The position numbers and the translations under genes are program-made. Of a stretch of DNA of 48,928 bases, positions 1 through 48,928 are shown in pieces. The notes below the pieces were generated by a model. The model made no database searches, was not told the DNA's origin, and saw only the letters and a list, made by a program, of their open reading frames with translations. Location of the stretch: positions 1-48,928 of the forward strand of contig CANHIS010000018.1 of the NCBI GenBank assembly GCA_947460255.1, in the 5' to 3' direction. Each line of letters starts with the position of its first letter. The stretch's first letter is position 1. Source of the DNA: Bacteroidota bacterium (GTDB lineage Bacteria; Bacteroidota; Bacteroidia; M30B66).

Positions 1-285
1 TATCTTTTCTTAAGCTCTATCCTCTTTTCAATCGGAGTGATGGGTGTTCTTTTGAGAAGAAACTTCATCGTCATCTTCATGTCGATCGAATTGATGCTCA
101 ATTCAGTAAACGTACTCTTGGCTGCCTTTTCAAGATTCAATGGCAACCAAGACGGACAAGTTTTCGTGTTTTTCATCATGGTCGTAGCCGCCGCCGAAGT
201 GGCAGTTGGTTTGGCCATTTTGGTGATGATTTACCGAAACATCAGGTCTACAGATATCAATGCATTAAGAAACCTTAAATGGTGA
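1..285 (+). CDS. nuoK: NADH-quinone oxidoreductase subunit K (5' end outside window)
   Basis: Small membrane subunit of respiratory complex I, part of the proton-translocating arm. The frame is open from base 1, so the gene begins upstream; comparison with the usual length of about 100-105 residues suggests only some 5-10 residues are missing. The GTG at 37 is an internal Val codon, not the start. Three hydrophobic segments are visible, with the two buried glutamates typical of the family, in MSIELMLN and in VAAAEVAVG. It is followed 10 bp later by nuoL, and the order K-L-M-N is the standard end of a nuo operon. Product identity is seen from motifs; function is from the family. Confidence 0.95.
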
Positions 286-295
286 TCCGAAACTG

Positions 296-2215
296 ATGGA
301 ACAACTCGCCTGGCTGATCCCCGTACTTCCACTCGCAGGTTTTCTGCTGAGTCTTTTCCTCGGAAAAGGAACTCCTAAAAACATCCTTGGAAGCATCGCT
401 TCATTGATGATATTGGTGCCTTTCATCCTCACTGTTTCAATCTTCATCCCGTTCGCCAACTCTGTTGACCAAGAACCTATCCGCATGGTGTTCTTTGAGT
501 GGATGCACATTGGAAGCCTTTCTATCAACTACAGCATTCAGCTCGACCAATTGTCGCTGATGATGATGCTCGTGATTACAGGTGTTGGATTCCTTATTCA
601 CGTGTATTCAGTAGGCTACATGCACGACGACGAAAACTTCCACAAGTTTTTCGCATACCTCAACCTTTTCGTGTTCTTCATGCTCGTTTTGGTGATGGGC
701 AGTAACTACATCCTGCTCTTCGTTGGCTGGGAAGGCGTTGGTTTGTGTTCTTACTTGTTGATCGGTTTCTGGTACAAAAATCCAGAATACAATAAGGCTG
801 CAAACAAGGCCTTTATCATGAACCGTATCGGTGACCTTGGCTTGCTCCTCGGTGTATTCTTGCTCTATTTGCGATTCTCTACGTTCGAATTCAACCGTAT
901 CGCTTTCGAAGCCATGCAAATCGATCCAGGCGATCCGCTATTGCGTAATGCTACTTTGTTATTGTTCATCGGAGCTATAGGTAAATCAGCACAGTTGCCT
1001 TTGTTTACTTGGCTTCCTGATGCGATGGCTGGTCCAACACCAGTTTCTGCGCTCATCCACGCGGCAACGATGGTAACGGCTGGTATCTACCTCATTATCC
1101 GCAGCAACGTATTGTTCACCTTAGCGCCATTCACCCAAGAAATCATCATGATTGTGGGCTTGGTAACCGCCATCTTCGCCGCCACAATCGGCTTGAAGCA
1201 AAACGACATCAAGAAAGTACTGGCCTACTCCACTGTTTCACAGTTAGGTTATATGTTCTTCGCGCTAGGTCTTGGCGCTTACACAGCAGCATACTTCCAC
1301 TTGTTCACCCACGCGTTCTTCAAGGCTTTGTTGTTTTTGGGTTCTGGTTCAGTGATCCACGCAATGGGCGGCGAACAAGACATCCGCAAAATGGGTGGAT
1401 TGAAAAAATACATGCCGGTTACGCATTTAACTTTTGCAATCGGAACCTTCGCCATCGCTGGTATTCCACCATTGGCAGGTTTCTTCTCAAAAGATCAAAT
1501 TTTGGCATCTGCATTTGCACACAATCCAATTTTCTGGGTGCTCGGCTTGGGCGGTGCTTTGCTTACTGCATTTTACATGTTCCGTTTGTTCTATCTCACG
1601 TTCTACGGTTCATTCCGCGGAACGCATGAGCAAGAACATCACTTGCATGAATCCCCAAAAACCATGACCATTCCGCTGATTGTTTTAGCTGTATGCTCTG
1701 TTTTTGCAGGATTTGTAAATGTTCCAGAAGTGCTTGGAGGCAATCATTGGCTCGACCGCTTCTTCGCCGACATCCTTGCCGGATCAACGTTTATCCTCGA
1801 AGGGCAAGAACACGCGCATCTTTCGCATACCTTGGAGTACATCCTCATGGCAGTGTCGGTGGTTGCAGTGCTTTCGGTGATTTTCTACGCCCGCATTCGT
1901 TATAACAAAAACGGGCATGTGCCTGCGGCGGATGGAGAAAGCATTCCAGCTTGGCAGAAACTTTTGGTGGACAAATACCGCATCGACGAATTGTATGATG
2001 CCATTGTGGTACGCCCTGTAATTGCCGCTTCAACTTGGATCCAGAAAATCTTTGAAACCAATTTCTTCGACAGAATCGTGAATGGTGTTGGACAGGTTGT
2101 AATCCTGAGCTCACGCACAGCACGTTTCCTCCAAACCGGAAATGTCGGATTCTATGTATTCGCTATGGCTATTGGAATTCTTGCCATTCTTGCCGCTAAC
2201 CTATTTCTGAACTAA
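296..2215 (+). CDS. nuoL: NADH-quinone oxidoreductase subunit L
   Basis: Largest antiporter-like subunit of complex I, at the distal end of the proton-pumping membrane arm. At 639 residues it has normal length, with about 16 membrane helices. Visible family marks are the helix with the essential Glu (LLFVGWEGVGLCSYLL) and the Lys helix (GAIGKSAQLPLFTWLPDAM) followed by the SALIHAATMVTAG segment. The C-terminal part (about residues 480-639) carries the amphipathic lateral helix expected for NuoL. The ATG at 296 starts 10 bp after nuoK and nuoM begins 2 bp after the stop, so the genes are almost certainly co-transcribed. Nothing unusual was seen. Confidence 0.97.
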   Translation: MEQLAWLIPVLPLAGFLLSLFLGKGTPKNILGSIASLMILVPFILTVSIFIPFANSVDQEPIRMVFFEWMHIGSLSINYSIQLDQLSLMMMLVITGVGFLIHVYSVGYMHDDENFHKFFAYLNLFVFFMLVLVMGSNYILLFVGWEGVGLCSYLLIGFWYKNPEYNKAANKAFIMNRIGDLGLLLGVFLLYLRFSTFEFNRIAFEAMQIDPGDPLLRNATLLLFIGAIGKSAQLPLFTWLPDAMAGPTPVSALIHAATMVTAGIYLIIRSNVLFTLAPFTQEIIMIVGLVTAIFAATIGLKQNDIKKVLAYSTVSQLGYMFFALGLGAYTAAYFHLFTHAFFKALLFLGSGSVIHAMGGEQDIRKMGGLKKYMPVTHLTFAIGTFAIAGIPPLAGFFSKDQILASAFAHNPIFWVLGLGGALLTAFYMFRLFYLTFYGSFRGTHEQEHHLHESPKTMTIPLIVLAVCSVFAGFVNVPEVLGGNHWLDRFFADILAGSTFILEGQEHAHLSHTLEYILMAVSVVAVLSVIFYARIRYNKNGHVPAADGESIPAWQKLLVDKYRIDELYDAIVVRPVIAASTWIQKIFETNFFDRIVNGVGQVVILSSRTARFLQTGNVGFYVFAMAIGILAILAANLFLN

Positions 2216-2217
2216 GC

Positions 2218-3726
2218 ATGCAGACACCAGATACCTTTACCCTTCCTCTCACCGGGATGATCACGGTTGCCCTGCTGGCTTTTCCGTTCATCTCAGGTCT
2301 TCTTTGTCTGTTCATGCCGAAGCAGGCAAAACAAGTTGCACTTGCATCAACATTGATTCAAGCCGTAATCACTGCTTATGCAATCTACTTGTTCGATATC
2401 AATTACCGAACAGGCTTCCTCGCCAACATGCAAGGAATCGTTGAAATGCCTTGGATTACCCAATTGGGAGTGAAATTCTTCGTTGGTCTCGATGGCATCA
2501 GTATGCTCATGGTGATTCTCACCAACTTCTTGTTGCCACTCATCGTGTTGTCAACCTGGAAACGCGAATTCAAGCAAAGCAGCCTCTTCTACTTCTTGAT
2601 GTTGTTCATGCAAAGTGCCTTGGTTGGTGTTTTCATCTCCTTAGATGCTTTCCTTTACTACATCTTCTGGGAACTTGCACTTATACCGATTTACTTCATC
2701 GTGCTCATTTGGGGTGGTGAAAACCGGGTTCGAATTACCTTCAAGTTTTTCATTTACACCCTCAGCGGAAGCTTGCTCATGTTGGCAGCCATTATTTGGT
2801 TGTACTTCCAAGCTGGATCATTCTCAATCGGCGATTTGTATAACCTTCGCTTAGATCCTTCATCACAACGCTTCATCTTCTGGGCATTCTTTGCAGCCTA
2901 CGCAATCAAAATCCCATTGCTTCCTTTCCATTCTTGGCAACCTGATACATACACCACTGCTCCAAATGCTGGAGCAATGCTCTTGTCGGGGATCATGCTT
3001 AAAATGGGGATTTATTCTATCCTTCGTTGGATTCTTCCAATTACTCCGCACGCAGTTGTCGCTTACGCGGATGTTGCAATCATCATGGCCATTGCAGGTG
3101 TAGTGTACGCTTCTTGGATTGCCATCGGACAAAAGGATTTCAAGCGAATGATTGCTTGGTCGTCGATTGCCCACGTTGGATTAATCACTGCAGGTGTATT
3201 TACACTCACACAAGTGGGCTTCCAAGGTGCTTTGGTACAAATGATTGCACACGGTGTAAATGTGATCGGCTTGTTCTTCGTCGCTGAGATTTTCCTCAAC
3301 CGATTGAATACAACACAGATGGAAAACTTGGGCGGTATTCGCCAATTGGCGCCAGTTTTTGCATCAACCTTCATGATCATCACCTTCGCAAGTGCTGCAC
3401 TTCCGCTCACAAATAGCTTTGTGGGTGAATTCTTGTTACTCAATGCTTTGTATGAAACCAGCTACTGGTACGCTGCTATTGGTGGTTTAACTGTAATTCT
3501 TGGAGCTGTTTACATGCTTCGCGCATACAAAACCACGATGCTTGGTGATGTTCAACAAGTGGCGGGTTTTGCCGATTTGAGTCTTTCAGAAAAAATGGTT
3601 CTCTTCCCAGTTGTCGCGTTGATCGTGGTGTTGGGCGTTTACCCACAATTTATTTTTAACCTTACCGATGAGTCGGTGAAATTCCTGCTGTTCCAAATCG
3701 ACCAGCACTTAGCAACCACCCTCTGA
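2218..3726 (+). CDS. nuoM: NADH-quinone oxidoreductase subunit M
   Basis: Antiporter-like proton-channel subunit of complex I in the inner membrane. At 502 residues with about 14 membrane helices it matches the family. The conserved Glu helix (YYIFWELALIPIYF) and Lys helix (AAYAIKIPLLPFHSWQPDTY) are present, and the second channel segment GQKDFKRMIAWSSIAHVG is typical of the antiporter family. It starts 2 bp after the nuoL stop and is followed after 1 bp by nuoN, which implies translational coupling within the operon. Identity rests on these motifs and on gene order. Confidence 0.97.
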   Translation: MQTPDTFTLPLTGMITVALLAFPFISGLLCLFMPKQAKQVALASTLIQAVITAYAIYLFDINYRTGFLANMQGIVEMPWITQLGVKFFVGLDGISMLMVILTNFLLPLIVLSTWKREFKQSSLFYFLMLFMQSALVGVFISLDAFLYYIFWELALIPIYFIVLIWGGENRVRITFKFFIYTLSGSLLMLAAIIWLYFQAGSFSIGDLYNLRLDPSSQRFIFWAFFAAYAIKIPLLPFHSWQPDTYTTAPNAGAMLLSGIMLKMGIYSILRWILPITPHAVVAYADVAIIMAIAGVVYASWIAIGQKDFKRMIAWSSIAHVGLITAGVFTLTQVGFQGALVQMIAHGVNVIGLFFVAEIFLNRLNTTQMENLGGIRQLAPVFASTFMIITFASAALPLTNSFVGEFLLLNALYETSYWYAAIGGLTVILGAVYMLRAYKTTMLGDVQQVAGFADLSLSEKMVLFPVVALIVVLGVYPQFIFNLTDESVKFLLFQIDQHLATTL

Positions 3727-3727
3727 T

Positions 3728-5104
3728 ATGTATACACTGGTACTCCTGTCACTGTTAGGCTTCTTGGTTCTATTCCTTGGTGCTTTTGATCAGAAGAAGC
3801 TTCTCCTTCCGGTGGCTCTCACTGGCCTTGCTGCCGCGTTCATTCTTAATGCAATGGATTGGGGCACGAACATCACTTGGTATGGCATGATGAATCTCGA
3901 CAATTACGCGATTTCCTTCACAGGCCTTATCATCTTCATTGTTTTCATGCTCCTCATGATTGCCACCTGGCACTTCAGAAACGAAGACAGTAACGTGGCC
4001 GACATCTACGCACTGATGATCTTTTCAGCCGTAGGCGCAATGCTCATGACGTCTTTCACCAGCTTGGTTATGCTGTTTATTGGTATCGAAATCTTATCGA
4101 TTCCTTTGTACATCATGGCAGGAAGCAGGCGCATGAACCTAAGTTCTAATGAAGCTTCGCTGAAATACTTCTTGATGGGAGCATTTTCATCGGGTGTTTT
4201 ATTGTTTGGTATTACGCTCGTATTTGGAGTTTGCAACAGTTTCGACCTCAATGTAATTTCCGATTATGTAAACAATACCGAATCAACACCGCTCATTTTT
4301 AATGCAGGCGTGATGATGATTTTGATTGGATTCGGATTTAAAATCGGTGCTGTTCCATTCCATTTCTGGTCGCCCGATGTTTACCAAGGTGCACCAACTT
4401 TGATCACAGCATTCATGGCAACTGTTGTAAAAACTGCTGCCATTGCTGCATTCTACAGATTGTTCGATACCTGTTTCTCAGGTATCGATGGCGTGTGGTA
4501 TCAAATTGTTTGGGTAATTTCTGTGGTTACGATTCTACTCGGAAATATTTCGGCAGTGATGCAGAACGAGGCCAAGCGGATGCTTGCTTGGTCGGGTGTT
4601 GCAAATGCGGGCTATTTGCTGATTCCGATCATGGCACTTAATGAAACATCGGCATCTACATTGTTCTACTATTCAGCAGCTTATAGTGTTGCTTCTATTA
4701 CTGCATTTGCCGTAATTATTGCTCTTAGCGGTGTGAAAAACGAATTGCCTGTTGATCAATTTAAGGGCTTGGCCAAAAACAATCCACTGCTCACTACTGC
4801 GCTGGTTGTTTCGATGTTTTCACTTGCGGGCATTCCGCCTCTTGCGGGCTTTTTCGGGAAATACATGGTGTTTTTCACGGCGTTCAACAGCAATTTGATC
4901 GTAGCTGTACTTTTCGCTATCGCGGGATCTTTGATCGGGGTTTACTATTACTTTCGACCAGTGGTGTATGCATTCAATAACGAAGGGCAAGCACCAGAAA
5001 AGATTCAAGCCAATGTTGCCTTCAACTTGGTGATTTTTAGCGGGATTTTCTTGAGTCTGTTCTTGGCGATTTTCCAAGACTTCTTCAACGGACTACCCGG
5101 TTAA
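3728..5104 (+). CDS. nuoN: NADH-quinone oxidoreductase subunit N
   Basis: Third antiporter-like subunit of complex I, next to NuoK in the membrane arm. It has 458 residues with about 14 predicted helices. Conserved elements are the Glu helix (LFIGIEILSIPLYIMAG), the FGFKIGAVPFHFWSPDVYQG loop and helix, and NEAKRMLAWSGVANAGY. It closes the nuo operon. Its TAA stop overlaps the stop of the convergent recX gene in the 4-bp palindrome TTAA at 5101-5104, so no room exists for a separate intergenic terminator, and I saw no hairpin with a T-run nearby. Confidence 0.96.
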   Translation: MYTLVLLSLLGFLVLFLGAFDQKKLLLPVALTGLAAAFILNAMDWGTNITWYGMMNLDNYAISFTGLIIFIVFMLLMIATWHFRNEDSNVADIYALMIFSAVGAMLMTSFTSLVMLFIGIEILSIPLYIMAGSRRMNLSSNEASLKYFLMGAFSSGVLLFGITLVFGVCNSFDLNVISDYVNNTESTPLIFNAGVMMILIGFGFKIGAVPFHFWSPDVYQGAPTLITAFMATVVKTAAIAAFYRLFDTCFSGIDGVWYQIVWVISVVTILLGNISAVMQNEAKRMLAWSGVANAGYLLIPIMALNETSASTLFYYSAAYSVASITAFAVIIALSGVKNELPVDQFKGLAKNNPLLTTALVVSMFSLAGIPPLAGFFGKYMVFFTAFNSNLIVAVLFAIAGSLIGVYYYFRPVVYAFNNEGQAPEKIQANVAFNLVIFSGIFLSLFLAIFQDFFNGLPG

Positions 5105-5574
5105 TCATCCGTTTGATCCTCACCCAAAAGGCGAAAAACCAGATCTGCTTCAAAACCTTTTTGCATCAGTTTCCTGATCAAGCTCTGACGGCCTTTTCGG
5201 TCGGTTGGGATTTTTGATCCTGCGGTTTTCTTGATGAGTTTTCGTAAGGTTTCTTCATAGTCATCATCCGAAATCTCTTCGAAACTTTTGATGATATTCT
5301 GCTTGCTAACTCCCCTCCCACGCAATTCTGCTTCAATCTTTGCCTTGCCCCAATGGTTCATCCGAAACTTTCCCCGGGTGAAACTTCGCGCAAAGCGTTC
5401 TTCGTTGAGATAACCCTCACTGATCAACGTAGCAATAACGAACTCAGCTTCAGTTCCGCGCATGGCATGTTGCATCAGCTTTAACTTGACTTCATAGCTA
5501 CTGCGCTCTTGAAAAGCACAGTACTTCTTCATCTTCTCAAGCGCGTCGGTTACCGTGTAAAGTGGATTGGTCAT
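5101..5574 (-). CDS. recX: Regulatory protein RecX
   Basis: RecX modulates RecA filament growth in recombination and the SOS response. The 157-residue product shows the helical RecX repeats: an N-terminal KMKKYCAFQERSSYEVKLKL segment, then LISEGYLNEERFARSFTRGK followed by the basic WGKAKIEAELRGRGVS stretch, which is the family core. The frame is open to an ATG at 5622, but that would add 16 residues unlike the family; I chose the ATG at 5574 (MTNPLYTVTDAL), which matches the usual RecX start. It is convergent with nuoN, sharing stop bases, and divergent from the MFS gene. Bacteroidota RecX proteins are of this length. Confidence 0.9.
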   Translation of the reverse strand: MTNPLYTVTDALEKMKKYCAFQERSSYEVKLKLMQHAMRGTEAEFVIATLISEGYLNEERFARSFTRGKFRMNHWGKAKIEAELRGRGVSKQNIIKSFEEISDDDYEETLRKLIKKTAGSKIPTDRKGRQSLIRKLMQKGFEADLVFRLLGEDQTDD

Positions 5575-5650
5575 ATTCGGCAGTGAAGTTAATATTCCCA
5601 ACCACAGATTCTGCTCAAACATTCAATCTTTCGTAGCACCTTTGCCAACA

Positions 5651-6913
5651 ATGAAAAATGCTGCTGCGTACCGTCTGCTTTTCACCGCAAATGCTGTTTC
5701 TGGGTTTGCGCAAGGCATCAGCATGCTTGCCATTCCATGGTATTTCAGCAAGATGATCAACAAGCCCGAGCTATTTGGTTGGATGTATTCGGCAACAACG
5801 CTCATCATGCTTTTTTGGGGCCTTTATGCTGGCTCTCTTATCGATCGGTTTTCACGAAAGCATGTTTTTCTAGGCATCAACGTGTTTGGCGCTTTGCTGC
5901 TCGGCATTGTGAGTGCCTACGGTTATTACACCGGCAATGTGGGCGAATGGGGCGCAATTGCTGTGTTTTCGGGAACCATCTTTGTGTACAATATTCATTA
6001 TCTGGCATTGTATGCCTTCGGACAAGAAATTACCGAACGTAAATACTACAGTCGTTTCACTTCGATAACGGAAGTGATTGGGCAAAGCACATCGATTCTT
6101 TCAGGAGCCGCTGGAGCATTGTTGCTCAATGGAACGATCGACCTGAAGATAGCTGGCAAGTCGTTGCCCGAAATCCAACCTTGGGAGCTGCACGAAATCT
6201 TCCTCGCTGATGGAATTACTTACTTAATAAGCATCTTTCTCATTGCCGCCATTCGTTACACCCCAATGGCAGAAAGGCACGCAGAAAATGGTGGATTGTT
6301 CGATCGTATAAAATCAGGCTTCGTGTTCCTAAAAAGCAACCCGCTCATCTTTCTTTTTGGGAATGCATCTTTTGCCATCTTCATCGTGTTGCTTGTTACT
6401 GTGCAGCAATTGCTTCCTTTGTATACAGATCAACATTTGAAATCAGATGCTGGCGCCTATGCCCTAGCAGAATTCTTTTATTCTATTGGTGCAATGCTCG
6501 CAGGGGTAGGCATCGTGAAAGTGTTTGAAAAGAAAGGTGCCCTCTTTGGTATTCTTGTTTTAATGGCTACTACTGTTTTTATCTACGTAAACGCCGCAAT
6601 TTCGCATTCGGTTGCTTGGTATATGCTGCTTAGCGTGTTACTTGGCCTAACCAATGCAGGAGCACGTGTTTTACGCACTACGTGGATATTTCAGCACGTT
6701 CCAAATCAAAATATAGGTCGGGTAAGCTCCGTATTTCAAACAATCAACATTTTGTTTCGGGCAGCTTTGAGTGGATTGTTTGCCTTGCCGTTTTTCAACC
6801 GCGATGGAAACGTAGCTTGGGCTTACGCAATATGTGCTGCAGTTGTAGCTGTATTTATGATTCCTTTGCTGAAGAATTATCATCTAATTAATAGCAAAGA
6901 CAATTGTAATTGA
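5651..6913 (+). CDS. MFS transporter, probable exporter
   Basis: Major facilitator superfamily protein of 420 residues in the inner membrane, with about 12 hydrophobic segments in two halves. The loop between helices 2 and 3 (YAGSLIDRFSRKHVFLG) is the typical MFS loop motif. The closest type appears to be the drug or siderophore exporter branch (MFS_3-like), but no substrate can be assigned. The open frame reaches back to 5567, overlapping recX; I chose the ATG at 5651 (MKNAAAYRLLFTANAV) because hydrophobic helix 1 starts directly after it, as is normal. It is separated from the next gene by 26 bp and may be read together with it. Confidence 0.88.
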   Translation: MKNAAAYRLLFTANAVSGFAQGISMLAIPWYFSKMINKPELFGWMYSATTLIMLFWGLYAGSLIDRFSRKHVFLGINVFGALLLGIVSAYGYYTGNVGEWGAIAVFSGTIFVYNIHYLALYAFGQEITERKYYSRFTSITEVIGQSTSILSGAAGALLLNGTIDLKIAGKSLPEIQPWELHEIFLADGITYLISIFLIAAIRYTPMAERHAENGGLFDRIKSGFVFLKSNPLIFLFGNASFAIFIVLLVTVQQLLPLYTDQHLKSDAGAYALAEFFYSIGAMLAGVGIVKVFEKKGALFGILVLMATTVFIYVNAAISHSVAWYMLLSVLLGLTNAGARVLRTTWIFQHVPNQNIGRVSSVFQTINILFRAALSGLFALPFFNRDGNVAWAYAICAAVVAVFMIPLLKNYHLINSKDNCN

Positions 6914-6939
6914 ACGCAAACAAAAGGTGAAAATTAAAT

Positions 6940-7719
6940 ATGAAAAAAGGACATTTAATTGTATTTATTTCTACACTATTGATGGTCTTTTCCCACATTG
7001 CTCTTGGGCAAAACAACCGAATAAATACCAGCAATAGCATTGGATGGTACAACTATTTTGGAACATTTAAAGTGTCCTCCAAATTTGGAATTCATTCCGA
7101 ATATCAATGGCGAAGAAATAACATAATTGCAAATTGGCAGCAAAGCCTTCTTCGACTTGGAGTTAACTACAATAAAAATCCAAATGTTTTATTTAGGATT
7201 GGCTATGCATGGATTGAAACATTTCCATACGGCGAATTTCCAATTAATGGTTTGGGTAGAGAATTTACTGAACATAGGATTTTTCAAATGGCACAAGTTT
7301 CTCACAAAGAAGGAGCTGTTGATTTTACTCATCGATTTATGCTAGAACAGAGATTTGTAGGGAAATATAGTTCTGCAAATGTGTCCAATGAAGATGAATT
7401 TCCATTGCTAAATCGAGCCAGATATATGGTCAAACTTCAGGCTCCACTTAACAAGAAAAAAAATCTTTATGCTGCCGTTTATGATGAAATATTTATTGGC
7501 TTCGGAAAAAATGTGAATGCCAATGTTTTTGACCAAAATCGAATTGGGATTTTATTAGGATTTAAACTTAACAAAAATGTAAAGATTGAAATCGGCTATT
7601 TAAACCAAACACTGGAATTGGGCAGATTAGTTGGCGGACAAAATGTTTTTCAAAACAATAACGGACTTATCATAAATTCAAACTTTAACTTTGACTTTAC
7701 GAAAAAGAGTCAGGAATAA
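6940..7719 (+). CDS. DUF2490 family outer-membrane-like protein
   Basis: Product of 259 residues with a signal peptide of about 23 residues (MKKGHLIVFISTLLMVFSHI, cleavage near ALGQ). The body is rich in alternating aromatic and polar residues (WYNYFGTFKVSSKFGIHSEY, LFRIGYAWIETFPYG) and ends in F (FNFDF near the C-terminus), as in small beta-barrels. Wording and length match the DUF2490 family common in Bacteroidota, whose function is unknown. The gene is visibly more AT-rich than its neighbours, with AAT, AAA, TTT and ATA codons preferred, which may mean it was acquired. It lies 26 bp after the MFS gene and converges on the response regulator gene. Confidence 0.8.
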   Translation: MKKGHLIVFISTLLMVFSHIALGQNNRINTSNSIGWYNYFGTFKVSSKFGIHSEYQWRRNNIIANWQQSLLRLGVNYNKNPNVLFRIGYAWIETFPYGEFPINGLGREFTEHRIFQMAQVSHKEGAVDFTHRFMLEQRFVGKYSSANVSNEDEFPLLNRARYMVKLQAPLNKKKNLYAAVYDEIFIGFGKNVNANVFDQNRIGILLGFKLNKNVKIEIGYLNQTLELGRLVGGQNVFQNNNGLIINSNFNFDFTKKSQE

Positions 7720-7755
7720 GGCCTCCCATTATTATATAGCTATTGCACATCAGGC

Positions 7756-8454
7756 CTAATTCGAAGCCGTTGACCGATCCACTAGTTTAAAGCCTTTTCC
7801 GTGCACGTTTAGGATTTCGATGTTGGGATCCCCAGAAAGATACTTCCGCAAACGGGCAATATAAACATCCATGCTTCGCGCATTGAAATAATTGTCTTCC
7901 GACCAAATGGCACGTAAGGCAAAATTGCGTTCTAGTGTGTCGTTAATGTTAATACAAAGCAACTTAAGCAATTCAACCTCGCGGGATGTGAGCTTATGTG
8001 TTTCTTCACCTTCTTTACTTAAGGTGTTAAGTGTTGGATTGAAGTTGTATTTCCCGATGGCAAACTCTTGCGCCGACATGGTACCATCGCTCTTTTCGGT
8101 TCGCTTCAAAATGGCTTTAATTCGTAAAACCAATTCTTCCATGCTAAATGGCTTGGTGATGTAGTCGTCTCCACCTGCTTTAAAACCCTCGATAGTGTCT
8201 TCTTTCATCGACTTGGCAGTGAGGAAAATCACCGGAACATCCTTGTTGTGATTTCGGATTTCCTTGGTGAGCGTGAAGCCATCCATTTGTGGCATCATCA
8301 CATCAAAAATGCAGAGGTTCCACTTCTCCCGAAGGAAAACTTTAAAGGCTTCCTCACCATTATGACACAAATGCGTTTGATAACCTTTTGCTTCTAAATA
8401 CTCGCTAATGATTGCGCCCAAATTTGGATCGTCTTCTGCCAATAATATCTTCAT
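7756..8454 (-). CDS. OmpR-family response regulator (RprY-like)
   Basis: DNA-binding response regulator of 232 residues. The receiver domain (residues about 1-118) has the acidic pair E7-D8-D9, the phosphate acceptor D51 in CIFDVMMPQMDG, and K101 in DYITKPF. The C-terminal winged helix (about 130-228) contains LTSREVELLKLL and the recognition segment RSMDVYIARLRKYL, typical of OmpR/PhoB. The frame stays open to 8592, but the protein must begin at the ATG at 8454 (MKILLAEDDP). The gene lies 76 bp after the cognate kinase gene on the same strand. It resembles Bacteroides RprY; the target genes cannot be told from the sequence. Confidence 0.92.
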   Translation of the reverse strand: MKILLAEDDPNLGAIISEYLEAKGYQTHLCHNGEEAFKVFLREKWNLCIFDVMMPQMDGFTLTKEIRNHNKDVPVIFLTAKSMKEDTIEGFKAGGDDYITKPFSMEELVLRIKAILKRTEKSDGTMSAQEFAIGKYNFNPTLNTLSKEGEETHKLTSREVELLKLLCININDTLERNFALRAIWSEDNYFNARSMDVYIARLRKYLSGDPNIEILNVHGKGFKLVDRSTASN

Positions 8455-8530
8455 GATGCGTATTGCTTTGTTAAATGATTCGGCACAAAAATCATGCGAG
8501 GCAGAAAGTCTGTCAATTGATACAACCGAT

Positions 8531-10174
8531 TTACGACAAGCCTTGCGAAAACGGCAGATGAACTGTGAAAGTACTGCCAATATCCAGTTCACTTTCTAGT
8601 TTCACAGTGCCGTTGTGTTTGTCTGCAATAACTTTAACGTAACTCAAGCCTAAACCGAAGCCCTTCACATTGTGAATGTTTCCGGTGGGCACTCTGTACA
8701 ATTTTTCAAAGATCTTTTTCTGTTGATCGCGTGAAATACCAATTCCGTTATCGGCAACTGAAACGTAAAACTGTGTGTTTGTATTGCGGGTCTTAATAAT
8801 CAATTCGGGTGCTTCAGGTGTGTATTTCAATGCATTGTCGATCAAATTGAAGATCACATTTGTTAAATGCACCAAATCTCCTTCCACAACAAACTGCGTT
8901 GCTTCCTTTTGGATAGTGACCTTTACCTTTCGTTTGTCGATGTGCATACGCATGCTTTTCAGCACTTTATCAATTACTTGATGCATATCAACCGCACTGA
9001 GTTGAAGTTGAAAATCAGATTTATCGAGCAAAGCGCTTTGCAATACATTTTCTACCAACTGTGCCAAACGCTTGTTTTCTTCGGCAATCATGCGCGTGTA
9101 ATTTTCGAGCATTCTTGGTGTCTTGGCAATGTCGGCATCGTTCAACGCTTCACAAGCCAGCGAAATGGTAGAAATCGGCGTCTTCAACTCATGTGTCATG
9201 TTGTTGATGAAATCGTTCTTGATGCTCGATAGTTTCTTTTGCCTGATAATCGTTGATATGGTGTAGTAAAACGAACCAATGATTATCAGAATGAAAAATC
9301 CCGAAGAGGCAAACATCAGCCTCAAATTGCTGAAAACGTAGTTGTTTTGCTCAGGGAAATAGAGCATTAGGTAATCTGGGTGGTAGAAAATATCATGAGG
9401 GAACAGCCGCATACGAAAGCGTGTTTTCATGATTTCTTGGGTGTAATCTGTTGGATGATCCACGAATAGCTTGTTGTTCATGAAATCGTACAAGCCAAAC
9501 TCGAAAGGCGTTGTGATGCCTGCCGCTTTGAATTCGGTTCTGAGCAAAGAATCAATCATTTTCGGATTTACCCGATCTTCCACACCAGTGCGCATATTGA
9601 GGTTGAAGAGCTCATTAAAAACGTCGGTTACCAAACCCGATTTCTTCATCAAACGCTCCAGCCTTGGATCACTTCGCTTTTCGAGTGAACTTACCGTTCC
9701 TGCTACATCTGAGAAAAACGGAGCGCCATTGGTTTGCTTTGATTTCCTAACCTTTCGGTATTGCTTCGTGCCCGTTGAATCGGAGAAATTTTCCTCAATA
9801 ATTTCTACCGTTCCATCTGAACTCAACTGACGGAATTCCGTTTGAATTTCGCCCGGACTCACTTCGTTCCAAAACACAAGTCCGGATGTGGTTGTGTCTT
9901 CGCGGTTGATGTTTTGTCGAATCAAGGAGTCGATGCCCATGAAAAACATTTTGCCCTGTCGGGATGCATCAAATTTCTTCCTGACATTCTGCGCTACTTC
10001 CTGTTTTTCAACAAGTTCCACCACATTCGACAGCACTTGATTCACGGTGCTTTCGAAGCGTTGTCGCTCAAGAGAAATCGCATTGTCGATCCAATAAATC
10101 TGAATACCAATCAATCCCGTCAGGGCAACAACCATCAAAACGATGATCAAACGAATGTTGGCGCGGTTTATCAT
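8531..10174 (-). CDS. Sensor histidine kinase (RprX-like)
   Basis: Membrane-bound kinase of 547 residues. Helix TM1 lies at about residues 8-28, a sensor region of roughly 255 residues in the periplasm follows, and TM2 is at about 286-310. The H-box is at FINNMTHELKTPISTIS with phospho-accepting His328. The N-box (HLTNVIFNLIDNALKYT), G1 (VADNGIGIS) and G2 (GFGLGLSYVK) ATP-binding motifs are intact, so it should be active. The sensor region shows no domain I can name. Its start codon overlaps the rsmA stop (ATGA at 10171-10174), which suggests translational coupling, and the response regulator follows. Together they form a two-component pair. Confidence 0.92.
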   Translation of the reverse strand: MINRANIRLIIVLMVVALTGLIGIQIYWIDNAISLERQRFESTVNQVLSNVVELVEKQEVAQNVRKKFDASRQGKMFFMGIDSLIRQNINREDTTTSGLVFWNEVSPGEIQTEFRQLSSDGTVEIIEENFSDSTGTKQYRKVRKSKQTNGAPFFSDVAGTVSSLEKRSDPRLERLMKKSGLVTDVFNELFNLNMRTGVEDRVNPKMIDSLLRTEFKAAGITTPFEFGLYDFMNNKLFVDHPTDYTQEIMKTRFRMRLFPHDIFYHPDYLMLYFPEQNNYVFSNLRLMFASSGFFILIIIGSFYYTISTIIRQKKLSSIKNDFINNMTHELKTPISTISLACEALNDADIAKTPRMLENYTRMIAEENKRLAQLVENVLQSALLDKSDFQLQLSAVDMHQVIDKVLKSMRMHIDKRKVKVTIQKEATQFVVEGDLVHLTNVIFNLIDNALKYTPEAPELIIKTRNTNTQFYVSVADNGIGISRDQQKKIFEKLYRVPTGNIHNVKGFGLGLSYVKVIADKHNGTVKLESELDIGSTFTVHLPFSQGLS

Positions 10175-10956
10175 TTGGTTTTACAAAGCGCTGATGCCAA
10201 TTCTGCAAATTCTGCTACCGAAAGCTGTTCGGCCCGAAGGTGGAGCCATTTTTCTTCCGTTCCATCGCCTGGAAGCATGGGTTTTAGAGCGTTTCTAAGT
10301 GTTTTTCGGCGTTGGTTAAATGCAAGCTTCACTACTTGAAGCAGAAATTTATCAGAAACTGGAAGTTGTACGTTTTGCTTCCTGCGGAGGATGATAACAG
10401 CCGATTTTACCTTTGGCGGCGGATTAAACACGTGTTCATGGACGGTAAAAAGGTATTCGATGTCGTAATACGTTTGCATCACCACACTGAGGATCCCGTA
10501 GACCTTATTGCCATGTTTAGAGGCGATTCGTTCAGCAACTTCCTTTTGGAACATACCACACACTTCGCTCACAAATGGACGAAAATCAAGGCAATGAAAC
10601 AAAATCTGTGACGAGATATTGTAGGGGAAATTTCCAATCACAGCACCGTCATCACTGAGATAACGGCTTAGATCCATTCGTAAAAAATCGCCTGGAAGAA
10701 TGCGGTCTTTCAAATCTGGAAAATTGTTTTCCAAGTATGCCACCGATTCACGATCGATTTCAGCCACTAGCAAATCGAAAGGCTTTTTGAGGAGAAATTG
10801 TGTGAGGACGCCCATTCCCGGACCTACTTCAATCACCTTTCTGCCATCGGCAACGCGCAAAGCATCGGCAATGTTAGAAGCAATGTTGAGATCGGTAAGA
10901 AAATGTTGTCCAAGTTGCTTTTTCGCTTTAACCTGGTGCTGATGATTTAAACCCAT
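10171..10956 (-). CDS. rsmA: 16S rRNA (adenine(1518)-N(6)/adenine(1519)-N(6))-dimethyltransferase
   Basis: Dimethylates the two adjacent adenines in helix 45 of 16S rRNA late in small-subunit assembly, using S-adenosylmethionine. The 261-residue protein has the starting KKQLGQHFLTD motif, the SAM-binding motif VIEVGPGMGVLT (from residue 41), and the catalytic NFPY (109-112), the usual Bacteroidota form of the NxPY motif. The C-terminal helical domain (KVKSAVIILRRK, FNQRRKTLRNAL) is complete. The 5' end overlaps the DUF4286 gene by 10 bp and the stop overlaps the start of the histidine kinase gene, so all four genes from 11249 to 7756 appear to form one transcript. Confidence 0.96.
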   Translation of the reverse strand: MGLNHQHQVKAKKQLGQHFLTDLNIASNIADALRVADGRKVIEVGPGMGVLTQFLLKKPFDLLVAEIDRESVAYLENNFPDLKDRILPGDFLRMDLSRYLSDDGAVIGNFPYNISSQILFHCLDFRPFVSEVCGMFQKEVAERIASKHGNKVYGILSVVMQTYYDIEYLFTVHEHVFNPPPKVKSAVIILRRKQNVQLPVSDKFLLQVVKLAFNQRRKTLRNALKPMLPGDGTEEKWLHLRAEQLSVAEFAELASALCKTK

Positions 10957-11249
10957 TCTAGCAAGGTTCTAAACGCAACAAAGCGATTTTGGTATCGAGC
11001 AGTGTGTTCTGCCTGAAGTGCAGAAGCAAATTCAGCACGATAGCGCTCGTAATGTTCCATAGTTGGTGCTGCATATTGAACTGAGTAGGTAAATCCTTCA
11101 CCTTCTTCGGTATTCAGCACCCGAAGGAATCGATTTTCAGTAAACATTCCTGTAGCCAAAACATCTGGGATATGTTTGGTTTTCATCCATTGAACCCAAT
11201 CATCGTGAACGGTAGGATCGATGTTCACCGTAACGTTGTATAAAATCAT
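10947..11249 (-). CDS. DUF4286 family protein
   Basis: Small soluble protein of 100 residues with no signal peptide. The sequence MILYNVTVNIDPTVHDDWV and the HYERYRAEFASALQAEH region match DUF4286, a family found mostly in Bacteroidota and of unknown function; its length suggests a single ferredoxin-like alpha/beta domain (inferred). Its 3' end overlaps rsmA by 10 bp, so it is the first gene of the DUF4286-rsmA-kinase-regulator operon. The start codon lies only 12 bp from the start of a TATCTTTG promoter-like element, so its mRNA may have almost no leader. Confidence 0.85.
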   Translation of the reverse strand: MILYNVTVNIDPTVHDDWVQWMKTKHIPDVLATGMFTENRFLRVLNTEEGEGFTYSVQYAAPTMEHYERYRAEFASALQAEHTARYQNRFVAFRTLLEWV

Positions 11250-11253
11250 GGTT

Positions 11254-11261
11254 CAAAGATA
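11254..11261 (-). promoter_or_regulatory. Bacteroidota -7 promoter element upstream of DUF4286
   Basis: TATCTTTG on the minus strand fits the Bacteroidota -7 consensus TAnnTTTG exactly. It ends 4 bases before the ATG at 11249. No good TTG-type -33 element was found at the expected distance, so the call rests on the -7 match and its position. Confidence 0.55.
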
Positions 11262-11356
11262 GGTGTTGTAGGTTAATCCTTGAGGGTTTGTGAAGGCATT
11301 CAACACCATGAAAAAGTGTAACCAATCAAATAGAATTCGAAATCAATCTAATTTAT

Positions 11357-13219
11357 TTACTGCACAGCATCTCCGCGAAGCGTTCTGAATCTTTTTCTTG
11401 CTTCCACAACATATAACGAGCCTGGAAAATCTGTCATTAGCCCCTTGTAAAGTTCCATCGCTTTGGGTGCATCTTTGATTTGGTAATCGTAAATGCCTGC
11501 CAACATAAAAAGGGCATTGTCTGCTAAAATGTCTTTCCCGTAAGCTGCCAAAAGTTTCTCTAACTGACCAATAGCTTCGGTAGTTTTCCCTTGGCGTTGA
11601 AAAATTTTGGCTCTTCTAAACAGCAAATCGTCGCCCAAAGTGCTTTCTGGAAAGGCTGCTTCTAATGAGTCGAGTGTTGAGAGGGCTCCTGAAACACTGT
11701 TTTGAAAAAATGCTAAATCTGCGCGTGAAAACATCCTTAACGCTTCACCAGTGCTGTCGAAATTAAGATTGTCGCCAATCAATAAACTAAGTTCAAGAGC
11801 ATCGTTCGAGATGAGCTTTGATGTGGCAGCTTTGAGCACATCCAATTGCGCTTTTGCCCATTCGAATTCTCCTTTGTAATAGGCAAGTCTAGAGTTCCTG
11901 AACTTTGCTTCTTGGCCTAAAGTATCGCCACGCATAGCTTTTTCAACCTGCGAATACAACAATGTAGATTCCCAAACCTCACCTGTTAAAAGTTGAATAT
12001 CAGCCATTTCCAATTTCACCTCGTTGGCGGTTCTAACAGTAAGGCCTGCTTGCGGTGTGCTTAATTCTTCAAGCACTTTAATTGCGTCATCGGTGCGATT
12101 CATAAAAAAAGCTTCCAAGTGAGCTTTTCGTATGCCAACATGTGCCGAGTTTTCGTTTGGCCCTAATTCAGTATACGTATTGGTGAGCAATGCATGAAGT
12201 TCGTTAAGCTCCTCTTGCGTGTAATTTCCAGCCTGAGTAAGCTTTCTGTACATTGCAACTGCGAGTTCTTTTCGAGCATAAAAGTACATTTCTGTAATCT
12301 GCCCTTTGTCAATTACGTATTGATATGCTTTTTTTCCAGTATCGAAAAAGTCATTGCTCATGGCCAATCTAGCAAGTTCCATGATTCGATTTCCGTTTTC
12401 CTTCAGTCGTTTATCAATGGCTTTAGATTGAGTGAATGCCGATTCGAAGTCTCTTTTCTGGATGAAAAACCAAATGAGGATATCGGAAAAAGCAATGTTT
12501 GAAGGATTTTTTTGAATTTCCTTGAGCAACTGTTCTTTGATCAATTCTCCCTTTTTCCCATCTGCATCGGAAGCGATGATGTCTTGAAGATTTTGTTGGA
12601 TCAAATCGATGTATTCGTAGCCTTGTGAATTAATTAGTTCAAGGTATTCTACAACTACTTTATCTGTTTCGCCTCGCTTATCGTATAAACGTGCGAGCTC
12701 GAGATTAAATCGGTAAATTCTTTGTGGCACTTTGCGCGCTGCGAGATAGGTTTTTACCGAATATTCAAGTTGACCGCGACCTTCAAATGCATTAGCGAGG
12801 TCTTTAATCATCATATCGTCTGAAACATCAAGCTGTTTTAAGGCTTTGTCGTACTGCTTGCGCGCATCGTCATCATCGCCGCGCTGTGCATAAACCCATC
12901 CTAAATCAACTTGATATGCAGGTTGTCTAGCGTTGCGCTTTGCTTGTTTTGATACTACCTTTTCAGCCTGTTTGTAATCCTTCAGATTGATATAGCAATT
13001 TAGCAGTTGGGTGTAGTAAAAGTTTACAGGCTTCTTTTCGTAGAGTTCTTCGTAGGCTGCTGCTGCTTTAACCCATTCGGCATTGTTGTAAAACTGTCCA
13101 GCCAATTGTTCTTCAGTAGAAGGCATTGGTACTTGTTCACCCTCTTGTCCGGGTTGGCCATATGCTGCCGGAGTAGAAAGCAAACAAATCAAACAGAAAA
13201 TTAAAAATCGTTGAAGCAT
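11357..13219 (-). CDS. Secreted tetratricopeptide-repeat protein
   Basis: Product of 620 residues with a signal peptide (MLQRFLIFCLICLLSTPAAY, cleavage near YGQ), so it acts in the periplasm or outer membrane. The remainder is alpha-helical, with many TPR-like units, for example AYQVDLGWVYAQRGDDDDAR and YRFNLELARLYDKRGETDKV; near the C-terminus are units of the YbgF/BamD type (LLFRRAKIFQRQGKTTEAIG, ADNALFMLAGIYDYQIKDAP). Such proteins usually scaffold envelope complexes. No enzyme motif is visible and I cannot name a partner. It stands alone between the DUF4286 operon and the plug-domain gene. Confidence 0.85.
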   Translation of the reverse strand: MLQRFLIFCLICLLSTPAAYGQPGQEGEQVPMPSTEEQLAGQFYNNAEWVKAAAAYEELYEKKPVNFYYTQLLNCYINLKDYKQAEKVVSKQAKRNARQPAYQVDLGWVYAQRGDDDDARKQYDKALKQLDVSDDMMIKDLANAFEGRGQLEYSVKTYLAARKVPQRIYRFNLELARLYDKRGETDKVVVEYLELINSQGYEYIDLIQQNLQDIIASDADGKKGELIKEQLLKEIQKNPSNIAFSDILIWFFIQKRDFESAFTQSKAIDKRLKENGNRIMELARLAMSNDFFDTGKKAYQYVIDKGQITEMYFYARKELAVAMYRKLTQAGNYTQEELNELHALLTNTYTELGPNENSAHVGIRKAHLEAFFMNRTDDAIKVLEELSTPQAGLTVRTANEVKLEMADIQLLTGEVWESTLLYSQVEKAMRGDTLGQEAKFRNSRLAYYKGEFEWAKAQLDVLKAATSKLISNDALELSLLIGDNLNFDSTGEALRMFSRADLAFFQNSVSGALSTLDSLEAAFPESTLGDDLLFRRAKIFQRQGKTTEAIGQLEKLLAAYGKDILADNALFMLAGIYDYQIKDAPKAMELYKGLMTDFPGSLYVVEARKRFRTLRGDAVQ

Positions 13220-13224
13220 CGAGG

Positions 13225-13232
13225 CGAAGATA
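13225..13232 (-). promoter_or_regulatory. Possible -7 element for the TPR gene
   Basis: TATCTTCG on the minus strand differs at one base from TAnnTTTG and begins 13 bases before the ATG at 13219. The same octamer occurs at the same distance from the tatD start. No convincing -33 element was seen. Confidence 0.35.
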
Positions 13233-13295
13233 CGCGGTATGCAGTTGAAATATTGATTCCTAAACGCACTTTTTGTGGCCTTGTTTCAATGCTGC

Positions 13296-13330
13296 TAAAA
13301 AAGAAACTCCGAACATTTCTGCTCGGAGTT
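13296..13330 (-). terminator. Intrinsic terminator after the plug-domain gene
   Basis: On the minus strand a perfect 8-bp stem (AACTCCGA / TCGGAGTT) with a 10-base loop is followed by TCTTTTTTA. It lies about 75 bp downstream of the stop at 13405 and should end that transcript. Confidence 0.8.
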
Positions 13331-13335
13331 CTTAG

Positions 13336-13368
13336 CCGGAGGTTTTTGAAATCAAACCCCTCCTCCGG
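13336..13368. repeat. Second hairpin next to the terminator
   Basis: Inverted repeat CCGGAGG / CCTCCGG, extendable through GTTTTTGA / TCAAAC with small bulges. It lies between the plug-domain gene and its terminator, so its RNA would form a stable 3' stem. There is no T-run directly after it; it may stabilise the mRNA 3' end. Confidence 0.5.
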
Positions 13369-13404
13369 TGCTATCCCCAACACCTAGTAACCAAACCCAA
13401 ATTC

Positions 13405-14091
13405 TTATCTAAATTGTTTGGTCGTGATTAGTACAACTCCGCTTGTAGTATCCCCATACTGTGCTGGCACGCCGCCTGTAATCACGACCATTTCTTCAAT
13501 ACCAGATTGTGGAATCTGAGGGTCTCCGATCACTTTAACCCCATCAATAAAATATTGAGTAGCGTCGACCCGAGAGCCCGAAAAGTTCAACCCTGCTCGT
13601 TCGTTAGTTTGTACAACCTTCGGCACGCTGGTAACAATGCTTCCAACAATACCACGAGGATTGGCATTCTGGAGAATTTCTTCGGCAGTGATTCTCGTCA
13701 TTGTTGGAGGCGTTCCTTTTCCGAGCAAATCTTCAAGGTCTTGATTGTAAACAATCTCGATGGGCTTCAAGCTGGTATTGCTCATCAAGCGATCAAGAAA
13801 TGTGATGCTTCCATTAGATATAACCACCTTATTGATTGTTACCTTTTGGTAGCTCAAGTGACTAATTTCAACCTTGTATTCTCCAGCCGGAATGCCTTTG
13901 ATGGAATACGCTCCTTGCATATCAGCAATAGCTCCAGTATTTACTGTGCCGCCGGATACTTTTATTACTGCGATTGGAATGGGCTCTCCATTAGTAGAAT
14001 CGCTGATCACTCCCATGAGTGAACCTCCGTTTTGTGCCTGAAGAATGCCCGAAAGCATCACTGTGAGCAGGCTAAAAAATATTTTCTTCAT
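13405..14091 (-). CDS. Secreted protein with carboxypeptidase-like domain and TonB-receptor plug, no barrel
   Basis: Product of 228 residues. A signal peptide (MKKIFFSLLTVMLSGILQAQ) is followed by a carboxypeptidase-regulatory-like beta-sandwich (residues about 23-105: GGSLMGVISDSTNGEPIPIA, GAYSIKGIPAGEYKVEISHL) and then a TonB-dependent-receptor plug (about 112-226: PTMTRITAEEILQNA, SRVDATQYFIDGVKV, GGVPAQYGDTTSGVVLITT). A SusC/TonB receptor would continue with a barrel of 500 or more residues, but here the gene stops right after the plug and a terminator follows. It is therefore either a stand-alone plug protein or a receptor that lost its barrel. No decay is visible inside the reading frame. 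Confidence 0.85.
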   Translation of the reverse strand: MKKIFFSLLTVMLSGILQAQNGGSLMGVISDSTNGEPIPIAVIKVSGGTVNTGAIADMQGAYSIKGIPAGEYKVEISHLSYQKVTINKVVISNGSITFLDRLMSNTSLKPIEIVYNQDLEDLLGKGTPPTMTRITAEEILQNANPRGIVGSIVTSVPKVVQTNERAGLNFSGSRVDATQYFIDGVKVIGDPQIPQSGIEEMVVITGGVPAQYGDTTSGVVLITTKQFR

Positions 14092-14219
14092 CGTTTCATT
14101 GTTTTGTTGAGATTAAAATTACTTCAACAGTAGCAAGCATTCAAATACAATAAATTCACCTTGTCGCTTCGATGCCCCATTTGAGAAACTAACTTTCTTA
14201 ACATTAATTGTTGAAAAGC

Positions 14220-14250
14220 TTTGGAGATTACAATCGAATCACTACTTTTG
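14220..14250 (+). promoter_or_regulatory. Promoter of rplU-rpmA
   Basis: TTTG at 14220-14223 and TACTTTTG at 14243-14250 are separated by 19 bp, an exact fit to the Bacteroidota promoter TTTG-N17-23-TAnnTTTG. The predicted RNA start is near 14257, giving a leader of about 35 nt before rplU. Confidence 0.85.
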
Positions 14251-14254
14251 CATC

Positions 14255-14271
14255 CCTTTTCCCGTAAAAGG
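14255..14271 (+). promoter_or_regulatory. Small hairpin in the rplU leader
   Basis: CCTTTT / AAAAGG with a 5-base loop lies at the predicted start of the rplU-rpmA transcript. It could be an autoregulatory leader structure as in other ribosomal protein operons, but the stem is short and AT-rich, so this is only a possibility. Confidence 0.3.
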
Positions 14272-14291
14272 TTAATTCAATCTTTAACACT

Positions 14292-14603
14292 ATGTACGCA
14301 ATTGTAGATATCGCAGGTCAGCAGTTCAAAGTGGAGAAAGACCAAACAATTTTCGTTCATCGTCTTGCAAACAATGAAGGCGACAATGTGAAGTTCGATA
14401 ACGTTCTTCTCATCGACAACAACGGAACTGTGAAAGTCGGAGCTCCCACCGTAAGCGGTGCATCGGTGAGTGCGAAAGTACTCAGCCATCTGAAAGGTGA
14501 CAAGGTCATCGTTTTCAAGAAAAAAAGACGTAAGGGGTACCAAAAATCAAATGGTCACCGCCAGCAGTTTTCAAAAATCGTTATTGAAGGTATCAACGCT
14601 TAA
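14292..14603 (+). CDS. rplU: 50S ribosomal protein L21
   Basis: Large-subunit ribosomal protein, 103 residues, the normal length. It starts [18 protein letters not shown] and carries the [20 protein letters not shown] rRNA-binding segment that is diagnostic of L21. It is the first gene of a two-gene operon with rpmA, which begins 12 bp after its stop. A consensus promoter lies upstream. Confidence 0.98.
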
Positions 14604-14615
14604 TCGAACAGAACC

Positions 14616-14879
14616 ATGGCACACAAAAAAGGGGTTGGTAGTTCTAAGAACGGCCGTGAGTCCCATAGCAAACGTCTCGGAGTGAAAATTTTCGGTGGAC
14701 AAGTAGCCATTGCTGGTAACATCATTGTTCGTCAGCGTGGAACCCGTCATCATGCAGGATCAAACGTAGGTATTGGTAAAGACCATACTTTGTTTGCATT
14801 AACTGATGGCATTGTTCAGTTTAAGCGTCGTAGCGACAACCGTTCTTTCGTATCGGTTGATCCTATCGCAGGAGAATAA
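14616..14879 (+). CDS. rpmA: 50S ribosomal protein L27
   Basis: Large-subunit ribosomal protein near the peptidyl-transferase centre, 87 residues. It begins [20 protein letters not shown], so there is no N-terminal leader needing protease removal as in Firmicutes L27. The core [20 protein letters not shown] is fully conserved. It follows rplU directly and is followed by an intrinsic terminator. Confidence 0.98.
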
Positions 14880-14900
14880 TTCAACTAGACAAGAAATTTC

Positions 14901-14930
14901 AGGCTGTCCCTTTCCGGGATGGCCTTTTTT
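14901..14930 (+). terminator. Intrinsic terminator of rplU-rpmA
   Basis: AGGCTGTCCC pairs with GGGATGGCCT (two G-U pairs) around a 5-base loop and is followed by six or more T. It lies 22 bp after the rpmA stop. Confidence 0.8.
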
Positions 14931-14994
14931 GTTTGGTTAGATGCAATACAATTGTTCTCTGCAGTTGAAGTGGAGACATGGGTTTCGAGAAAAG

Positions 14995-15030
14995 AAAAGC
15001 GCCAATCACTTCGAAATGATTGGCGCTTTT
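14995..15030. terminator. Bidirectional terminator between rpmA and the transglycosylase gene
   Basis: Perfect 14-bp inverted repeat (AAAAGCGCCAATCA / TGATTGGCGCTTTT) with an 8-base loop. A run of A on the left and T on the right make it work on both strands. It is 18 bp from the stop of the minus-strand transglycosylase gene and is a second stop for rpmA read-through. Confidence 0.85.
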
Positions 15031-15047
15031 TCGGTATAACCAAATGA

Positions 15048-16616
15048 CTATTTCTTTTTCACTTTTACTTTTTGCCCAACTTGAAGCTTGGTTCTTGAAT
15101 TAAAGCCATTGAGTTTACGAATTTCTTCAAGTGTCATCCCATGGCTTACAGCAATCTTCCAAAGTGTATCGCCCGATTTTACCTTGTAAACGCTCACTCC
15201 AGCAGTTGAGGCTGGCTTAGGCGTAGTTTTAGGTGTTGTGGTTTCTGACTTAACCACAGCACTCGATTCTCCTTCTGAGGTTGATGAAGTAGTTGATTCT
15301 TGTGTGGCACTTGTTCCTTGCGATGACACCTCTTCAACTTTTGCCTTAAATGGTGCAGTTACTTTTAATCGTTGCCCTCGTTTAAGTTTGTTGGATGGTA
15401 TTTTATTCCACTTTTTAAGGTCTGCCACTGTAACACCATACTTTCTAGCAATAGCCGAAATGCTCTCACCGGACTTTACTACGTGTGTTTTTGAAGCCAT
15501 CGGCAACGCCTTAGTGATGTTCATCAAGCTATCGCGAGTGGTTTCTTTGGTTCGGTAATTATAAATGGTTTGCTCGTTGTTGATGAAGGTCGGAATCTTC
15601 GATTTTGGCAAGGTTAAAACTTGATAATTCCCCATTTCTGGAATTATTCCCAACAAATATGTAGGATTCAGAAACTCGATATCTTCAACTGGCATGTCGA
15701 GTACGTTGGCAATCTGAGCAAATGACAAACGCTTGTGAATGTGAATAGTGTCAATCTCACTGAAAATTGCACGGGGCATAATTGGATAAAGGTTGTGCTC
15801 TTTTGCGTAGTGCATCACATATGTTGCAGCAATAAAAGCAGGCACATAACCAGCTGTTTCTTTGGGTAAGAATGGCCTGAGATCCCAGTAATTGGTTTTG
15901 CCTCCAGAACGGCGAATTGCTTTATTTACATTACCTGGTCCACTATTATAAGCGGCTAAGACCAACGACCAATCTTTGTAAATAGAATATAAATACTTCA
16001 TGTACAAACAAGCCGCTTCGGTGGATTTGATTGGGTCGCAGCGTTCATCAACATAACTGTTCACTTCAAGTTTAAACAGTTTTCCTGTTCCATACATGAA
16101 TTGCCAAAGGCCTTGAGCGCCAACTCGAGAACGAGCAGCCGGATTAAGCGCTGACTCAACAATTGCCAGATACTTTAATTCCAAAGGCATTTTATGACGT
16201 GCCAAAGCTTCTTCAAACAGAGGAAAGTACAACTCCGACAAACCAATCATTCTCGACACTTGATTCCGTTTGCGGATAGCATACATATTAATGTAAGCCC
16301 GAACTTCTTCATTATAGATTAGTTTAAATGGCGATTGGGCATCGAGTTTCGCAATGCGTTCGGCAATTACCGACGATTCATAAACGGGAACTGAATCTGG
16401 AGCAAACCCCATAGAGGTCGCACGCCCGAATTCTGAACCAAATCGGGTGCTTTCAAAAAGTTTTAGATAAGCGAGTGAGTCAAGAGCCGCAGCAATTGGG
16501 TCGTCGCTAAGTAGTTTAACAGTAGTGTCACGTGAAGAAGTGTATGTACGCTTCTGCCCTTGCAAGGAATTCCCTGCAGTCAAACACAAAAGAATGATCA
16601 ATCCAAACAATCTCAT
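15048..16616 (-). CDS. mltD: Membrane-bound lytic murein transglycosylase D-like, with two LysM domains
   Basis: Cleaves peptidoglycan glycan strands to 1,6-anhydro products in the periplasm (family knowledge). The 522-residue protein has a signal peptide (MRLFGLIILLCLTAGNSLQG). Its SLT catalytic domain includes YLAIVESALNPAARSRVGAQ with catalytic Glu154, GLWQFM, and the AAYNSGPGNVNKAIRRSGGK motif. Two LysM domains lie near the C-terminus (about 376-420 and 475-520, each starting with VKSGE or VKSGD), joined by a Ser/Thr-rich linker. No lipobox cysteine is evident at the signal peptide end, unlike E. coli MltD, so it may be soluble. It lies 170 bp downstream of gatA. Confidence 0.92.
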   Translation of the reverse strand: MRLFGLIILLCLTAGNSLQGQKRTYTSSRDTTVKLLSDDPIAAALDSLAYLKLFESTRFGSEFGRATSMGFAPDSVPVYESSVIAERIAKLDAQSPFKLIYNEEVRAYINMYAIRKRNQVSRMIGLSELYFPLFEEALARHKMPLELKYLAIVESALNPAARSRVGAQGLWQFMYGTGKLFKLEVNSYVDERCDPIKSTEAACLYMKYLYSIYKDWSLVLAAYNSGPGNVNKAIRRSGGKTNYWDLRPFLPKETAGYVPAFIAATYVMHYAKEHNLYPIMPRAIFSEIDTIHIHKRLSFAQIANVLDMPVEDIEFLNPTYLLGIIPEMGNYQVLTLPKSKIPTFINNEQTIYNYRTKETTRDSLMNITKALPMASKTHVVKSGESISAIARKYGVTVADLKKWNKIPSNKLKRGQRLKVTAPFKAKVEEVSSQGTSATQESTTSSTSEGESSAVVKSETTTPKTTPKPASTAGVSVYKVKSGDTLWKIAVSHGMTLEEIRKLNGFNSRTKLQVGQKVKVKKK

Positions 16617-16786
16617 TCGCAGAAGAACGTCAAAACCTGAACGGTAGTATTATAAATGAATCCCTGAATCGGTAGTCGTTCAGGATTTTCCAAACCTACA
16701 GGATTTTTCGATACGATAAATCCTTGTTGAAGCCAAATTCAACACAGGTTTGTTGACAAAGTATACGCTTTTATGAAGCTTTTAGG

Positions 16787-18208
16787 TTATGCAAATTCTG
16801 CCTGTAATCTTGCAGCAAACGCAAGCAATTCGGCATCCTTAGAGTTTCCTCCAACCAACTGAACACCAAATGGAAAGCCATTTGAATGTTGCCCCATAGG
16901 GATCGAAATAGCGGGCAATCCACACAAATTCGCTTGAACAGTGTAGATGTCTTCCAAGTACATTTGGATTGGATCAGATGACTTACCACCAAGTGGAAAA
17001 GTTGTTCCAGGTGTAGTTGGCATCAGGATAAAACTGTAAGAATTCAGGATATTATTCGTGTGATCACGCAACATCCTGCGAACCTTTTGTGCTCTAGAAT
17101 AATACGCGTCGTAATATCCAGAACTCAAAACAAAAGTTCCAAGCATGATTCGACGCTTCACTTCTTTGCCAAACCCTTCAGTTCTAGACAACTTGTAGGT
17201 TGACTCTAAATCTGTTGCATTCTTGCTTCTGTATCCGTAGTGAATTCCATCGAAACGCGACAAATTCGACGATGCTTCGGCGGTGGTGAGCACATAGTAT
17301 GCAGGAATCACATAATCTAAGTAAGGGAAATCAAGCTCTTCAACAGTATGCCCTGCCTCCTTTAACTTCTCGATTAGCTTAAATACATACGTTTTAATTT
17401 CTGGATTTAGTCCTTCACTTTCTAAATACTGCTTGAAATAAGCAATTTTAATGGGACCTTCACTCTTCAACAGTTGCGAGTAAGCCGGTACTGGCTTTTG
17501 CATCATGGTAGAATCGTATTCATCGGGCCCGGCGATTACTTCCAAAATAATTGCACAATCTTCTACAGTGTTGGCCATTGGCCCGATTTGATCGAACGAA
17601 GAAGCATAGGCAATGCATCCCCAGCGGGAAACAGTTCCGTAGGTTGGCTTTAGGCCAGTAATTCCGCAGAATGAGGCTGGCTGTCGGATGGAACCGCCTG
17701 TATCGGTGCCCAAAGTAGCTAAACAAAGACCAGCAGAAACGGCCACTGCAGATCCTCCTGAGGATCCTCCTGGAACCATGTTCTGGTCTAAATTGTGGCG
17801 AACTGGGCCATATGCAGAGTTCTCGTTCGAGCTACCCATGGCGAATTCATCACAATTTAAGCGTCCAATAATTACCGCGTCTTCATCAATTAAACGTTGA
17901 ACAACTGTGGCAGAGTAAAGTGATTCGAATCCTTCTAAAATCCGGCTTGAAGATGACACCTTGTGCCCTTTGTAGCAGAGCACATCTTTGATGCCGATCA
18001 CCATACCGTTTAACTTTCCAGGATTTCCGGATTGAAGTTTTGAATCTGCAGCCCGTGCTTGATCGAGCGCATCTTTCTCGAACACTTCCAAAAAAGCATT
18101 CAAGGAAGATTGTTCTTCAATTTGCTGCAAATAATAACGGGTGAGACCCTCAATGGTCGTTGCACCCGATTGAATAGCCGAACGGGTTTCCGCCAGTGAT
18201 TTATACAT
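16787..18208 (-). CDS. gatA: Glutamyl-/aspartyl-tRNA(Gln/Asn) amidotransferase subunit A
   Basis: Amidase subunit of GatCAB, which converts Glu-tRNA(Gln) (and often Asp-tRNA(Asn)) to the amidated form. At 473 residues the length is typical. The Ser-cisSer-Lys triad is visible: Lys74 in VIGIKDVLC, Ser149 in PGGSSGGSAVAV and nucleophile Ser173 in GTDTGGSIRQPA. gatB and gatC are not in the window, as is common in this phylum where the subunits are scattered. It is 17 bp downstream of tatA, so it likely belongs to the tat transcript. Confidence 0.96.
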   Translation of the reverse strand: MYKSLAETRSAIQSGATTIEGLTRYYLQQIEEQSSLNAFLEVFEKDALDQARAADSKLQSGNPGKLNGMVIGIKDVLCYKGHKVSSSSRILEGFESLYSATVVQRLIDEDAVIIGRLNCDEFAMGSSNENSAYGPVRHNLDQNMVPGGSSGGSAVAVSAGLCLATLGTDTGGSIRQPASFCGITGLKPTYGTVSRWGCIAYASSFDQIGPMANTVEDCAIILEVIAGPDEYDSTMMQKPVPAYSQLLKSEGPIKIAYFKQYLESEGLNPEIKTYVFKLIEKLKEAGHTVEELDFPYLDYVIPAYYVLTTAEASSNLSRFDGIHYGYRSKNATDLESTYKLSRTEGFGKEVKRRIMLGTFVLSSGYYDAYYSRAQKVRRMLRDHTNNILNSYSFILMPTTPGTTFPLGGKSSDPIQMYLEDIYTVQANLCGLPAISIPMGQHSNGFPFGVQLVGGNSKDAELLAFAARLQAEFA

Positions 18209-18225
18209 AGATTCTTAGGGAATGA

Positions 18226-18411
18226 TCAGTTCTTCTTATCTGGCAACTCTTCGTTCTTGCCATCTTTGGCATCTTTGAATTCACGGATTCCTTGACCAAT
18301 TCCCTTCATTAGTTCAGGCAATTTCTTGCCTCCAAACATTAAAAGAATTACGGCCACTACCAGAACAATCTGCCAAGGACCTACAATACCCAATAAAATA
18401 GCGAGGTTCAT
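18226..18411 (-). CDS. tatA: Sec-independent protein translocase subunit TatA
   Basis: Small pore-forming subunit of the twin-arginine translocase, which exports folded proteins. At 61 residues, it has one N-terminal membrane helix (GPWQIVLVVAVILLMFG), the conserved FGGKKLPEL hinge, and an amphipathic helix (LMKGIGQGIREFKDAK) with a charged tail. It lies 44 bp downstream of tatC and 17 bp upstream of gatA on the same strand. TatB is absent here; a TatA-TatC system is usual in this phylum. Confidence 0.95.
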   Translation of the reverse strand: MNLAILLGIVGPWQIVLVVAVILLMFGGKKLPELMKGIGQGIREFKDAKDGKNEELPDKKN

Positions 18412-18455
18412 GTTGTAAAATTAGATGGCAAAGTTAAGTAATTATTCACCTGCTA

Positions 18456-19286
18456 TCACGAAGCTGCAGATTTCCGTTTTTCCACACGGCGGGCAATCAG
18501 AATGCTGATTTCGTAGAGAATAAAAAGCGGAATCGACACAATTATTTGACTTGTTACATCAGGCGGAGTAATGATCGCTGCTACTACCAAGATGATCACA
18601 TAAGATATCTTTCGTGTTCTCTTCAAAAATGCAGCAGAAACGACACCTATTTTGGCAAGGAAATAAATAACAATTGGCATTTCAAAGACCAATCCAGCAC
18701 CAAAAGTTGTTGTTACCACTGTAGAAATGAAACTGCTCACAGTGATTTGATTGGCTACAATTTCGGAAATCTGGTAGTTCCCAAAAAAGTAAACGCTTAA
18801 AGGCGTGATTACGAAATATCCAAATGAGATTCCAAGAGCAAACAAAAAGCTGCCCCAGAAGACCATCCCATTGGCATATTTCTTCTCGTTTACATAGAGC
18901 GCAGGCTTGATAAATCTCCAAATTTCCCATAATAAATAAGGGAAAGCCAAGATCAATCCAGTCGCAAAAGCCACCATGATATGTGTAGTAAACTGCCCCG
19001 ACATTTGGGTACTAATCAATTCAAATTCAAGGTCGCTCAAGCAAATGCTATCGTTCTGAAATAATACTTGCGATAGCCAACAAAAGAATCTATAGGTTGG
19101 AAAATCGGCGTATTTGGGCGCCAATAAAATTCCATCGAAAATTATGTCGGAGAAGAAAAATGCGAGTGCTCCAAATGCCACTACTGCAATTGCGGACCTT
19201 ACAATGTGCCAACGCAGCGCTTCCAAATGATCCAAAAAGGTCATTTCCGCTCCTGGCACTTCTTCTTCTGGCTGATCTAATGGCAT
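18456..19286 (-). CDS. tatC: Sec-independent protein translocase subunit TatC
   Basis: Polytopic subunit that recognises twin-arginine signal peptides. It has 276 residues with six membrane helices. The N-terminal MTFLDHLEALRWHIVRSAIA is the TatC signature, and the long periplasmic loop 1, PYLLWEIWRFIKPAL and the VITPLSVYFF region are all typical. It begins 81 bp after recO, with a perfect TAnnTTTG element in the gap, so the tat genes may have their own promoter. The last residues (ARRVEKRKSAAS) form the cytoplasmic tail. Confidence 0.95.
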   Translation of the reverse strand: MPLDQPEEEVPGAEMTFLDHLEALRWHIVRSAIAVVAFGALAFFFSDIIFDGILLAPKYADFPTYRFFCWLSQVLFQNDSICLSDLEFELISTQMSGQFTTHIMVAFATGLILAFPYLLWEIWRFIKPALYVNEKKYANGMVFWGSFLFALGISFGYFVITPLSVYFFGNYQISEIVANQITVSSFISTVVTTTFGAGLVFEMPIVIYFLAKIGVVSAAFLKRTRKISYVIILVVAAIITPPDVTSQIIVSIPLFILYEISILIARRVEKRKSAAS

Positions 19287-19293
19287 GTGGCGG

Positions 19294-19301
19294 CAAAGAT
19301 A
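19294..19301 (-). promoter_or_regulatory. -7 promoter element upstream of tatC
   Basis: TATCTTTG on the minus strand matches TAnnTTTG exactly and begins 15 bp before the tatC ATG. A -33 element is not clear. It would allow tatC-tatA-gatA to be transcribed apart from porZ-recO with almost no leader. Confidence 0.5.
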
Positions 19302-19367
19302 ACAATGCTAATGCATTTAAATGTCATACGATTTTAGGGATTTCACGTAAGAGAAAAGAAAATCGCG

Positions 19368-20087
19368 TTACTCGAAAACTGCACTTAATACTTCTGGGCT
19401 TTTAAATTCTCCCAAGGATGGGAAATGACATTTGTAATAACCTAAAAGATGATCGGAAAGTTGTTGCCTTTGATAACGATTCGATTTCCTTAAGTGTAAC
19501 GATTCGAAGGGAAGGTCCATTAACATGGCCAGTTGCTCACTCAATTCTCTATTCCATGTTCCCGTCCTTGGGAAGCCAATAAATTCACCTGCACTTGGAT
19601 CGAAAAACGGGAATTCCTCAGAAAAATTCATTTGTGGTCGAATCCCAAGAAAGTTGCTGTAATCGAGCAGAAAACGAAGATGGAAATCTGCTACAACATC
19701 CGATCGATCGTCCAATGCCAATAACATACCTTGTACATAATCGAACAGATGATCATCGGGCTCTAAATCTCGAAGTGTTTTTATCAAAACTTCAGAAATA
19801 AAAACCAACTGTGCGACTGCCACTGGTGAAAATGGAATGTTTCGATAGGCGTGATGCATCTTTAAATCGGTAGGCATTTGGAGATCACGATTTTCTCGGT
19901 TTCGAAAAGCCACATGTACGAGGTTCATGGCTTGGACGATGGCTGCCTTCCCTGATTTTCGGGCGTAAACTCCTTTTACCAAAAAAGAAACAAGCCCACG
20001 TTGCCGCGTAAACATTCTTACGATCACAGACTGATCACCATGTCGTATAGTGTGGAGCACCAAAGCCTCACTCGCAATGAGCATCAT
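19368..20087 (-). CDS. recO: DNA repair protein RecO
   Basis: Single-strand DNA annealing and RecA-loading mediator of the RecFOR pathway. The 239-residue protein starts with the OB fold (SEALVLHTIRHGDQSVIVRM, FTRQRGLVSFLVKGVYARKS) and continues with the helical C-terminal domain. The zinc-binding cysteines of some RecO proteins are not visible, which is common in this phylum. Two ATG codons in tandem (20087 and 20084) can start it; the first overlaps the porZ stop in TAATG, which points to translational coupling and led me to use it. Confidence 0.92.
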   Translation of the reverse strand: MMLIASEALVLHTIRHGDQSVIVRMFTRQRGLVSFLVKGVYARKSGKAAIVQAMNLVHVAFRNRENRDLQMPTDLKMHHAYRNIPFSPVAVAQLVFISEVLIKTLRDLEPDDHLFDYVQGMLLALDDRSDVVADFHLRFLLDYSNFLGIRPQMNFSEEFPFFDPSAGEFIGFPRTGTWNRELSEQLAMLMDLPFESLHLRKSNRYQRQQLSDHLLGYYKCHFPSLGEFKSPEVLSAVFE

Positions 20088-22402
20088 TAATTCACAAAAA
20101 GCAACTTGGTGACTTTGGTTTCGGAACCATCCTCATTGGCTGCGAAAATGAGATAAACGCCCGTTGCGGCGCGTTCGCCAGAGTACAAACGACCGTTCCA
20201 TGTGATGGTTCCACCGTTTGATGTTCCTGTAAAAACTACATTGCCTTCAACGTCGGTAATTTTAACGTCTGCATTGTTCACTAATCCGGTAACTGTAACT
20301 AATCCAGTGTATTCTGGACGAACTGGATTTGGAAACGCATACATCTTTTCGAAACCCTTTCCGCTTAATGTTGCATCGGTTCGAATTGAACAAATGCCTT
20401 GGTCTGTTCCTATGAAAAGCTCCCCAGTCTTGTAATTCATGGTCATACAAATGATTGTATTACTTAAAAGAGGGCTATTGTCGAAATCGAAATTTGCAAT
20501 CTGCTCGGTGCCGTCTGGTGATACCAAAAACAAGCCAGCGCTTCTTGTTCCGAACCACTTGCGATTGGCGCCATCCACTACAATTGAAGTCACCTCTTCG
20601 GAGTTTAGCAAATACTGGTTGAAGCCACCTTGAGCTACAGTGATTTTTTGAGCGTCCCAATTCGATTGATTGCTTTCATCGAGAATGGCGTCAGGACTAT
20701 AAATAACATTTACACCTTTTGAAGTGCCTACCCAAATGAGGCCGTCTAAATCTTGCGCCATTGAAAAGACACGTGTGGAGTTAAGCGCACCGCTACCAAT
20801 TTGATCGTTTACTAATTGGAAGGACTCAAGTTCATCGTCCTCATCTGTTTTAAAAACAACTATCCCACGATCTTGCACGATAAACCACTTTTGCCCAGAG
20901 GAATCGATCAACATATCCGAAGTGCTTTGATCGTTAATTTGAGTGTTGAAAGCATACGACTTCCAAGTTCCATCGGGTTTTCTCATGGCAACTGGACGCG
21001 TTGCGGAAGTACTTACAGCCCAAAGTTTGGCATCTTTATCAAAAGCAACTGCAGACACGCGCACCTCCGCGCTATTGCTGGCTATGGAATAAAGTTCACT
21101 ATTGGTAGTGTCGTATTTCTGAACAATTACTCCGTCGTTTACTTCAATCACTCCACTTCCCCAAGTTGATGCGAAAATTCTTTTTGAATTTGATGGATCA
21201 ACAGTAACTCCTACGATATCTCTCACCCAATCTGTGGCGGTTGGGTATTGATAGGAATTCCAAATTGCTGCATCTCTGTTAAAGATGCCATCTATTTGAT
21301 AGAGTGGAGCATATCCAAAATCATAGCCGCCAGTAGCAACCCATAATTGATCGTTGGCGATTTGCATTCTAAACACATTCTTTGTGGCTGGACCTTCGGG
21401 AGTGAATGGTTGGTTGTCGAAAATAGCAAATGATTTCACCAAGCCAAACTTTTGATCGGCAATCCAAATTACACGGTCGTTATCGTTGTCACGAATGGCA
21501 TCAATTGGATTAGGTGCTGCAGAATTGTTGTATTGAAAGATGGTTTGATAAGAAGGGTCTGATGGATTTTTCTTGGCGACAACACTGAGGTTTTCACAGA
21601 TTAATAATTGTCCTTTACTTTCGCGTATTCCTGGGTAACCGCTTCCTGTAAATTCGATTTCAGGGCTACCGTTGTTGTATCTAAAGATGGTATCAAGTGC
21701 GTATTCGAATGGCACGTAACGCGTAACAAAAAGTTCGTTATTATAAAAGGTAACATTTCTAGTTGGACGGGTAGCGCCGAACCCTGAAAGATTGGTCCAA
21801 TTGTTAAAAAAGGAGACAGCCGGATCGTTTAGATTAGCCTTTCTCACGCCTTGTTCTGTGGCCACAAAAACCGAATCGCCTTTAAAATCGATATCAAAAA
21901 CATCTGCATTATTTGCCGTCGGATACAAGGTGGAGCTCACCTCTCTTCTAGTCATATCGAGCACTAAGACACCAAAACTGGTGCACAAATATCCAAGGTC
22001 TCCTTTAAATTTTATTCTATTAATGGCTTTGGCACCAGAAATTACTGTGGAGCGCTTTAGATCGCCAAGATTGGCTACTTCATTGTTGCGAATCAGGTCA
22101 ATGTTTCCATTTTTATAACCAACTACCAAAGTTTGAGAAAGGTCGTGATACCCTACGCTGCCGATGTTGATGTCGCTCAAACCACCGGACCTTCCAAGTA
22201 CTTCAAAAGAATTGTCGTCTTTTCGAAGAACGATAATTCCTTTTTCAGTGGCGCAGAAAACTTTTTCGCTCGATTGAGCAATTGAAATCCCTTTGCTTAC
22301 AGGAAGATGTTCTCGCCATGAATCAACCGGAATATTGAGACTTTGTGCAAAGGAGAATGCATAAATGAAACAGAAAAATAAAATGGGAAGAATTCTTTTC
22401 AT
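20087..22402 (-). CDS. porZ: T9SS attachment-complex protein PorZ-like, two-component-type beta-propellers
   Basis: In Porphyromonas, PorZ sits on the cell surface and helps the sortase PorU attach A-LPS to T9SS cargo. This 771-residue protein has a signal peptide (MKRILPILFFCFIYAFSFAQ), then SWREHLPVSKGISIAQSSEK, typical of the PorZ N-terminal propeller. Propeller blades follow through about residue 680 (VFCATEKGIIVL, IWVGTSKGVNVI, WFGTRSAGLFLV, LFIGTDQGICSI). The end is a type-A-like sorting domain (KMYAFPNPVRPEYTG, then GVYLIFAANEDGSETKVTKL). Identification rests on architecture and wording, not on a search. It is coupled to recO by a TAATG overlap. Confidence 0.88.
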   Translation of the reverse strand: MKRILPILFFCFIYAFSFAQSLNIPVDSWREHLPVSKGISIAQSSEKVFCATEKGIIVLRKDDNSFEVLGRSGGLSDINIGSVGYHDLSQTLVVGYKNGNIDLIRNNEVANLGDLKRSTVISGAKAINRIKFKGDLGYLCTSFGVLVLDMTRREVSSTLYPTANNADVFDIDFKGDSVFVATEQGVRKANLNDPAVSFFNNWTNLSGFGATRPTRNVTFYNNELFVTRYVPFEYALDTIFRYNNGSPEIEFTGSGYPGIRESKGQLLICENLSVVAKKNPSDPSYQTIFQYNNSAAPNPIDAIRDNDNDRVIWIADQKFGLVKSFAIFDNQPFTPEGPATKNVFRMQIANDQLWVATGGYDFGYAPLYQIDGIFNRDAAIWNSYQYPTATDWVRDIVGVTVDPSNSKRIFASTWGSGVIEVNDGVIVQKYDTTNSELYSIASNSAEVRVSAVAFDKDAKLWAVSTSATRPVAMRKPDGTWKSYAFNTQINDQSTSDMLIDSSGQKWFIVQDRGIVVFKTDEDDELESFQLVNDQIGSGALNSTRVFSMAQDLDGLIWVGTSKGVNVIYSPDAILDESNQSNWDAQKITVAQGGFNQYLLNSEEVTSIVVDGANRKWFGTRSAGLFLVSPDGTEQIANFDFDNSPLLSNTIICMTMNYKTGELFIGTDQGICSIRTDATLSGKGFEKMYAFPNPVRPEYTGLVTVTGLVNNADVKITDVEGNVVFTGTSNGGTITWNGRLYSGERAATGVYLIFAANEDGSETKVTKLLFVN

Positions 22403-22697
22403 GTAAAAGTGCGAAGCGTCAGCTCAAATTAACGAACAAGCTGTAAAGATATTTCATACCGATAGGTTCATGCAATCAACACAATAAAATAATGCGAAAA
22501 ACATTTTAAGGAAAATTGACTTGAAAAACCCACAATTCAAAAGTGTCTTAAATTCAATGCTTTATGTTTAGATTCGTAACTCAAATTCGAATCTGTGTTC
22601 AATGATGTTAAGTTAAATCTTCATCATTTAGTTTGTTAAATTATTATTTTTAATCTTCTGCTTCGTTGTTAGGAGTGGAATTGGCTATTTTTGAACC
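22403..22697. other. Divergent intergenic region, porZ / DUF349 gene
   Basis: AT-rich stretch of 295 bp with no coding frame. It holds a 7-bp inverted repeat AGATTCG / CGAATCT at 22570-22594 and the -7 element at 22686. No clear promoter for porZ was found. Confidence 0.6.
22686..22693 (+). promoter_or_regulatory. -7 promoter element directly before the DUF349 gene
   Basis: TATTTTTG fits TAnnTTTG and ends 4 bases before the ATG at 22698; a TTG lies about 17 bp upstream of it. The predicted RNA start falls at or next to the start codon, so the transcript is probably leaderless. Confidence 0.55.
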
Positions 22698-24881
22698 ATG
22701 CAAAATCCTGAGGAATCGCTCCAAACACCGGAAACCGGACCGAATGAAAAACCGGAAATCACCCTTTCAGAAACCAATGAAGCTACTTCAACAACTGAGG
22801 AGGAAGCTACAATAACCCCTGATTCACAAGAGATTCAGGAAGTTGTTGCTGCAGAAACAGAAGCTGAATTGCCACAAGAAGCAACTGAAGAAATTGCTGC
22901 GCCTGTAGAAACTGAAGTAGAAATTATCGCAGCTACATCTGATGAATCAACTTTGGATATTGTTGAAAAAACAGAGGAAAGTCAACCAGACGCAACCGAA
23001 TTAATTTCAACCGAAACTTCAGAAGTAATTGTAACATCCACCGAAGATGTTCAAACAATTGAGGCTGAAAAAGCAAATTCAGAAGTTGAAACAAAACATG
23101 TTGTTATCGAAACAGAACCCTCAGATGAAGACCACGAACATGATGATCTTCAGCCGCTCGTAGCTTGGCATGAAAAATCGCGGCCTGAATTGGTGGTTGC
23201 AATGAAAGAACTTTTAGGCCACAATGACCTTGAAGCTCGAAAAGCAGTTTTCTCCTCTATCCGATCAGCTTACAGAAACAATAAAGAAGAGGAAGTTAGT
23301 TCGAAACGAATGAAATTCATCGAAAATGGAGGTGATCCATTGGAGTTTGAAGTAATTCAGGACGAATCAGATCTAGCTTTTGAAGAAGCTGTTAAGGCCT
23401 TTGTTGAAAAGAGGAACGAGCTCAGAAAGCAGAAAGAAAAGGAGCTTGCCGATAATTTGAAGAAGAAACTTGAGATTTTAGATGAACTCAAGAAAATGAT
23501 GGAGAATACGGAAAATATTCCGGCATCCTTTGATCGTTTGCATGAGCTTCAAGCTTCTTGGAGAAATATCGGGTTGGTTCCAGCTGGAAATGTGGATGAA
23601 CTTTGGAAAAACTACCATCACCACATTAACAACTTTTATGAGGTTATCAAGATCAATAAGGAATTAAGAGATCTCGATCAAAAGAAAAACCTTGAATTAA
23701 AAACGGCGCTTTGTGTGAGGGCGGAAGAATTGCTTCTCGAAGAATCGATTCGTACTTCTCTCGATGATTATAAATCTTTGCAAGACCAATGGAAAGATAT
23801 TGGGCAAGTGGCTCGTGAGCAAAGTGAAGTTATTTGGGAACGTTTTCGTTCGGCAGGTGACAAGCTTTTCGATCGTCGTCGCCAGTACATTCAAGGTCAA
23901 GAATCAACCTTCACCGAAAATCTTAACCTAAAAACGGCCGTATGTGAACGGGCAGAAGTAATTCTTGCAGAAGTTCCTTTTAAGTCACATCAACATTGGC
24001 AAGAAGCATCTGAGAAGATGGCTGCTGCTTTGGAGGATTGGAAAAAAATTGGGTTCGCTTCTCGTAAAGACAATGAAGCGATTTGGCAGAGATTTAAAAC
24101 TGCTCGCGATTCATTCTACGAAACCAAAGAAGAATTCTACAAAACACTTCGCAATACACAGAACCAGAATTACAAGCAAAAAGTTGACTTGTGCATGGAG
24201 GCTGAAACATTGAAAGAAAGCAACGACTGGAAAAAAACAGGCGAGCGGCTTCGTGTTTTGCAAGAAGAATGGAAAAAAGTTGGGCCTGTTGCAAAGAAGC
24301 ACAGCGACAAACTTTGGACGCGTTTCCGCAAGGCATGCGATGTGTTTTATGAAAGTCGCAACCACCACTTCGCGGGAATGAATTCGGAGCAAGATGAGAA
24401 CTTGAAGAAAAAACAAGATCTCGTTGCTGCAATTTTAAGCTTTGAACTAGTTGACGATAACAACGCAAATTTCGAGGCTCTGAAAGCATTCCAAGCGCAA
24501 TGGATGGAAATTGGGCACGTACCGATGAAAGAAAAGGATGCACTTCACAAGGCATTTAGAACAGCTATCGATGCACAATTTGCGAAACTGAAAGCAGGGA
24601 ACGCAGAATCACGCCGACAAGTATTCCGCAACCAAGTGAGTAATATTAGTTCTAACCCTAATGGGAAAGACAAATTGCACCAACAGAAAAATGTGGTGCA
24701 GGACAAAATACGTCGCTTGCAAACGGAAGTTCAAACACTGGAGAATAACATTGGCTTTTTCGCCAATTCGAAATCGAAGGCAGCCGACGATATGCGAAAA
24801 GATATTGAGCGTAAAATCAGCAAGGCGAAAGAGGAAATTGGTTCATTGCTCGACCAATTGAACATCTTACGCGAAGCCTAA
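22698..24881 (+). CDS. DUF349 repeat protein with long acidic N-terminus
   Basis: Cytoplasmic protein of 727 residues. Residues 1 to about 155 are low-complexity and acidic (Glu, Thr, Ser, Ala rich) and look disordered. From about 165 on it is helical and charged, with five DUF349 units, each with a W-x-x-I/V-G-x-V/A core: ASWRNIGLVP, DQWKDIGQVA, EDWKKIGFAS, EEWKKVGPVA and QAQWMEIGHV. A coiled coil of about 70 residues (KLHQQKNVVQDKIRRLQTEV) ends the protein. DUF349 proteins are widespread in Bacteroidota but their role is not settled; I do not assign one. It converges with the next gene without any gap. Confidence 0.85.
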   Translation: MQNPEESLQTPETGPNEKPEITLSETNEATSTTEEEATITPDSQEIQEVVAAETEAELPQEATEEIAAPVETEVEIIAATSDESTLDIVEKTEESQPDATELISTETSEVIVTSTEDVQTIEAEKANSEVETKHVVIETEPSDEDHEHDDLQPLVAWHEKSRPELVVAMKELLGHNDLEARKAVFSSIRSAYRNNKEEEVSSKRMKFIENGGDPLEFEVIQDESDLAFEEAVKAFVEKRNELRKQKEKELADNLKKKLEILDELKKMMENTENIPASFDRLHELQASWRNIGLVPAGNVDELWKNYHHHINNFYEVIKINKELRDLDQKKNLELKTALCVRAEELLLEESIRTSLDDYKSLQDQWKDIGQVAREQSEVIWERFRSAGDKLFDRRRQYIQGQESTFTENLNLKTAVCERAEVILAEVPFKSHQHWQEASEKMAAALEDWKKIGFASRKDNEAIWQRFKTARDSFYETKEEFYKTLRNTQNQNYKQKVDLCMEAETLKESNDWKKTGERLRVLQEEWKKVGPVAKKHSDKLWTRFRKACDVFYESRNHHFAGMNSEQDENLKKKQDLVAAILSFELVDDNNANFEALKAFQAQWMEIGHVPMKEKDALHKAFRTAIDAQFAKLKAGNAESRRQVFRNQVSNISSNPNGKDKLHQQKNVVQDKIRRLQTEVQTLENNIGFFANSKSKAADDMRKDIERKISKAKEEIGSLLDQLNILREA

Positions 24882-25871
24882 TCAATTATTTTTTTGTTCA
24901 GCAAAACGATTTATCCGGTCAGTAATGGCCGGATATTTTTGTTTTTGCATACAATTGAAATGTCCCTTTGGACAAGTTGGAAACCCTATTTTCGAGCAGG
25001 GTCTGCAGCTTAAACCTTCTACCTGCGCTACAAAGCTGTGCGATGGATTCTCGGGCATAAACGGCGCCATACCAAATTCGGGAATCGTGTTTCCCCATAC
25101 CGAAACAACAGGCTTTTGGAAGGCAGAAGCAATGTGCATCAATCCCGTATCGGCGGTTAAAACCGCCAAACTCTCTCGAATCAAAACAGCCGATTCGCCC
25201 AAAGTCGTTTTACCACACAAATCCAGCACTTGGTTACCCACTTCTTGTTGTATCGCTCGACCGATCGCGACTTCCTGCTTTCCTCCCAACAAAACCACTG
25301 GCGACTGTATATTCTTGCATACAGATATTAAGTGTTCAACCGGAATCTGCTTGGTTCCTTTCAACGCACCACAAACCACAACTACAAAATTTTTGTTGTG
25401 GCTGTTCGGAAGCTTGGAGAAAATTGTTTCGCTTTCTGGTGATGTGTAAAAATCGAGCCCCTTCCCATCCCATTTTACTCCCAGTTTTAAAACCGTTTCG
25501 AGGTATCGATCTACGATGTGCTTCTCAGGAAGACGGTTCCATTTAAAGCGCACCATGAGGTATTTCGAAAAGTTTAGCTTATGAAATGCGGTGGATTTTA
25601 CACCAAGAGCCCATTTCACCCGGAGCGACCTCAAATTGTGGTGAAGGTCGACAACATGATCAAAAGCCTCCTCCCGCAAGGAGGTTAAAACCTCCCCCGA
25701 CCAAACCCAAACCTTCTTCAAATGAGGATTATTCTCCAGCAAAGGCAAAAACTGTGGCTTGGTGAGGTAATGAATTTCAGCATCGGGCAAATCGTTCTTG
25801 ATGCACCGCAACACCGGCGTGGTGAGTACAATGTCGCCTATCGAACTAAAACGGATTACCAGAATTTTCAC
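24882..25871 (-). CDS. Glycosyltransferase family 9 (heptosyltransferase-like)
   Basis: Probably transfers a heptose or related sugar to the LPS core at the inner membrane. The 329-residue protein begins MKILVIRFSSIGDIVLTTPV, the family's N-terminal signature. The C-terminal Rossmann domain has VVLLGGKQEVAIG, the CGKTTLGESAVLIR segment and LTADTGLMHIASAF, the nucleotide-sugar site of GT9 with its conserved D-T-G-x-x-H. A cysteine cluster near the end (LSCRPCSKIGFPTCPKG, then CM) is common in Bacteroidota members. Its stop codon is adjacent to that of the DUF349 gene, with zero bases between. Acceptor sugar unknown. Confidence 0.9.
   Translation of the reverse strand: MKILVIRFSSIGDIVLTTPVLRCIKNDLPDAEIHYLTKPQFLPLLENNPHLKKVWVWSGEVLTSLREEAFDHVVDLHHNLRSLRVKWALGVKSTAFHKLNFSKYLMVRFKWNRLPEKHIVDRYLETVLKLGVKWDGKGLDFYTSPESETIFSKLPNSHNKNFVVVVCGALKGTKQIPVEHLISVCKNIQSPVVLLGGKQEVAIGRAIQQEVGNQVLDLCGKTTLGESAVLIRESLAVLTADTGLMHIASAFQKPVVSVWGNTIPEFGMAPFMPENPSHSFVAQVEGLSCRPCSKIGFPTCPKGHFNCMQKQKYPAITDRINRFAEQKNN
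24912..24946 (+). terminator. Intrinsic terminator of the DUF349 gene, inside the opposite gene
   Basis: TATCCGG / CCGGATA, a 7-bp stem with a 10-base loop, is followed by TTTTTGTTTTT on the plus strand. It lies about 30 bp past the DUF349 stop and entirely within the 3' coding end of the glycosyltransferase gene. Confidence 0.7.
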
Positions 25872-25926
25872 TGCCTAAATGTACATGTAAACCCGAATTG
25901 AACAATCGAGCCTTGAAAATTGAGAT

Positions 25927-25934
25927 TATCTTCG
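25927..25934 (+). promoter_or_regulatory. Possible -7 element before tatD
   Basis: TATCTTCG, one base off TAnnTTTG, begins 12 bp before the GTG start of tatD. The distance is identical to that seen before the DUF349 and DUF4286 genes. No matching -33 element was seen. Confidence 0.35.
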
Positions 25935-25938
25935 CGCC

Positions 25939-26712
25939 GTGGAAATCATAGACACCCATGCACATCTGTATTCGGCAGAGTTCGATACCGACCGCGACGC
26001 AATGATCGACCGGGCTGTAAAAGCCGGAATTACCAAAATAGTATTGCCTAACATCGATTCGGAATCTATTGGTGTAATGATGGCCTTGGCGGAAAAATAC
26101 CCTGAGTTGTGTCGGCCAGCGATGGGTTTACATCCTTGCCATGTACTGCCAGAAAGTTGGAAAACCGATTTGGAACTGTGTTATCAGTGGTTAAAGAAAC
26201 AACCATTTGTGGCAGTTGGCGAATGTGGGATGGATTTGTACTGGGATCAATCTACTAAAAAGATCCAAGCAGAGGCGCTAGAAGTGCAGTGTTCATGGGC
26301 CTTGGAATTTGGATTGCCAATGATTATTCATTCCCGAAATGCAACACCTGAGTGCATTGCCATCGTCCGCCCTTGGGCAGAAAAAGGAGTGAAAGGTGTG
26401 TTTCATTGCTTTTCTGGAACGGTAGAAGAAGCGCGAGAAATCACAGAAATGGATTGGTATTTAGGCATTGGAGGGGTGATCACCTTTAAAAAGTCCGATT
26501 TGGGAAGCATCTTGAAGCAGGTCAATTCAAAGTATTTGATTTTGGAAACAGATGCACCATACTTGGCGCCAGTTCCCTACCGGGGGAAAAGGAATGAATC
26601 GTCGTATCTTGCTTACGTGAACGAAACGTTGGGAGAGCACTTGTTGATTGGAAGGAAGGAACTAGCAAAACTGACCACAGAAAACGCCCGAAGGCTATTT
26701 GTTAAATTATGA
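25939..26712 (+). CDS. tatD: TatD family metal-dependent hydrolase
   Basis: Soluble metal-dependent DNase of the amidohydrolase superfamily, 257 residues. Metal ligands are visible: His7 and His9 in IDTHAHL, Glu95 in AVGECGMDLYW, the His in MIIHSRNA, the His in GVFHCFSGT, and the Asp in LETDAPYLAP. It starts with GTG at 25939; no ATG is suitable because the HxH motif follows at residue 7. The stop overlaps the asparaginase start (ATGA), so the two genes form a coupled pair. TatD enzymes act in DNA repair and turnover; the link to asparaginase is conserved in many bacteria. Confidence 0.94.
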   Translation: MEIIDTHAHLYSAEFDTDRDAMIDRAVKAGITKIVLPNIDSESIGVMMALAEKYPELCRPAMGLHPCHVLPESWKTDLELCYQWLKKQPFVAVGECGMDLYWDQSTKKIQAEALEVQCSWALEFGLPMIIHSRNATPECIAIVRPWAEKGVKGVFHCFSGTVEEAREITEMDWYLGIGGVITFKKSDLGSILKQVNSKYLILETDAPYLAPVPYRGKRNESSYLAYVNETLGEHLLIGRKELAKLTTENARRLFVKL

Positions 26713-27749
26713 GCATTAAACCAAGAGCATTAATCATATACACTGGCGGTACTATCGGCATGGTGAAAGACAGTTTTACAGGTTCGTTGATGCCGGTAAA
26801 CTTCGAGCGTTTGATTGCGAACGTACCTGAAATTGCGAAACTTGATATAGACCTCGATATTCACACCTTTGAGCCCACGATAGATTCATCGAATGTAAAT
26901 CCTGAGCATTGGATTCGGCTGGTGGAAGTGATCGAGTCGAACTATGATCGTTACGATGGTTTTGTGATTTTGCATGGTTCCGACACGATGGCCTATTCAG
27001 CTTCGGCAATAAGTTTTATGGTCGAAAACCTGTCGAAGCCGATCATTTTTACGGGCTCACAGTTACCCATTGGAGTATTGCGCACCGATGCTCGTGAGAA
27101 CTTCATTACTGCTTTAGAAATTGCAGTTACCAAAGAAAACGGGAAGCCCAAAGTGACCGAAGTGTGTATTTATTTTGAATACCATTTGCTGAAGGGTAAC
27201 CGCACAACCAAGTTTAGTTCGAGCCATTTTAATGCGTTCACAAGTGCCAATTATCCATTCTTAGCTGAGGCAGGCGTTCAAATCCAATTTAACGATCCTG
27301 TTTTGAGAGTTTACAATGGGAAGCCAACCAAATTCTACAAGAAACTCGATTCCAATATTGCTATTTTAAAAGTTTTTCCGGGGATGTCGGAAGCCTATGT
27401 AAAAACCATCCTTAGAATTCCAGGTTTGCGCGCCATAGTGCTTGAAACATTTGGCTCGGGCAATGCTCCTACGGATGAGTGGTTTATAGAAGAAATTCGC
27501 AGAGCCATTGAAGCTGGAATTACCGTGCTTAATGTAACTCAATGTTTGAGTGGAACAGTTATGCAGGGCAAATACAAAACATCCACACAATTGGGGAGCA
27601 TTGGAGTGATTAGCGGGGAAGATATTACCACAGAGGCTGCAGTAACAAAGTTGATGTTTCTTTTAGGGAGCTATAATAATCCAGAAGAAATTCGCAGCAA
27701 TCTATCACATCCACTTCGCGAAGAATTCTCCTTGAATAACTGGGAATAG
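26709..27749 (+). CDS. ansA: Type I (cytoplasmic) L-asparaginase
   Basis: Hydrolyses L-asparagine to aspartate and ammonia. At 346 residues without signal peptide it fits the cytoplasmic type I enzymes. Catalytic Thr15 is in IIYTGGTIGMVK and the second active-site motif is HGSDTMAYSASAISFM, which has Ser where HGTDTM is usual. GSQLPIGVLRTDARENFITA is also conserved, and the C-terminal allosteric-type domain begins near VLETFGSGNAP. The ATG at 26709 overlaps the tatD stop. The HGSDTM variant is conservative and activity is expected. Confidence 0.93.
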   Translation: MSIKPRALIIYTGGTIGMVKDSFTGSLMPVNFERLIANVPEIAKLDIDLDIHTFEPTIDSSNVNPEHWIRLVEVIESNYDRYDGFVILHGSDTMAYSASAISFMVENLSKPIIFTGSQLPIGVLRTDARENFITALEIAVTKENGKPKVTEVCIYFEYHLLKGNRTTKFSSSHFNAFTSANYPFLAEAGVQIQFNDPVLRVYNGKPTKFYKKLDSNIAILKVFPGMSEAYVKTILRIPGLRAIVLETFGSGNAPTDEWFIEEIRRAIEAGITVLNVTQCLSGTVMQGKYKTSTQLGSIGVISGEDITTEAAVTKLMFLLGSYNNPEEIRSNLSHPLREEFSLNNWE

Positions 27750-27837
27750 TTTTCAGCTTTTCGGTGTGAGAAAATGTAAAATTGATTTCTTGCATTTTTG
27801 CAAGTAATCTCTCATATTGTACTTCAAAGCACGTACA

Positions 27838-29763
27838 ATGAAGAAACTCTACATCTCAGCAGTGGCTCTCCTTATGGGGGTTACCATTAGCTTAAATGCA
27901 CAGCGCCAATGCGGCACAATGGAGCATTTAGAACACCAAATGAACGAAAATCCTGCCTTGGTGCATCAAATGGAAGCGGTGGAAGAACACACCCGCCAAT
28001 TTGAGCAAACCAACAATGGAGAACGCGTTGTAATCAACATTCCAGTAGTATTTCATGTGGTTTACCGCAGTGCTGTGCAAAACATTTCTGACGCGCAAAT
28101 TGCTTCTCAGTTAACAGTTTTGAACAACGACTTCCGTAAACTCAATGCAGATGCATCACTTATTCCATCAGCATTTACTGCGGTAGCGTCTGATATGGAA
28201 TTTAATTTTTGCATGGCACAACGCACTCCGTCTGGCGCTGCTTCAAACGGGATAAACCGTATTGCATCTACAAGAACGAGCTCATTCGGAACAAATGATG
28301 CAGTTAAATCAGCATCTACTGGTGGAACTCCAGGCTGGGATCCAAATCGTTATTTAAATGTTTGGGTTTGTGAAATCGGTGGAAGCATTTTAGGATACGC
28401 TACTTTCCCAGGAACTGCTACTTCAACAACAGACGGTGTAGTTATCGATTACCGTTATTTTGGAACAACAGGAACTGCTACAGCACCTTTCAATAAAGGT
28501 CGTACAGCAACCCATGAAGTTGGCCATTGGTTAAATCTTCGCCACATTTGGGGAGATGCAAATTGCGGTAGCGACTTAGTAAACGATACACCAACACACA
28601 ACACCTCTAACGTTGGTTGTCCTACTTACCCGCATTACTCAACTTGTACTGGAGCGCCAATCGAAATGACCATGAACTACATGGATTACACCGATGACAA
28701 TTGCATGTACATGTTTTCGAATGGTCAAAAATCACGTGCACAAGCACTATTTGCTGCAGGTGGCTTGCGCGCTGCTCTTTTAACATCAGATGGTTGCACG
28801 GCTCCAACAGGAGGAACAACTTGTGCAATTCCAACAGGACTTACATCAACTTCCATTTCAACAACAGGTGCAACGCTTTCTTGGAGCGCAGCTTCTGGCG
28901 CAGTAAGCTACAATTTAGAATACAAAACAGCTGCTGCTACTACTTGGACATTGGTAAATAGCACAACAACTAGCAGTGTGATTACGGGTCTTACAGCAAA
29001 CACAGCTTACAATTTTCGTGTCACAACTCTTTGTGCAACAGGAAATAGTGGTGTTTCAGCAACAGCAAATTTCACGACTACAGCAACAGCTCCTGCTTGC
29101 ACAGACAACTATGAGCCAAACGAAACCCGTACTGGAGCAAAAACAATTCCTTTGGCAACCAATGTAAGCGCTAGAATTTCTTCGTCAACCGACAAAGATT
29201 ATCTACGTTTCAATAACACTACAGCAGCGAGAAATGTGCGTGTTACTTTAACGAATCTTCCTGCGGATTACGATCTACAGTTATTCCGTTCAAGCACTTC
29301 TGTTGGGATTTCACAAAACGGAGGAACTACATCAGAGTCATTGATCTACAACAACACCCTAGCAGCAACAACCTACACAGCTTATGTGTATGGTTACAAC
29401 GGTGCTTTCAATGCCACTTCTTGCTACACCATCCGTGCAGAAATAAGTGGATCTACATTCGTTCGTCAATCGAGCGAAGAGGTTGAAATTGTAAACGCTG
29501 AACTTTCATCAGAACCTCTTCAAGTGTATCCTAACCCTAGCAATGGCGTTTTGAACATTCGCCTACAGCCAGAAGGAGATATCAATCAAACTGTGGAAGT
29601 TTACAACCACTTAGGTCAGAAGGTTGAATCTTATGAATTGTCGTTCACGAAAGACATGCCTGCAGTTGAAGTTCAACTCAACGACCTCACTGATGGAGTT
29701 TACTTTATCCGTGTATTCGATGGTGAACAAGTTCAAACCCGCAGAATCTTATTGAAGAAATAA
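27838..29763 (+). CDS. Secreted M43 (pappalysin-like) zinc metalloprotease with T9SS sorting domain
   Basis: Secreted protease of 641 residues. I start it at the ATG at 27838 (MKKLYISAVALLMGVTISLN, signal peptide ending near NAQ) rather than at the TTG seven codons earlier. The catalytic zinc site HEVGHWLNLRHIWGD and the downstream Met-turn (MTMNYMDYTDDNCMYMFS) are intact. Then follow a fibronectin type III domain (about 340-425), a bacterial pre-peptidase C-terminal domain (about 430-540, starting CTDNYEPNETR), and a type A sorting domain (LQVYPNPSNGVLNIR ... DGVYFIRVF). It is exported through Sec and then the T9SS. A terminator follows 24 bp after the stop. Confidence 0.93.
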   Translation: MKKLYISAVALLMGVTISLNAQRQCGTMEHLEHQMNENPALVHQMEAVEEHTRQFEQTNNGERVVINIPVVFHVVYRSAVQNISDAQIASQLTVLNNDFRKLNADASLIPSAFTAVASDMEFNFCMAQRTPSGAASNGINRIASTRTSSFGTNDAVKSASTGGTPGWDPNRYLNVWVCEIGGSILGYATFPGTATSTTDGVVIDYRYFGTTGTATAPFNKGRTATHEVGHWLNLRHIWGDANCGSDLVNDTPTHNTSNVGCPTYPHYSTCTGAPIEMTMNYMDYTDDNCMYMFSNGQKSRAQALFAAGGLRAALLTSDGCTAPTGGTTCAIPTGLTSTSISTTGATLSWSAASGAVSYNLEYKTAAATTWTLVNSTTTSSVITGLTANTAYNFRVTTLCATGNSGVSATANFTTTATAPACTDNYEPNETRTGAKTIPLATNVSARISSSTDKDYLRFNNTTAARNVRVTLTNLPADYDLQLFRSSTSVGISQNGGTTSESLIYNNTLAATTYTAYVYGYNGAFNATSCYTIRAEISGSTFVRQSSEEVEIVNAELSSEPLQVYPNPSNGVLNIRLQPEGDINQTVEVYNHLGQKVESYELSFTKDMPAVEVQLNDLTDGVYFIRVFDGEQVQTRRILLKK

Positions 29764-29786
29764 TTCTGATCACCATATCATATTTG

Positions 29787-29818
29787 AAAAGGCTTCGAGA
29801 AATCGGAGCCTTTTTTTT
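29787..29818 (+). terminator. Terminator of the M43 protease gene
   Basis: AAAAGGCTTCGA pairs with TCGGAGCCTTTT (one G-U) around GAAA, followed by a run of eight T. It starts 24 bp after the stop codon. Confidence 0.85.
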
Positions 29819-30089
29819 GTTCAATAATCAGCTAAACAAAAATAAAGAGGCAACATTACTGCGCTTAACATAACCAAAATCAATTGCAGGTGAAGATCTT
29901 CATCGCTAGCATTTGGCAGAATAAAAGGTTGTTAATTGAAATAGATGCATCACAAGTTGCTAAGCAAAGACATGCTCCAGTCGTAACTCAATAAACCCAA
30001 GATAAAGGGTAATAAAGCGTTCATGGCAGATACATCATACCTACTATTTTGGTTTCCGTAAGATTACTTCTGCACAAGTATATAAAACA
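29819..30089. other. Non-coding stretch between terminators
   Basis: The 376-bp gap between the metalloprotease and the next gene holds a terminator at each side. The 270 bp between them contain no reading frame with protein-like composition, no repeat and no promoter match that I can support. Confidence 0.5.
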
Positions 30090-30118
30090 AAAAGGGCTCC
30101 CAAAATGGGAGCCCTTTT
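30090..30118. terminator. Terminator of the beta-helix-like T9SS cargo gene
   Basis: Perfect 12-bp stem AAAAGGGCTCCC / GGGAGCCCTTTT with a 5-base loop, A-run on one side and T-run on the other. It lies 22 bp downstream of the minus-strand stop and can work in both directions. Confidence 0.85.
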
Positions 30119-30139
30119 ATTCGTTTGAGAGTTGAATGA

Positions 30140-31504
30140 TTAGCTCTTCATCACTTTTGTAACCGATTGCTTACCATTTACATTTAAAGACAAGAAATAA
30201 GCTCCTTTTGCCAAATCTGCAGGCAATGTTATTGCGTTTGAAGAAACAGTTCCTGAAACTACAACTTTACCCATCATGTCGATCAAGTTAAATTCAACTT
30301 GGTCTGCGCCAGAAGGCATTACAACAAACAATTCGCTGTTGAATGGATTAGGAAATACAGCAACTTCGTTAACATTAGCATTGGCTCCAGTTGAATTTGG
30401 GAAGTCAGAATAAATGGCGAAAGTTCCACCAAGAGCATTGAAAGTTGCAGTTGCGAAACCTTGGCCAATGTTCGCATCAGAACCAGCTATCCAACTTGAT
30501 CCATCGTTGCGAGCAACCAATCTATTTTGTGCTTCAGCCCAATCGTTGAGTTCGCTAATTCCAGTATAATCGAAACGAACGAGTGCATTGTTTCCTGCTG
30601 CTCCCGATTCAGTCATAATCCATTCTAAACCAACAAAGCTATTTACTGCACCTGGAAGATCTGGATTAAATGAATTTGTATTTGTGGCAGATCTAACACG
30701 AATGGCGATGGTTTCTGCAGTGTTATTTGCATCATCAACCGTAACCGGCGCATAAAGACTTTCGATACCTACTGGTAAAATAGTTGAGGCATCTGAAAGT
30801 GACTGAAGAATCAATGAACCAGTTCCAGAAGTGCGTACAAAAGAACCAGCACTTCCTTGTGAGATTGTGGCTCCGTTGGATAATGTCAAATCGAAAGCAC
30901 TAAGTTCAAGAAAACCGCCATTTAGCTGGTTAACTTGAACGGCATTGCTCACATTCAAATCTCCACCAAGTGTAAGAACCGCCGAATTGCCATTCATACG
31001 AATTCCGCCTAAAGTTACATTGCCGATAGGCGTTAGGATAAACGACTTTGCTGCAAAGATAGATTCAGAAAACTGAGTTCCATTCAAGTAAAGCACACCG
31101 TTTTCGGCAACGAAGATGTAACCATCATTTGCTGAAGATCCAGCATGAACAGTAACTGAAGCACTTTGGATTGCTTGATCTACAGGAAGGTTTCCGATGA
31201 TATCGGCTTCTCCAGAAATTGTAATAGAAGAAGCTACAACAGCACCTACTCCGGTTTTCACGAGTTGCAAATTCTTGTTAAACACAACATTTTCTGTGTA
31301 TTCACCCGATTCGATCACTAGAATCTCTCCGCTGTTTAGTGCTGCAACACCAGCATTGATGGTCTTCTTCGGACCATTAGTACCACTTACAGCAGCAGAA
31401 AGCCCGTCGTAAGTATCGTCACCAGTGATTGTATTCACATACACAGTTTGTGAAGTGGCCAACAGCGTGGTAAAAGCAAAAGCCAGGGTAAAAAGTTTTT
31501 TCAT
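30140..31504 (-). CDS. Beta-helix-like surface protein with T9SS sorting domain
   Basis: Secreted protein of 454 residues. I start it at the ATG at 31504 (MKKLFTLAFAFTTLLATSQ, a clear signal peptide) rather than at an ATG eight codons upstream. The mature start VYVNTITGDDTYDGLSAA, then GPKKTINAGVAALNSGEIL, is the wording of pectin-lyase-like right-handed beta-helix proteins, and short beta repeats follow to about residue 240. The C-terminus has EVAVFPNPFNSELFVVMPSG and KGAYFLSLNVNGKQSVTKVM, a type A sorting domain. No catalytic residues can be recognised, so enzyme or adhesin remains open. Confidence 0.85.
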   Translation of the reverse strand: MKKLFTLAFAFTTLLATSQTVYVNTITGDDTYDGLSAAVSGTNGPKKTINAGVAALNSGEILVIESGEYTENVVFNKNLQLVKTGVGAVVASSITISGEADIIGNLPVDQAIQSASVTVHAGSSANDGYIFVAENGVLYLNGTQFSESIFAAKSFILTPIGNVTLGGIRMNGNSAVLTLGGDLNVSNAVQVNQLNGGFLELSAFDLTLSNGATISQGSAGSFVRTSGTGSLILQSLSDASTILPVGIESLYAPVTVDDANNTAETIAIRVRSATNTNSFNPDLPGAVNSFVGLEWIMTESGAAGNNALVRFDYTGISELNDWAEAQNRLVARNDGSSWIAGSDANIGQGFATATFNALGGTFAIYSDFPNSTGANANVNEVAVFPNPFNSELFVVMPSGADQVEFNLIDMMGKVVVSGTVSSNAITLPADLAKGAYFLSLNVNGKQSVTKVMKS

Positions 31505-31554
31505 AGGTTCAAAGTGGATTACTTGCACAAATTAAAGCATAATAGCCGTAAATA

Positions 31555-31590
31555 AAAAAAGGGGGACTGGAAAACCGATCCCCCTTTTTT
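31555..31590 (-). terminator. Terminator after the sorting-domain remnant
   Basis: AAAAAAGGGGG / CCCCCTTTTTT, an 11-bp stem with a 14-base loop and flanking A and T runs. It is 15 bp after the stop of the remnant at 31605. The 341-residue cargo gene has no closer hairpin, so its transcript probably ends here too. Confidence 0.8.
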
Positions 31591-31604
31591 ATTTATATGG
31601 TGAA

Positions 31605-31790
31605 TTACTTTGCAATCGTGAGGCGACCCACGTTACGGAAGTTTTTACCTTCTACACTTATTTGGTAAACTCCGTTTTCAAGACCGTTGATATCGAGACC
31701 GATAACAGCGCCAGAACGAACATCATTTACAAGTTTAGTGCTTACCAACTTGACCGACTTTATCGTTGATGATGATAGCGCTGCTACAGA
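31605..31790 (-). pseudogene. Remnant of a T9SS sorting domain (3' end of a lost gene)
   Basis: Translating the minus strand from 31790 gives 61 residues ending ...GLENGVYQISVEGKNF and RNVGRLTIAK, then TAA at 31605-31607. This closely resembles the last residues of the giant cargo protein (QLSNGIYQISIEGENF, then HEVARFTVAK). An in-frame TAA at 31791-31793 cuts it off upstream and there is no start codon. Against the giant protein's C-terminus, about five residues (the FDATG turn) are missing inside the domain. It keeps a terminator 15 bp downstream, as the giant gene has 17 bp downstream. It therefore looks like the tail of a deleted paralogue. The frame is too short for usual gene calling. 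Confidence 0.75.
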
Positions 31791-31863
31791 TTAAGAACGA
31801 ACGATACCGAAAATCAATGATGTTAAGCGAAAGAACTATTGGTCGCTTCCTAAGATTTGCGGC

Positions 31864-32889
31864 TTATTGCTTTACAATTTTCCCTGTAAGTGTATTGCCG
31901 TTTGAATCGAATGAACGGTAAAAATAGATGCCAGATGCAAAGGATTCAATTCCAATTTCCAACTTCGATGTACCATAACCATCAATTTGATCAGGAGAAA
32001 CCTCTTTACCAGAAATATCAAATAGTACAATTGAGGAGAATCTGTAACCATTGTCTGCATTGATTGCTACAGATGTCGTAGCTGGTTGAGGAAAAACAAT
32101 AGCCTCATTTGACGGATTGTTGTTTATTCCAACCGTTGCAGGAACAGAAAAATAGGCTGTTGACACACTCCCTTGGTTGTCAAAATTGGCTATCGATAAA
32201 CTCGCTAAAACTACACCAGGGTAAGTTGAAGATATCCATTTGTAGGAAACAATGTTACCTGTTGGGAATGGAGGAGGAATTGGAATAGTAGGTGCAACGC
32301 CATAATTGTCTATCGTTTTTACTCTTATCACATCATCAATCACAATGTTACCTGGCAAAATGATCGAACCGGTTGCGTCAACTGTGGCTGAGATACTGCC
32401 AGAGGTTACTGTGCTAACAGAACCATTATAATTGTTATTGAAAACATAATCATCGATAAACGTTGAATTAAGACTTAATGGGAACTGCAAGAATGTTCTT
32501 GGATTAGAAGCAACATCGTAAAGTGAATCTGTTTGGTTGCCAGAAAAATAACCTAACTCTTGGATACTATTGGCCTGTGCTTGCCAATAAACAAATTTCT
32601 CAAAACCTGAATAGGTATTACGTTCAACTAAGCCGGCGCCTGGGAAGTTTGTTTGACCAAGCGAGCTAACACTTGGAACAGAAAAACTAACTGTTGAAAC
32701 AGAATCAACAACTGTTGAGGAAAAGTTCCAAGTTTGACCTGCTCCTTCAGCGCTCACGTTTACAGAAGCAGCATTAACAAAGCTCAGAATCTGATTTCCA
32801 GAGGCAGGGACCCAAGAAGAATTAACCGTTTGAGAGAAACCAAAGTTTCCAGTTCCCAAAAGCAAAATAAAAAGTAGCGTGTTTTTCAT
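31864..32889 (-). CDS. Secreted T9SS cargo protein of unknown function
   Basis: Product of 341 residues: signal peptide (MKNTLLFILLLGTGNFGFSQ), a beta-rich body of about 250 residues with no family I recognise (GQTWNFSSTVVDSVSTVSFS, TRTFL-like region LYDVASNPRTFLQFPLSLNS), and a sorting domain (NNPSNEAIVFPQPATTSVAI ... FASGIYFYRSFDSNGNTLTG). The N-terminal layout resembles Bacteroidota surface proteins that start with a short jelly-roll-like domain, but I do not assign a role. It is followed after 57 bp by the sorting-domain remnant and lies 137 bp downstream of the giant gene, behind that gene's terminator. Confidence 0.82.
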   Translation of the reverse strand: MKNTLLFILLLGTGNFGFSQTVNSSWVPASGNQILSFVNAASVNVSAEGAGQTWNFSSTVVDSVSTVSFSVPSVSSLGQTNFPGAGLVERNTYSGFEKFVYWQAQANSIQELGYFSGNQTDSLYDVASNPRTFLQFPLSLNSTFIDDYVFNNNYNGSVSTVTSGSISATVDATGSIILPGNIVIDDVIRVKTIDNYGVAPTIPIPPPFPTGNIVSYKWISSTYPGVVLASLSIANFDNQGSVSTAYFSVPATVGINNNPSNEAIVFPQPATTSVAINADNGYRFSSIVLFDISGKEVSPDQIDGYGTSKLEIGIESFASGIYFYRSFDSNGNTLTGKIVKQ

Positions 32890-32976
32890 CTTTTTTCTTT
32901 CAAAGGAACTGAATGTTAATCATTTATTGCGAACAAGCAATAACACATTTCAACAAACAATTGTTAATTCCAAAAC

Positions 32977-33009
32977 AAAAAGGGCTAGAAGAATACTCCT
33001 AGCCCTTTT
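32977..33009 (-). terminator. Terminator of the giant cargo gene
   Basis: AAAAGGGCTAG / CTAGCCCTTTT, an 11-bp stem with a 10-base loop followed by A/T runs. It begins 17 bp downstream of the stop at 33027. Confidence 0.85.
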
Positions 33010-33026
33010 CGAAATGATTACCAATT

Positions 33027-36000
33027 TTACTTGGCTACAGTGAATCTAGCCACTTCGTGGAAATTCTCTCCCTCAATTGAGATCTGATAAATTCCGTTTG
33101 AAAGCTGATTAACCGGTAACTCTATAACTGATCCAGAAGATACGTTATTGATTACTTGCGAACTAACCAATCTTCCTGTTGCATCAAAGATATTGAGCGT
33201 TGCAGATGAGATCGATTTGTTCCAATTAACAAGAACATTGCTAGTGGTAGTTGCAGGGTTAGGGAAAACAACAATTTTAGACTCGTTGTTTACACGAGAG
33301 ATTCCTGTTGCTTCTGCAGTAACTGTAATTTGTGTAGTTGCGGTTGAAGTACAACCACCATTACCTGCTGTTAAAGTTACTGTGTAAATTCCAGGAGCCA
33401 TGTAAGCATGAACTGGAGTAGAAGTACCAGTTACTAATGCTGAACCGTCTCCGAAATCCCAAGTGTATTCGATAGACTCATCATCTCCTGCATTAAATTC
33501 AATGATTGCATCAGCAATATCAACATTGTTTGATGACATCACGAAAGAAGCAGGGCTAACAAGACCAACTGTATTTACAGAAACCAGCATTTCTTCTTGA
33601 TCAAGTGCATCATATACAACTGCTAAGTTGTAAGATCCTGAAGAAAGATTCTGGAAGATGTGCTCTCCTGCAACTTGAGATGCTGAAGAAACAACAACCC
33701 CTAGAGAATTCTTAAGAACCAAATCAACTGGCTGAGTAACATTCGAATTGCTAACAATCACTTTTCCGTTTGATTCACCTAAACAAGTTGCGCTTGTTTG
33801 AGTAGCAATTGGAGCCATGAAATGTAATCTAAAACGAACCCCTGATACTTGAGCAATAGGATCGAACTGATAAACTGGATTAACATTCAAGTTCTGGAAG
33901 GTATTGGTTGCACGATCTTCCAAGAATACGCGAACTGTTGGCTCAAATTCAACAAACTCAGTAAGAGAAAGAGAATATTGACCAGGTGTTGTTGCTACAA
34001 ATCCAAGATCAACAATACGACCAGATGTTAGTGGACTAAACATTTGCGTGTTTAGTTGACGTGGTTCAAGCAAAGAATACACTTCAACCCCAGTTGTTCC
34101 TGGCAAACGTGGAGAATCCTCACCTACTACATAATCATCAGAACTAACATCAGAGAAAGCTACAACTGTGTTGTGCTCTAATCCGCTATTGTTGCTGATT
34201 TTCATTCTCAACAAAGAAATAGTCTCTGGTGTAGAGAACCATTGTGTAAGGTTTGATGGGTAAGCTGGAACACGATCGTCATTTCTAAATTCAAGATCGC
34301 CTGCAGATGCAACATCCACCATAAACGCTTGAGCACCTCCAATTTGAGAGCCACTAAAATCGCCTGGGGCTATACCACCTGATACAATGTTAGAACTGTT
34401 TACGGAAACATAATTACCCGCAGTGAACGGATTGCTTGTTTGATTCCAGAAATAGAATGTTCCAACTCCTACCTTACCGCCTCCTGTATTACGCGCTCTA
34501 AACAAAGCAGTGGATAAGGATGATGGATAAGGATTTCCTACCAAGTTAAAGTTATTCGAACCAGATACAGTTACTGGAAGATCCAAATCTACTTGAGTTG
34601 GCAAACCATTAAATGTTACTGTTCCATTACCTGCATATGATTGGATGAAACCTTTACCAGGAGTCATAGCCACTGGAGAACTAATTGGCGCTGAGTTCCA
34701 ACCCAATTGAACGTTTGAGCTCGCACCAGGACGAGTATTGTCGTACTCGTAAAGGTTATTACCGAAACTTGTACTCAACGCAGCAGTTGTTCCATTAATG
34801 ATTGGTGAAGACCAATAATCAAAGTTACCATAAGAAGTACCAGTACGGATATAACGAATGTTTCCAATTACGTTACCTCCATAATTAACAGCAGGTACAG
34901 TAGTTTGAACTCCTCCTGAAAGTAGAACTGCATTATTTGGTATGGTCATTCTGTTGTTAGTTGTTAAGGTAGCATTGCTCTTAACACCCGTTGCACAATC
35001 GAAAATTACTTGCGCAGTGGTAGAACCAAATACATTTACAAAGTGCTGATTGTTTGCAGCAGTAACACTTGTATTAATGAATTCAACAAAACCAGTACCA
35101 ACAACACGAGGGCTTGGCAATGATCCTGCAATACCCTGAGAAGCAATTATAAATCCACCTCGAGTTCCAGAAGAATTGATGCGGAGTCTTGAAGCAGGTG
35201 CCAAGTCAATTCTGTAAAGATTCGCAGAAGAAACAAATTGACTGTTCAAGAAGTTAACACCGTGTACATCAACGTTGCCCGTAATGAATGGATAATTGCT
35301 TGTTGCCGACTGTGGAATAATCACAGACTTTGAAATTGAAGGCTCGATACCAACAGTTGTTGCATCTGAACCATACCAATTCAAAGGATCTGTAAACACT
35401 TGATTATTTGCAGCACCTGTCCAATACAAACCACTCAATAACACAAGTTTAAATCTACCTGCTTCAGGGAACAAATTCGCTTGGCGTGAACCTACTCGAA
35501 TAAACACATTGCTACCAGGTGTTAAGCCAGATGCACTTGCGTATGTATGGCCATCAGCACCATTAAAGGCATTACAACCTAATTGCGTAAGAACACCAGT
35601 ACAAGTTCCGTCACTCGATGAATAAACTGCAACAACAGTTGAGTCAAGATCGAATGTTCCACTACCCGCACTAAATGTATAGGCATGAACGTCGCCTGAT
35701 GCAGGAACTACTGCCCTAAACCAAACATCACTCTTCAATGGCGTACACAAACCAGCAAGCGAGCCTGTAATTGGAGCTCCTAGGTTAGAGTAAGCTGGCA
35801 AAGAATTGATATTGGCTGGAGGTGTATTTAAAACAGTCACATTTTGTGCGCCGCAAATTTGGTCAATTACAATCTGACAAACGTCAATATTAATATTTGC
35901 AGGTAAGCTCGTACAACCAGTTGCAGGATTTCTTGTAGAAACCTGATACGTACGGTCGTTGAACGGTGCAGCAAAGATTGTTGATACCGGCGTATTAGCA

Positions 36001-39000
36001 GTGTAAGCCAATGTTGCGTTAATGTCGTTAAATAAACCTGTTGCAGGTGTCCATGTAAATGCAGGAGTGCTTGTAGTTTGTGTTATAGTAACATTGTCTA
36101 CACCAGCCCACCAACCCCAGTCGGAGAAGTAAGAAAAACGAATGCGTAAATTCCCTCCAGTAACTCCGCCGTAAGCAACGGCAGGAATAGTAACTGTTTG
36201 GGTCGCAAATGCTCCTAAAGTAACAGGAGTTGTCGCTGCATCTGAAAGCGTACTTCCAGCAATTGGCGTCCAAGTTGTTCCATCAAAATACTCAACTCTA
36301 AACACATCACCAATAACCGGGCGATAAGACACATCGTAAGTTAACACAACAGATGAATTACCAGCGCCAATTGCTATGATTGGAGACGCAAGCGTTGCTG
36401 TCGCTCCTGAACTACCGGATCCTTGCGCATCACCAAATGCTCCAGCAAAAGAACCTGTAGAAGCAAAGGTTGTTCCACCGTTGTATTGATAAGCAGGAGG
36501 AACTGCCAAAGCTGTCCAACGAGAAAGCGCCCCATGCGTTTCTGTTCCAACCACTTGAGTGTAGTTGGCAGTCCATGGTCCAGCACCAAAGCCAGAAGAG
36601 AAATTCTCGAAATACGCGATACTTGAAACAGGCGTTGCAGTTGCCGAAATCTCGACACCTGTTACTGCTCCAGTAACAAGATTTGGACAGAAGCCTACCG
36701 TGATTGGCGGCCCTGGAGCTGCAGCTGGAATAGACGTAACGCTTGTAGGTGTAGCTGGGCGTTCATTAACCACTACCGACACTGTACGCTGGTTAGTACA
36801 ACCCAATGATGTTACACCGTTAACCGTGTAAGTGGTTGTAGTAGTAGGGCTAACAGTGAAGCTTGCTCCTGGAGTATTACCAACCCAAGTATAGTTGTAA
36901 GTTAAGTTTGTACTGCTCGCTGTTAATGTAGTAGACTCACCTTCACAAATGGTTACCGAATTAAGCGGGTTAGATGTAATAGCTGGCGCAGGTGTAATGG
37001 TTGCAGCTACTGCAGAACGAGTACTAGTGCAATTTCCTTCAATCTGGAAATTATACGCGTTATACCAGTAATTAAGATCGCCGAACTGGTTACCTGTAAA
37101 TACTACACCTTGGTAATTAGGGCCATAAAAACTTGTGGCGCCTCCAGAGTTTCTAATCATAACTCCAGGACCAGTTGTAAACCGAAGCTGATAACCGTTT
37201 CCAGGAGGAACAATCCAATCTACATTCAATGTAACTGGAGCCCCGATAACAGTACCAGTAGATGTAGCAGTAACATTTTGAGTGAATGTGTGAACCAACA
37301 CATTTGAACTATTGTACAACTGGAAAGTTACATCTCCTGATGTAGTAGGGAAAATGTCGAAAGACGCAATCCTTACCTGGTTTGTAACATTGAAAATTTG
37401 CCAGCTACCAGTGAAACCAGTACCGAAAGCACCTATGCTAGGTGAAATAGGCCCACCTGTACCAACAGAACCAGTAGAAACAGCACTTGCATAGTATGTG
37501 GTGGTAGCCAAAATAGATGGTGTTGCAAAACTATTACCAGTTCCTACAGGGGTTGTACTCGTAAGCCCATCATACCATTCAATAGTTGAACCAGCAGATG
37601 GAGTAGCGCTTAGAGTTACAGAACCAACACCACAGCGACTTGCTGGAGTTGTAGCAGTAACTAATGGATTGTTTACCGTAATCGCTATTGGCGTAGATGT
37701 AATCTGAGCAATACCATTACAGCTAATCACAACATCGTAGTTACCTGAAGCTGTAACTGCGAAAGCAGCTGCAGCATTTGCTTGAACTACACCAAAATTC
37801 ACAGCATTACGTCTCCATTGATAAGTAATGCCAGCACCTGCAGGCATAGGAACAGTAATATCAAAATTAATGTTGTCGCCAGAACAAACATTTGTTCTTG
37901 AAGCTGTTGCTGCTGTTGCAGGGAAAGGCAACAAGGTAGAGCAATTAGGAGGAGGAAGCATGGTAATGGTATAATCTTCCGTCTCACCCCAAGTAACAGA
38001 ATTACATGCATCTATTGACGCTCCAGCAAGGTTGTAAACGTGGCGAACACGCATGCGTAGCAAACCTGTTACCGAACCAGCTGGTACTACTACCGTTATT
38101 GTTCCACTGCCACCAGAAGCGATTGTTCCTGTAGTATTAGATTTTTCGGCTGCATCAAAAACACCGTTTTGGTTATAATCTATCCATATCGCAACACCTG
38201 CTGCTCCACCTGTGTGGATGGAAACGTTTGCAGTGTATGACTGACCAGCAGTTAAACTGGTTGTTAACGCTCCTGCAGGTGCATAAGAAATATAACCCAA
38301 TGGAAGCCCAGGTGTACACGCAGTACCAGATAGGTTACTCAATGTGTTAATGGAGAAATTCGTAATTAAATCGGAAGATGTACAACCTGTTGTGTACTGT
38401 GGAACGCAATAGTCGATGAAACGTTCTCCAGCAGGATCAAGCAAAGCCAATGGCTGTGAACCTGGGGCAACAGCGCCACCAGTAGCAGCAATTGTTATGT
38501 CGCCAAGAGCGATGCTTGCGTCAACCAAATTGTCAATCACAGCAGTGGCAGATGTATTAACACGCAACCATAAGTAGTTGATTCCAGGATTAAGCACTGT
38601 TGTTAAACCAGTAAAGTTTACAAGTGCGGCTGCATTCTGGCTTGTACCTATTTGAGCGAATGGCGCAGCACTAGTTCCTGTCCACAAGGTCATACCTAGT
38701 GCAGCTATATCAGTCGTTGCAGCTCCAGTATAGTTAAATCTAATCTGATTCAACGTAAGTGTACCCAAAGAACCTGCAGTAGAAATTTCTACTCTTAACA
38801 AGTTGTTGTTCGTTGTATTTCTGCCCATACCACCTGTTTGTTGTGTAGCGGAAATAGACGAAACAGAAGCAGGTGTTGGACTTGTAATTTCTACAATGTA
38901 ATCTTCGGTTTCACCCCAAGCACTTGCAGAAGCGCCACAAGCCATAGCCGAGGTAATTGCAGCATCATCGCCTCCACGCACACGCATTCTGGTAAAGCCT

Positions 39001-42000
39001 AAAGCAGCTCCTCCAGGAACAACGATATTGAATGTGGAAGTTCCACCGCTGCCCACGCTTGTACCTGATGAAAAAGACTCAGCAGCATCAAAAACACCAT
39101 TTTGGTCAAAATCAACCCAAACACGTGAAAACTGGGTGCCATCTGTACCCATTGTAATGGATATCGGATAGGTTGATCCTATTTGAATATCTGGTCTGTT
39201 TAAAGCAGTGTAAGAAGTATAAAACGGTGCTGGTGCACAAGTAGTAATACCGTTATTCAAAGTAATTGAACTACCCGCTAATAAAACTCTTGCTATTTCA
39301 TCACCACTTGCGCATCCTGTGCTGTAGGTTGGAGCACAATAATCGATTAGTGTACTACCTGTAGCCAACAAGTTAGCCGAAGGGAGTGGAGAAGCAGCAG
39401 TAGCACCGCCTGTTGTTGCAAAAGCGATTAGGTTTCCTGTATTTAACTGGAAGTCGATTGTGTTACCCAATACTGCTCCTGGAGCAACATCAAAACGAAC
39501 CCAGAAGAAATTGTTGCCTGAACTCAACGGGATCGATATTCCGCTAAATACAACACTACCTCCCGATACAGTTCCAGTAGCACCTGTAACTAAAGCAACA
39601 GGAGCTCCAAAAGTACCAGTCCAAAGAGACACGGTTCCAACAGCGGCCTCAGGTGCTGTACCTGTGTAGGTAAGCGTAATATCTGTAAGAGCAACTGTAC
39701 CAGAAGATCCAAGCGCAGGGATGTTAAAACGCCCTCCGTTGTTATTGGATGAACCTGGAGTAGCAGCCGATGTAAATGCAGCTGCTGCCGTTTGATCAAA
39801 TGAAACTGTGCTAACCGCCAAAGGCCCAGTAACACCTATCGCTAGGCGATCAGGGAAACTAGCAGCAGCAATTGGAGGAACGTTAAGCGAAAGTCCTGCT
39901 GGAATTGTACCCGCAGCGACAAATGAAGAGCCTGATCCAAATGCCGAAAAATCGGTTGCTGGAGCTTGAATCGCTGCTTGTGCATTGCCGGAAACAATAG
40001 CTGCATCATGTATCTGAGTGCTAAAGCTAACTAGGTTGGCAGATCCACTAACGATAGATGTTACCCACTCTGCACCCGGTGTGAGAGATAAAAGAGAAAA
40101 ATCATTTGTTGCTGGAGCGCCAATACTGTTATTTCTTTCAGCCTGGATGGTGACAGGACCACCTGCAGTGGTTGTCAAGTTGAAGAAAGATATCCAGTTT
40201 GCACCAGTTTCACCTACAGGGAAAAAGTTGGCTGCATTTGTAAAACTAGCCCCGTAAGTTACCCTGAATGGACCATCAACATAACCTGCAGTAGAAGTCC
40301 CTACAAATACGGAGTTAACAGCACCAGCCTTAAGGTGCGTGAACACATTAACAGCAGTGGTGTTTACTCTACCTTGCCAAAGTTCTAAATTGCCTCTTTG
40401 TGTAAAAGGAATATTAAATGTTATACCAGAAACACTAGAGTTTTGTAGGCGCATGCCTGTTGCCATTGCCGTTGGTAAGGTAAGTGCATTTTGAAATGTA
40501 CCAGAGCCTCCAACAGACTGTGCAGTAGTTACTGCCGTAATTCCAGCATTATATCTGTAGTTTGCAAAGTTGAGAGATGTGGTTGTAGTTAACAAACCAT
40601 TGTTCAACAAGTTACCACCCACAAAAAGTGATGAGAAACGAGCATCCGAACCTGCACTTACAGTAACATTACCCGTAAATGGCATATTTGTATATGCGTG
40701 CGTTAAAAAGCGGTTAGTGCCTGCGGCTCCGTTAACCACCAAGGACCCCATGTGCAAGTAAGCAAAACCGAACCATGGATCGATTCTAAAACCGTTGGTT
40801 GCATTACCTGCTGCAGTAGAAACACCATTACCAAATGTAGTAATGTGCGCCGGCCCCCATACAGCATCTCCCGATCCAGAATTGTATGTTATAGTATTGA
40901 GAAAGGTTGGTGGAGGATCGACAAAAGTCAAATTCCCACCAGTCACATTAAAATTGGCTGGCAAGTTATTGAAACTCGCCAAATCTTGAGCTGAAGAGGT
41001 TGTTGCACCATTTCCATCTATGGTAATCGTGCCACCAGATTGAACAAAAGAACCAGAAGAAGTAATATTAAGATTACCATCAATATTAAGGTTTCCAGAA
41101 CTTACATTTAATGTTCCTGCAGAAGTCAATCTGCGGTTGTTGTTGATGCCGTCTTGGAGGTTAACAGTTCCTCCGGCAACATTTAATTCACCGCCTACAT
41201 TTACTTGAATTCCACCAGCAGCAGAACCAGGAATCGTAAGGGTACCACCTGTTACACTCAAAGTACCTGCAACAGTAACAGATAGTGCTGTTGAAGCAGC
41301 AGAAACAGTTACTGTGTTTCCTGCAGAAATTAAAGGATTGTCTAAAGCAGTAGGCACCGCATTGGTTGACCATGTTGACGTGCTAGTCCATGAACCGCTC
41401 GCAATTGAAAACAAACCAATATCACCTAAGTTGATACCAAGCCTGTGTGTACCAAGAAACTGTGCACCTGACAATTGCCTATTGGCAAACGGAGCTGAAG
41501 TAGTTCCTGATCCTGCAATATGCGTTCCAGCAGCAGCACCAATTTGAATGAGTCGAGGAGCATTTCCTGGAGCAGCGGCAGTTACCAAGACACCCTCGCC
41601 AGATAAACCTACTGCTAAGTTACCTGCCGTAACAGAAAAACCATTTGCAGCACCAAAAGTCCATGATGCATTAGATCTTCTGTCAACATTATAAACACCA
41701 TCAGCAAACACATCAGCCACTAACCCAGATCCTGTGTTGTATGTGGCCTCGATAGTACCTGCTGTAGTGGTAGCACCAGTAAAGCGGTTAAGTCTTACAT
41801 AGCGGTTGTTGTTGCCGTCTACAAAAGGAAAAAAGGTTGCAGTTGGCGTAGTTGCCGTAAGGCCAAATGAAGCGGCTACCCATCTTCTGAAAGTAGAACC
41901 CGACCTAAAGCCACCAGAAGTAAGTGAAAGGGTGCCTGTAGCGGCGGAGCTAACTCCTAATATAAATGGCCCACCAGTTATACCCAAATTACCTGTAGTA

Positions 42001-43202
42001 AATGTTAAAGTTCCTGAAACTGTTCCAGTTCCTGTAACGCCAATACTGTTGATGGTTACCCCTGCAGGATTGGTGTTGTTTATTGTAATACCAGTAAAAT
42101 TGGCAGTTGGTGCTGCTGTTAAATTTCGGAAAGTTCCGGTACCAGAAACAGTTTGAGCTACAGTCGAAGGTGATTGAGTACCGCTAAGAAAATCGGCAAA
42201 AACAAGTGCCGAAGTTTGATTTGTGAGAATACCTGGAGAATTAACTGTGAGGTTTCCGGCAACAAATAACTGAGAAGTCGTTCTGTATTCACCATTGGTT
42301 ATTGTCATATTTCCACGCACCCCAGATGACCATGCATGCGTAATAAAACGATTGGGGTTTGCACTTGTAGCAGTGTTGATCACAAGTGTTCCGAAAAGGA
42401 AACGGCCTGAACCAGTCCATGTACTATGGCGGAAACCGTTGGTAGCATTTCCACCTGCATCGGTAGAGACACCGTTACCAAACTGGAAAGTGTGAGCCAC
42501 AGCAGAATTACAATGAATACCAACGCCTGTATTGTAATCAAAAGCTAGTGAAGCGGTTGTATTTGCATGAGGATCCACACAAATAATGGTACCGCCTGTA
42601 AGAACTGGGGCAACAGAACTGCTGAACGTAATGATTCCTTGGCCAGATGGCACAGAATTAGCTGCATTACCTGCATCATTTCCATCTACAGTAATTGTAC
42701 CGCCAGATTGTACAAAAGCAGCAGTACCGGTAACAAAAAACCGACCGTTAATGATAATGTTGCCCGTACCGGAAACGGTAAATGTACCGCCTGAATTAAC
42801 GGTAAGATTGGAAATGTTGGTCGTAGCTAGGGATACTGTTAAGGTATTGGACCCAACTGTGAGTGAACCAGCATTAATGGTAAGAGTTCTTACTGAAGCG
42901 TTTCCTGTCAACGTAAATGCTGAACCATTCTGAATGATGAAGTCGTCGACATTACTAATTGAACCAGGGGCAGCTCCCGTACCATCAGTATTTGCGCCCC
43001 AACTGCCAACTGCATTAAAGTCTGTAGAGGCGGCTTTTGAATAGTAAGTTGCTGCGTTAATCCAGCCTACCAGCAAGAGAAATACGCCCGTGAGCATAAA
43101 TCTTAAACCAGGCCGAATCCACGTGGATGTAGATGTTTGCATAGTGTTTGGGTTTTGAAAATTGGTTGTTGTAAGGGATTTATTGAGTTGAGTATTTTTC
43201 AA
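33027..43202 (-). CDS. Giant modular surface protein with GEVED, Ig-like, PKD and T9SS sorting domains
   Basis: Predicted 3391-residue secreted protein, probably an adhesin or surface-layer filament. The signal peptide is long if the ATG at 43202 is used; an internal ATG at 43142 (MQTSTSTWIRPGLRFMLTGV) would give a normal one. Order: two rounds of beta-repeat modules with G-S-W starts (from about 60 and about 600); two GEVED-type modules (about 1286-1430 and 1597-1740, each ending GETEDY) separated and preceded by related beta modules; several Ig-like modules (about 1743-2130); a MAM/jelly-roll-like part (about 2195-2373); more beta modules; a PKD domain (near 3241, YTWDFGDGSALV); and a sorting domain (VVFPNPATTTSNVLV to TVAK). 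Very low Lys and Arg content, Thr/Ser/Ala/Gly rich. No enzyme motif seen. Confidence 0.92.
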   Translation of the reverse strand: MKNTQLNKSLTTTNFQNPNTMQTSTSTWIRPGLRFMLTGVFLLLVGWINAATYYSKAASTDFNAVGSWGANTDGTGAAPGSISNVDDFIIQNGSAFTLTGNASVRTLTINAGSLTVGSNTLTVSLATTNISNLTVNSGGTFTVSGTGNIIINGRFFVTGTAAFVQSGGTITVDGNDAGNAANSVPSGQGIITFSSSVAPVLTGGTIICVDPHANTTASLAFDYNTGVGIHCNSAVAHTFQFGNGVSTDAGGNATNGFRHSTWTGSGRFLFGTLVINTATSANPNRFITHAWSSGVRGNMTITNGEYRTTSQLFVAGNLTVNSPGILTNQTSALVFADFLSGTQSPSTVAQTVSGTGTFRNLTAAPTANFTGITINNTNPAGVTINSIGVTGTGTVSGTLTFTTGNLGITGGPFILGVSSAATGTLSLTSGGFRSGSTFRRWVAASFGLTATTPTATFFPFVDGNNNRYVRLNRFTGATTTAGTIEATYNTGSGLVADVFADGVYNVDRRSNASWTFGAANGFSVTAGNLAVGLSGEGVLVTAAAPGNAPRLIQIGAAAGTHIAGSGTTSAPFANRQLSGAQFLGTHRLGINLGDIGLFSIASGSWTSTSTWSTNAVPTALDNPLISAGNTVTVSAASTALSVTVAGTLSVTGGTLTIPGSAAGGIQVNVGGELNVAGGTVNLQDGINNNRRLTSAGTLNVSSGNLNIDGNLNITSSGSFVQSGGTITIDGNGATTSSAQDLASFNNLPANFNVTGGNLTFVDPPPTFLNTITYNSGSGDAVWGPAHITTFGNGVSTAAGNATNGFRIDPWFGFAYLHMGSLVVNGAAGTNRFLTHAYTNMPFTGNVTVSAGSDARFSSLFVGGNLLNNGLLTTTTSLNFANYRYNAGITAVTTAQSVGGSGTFQNALTLPTAMATGMRLQNSSVSGITFNIPFTQRGNLELWQGRVNTTAVNVFTHLKAGAVNSVFVGTSTAGYVDGPFRVTYGASFTNAANFFPVGETGANWISFFNLTTTAGGPVTIQAERNNSIGAPATNDFSLLSLTPGAEWVTSIVSGSANLVSFSTQIHDAAIVSGNAQAAIQAPATDFSAFGSGSSFVAAGTIPAGLSLNVPPIAAASFPDRLAIGVTGPLAVSTVSFDQTAAAAFTSAATPGSSNNNGGRFNIPALGSSGTVALTDITLTYTGTAPEAAVGTVSLWTGTFGAPVALVTGATGTVSGGSVVFSGISIPLSSGNNFFWVRFDVAPGAVLGNTIDFQLNTGNLIAFATTGGATAASPLPSANLLATGSTLIDYCAPTYSTGCASGDEIARVLLAGSSITLNNGITTCAPAPFYTSYTALNRPDIQIGSTYPISITMGTDGTQFSRVWVDFDQNGVFDAAESFSSGTSVGSGGTSTFNIVVPGGAALGFTRMRVRGGDDAAITSAMACGASASAWGETEDYIVEITSPTPASVSSISATQQTGGMGRNTTNNNLLRVEISTAGSLGTLTLNQIRFNYTGAATTDIAALGMTLWTGTSAAPFAQIGTSQNAAALVNFTGLTTVLNPGINYLWLRVNTSATAVIDNLVDASIALGDITIAATGGAVAPGSQPLALLDPAGERFIDYCVPQYTTGCTSSDLITNFSINTLSNLSGTACTPGLPLGYISYAPAGALTTSLTAGQSYTANVSIHTGGAAGVAIWIDYNQNGVFDAAEKSNTTGTIASGGSGTITVVVPAGSVTGLLRMRVRHVYNLAGASIDACNSVTWGETEDYTITMLPPPNCSTLLPFPATAATASRTNVCSGDNINFDITVPMPAGAGITYQWRRNAVNFGVVQANAAAAFAVTASGNYDVVISCNGIAQITSTPIAITVNNPLVTATTPASRCGVGSVTLSATPSAGSTIEWYDGLTSTTPVGTGNSFATPSILATTTYYASAVSTGSVGTGGPISPSIGAFGTGFTGSWQIFNVTNQVRIASFDIFPTTSGDVTFQLYNSSNVLVHTFTQNVTATSTGTVIGAPVTLNVDWIVPPGNGYQLRFTTGPGVMIRNSGGATSFYGPNYQGVVFTGNQFGDLNYWYNAYNFQIEGNCTSTRSAVAATITPAPAITSNPLNSVTICEGESTTLTASSTNLTYNYTWVGNTPGASFTVSPTTTTTYTVNGVTSLGCTNQRTVSVVVNERPATPTSVTSIPAAAPGPPITVGFCPNLVTGAVTGVEISATATPVSSIAYFENFSSGFGAGPWTANYTQVVGTETHGALSRWTALAVPPAYQYNGGTTFASTGSFAGAFGDAQGSGSSGATATLASPIIAIGAGNSSVVLTYDVSYRPVIGDVFRVEYFDGTTWTPIAGSTLSDAATTPVTLGAFATQTVTIPAVAYGGVTGGNLRIRFSYFSDWGWWAGVDNVTITQTTSTPAFTWTPATGLFNDINATLAYTANTPVSTIFAAPFNDRTYQVSTRNPATGCTSLPANINIDVCQIVIDQICGAQNVTVLNTPPANINSLPAYSNLGAPITGSLAGLCTPLKSDVWFRAVVPASGDVHAYTFSAGSGTFDLDSTVVAVYSSSDGTCTGVLTQLGCNAFNGADGHTYASASGLTPGSNVFIRVGSRQANLFPEAGRFKLVLLSGLYWTGAANNQVFTDPLNWYGSDATTVGIEPSISKSVIIPQSATSNYPFITGNVDVHGVNFLNSQFVSSANLYRIDLAPASRLRINSSGTRGGFIIASQGIAGSLPSPRVVGTGFVEFINTSVTAANNQHFVNVFGSTTAQVIFDCATGVKSNATLTTNNRMTIPNNAVLLSGGVQTTVPAVNYGGNVIGNIRYIRTGTSYGNFDYWSSPIINGTTAALSTSFGNNLYEYDNTRPGASSNVQLGWNSAPISSPVAMTPGKGFIQSYAGNGTVTFNGLPTQVDLDLPVTVSGSNNFNLVGNPYPSSLSTALFRARNTGGGKVGVGTFYFWNQTSNPFTAGNYVSVNSSNIVSGGIAPGDFSGSQIGGAQAFMVDVASAGDLEFRNDDRVPAYPSNLTQWFSTPETISLLRMKISNNSGLEHNTVVAFSDVSSDDYVVGEDSPRLPGTTGVEVYSLLEPRQLNTQMFSPLTSGRIVDLGFVATTPGQYSLSLTEFVEFEPTVRVFLEDRATNTFQNLNVNPVYQFDPIAQVSGVRFRLHFMAPIATQTSATCLGESNGKVIVSNSNVTQPVDLVLKNSLGVVVSSASQVAGEHIFQNLSSGSYNLAVVYDALDQEEMLVSVNTVGLVSPASFVMSSNNVDIADAIIEFNAGDDESIEYTWDFGDGSALVTGTSTPVHAYMAPGIYTVTLTAGNGGCTSTATTQITVTAEATGISRVNNESKIVVFPNPATTTSNVLVNWNKSISSATLNIFDATGRLVSSQVINNVSSGSVIELPVNQLSNGIYQISIEGENFHEVARFTVAK

Positions 43203-43217
43203 AAGGAGTAGCTGATC

Positions 43218-44036
43218 TTAACGGTTATTTCTAGCATTGGTCTTTGGCAAGAGATCGGGAGCAAATGCTTCGCAAAGTGCTCGAGGGTCTGAAAATATAG
43301 ACAAAGGCAATTTATATTGTTTTGCTACATCTTTCGCTAATGAGGGCTTTGCGAAGAGCAATCTATTTACTAGAGACGCATAAGCGAGCATAGCATTGGG
43401 AGAACCTTTGGGCAAACCTTTGGTTGTGATGTTCGATGCGGATGGCATTCCCGAATTAGGATCAATTACGCAGACATTGCCCATCAAAAATTGCGACTTA
43501 GCAACAAACTCCATTTGAGATTCCATTTGTTGCAATAAATACGGCGGTAAAAAGGCAGGAAACATCAAGGGGTTTGGATTCAGCTCAAAACCACCTAGGT
43601 TGATATAATCCATTGTACTGGTAAGAAATTGATTTCTGTATTGTTCAAAATCAAATTTATTGGATTGACTATTCGCCAATCGGCTTAAAATGCTTTCCCA
43701 TTCTTCCATAGAGTAATTAACAAGCTCACCATTTGAATTTACTTGAATTGGAAATGGTGTGAGTACTTGTTGAAGTGCAAAGTGGTTTAATGAAAATCTA
43801 AAGTTTGAATCTGCAAAAACGATGGTTGGATCTGGCAAGGCATCTAATGAAATCATTTCGCCTCCAAATTTATTTTGCTTTACATCTTCTTTCGCTGGGC
43901 TGATTTCCATCTTCTCAGAAGATTGTTGCGCATTTAAAGACCATGCTGCCATAAAACAAAGCAACATTAACATGCTATTTTTGAATTTAAGCAAATGTGT
44001 TGATGATGCCATTTTACAGTGTATCGTTCGAATCAT
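43218..44036 (-). CDS. Secreted protein of unknown function upstream of the giant gene
   Basis: Product of 272 residues that I do not recognise. It has a signal peptide: a hydrophobic stretch NSMLMLLCFMAAWSLNAQ ends about residue 37 from the ATG at 44036; a second ATG at 44012 would give a more usual 29-residue signal peptide. The mature part is soluble, not beta-repeat-like, with FSLNHFALQQVLTPFPIQVN, a Pro-rich LNPNPLMFPAFLPPYLLQQM segment and a Cys at NVCVIDPNSG. It has no sorting domain and no lipobox. It ends only 15 bp before the giant gene on the same strand, so the two are almost certainly co-transcribed. A periplasmic helper for the giant protein is an inference from position only. 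Confidence 0.8.
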   Translation of the reverse strand: MIRTIHCKMASSTHLLKFKNSMLMLLCFMAAWSLNAQQSSEKMEISPAKEDVKQNKFGGEMISLDALPDPTIVFADSNFRFSLNHFALQQVLTPFPIQVNSNGELVNYSMEEWESILSRLANSQSNKFDFEQYRNQFLTSTMDYINLGGFELNPNPLMFPAFLPPYLLQQMESQMEFVAKSQFLMGNVCVIDPNSGMPSASNITTKGLPKGSPNAMLAYASLVNRLLFAKPSLAKDVAKQYKLPLSIFSDPRALCEAFAPDLLPKTNARNNR

Positions 44037-44081
44037 ATAAAATTAGTGATGGGAATGTCCAGACATTTCTTTCCTCAATGT

Positions 44082-44089
44082 CAAATATA
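44082..44089 (-). promoter_or_regulatory. -7 promoter element for the unknown secreted gene and the giant gene
   Basis: TATATTTG on the minus strand matches TAnnTTTG, with CTTG 21 bp further upstream. It is 45-70 bp from the candidate start codons of the 272-residue gene. Confidence 0.5.
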
Positions 44090-44232
44090 GGTTAAATCAA
44101 ATACAAAATGCAAGAAAGGATACGATTTTGTGTGTTTTTTTTTTGATTTGATAATTAACATAGTTTGGAATAGCAAGTGTTTCACTTTCTGAGTGTCAAT
44201 CAATAAATAACCTGATGCATTGTAAGTTTTTT

Positions 44233-44265
44233 ATTGATTCGAGGGCTAAAGAATTGTTATTTTTG
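44233..44265 (+). promoter_or_regulatory. Promoter of the gliding-type C-terminal-domain gene
   Basis: ATTG at 44233-44236 and TATTTTTG at 44258-44265 are separated by 21 bp, close to the Bacteroidota consensus. The start codon chosen at 44357 would leave a leader of about 85 nt. Confidence 0.55.
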
Positions 44266-44356
44266 AACTCTGCCTCACTTAAGCACAAATTTGATGACTT
44301 TGGTAACTCGACAAAAAAACATTACCTGCTCTCTTTTACCATACATATATATATGT

Positions 44357-46153
44357 ATGCGTTATCGCTTAAACCTTGCTTTATGCTTTGTGCTTTTTCT
44401 TTGTTTGCAATCACAGAATACAACTGCTCAGTTCATTATTACTGATACCACCTTTGTGGCCTGCGACAGCTTACAATTTAAATTAGGAATAGCGGCAGAA
44501 GAGGGTTTTACCTACGAATGGTCGCCCACCACATTTTTAACACACCCCGATAGCAACTTTACATTCGCTTTACTTGAAAACAACTCACCAAACGAGGCTA
44601 CGCTTTTTGAGTATAGTTTGTTTTCTTACAATCCTTCCGGAGAATTGGTTGCGCAAAGACGCTTTACAATGTATGTATTACAATTCAGCCAATTCGAAAT
44701 AAACCTTGGAGAATTCCCTCTTTGCGCAGGAGATTCTTTGTTGCTCAACCCTCCGCCAGGTGCACCTGGGGCTTTAATCATTGAGCCAGCCGAACTAGGA
44801 ACGGTAAACGCAAGCGGTCAACTTTTACTATTCCCTTCCGATACCACAAACTTTCAAATCTCCTCTATCGACTCTTTTTTCTGTGGAAGAATTATTTACA
44901 ATTTAAGGGTGGATGTTAGGGAAGTGCAACAAGCAAATATTTTAACTCCTCCAAGCAGATTGTGCAGTGGCAATTCTAGCGATTCTTTACTGATTGAAAC
45001 ATTTCCTCCAGGCGGCCTTCTAATCGGTGCTGGAGTGCTCGGCGGCAACTTATTTTCTGCAACAATTGCTGGTCTTGGAGTTCATCAACTGGTTTATTAC
45101 AGCTTTCAAAACAGTTGCTTAACAACAGATACCACTACCATAGAAGTTATAGGCCCATCATCTGTTAACCTTTCTGGCCCTCCTAATCTTTGCCAAACTG
45201 ATTCCATCATTGATTTGGCCTACGGTTCACCAAGCGGAGGTACGTACTTTATTAATGGCAACGAATCGTTGGTATTAAACCCATCTCTTTTATCAAGCGG
45301 GAATAACGAACTATTGTATGTTTTTGAATGGGACAGCGCATGCGTTTTCGAAAAACAAAAATCATTCTTCGTTATTCCGCTACCTCCTACTCCCAGCATT
45401 GAGTCGACTGATGAGGATTTGTTGTTATGCACAGGCGACACTCTTCAATTAAGCACCAACACGTTTACAGGTTTTGGATGGAGCAATGGAGTTATTAATC
45501 AAACAAGCTTAACCTTAACAGAATCTATAGATACTCTTTATGCATGGTTTCGTGGAAACACGGGCTGTTATTCCTATTCAGATACAATACAGGTTCTTTT
45601 CTCCTCCCCTGCAGAAATGCAGATCAACTCTCCTACCTATTCCAATGGCTTTGAAATAAGCTCTTTTGGAGCAAATGATGGAAGGATTGAGATCAACTTA
45701 TCTGGAGGTATCGCTCCATTTGATTTCGATTTGAACCCTGAAATGGGAATATTGACCAATCAAACCTACACCAACCTTGGTCCAGACTTATATTATCTAA
45801 CAGTGGAAGATTCAGCTGGATGTGTAACAAATGATTCAGTTTTGATCAGAGAGCCAGATTCTGTGTATGTTAACACTTCCGATTTACTCATTCCTAATGC
45901 CTTCACCCCTAACGGTGATGGATTCAACGACTTATATGTAATTCGTGGAATGATTCCCGACCACGTAGAAAACGAATTTTTTGTGTTCGACTTCCGTCGT
46001 CAGCTAGTGTACTCAGCTCAAAACTACAGCAACACCTGGGATGGAACAGATAACAATGGAAAACGTTTGCTCACAGGAACATATTACGGGGTCTTCAAAT
46101 CGAAAGGACTTGAGAAACCGTTTACGACGGTGATTGATTTGAGGTACGAATGA
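44357..46153 (+). CDS. Secreted protein with gliding-motility-associated (type B) T9SS C-terminal domain
   Basis: Product of 598 residues. I chose the ATG at 44357 because it gives a normal signal peptide (MRYRLNLALCFVLFLCLQSQ, cleavage near TAQ); frames to 44291 add 22 odd residues. The body holds Ig-like beta modules with Cys pairs, for example SNFTFALLENNSPNEATLFE and FPLCAGDSLLLNPPPGAPGA. The last 90 residues are the CHU_C/gliding-motility type B sorting domain: IPNAFTPNGDGFNDLYVI, YSNTWDGTDNNGKRLLTGTY, YYGVF. Such proteins are T9SS cargo that stay attached or are secreted without type A processing. Ligand unknown. It ends 11 bp before a REP pair. Confidence 0.88.
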   Translation: MRYRLNLALCFVLFLCLQSQNTTAQFIITDTTFVACDSLQFKLGIAAEEGFTYEWSPTTFLTHPDSNFTFALLENNSPNEATLFEYSLFSYNPSGELVAQRRFTMYVLQFSQFEINLGEFPLCAGDSLLLNPPPGAPGALIIEPAELGTVNASGQLLLFPSDTTNFQISSIDSFFCGRIIYNLRVDVREVQQANILTPPSRLCSGNSSDSLLIETFPPGGLLIGAGVLGGNLFSATIAGLGVHQLVYYSFQNSCLTTDTTTIEVIGPSSVNLSGPPNLCQTDSIIDLAYGSPSGGTYFINGNESLVLNPSLLSSGNNELLYVFEWDSACVFEKQKSFFVIPLPPTPSIESTDEDLLLCTGDTLQLSTNTFTGFGWSNGVINQTSLTLTESIDTLYAWFRGNTGCYSYSDTIQVLFSSPAEMQINSPTYSNGFEISSFGANDGRIEINLSGGIAPFDFDLNPEMGILTNQTYTNLGPDLYYLTVEDSAGCVTNDSVLIREPDSVYVNTSDLLIPNAFTPNGDGFNDLYVIRGMIPDHVENEFFVFDFRRQLVYSAQNYSNTWDGTDNNGKRLLTGTYYGVFKSKGLEKPFTTVIDLRYE

Positions 46154-46164
46154 GGAACTTTGCA

Positions 46165-46242
46165 CCCCGGACTAAAGTCAGGGGCTGCGGGATATCCGAA
46201 TAATCGTTTGAATCACATGCAGCCTCGGACTTTAGTCCGGGG
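46165..46242. repeat. REP/BIME-like palindrome pair, copy 1
   Basis: Left arm 46165-46188 (CCCCGGACTAAAGTCAGGGG then CTGC) and right arm 46219-46242 (GCAGCCTCGG then ACTTTAGTCCGGGG) in opposite orientation, 30 bp apart. Each arm is itself a palindrome, so the unit can form two small hairpins or one large one. The left arm has a C to A change that breaks one base pair. It fills the gap between the convergent gliding-type gene and dxs and may serve as a terminator. Confidence 0.9.
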
Positions 46243-46250
46243 TTACAGGG

Positions 46251-48164
46251 TTATAAAACGTGCGTAACGCCCACCATTTCTTTGGCGGTGCTATAGATAG
46301 CATGCTCATCATATCCACATTCTGCCCAAAGTTCGGGCTGCGTGCCGTGTTCGATGTATCTGTCGGGAATTCCTAGTCGCTTCACTTTTGCATTGTAGCC
46401 GTGATCGGCCATGAATTCCAAAATAGCAGAACCAAATCCTCCTTGTATACAACCATCTTCAACGGTTATTACTTGTGTATGATTGGTGAAAATATCGTGA
46501 AGCATTTCTTCGTCTAAAGGCTTCACGAAACGCATGTCGTAATGCGCAACAGAAACTCCTTCTGATTCCAATTTGTCGGCTGCGATTACAGCTAGATTTC
46601 CGATATGACCAATTGAAAGAATCGCAAGGTCGTTTCCAGCGCGAAGTTTTTTGCCTTTCCCGATTTTCAGTTCTTCTAAAGGCGTTCTCCATTCTGTCAT
46701 CACACCGTTTCCGCGTGGGTAACGAATCGACATTGGCCCAGGGTTCTTTACACCTGTGAACATCATGTTTCGGAGCTCCTGCTCATTCATTGGCGCAGCC
46801 ACTACCATGTTTGGCAAACAACGCATGTATGCGATATCGTAAGCTCCATGGTGTGTTGGACCATCCGCGCCAGCTAAGCCACCACGGTCGAGGCAGAAAA
46901 TAACATGTAAATTCTGAAGTGCTACATCGTGCATCACTTGGTCGTAAGCGCGCTGCATGAAGGTACTGTAGATATTGCAGAAAGGAATTAACCCTTGTGT
47001 TGCCATTCCAGCGCTGAAGGTAACTGCATGTTGTTCTGCAATCCCAACATCAAAAGCACGTTCTGGAATTTCTCTCATCATGATGTTGAGCGAGCAACCT
47101 GAAGGCATTGCTGGAGTTACACCAACAATGCGTTCATCGGCCTTAGCCAATTCAACAATAGTATGCCCAAAAACATCCTGATACTTTGGTGGTTCTGGTC
47201 CTTTTTTAGGCGACTTAAGAATTTCTCCAGTGTCTTTATTGAACAACCCTGGCGCGTGCCAAAGGGTTTGGTCTTCTTCGGCTAATTTGTAGCCTTTACC
47301 TTTCACGGTTAGAACATGCAGAATTTTCGGACCCGGGATATCTTTCAGATCTTTCATCACCTGTACTAAACGGTTCACATCATGGCCATCTACCGGGCCG
47401 AAATACCTGAAGTTAAGCGATTCGAAAAGATTGCTTTGTTTCAACAATGCGCTCTTTACGGCATTTTCCACTTTCTGCACGATGGCCTGTGCATTAGGTC
47501 CGAACTTTGAAATTTTACCCAACAAGTTCCACACCTCATCTTTCACCCGGTTGTAGGTGTGCGAAGTGGTGATGTCGGTTAGATATTCTTTCAAGGCACC
47601 AACATTCGGATCGATCGACATGCAATTGTCGTTCAAGATCACGAGCATGTTGTTGGGCTCAGTTCCAGCGTTGTTCATGGCTTCGAAGGCCATTCCGCCA
47701 GTCATTGCGCCATCGCCAATTACTGCAATATGTTGTTTATCGAATTGTCCTTTTAAACGCGAAGCCACGGCCATTCCGAGTGCTGCGGAGATGGATGTTG
47801 TACTGTGCCCAACACCGAAAGTGTCGTATTCGCTTTCTTTTCTTTTAGGAAAACCGCTAATTCCCTTGTACACTCTGTTGGTGTGGAAAACGTTTCGGCG
47901 ACCAGTGAGCATTTTGTGACCATAAGCCTGGTGGCCTACGTCCCAAACCAGTTGATCATATGGTGTATTAAATATGTAATGCAGTGCAACCGTTAGTTCC
48001 ACAGTTCCTAAACTGGCTCCAAAGTGTCCTCCTTTTACCGATACTATGTCTATAATGTATTGGCGGAGTTCGTTGCTTATTTGAACTAGATCGTCTTCTT
48101 TGAATCGACGCAAATCGGCAGGCGTATCAATTTGGGAGAGCAGTTCGCCAGGGATAATGTTCAT
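46251..48164 (-). CDS. dxs: 1-deoxy-D-xylulose-5-phosphate synthase
   Basis: First enzyme of the MEP isoprenoid pathway; condenses pyruvate and glyceraldehyde 3-phosphate using thiamine diphosphate. At 637 residues it is full length. Motifs seen: GGHFGASLGTVELTVALHY, WDVGHQAYGHKMLTGRR, the thiamine-diphosphate and Mg site GDGAMTGGMAFEAMNNAG, YFGPVDGHDVNRLV, the catalytic Glu in VGIAEQHAVTFSAG, and the transketolase C-terminal domain with TVEDGCIQGGFGSAILEFM. Its stop is 9 bp from REP copy 1. A -7 element lies about 18 bp upstream of the ATG. Confidence 0.97.
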   Translation of the reverse strand: MNIIPGELLSQIDTPADLRRFKEDDLVQISNELRQYIIDIVSVKGGHFGASLGTVELTVALHYIFNTPYDQLVWDVGHQAYGHKMLTGRRNVFHTNRVYKGISGFPKRKESEYDTFGVGHSTTSISAALGMAVASRLKGQFDKQHIAVIGDGAMTGGMAFEAMNNAGTEPNNMLVILNDNCMSIDPNVGALKEYLTDITTSHTYNRVKDEVWNLLGKISKFGPNAQAIVQKVENAVKSALLKQSNLFESLNFRYFGPVDGHDVNRLVQVMKDLKDIPGPKILHVLTVKGKGYKLAEEDQTLWHAPGLFNKDTGEILKSPKKGPEPPKYQDVFGHTIVELAKADERIVGVTPAMPSGCSLNIMMREIPERAFDVGIAEQHAVTFSAGMATQGLIPFCNIYSTFMQRAYDQVMHDVALQNLHVIFCLDRGGLAGADGPTHHGAYDIAYMRCLPNMVVAAPMNEQELRNMMFTGVKNPGPMSIRYPRGNGVMTEWRTPLEELKIGKGKKLRAGNDLAILSIGHIGNLAVIAADKLESEGVSVAHYDMRFVKPLDEEMLHDIFTNHTQVITVEDGCIQGGFGSAILEFMADHGYNAKVKRLGIPDRYIEHGTQPELWAECGYDEHAIYSTAKEMVGVTHVL

Positions 48165-48181
48165 AGGCTTGTATAGAAAGA

Positions 48182-48189
48182 CAAAGGTA
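48182..48189 (-). promoter_or_regulatory. -7 promoter element of dxs
   Basis: TACCTTTG on the minus strand matches TAnnTTTG exactly and begins 25 bp before the dxs ATG at 48164. The -33 element is weak. Confidence 0.5.
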
Positions 48190-48254
48190 GAAAAAGCAGC
48201 GGTTTAACTTTCTATTAACAATGTAGATTGGGAAATGTTGTTTAACATTCATAC

Positions 48255-48331
48255 CCCCGGACTGAAGTCCGGGGCTGCGAAAGGACAAATGAGCACTAGG
48301 AATTCAAGCAGCCTCGGACTTCAGTCCGGGG
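48255..48331. repeat. REP/BIME-like palindrome pair, copy 2
   Basis: Left arm 48255-48278 (CCCCGGACTGAAGTCCGGGG then CTGC, a perfect palindrome) and inverted right arm 48308-48331 (GCAGCCTCGG then ACTTCAGTCCGGGG), 29 bp apart. The spacer shares ACAAATGA-CA-TAGGAA with copy 3. It sits between dxs and the transposase gene. Confidence 0.92.
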
Positions 48332-48364
48332 ATTTCATATTGGTTGGTGGAAATAAAAAGGGTA

Positions 48365-48417
48365 TGCATCAGGTGCAAAACTTTTGCATTCAACGCAAAT
48401 GATTTGCACCTGATGCA
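48365..48417. repeat. Perfect 15-bp inverted repeat upstream of the transposase gene
   Basis: TGCATCAGGTGCAAA at 48365-48379 is exactly inverted at 48403-48417. The 23 bp between contain a further small stem (TTGC / GCAA). It is unlike the REP palindromes and ends 43 bp before the transposase ATG. It could be an operator, a leader hairpin limiting transposase translation, or a subterminal hairpin bound by the transposase. Confidence 0.8.
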
Positions 48418-48460
48418 AAACAAAAATCATCCATTTGTCTAGACTTTTGGATGAAAAAAG

Positions 48461-48832
48461 ATGTCGAAATATATTCATTTGGTCTTCAACACAAAATACC
48501 GACTAAACAATATCTCAGATAGGTTGATAAAATATTTCTACGATTACTTTCAGGAATATCTATCTAAGCAATCGATCCAAATGTTGGCGTGCAATGGCCA
48601 CCAAAACCACATTCATTTGTTGATCAGATTTGAAAAGGATATTGATCTGCCTGCCATCGTAAAAGGACTTAAAGGAGGAGTAGCTAGGCAAATAAACCAA
48701 TCAAGACTTAATGAAGATAAATTTAAATGGGGAGTTGGTTACTTTGCTCAGAGGATAAGAAATGATAGGATTAATCAATTAATACAATACATTGAAAATC
48801 AGAAAGAACATCATTCAGGCCCCCCGGACTGA
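48461..48832 (+). CDS. Y1/REP-associated tyrosine transposase, C-terminally truncated
   Basis: Single-strand DNA transposase of the IS200/REP-associated (RAYT) HUH class, 123 residues. The start is typical (IHLVFNTKYRLNN), the metal-binding HUH motif is HIH within NGHQNHIHLLIRF, and the region of the catalytic Tyr is QLIQYIENQKEHH. All active-site elements known for the family are therefore present. Family members normally continue some 25-40 residues after QKEHH; here the frame runs into REP copy 3 and stops at TGA (48830-48832) inside the palindrome, the last residues GPPD being REP-encoded. It is thus probably a truncated gene. It may still bind REP DNA or may be dead. Confidence 0.88.
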   Translation: MSKYIHLVFNTKYRLNNISDRLIKYFYDYFQEYLSKQSIQMLACNGHQNHIHLLIRFEKDIDLPAIVKGLKGGVARQINQSRLNEDKFKWGVGYFAQRIRNDRINQLIQYIENQKEHHSGPPD

Positions 48833-48915
48833 AGTCCGGGGCTGCAGGAGTCCGGGGCTGCAAGAAAACAAATGATCATTAGGAAAAATAAGCAACCTCG
48901 GACTTCAGTCCGGGG
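48822..48915. repeat. REP/BIME-like palindrome pair, copy 3, inserted in the transposase gene end
   Basis: Left arm 48822-48845 (CCCCGGACTGAAGTCCGGGG then CTGC), a 16-bp partial tandem copy, a 30-bp spacer, and an inverted right arm 48892-48915 (GCAACCTCGG then ACTTCAGTCCGGGG). Without the duplication it is 78 bp, the same size as copies 1 and 2. It begins inside the last codons of the transposase. Confidence 0.92.
48833..48864. repeat. 16-bp tandem duplication within REP copy 3
   Basis: AGTCCGGGGCTGCAGG at 48833-48848 is followed directly by AGTCCGGGGCTGCAAG at 48849-48864, 15 of 16 bases equal. It repeats the right half of the left palindrome plus its CTGC tail. Confidence 0.9.
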
Positions 48916-48928
48916 ATAACACCCGCAA

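Follow-up and report, generated by a model that had tools for sequence, protein, structure and literature searches.

IS608 TnpA and E. coli TnpA_REP act on single-strand hairpins, and the RAYTs (class 2) are recognised by the catalytic motif Y---NP. TnpA_Y1 subclass 1.2 has been described from Cyanobacteria and Bacteroidetes, with a Y---Q--HH motif, a median length of 148 aa, a conserved C-terminal domain and REP association given as 'no' (PMC6006769). The gene studied here, tnpA, lies at the end of the window, by which we mean the whole 48,928-nt stretch of a Bacteroidota bacterium that was analysed. Judged by sequence, this tnpA is a TnpA_Y1 gene of subclass 1.2, a truncated relative rather than a full member. 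It is present in single copy between two REPIN-like palindrome doublets, and its tail, stop codon and spacer were probably lost by a deletion reaching a palindrome already resident behind the gene. The features of the locus are as follows, with a strand where one applies.

48461-48814, plus strand: tnpA core, a complete IS200-like HUH/Y1 domain (H50-I-H52, Y110, Q114, HH117-118) according to Pfam, a 120-protein alignment, AlphaFold and Foldseek.
48815-48832, plus strand: palindrome-derived frame end, SGPPD and a TGA in the palindrome centre, in place of the subclass 1.2 tail (sequence, alignment, pLDDT below 50 at residues 119-123).
48822-48841: REP palindrome CCCCGGACT-GA-AGTCCGGGG, purine loop, first arm of the 3' doublet.
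48833-48864: 16-bp tandem duplication, agtccggggctgcagg/agtccggggctgcaag, read from the sequence.
48899-48912: REP palindrome CGGACT-TC-AGTCCG, pyrimidine loop, second arm of the 3' doublet.
48254-48333: 5' REPIN-like doublet upstream of tnpA, with a GA palindrome at 48255-48274 and a TC palindrome at 48315-48328.
46165-46242: third REPIN-like doublet of the same family, directly behind a dxs-like gene.
48365-48417, plus strand: near-perfect inverted repeat in the tnpA leader, single-copy (it matches itself alone), -31.3 kcal/mol, z -8.2.
48840-48928: end of the contig, found in identical form inside contig C45, which continues to the end of an ABC-transporter gene about 32 bp past the palindrome.

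The tnpA frame (48461-48832, plus strand) encodes 123 aa with the C-terminus QYIENQKEHHSGPPD before the stop. The core ends with ...QYIENQKEHH, the HH codons occupying 48809-48814, and the SGPPD codons that follow (48815-48829) overlap the palindrome CCCCGGACTGAAGTCCGGGG (48822-48841), whose innermost stem T and two-base loop GA form the TGA stop at 48830-48832. The coordinates thus confirm the initial annotation, in which the frame enters the palindrome after QYIENQKEHH and stops at a TGA in the loop. That annotation also held that the family is normally longer, and this agrees with the alignment: homology ends at the palindrome, and 25-30 residues of the relatives are missing. After HH the window protein has five residues, unrelated to the family tail, whereas 119 homologues have 14-43 (median about 27) and none of them is as short. 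Their usual tail reads KKxTFxEEYxxFLxxFxIxxxxxYLF (K-K-x-[TS]-F-x-E-E-Y...Y-L-F). On the alignment, tnpA is truncated relative to its own subclass, and the absent part corresponds to the conserved subclass 1.2 C-terminal tail and not to a RAYT tail.

The catalytic core is complete. The window protein matches Pfam Y1_Tnp (PF01797) with 80.8 bits (cut-off 23, 1.1e-22) up to the model end (121/121), and the NCBIfam IS200 model NF033573 with 62.4 bits (cut-off 55). We rejected the reading that the gene is not truncated because Pfam covers it to the end, as the Y1_Tnp model stops before the subclass 1.2 tail. The gene had been called a RAYT; it is not one by its motif, YIENQKEHH (residues 110-118), which is the Y---Q--HH of subclass 1.2, and the REP-associated NCBIfam model NF047646 scores 31.7 bits, below its cut-off of 80. 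The alignment keeps H50, H52, Y110, Q114, H117 and H118; the HUH motif is NHIH (N in 16 of 120 rows) against the usual DH[IV]H, and WG stands where the subclass has WQ. An AlphaFold model built from a three-sequence alignment (pLDDT 85) contains the whole b-a-b-b-a-b-a core, with residues 119-123 alone disordered (pLDDT below 50). Foldseek placed IS608 and ISDra2 TnpA at the top of the matches and the RAYT 4er8 lower in the list, so the fold is predicted to be like that of the ISDra2 and IS608 enzymes.

Outside the catalytic residues, the protein has diverged strongly. Of 120 end branches, its own is the longest (2.72, the median being 0.24; 1.53 in a smaller tree), and it keeps 17 of 25 conserved positions in the alignment, the lowest score, tied with two others; conserved serines 74, 75, 98, 100 and 102 and Q91 are lost. 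The long branch could partly reflect a genuinely separate lineage, and the placement of the protein differs between trees, beside L049 in the smaller one and elsewhere in the larger. Neutral drift at 0.5 substitutions per site keeps the tnpA frame open in 0.3% of simulations; since an open frame is that rare under drift, the gene has probably been under selection for most of its history. The long end branch and the lost conserved residues suggest a weakened or fading enzyme, although none of the catalytic residues is lost in the alignment. On sequence grounds, it is probably a fast-evolving, fading member of a palindrome-flanked arrangement.

The truncated protein might also be a naturally short, functional TnpA, from a lineage that has long been without the tail and functions in the manner of the compact IS200/ISDra2 enzymes. 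ISDra2 TnpA, of 140 aa, and the 137-aa IS605-type enzyme of L041 both end at the corresponding position, and the chemistry as such can therefore do without the tail. The initial annotation suggested that the event would silence or alter further movement, which may or may not follow: the catalytic core is intact, and IS200-type enzymes ending at this point are active, as known for ISDra2. The complete fold predicted for the window protein also fits a short enzyme, as do the frame and catalytic residues kept despite large divergence. However, all 119 subclass 1.2 relatives have at least 14 residues past HH, and the window protein has lost several conserved Ser positions and W-Q. Moreover, E. coli TnpA_REP suffers serious binding and cleavage defects when 21 or 34 C-terminal residues are removed, though removal of 13 raises its activity (PMC8266576). 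The initial annotation had pointed to a subfamily naturally ending here as evidence against a truncation. Such ends do exist in other subclasses (ISDra2, the IS605-type enzyme of L041), but in the alignment the gene's own subclass 1.2 has none, and we regard a natural short form as unlikely.

The palindrome at the end of tnpA is not a chance occurrence but a member of a dispersed family: the 4.13-Mb assembly contains CGGACTNNAGTCCG 35 times and the reversed control 3 times. Four of the 35 sites flank tnpA, forming two doublets (48255-48328 and 48822-48912), and each doublet folds into one long hairpin (-54.2 kcal/mol, z -8.8, for the 5' doublet; -49.7 kcal/mol, z -4.9, for the 3' doublet). From purine to pyrimidine palindrome, the spacing is 57-59 bp centre to centre in four other doublets of this genome; it is 74 bp in the 3' doublet, exactly 58 plus the 16-bp tandem duplication. 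An extra half-palindrome CCCCGGACT beside a full REP, resembling this duplication, was also seen elsewhere in this genome, in L011 (5700-5750), L033 (about 5560), L112 (about 640) and L118 (about 640). The leader repeat at 48365-48417, which follows the 5' doublet and precedes the tnpA start, has 15-bp perfect arms and may be a terminator or an IS200-like leader hairpin. The genome holds three divergent Y1 genes, and this tnpA alone has these palindromes around it.

Palindromes of the same kind surround the genes of many relatives. With stems of 8 bp or more and a T-NN-A centre required, criteria that were fixed after inspection of the data, palindromes flank 44 of 57 genes of clades B, C and D (17/20, 24/32 and 3/5, respectively), and none of the 62 genes of clade T, which has a TYxQLYIQ-type N-terminus, and clade E has one nearby. 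Subclass 1.2 seems to hold two lifestyles, with and without palindromes. Clade support is moderate (SH-aLRT 86-98); on the tree, the palindrome trait requires 12 changes, against 32-43 with shuffled labels. In clades B, C and D, palindrome density reaches 4.4 per kb within 150 bp downstream of the gene and 3.9 upstream, and falls below 0.1 per kb past 750 bp. As in the REPs of the window, the two-base-loop palindromes of these clades are almost all (82/85) centred on T-AA-A, T-TC-A, T-TT-A, T-GA-A or T-TA-A. Their polarity is also constrained: the loop of the nearest upstream palindrome is a pyrimidine in 22 of 26 cases and that of the nearest downstream one a purine in 24 of 28 (p = 3e-7), and the window, with TC upstream and GA downstream, agrees. 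Among adjacent palindrome pairs at the relatives' genes, purine followed by pyrimidine is the commonest order (19/43). On the pyrimidine strand, the relatives have an AT[TA][AG]-like foot and the window GCAG or GCAA, neither being GT[AG]G. The downstream palindrome starts 77-117 nt past HH in 25 of 31 relatives, mostly 18-46 nt past the stop codon; in the window, this distance from HH has shrunk to 7 nt. In relative L200 (950-1000, minus strand), the tnpA stop is the TGA of the T-GA-A centre of the flanking palindrome while the tail is intact, so a stop of this kind alone is no sign of damage.

Other genomes carry the palindromes to different extents. We found 55 sites in the congener G002, 14 in G005 and 3 in G004; REP status is demonstrated for the window genome and is by pattern for these three. 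G002 and G005 are rich in GGACTNNAGTCC palindromes, and no Y1 transposase gene was found next to them: there the palindromes may outlive the enzyme, or the gene may be missing from the draft assembly. When the stems flanking tnpA in two other genomes were sought elsewhere in 400 kb of each, there were no occurrences. The same samples contained 5 and 6 other T-NN-A palindromes, against none in a genome with a clade T enzyme alone; the palindromes of these two genomes may be present in few copies, or may resemble element ends more than a dispersed family.

These comparisons bear on how tnpA came to end in a palindrome, and we infer a deletion rather than an insertion. The 3' doublet stands at the standard place and in the standard polarity while tail, stop and spacer are missing, which makes a deletion of about 70-110 nt the simplest explanation. 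The layout at this locus is a purine-loop and a pyrimidine-loop palindrome, then tnpA, then again a purine-loop and a pyrimidine-loop palindrome, an order that recurs in part of subclass 1.2. A deletion that began behind the HH codons and had its other endpoint at or near the resident 3' palindrome would have removed tail codons, stop and spacer. The frame now stops at the TGA of the T-GA-A centre and specifies a 118-residue catalytic core and five non-native residues. By analogy with IS608 TnpA and E. coli TnpA_REP, the enzyme would act on the palindromes as single-strand hairpins.

The initial annotation had proposed that the palindromic unit inserted into the gene. The frame does pass directly into the palindrome, and in-frame REP insertions inside tnpA_REP genes are documented for subclass 2.4 (PMC6006769); on this view a doublet entered tnpA in its 3' part, and the codons downstream of it were lost later or lie on another contig. 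However, the relatives have a same-polarity palindrome at a near-constant place behind the gene, so self-insertion is not needed, and the window palindrome occupies just this position and polarity. No recent donor is apparent either: the nearest other copy of the 3' doublet is about 84% identical, and thus gives no sign of recent insertion. The missing C-terminal codons, which an insertion should leave beyond the doublet, were not found there. A tail HMM that detected full-length controls found no remnant at the ends of C18 (the window's contig) and C45 or beside the REP sites examined, and the roughly 32 bp between the 3' palindrome and the stop of the convergent ABC gene in C45 leave no room for displaced codons. 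Nor did a search for an intact copy elsewhere in the genome yield a second tnpA; copy number is low, with no near-identical copies. An insertion is accordingly improbable in our judgement.

The window ends with contig C18, and its last 89 bp recur inside C45. The outer 151 bp of C45 are mostly an IS110 element end (Pfam DEDD_Tnp_IS110, Transposase_20), and targeting of REPs by IS110 elements is known (PMC1525189). Here, an IS110-family element sits inside REP palindromes, directly after GGACT, in three contigs: L012 (C116, 1-1460), L009 (C45, 3321-3472) and L026 (C110, 1-155). The occupied palindrome of C45 is the one that ends tnpA, and C18 carries the version without the element; the difference between the two contigs looks like strain mixture. 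The C18-C45 join depends on the 89-bp overlap; the assembly is mixed, and an IS110 element ends at that very palindrome. A chimeric contig end, with the real tnpA continuing into its tail, would fit a window that stops at a contig end within a repeat and the meeting of the C18, C45, C110 and C116 ends at REP palindromes carrying IS110 ends, but it is very unlikely, as no repeat covers the gene/palindrome junction (48814-48822), and a repeat of 25 bp would by itself hardly deceive an assembler that left overlaps of 89-149 bp between its contigs. Likewise, palindrome-mediated misjoining is an unlikely source of the junction, since tnpA already enters the palindrome to the left of the shared stretch.

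For the deletion, the ancestral state had to be drawn from distant homologues, because the scans returned no close relative and no sister strain with an intact tnpA locus. Genome contigs and viral contigs gave one match each (31-35% identity), a plasmid scan gave matches below 33%, and a second viral-contig scan with a clade B protein as query gave none. The best match among 395 genomes of the phylum was about 38% identical, and the best overall about 35-38%.

On its own, a transposase gene worn away where its own palindrome begins is a modest finding. The wider comparison outweighs it: in three clades, about three in four genes are palindrome-flanked, and the palindromes share a fixed polarity, a centre of two bases and a foot other than GTAG. 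As far as these flanking patterns go, clades B, C and D contradict the published absence of REPs from subclass 1.2. The automatic REP search of that study required a GT[AG]G foot and concentrated on TnpA_REP (PMC6006769), which would explain why subclass 1.2 palindromes were missed; in the literature searched, of incomplete coverage, we found no later report of palindromes with this subclass. With about even chances of being right, clades B, C and D can be read as the enzymes of an unrecognised REP/REPIN-type system of Bacteroidota, marked by a T-[AA/GA/TT/TC/TA]-A centre, an AT[TA][AG]-like foot and purine-to-pyrimidine doublets on both sides of tnpA, and overlooked through the GT[AG]G requirement. 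The window would then be a tail-less member, decaying or re-tuned, whose palindromes persist in its genome and in one congener where no matching enzyme was found. If the palindromes are REPs, then not the RAYTs alone but the IS200-like class too gave rise to, or retained, domesticated systems of single-strand transposition. If true, Bacteroidota would offer an independent system for the co-evolution of TnpA and palindromes, and for the fate of palindromes once the enzyme decays.

Compared with subclass 1.2, the locus shares the Y motif YIENQKEHH, an HUH motif (here NHIH), the core length and a low copy number, and the nearest relatives of its TnpA are, judged from one relative, found throughout one phylum, Bacteroidota. 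It differs in lacking the C-terminal domain, in having WG instead of WQ, and in being flanked by dispersed palindromes where the subclass was published without REPs or terminal hairpins (PMC6006769). With the RAYT/TnpA_REP REPtrons (E. coli TnpA_REP, PDB 4er8), it has in common a single-copy Y1 gene of the same fold, flanked by inverted palindrome doublets with relatives scattered through the genome. The Y---NP motif, however, is absent, as is the GTAG/GTGG tag, replaced by GCAG/GCAA here and AT[TA][AG] in the family, and the palindromes are perfect stems with a two-base T-NN-A centre. The IS200/IS605 enzymes (subclass 1.1; IS608, ISDra2) resemble the window TnpA in the Y---Q motif, the core fold and a C-terminus soon after the catalytic helix. 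Unlike them, the window tnpA has no TnpB seen beside it and no identical copies, and its palindromes also occur at unrelated intergenic sites.
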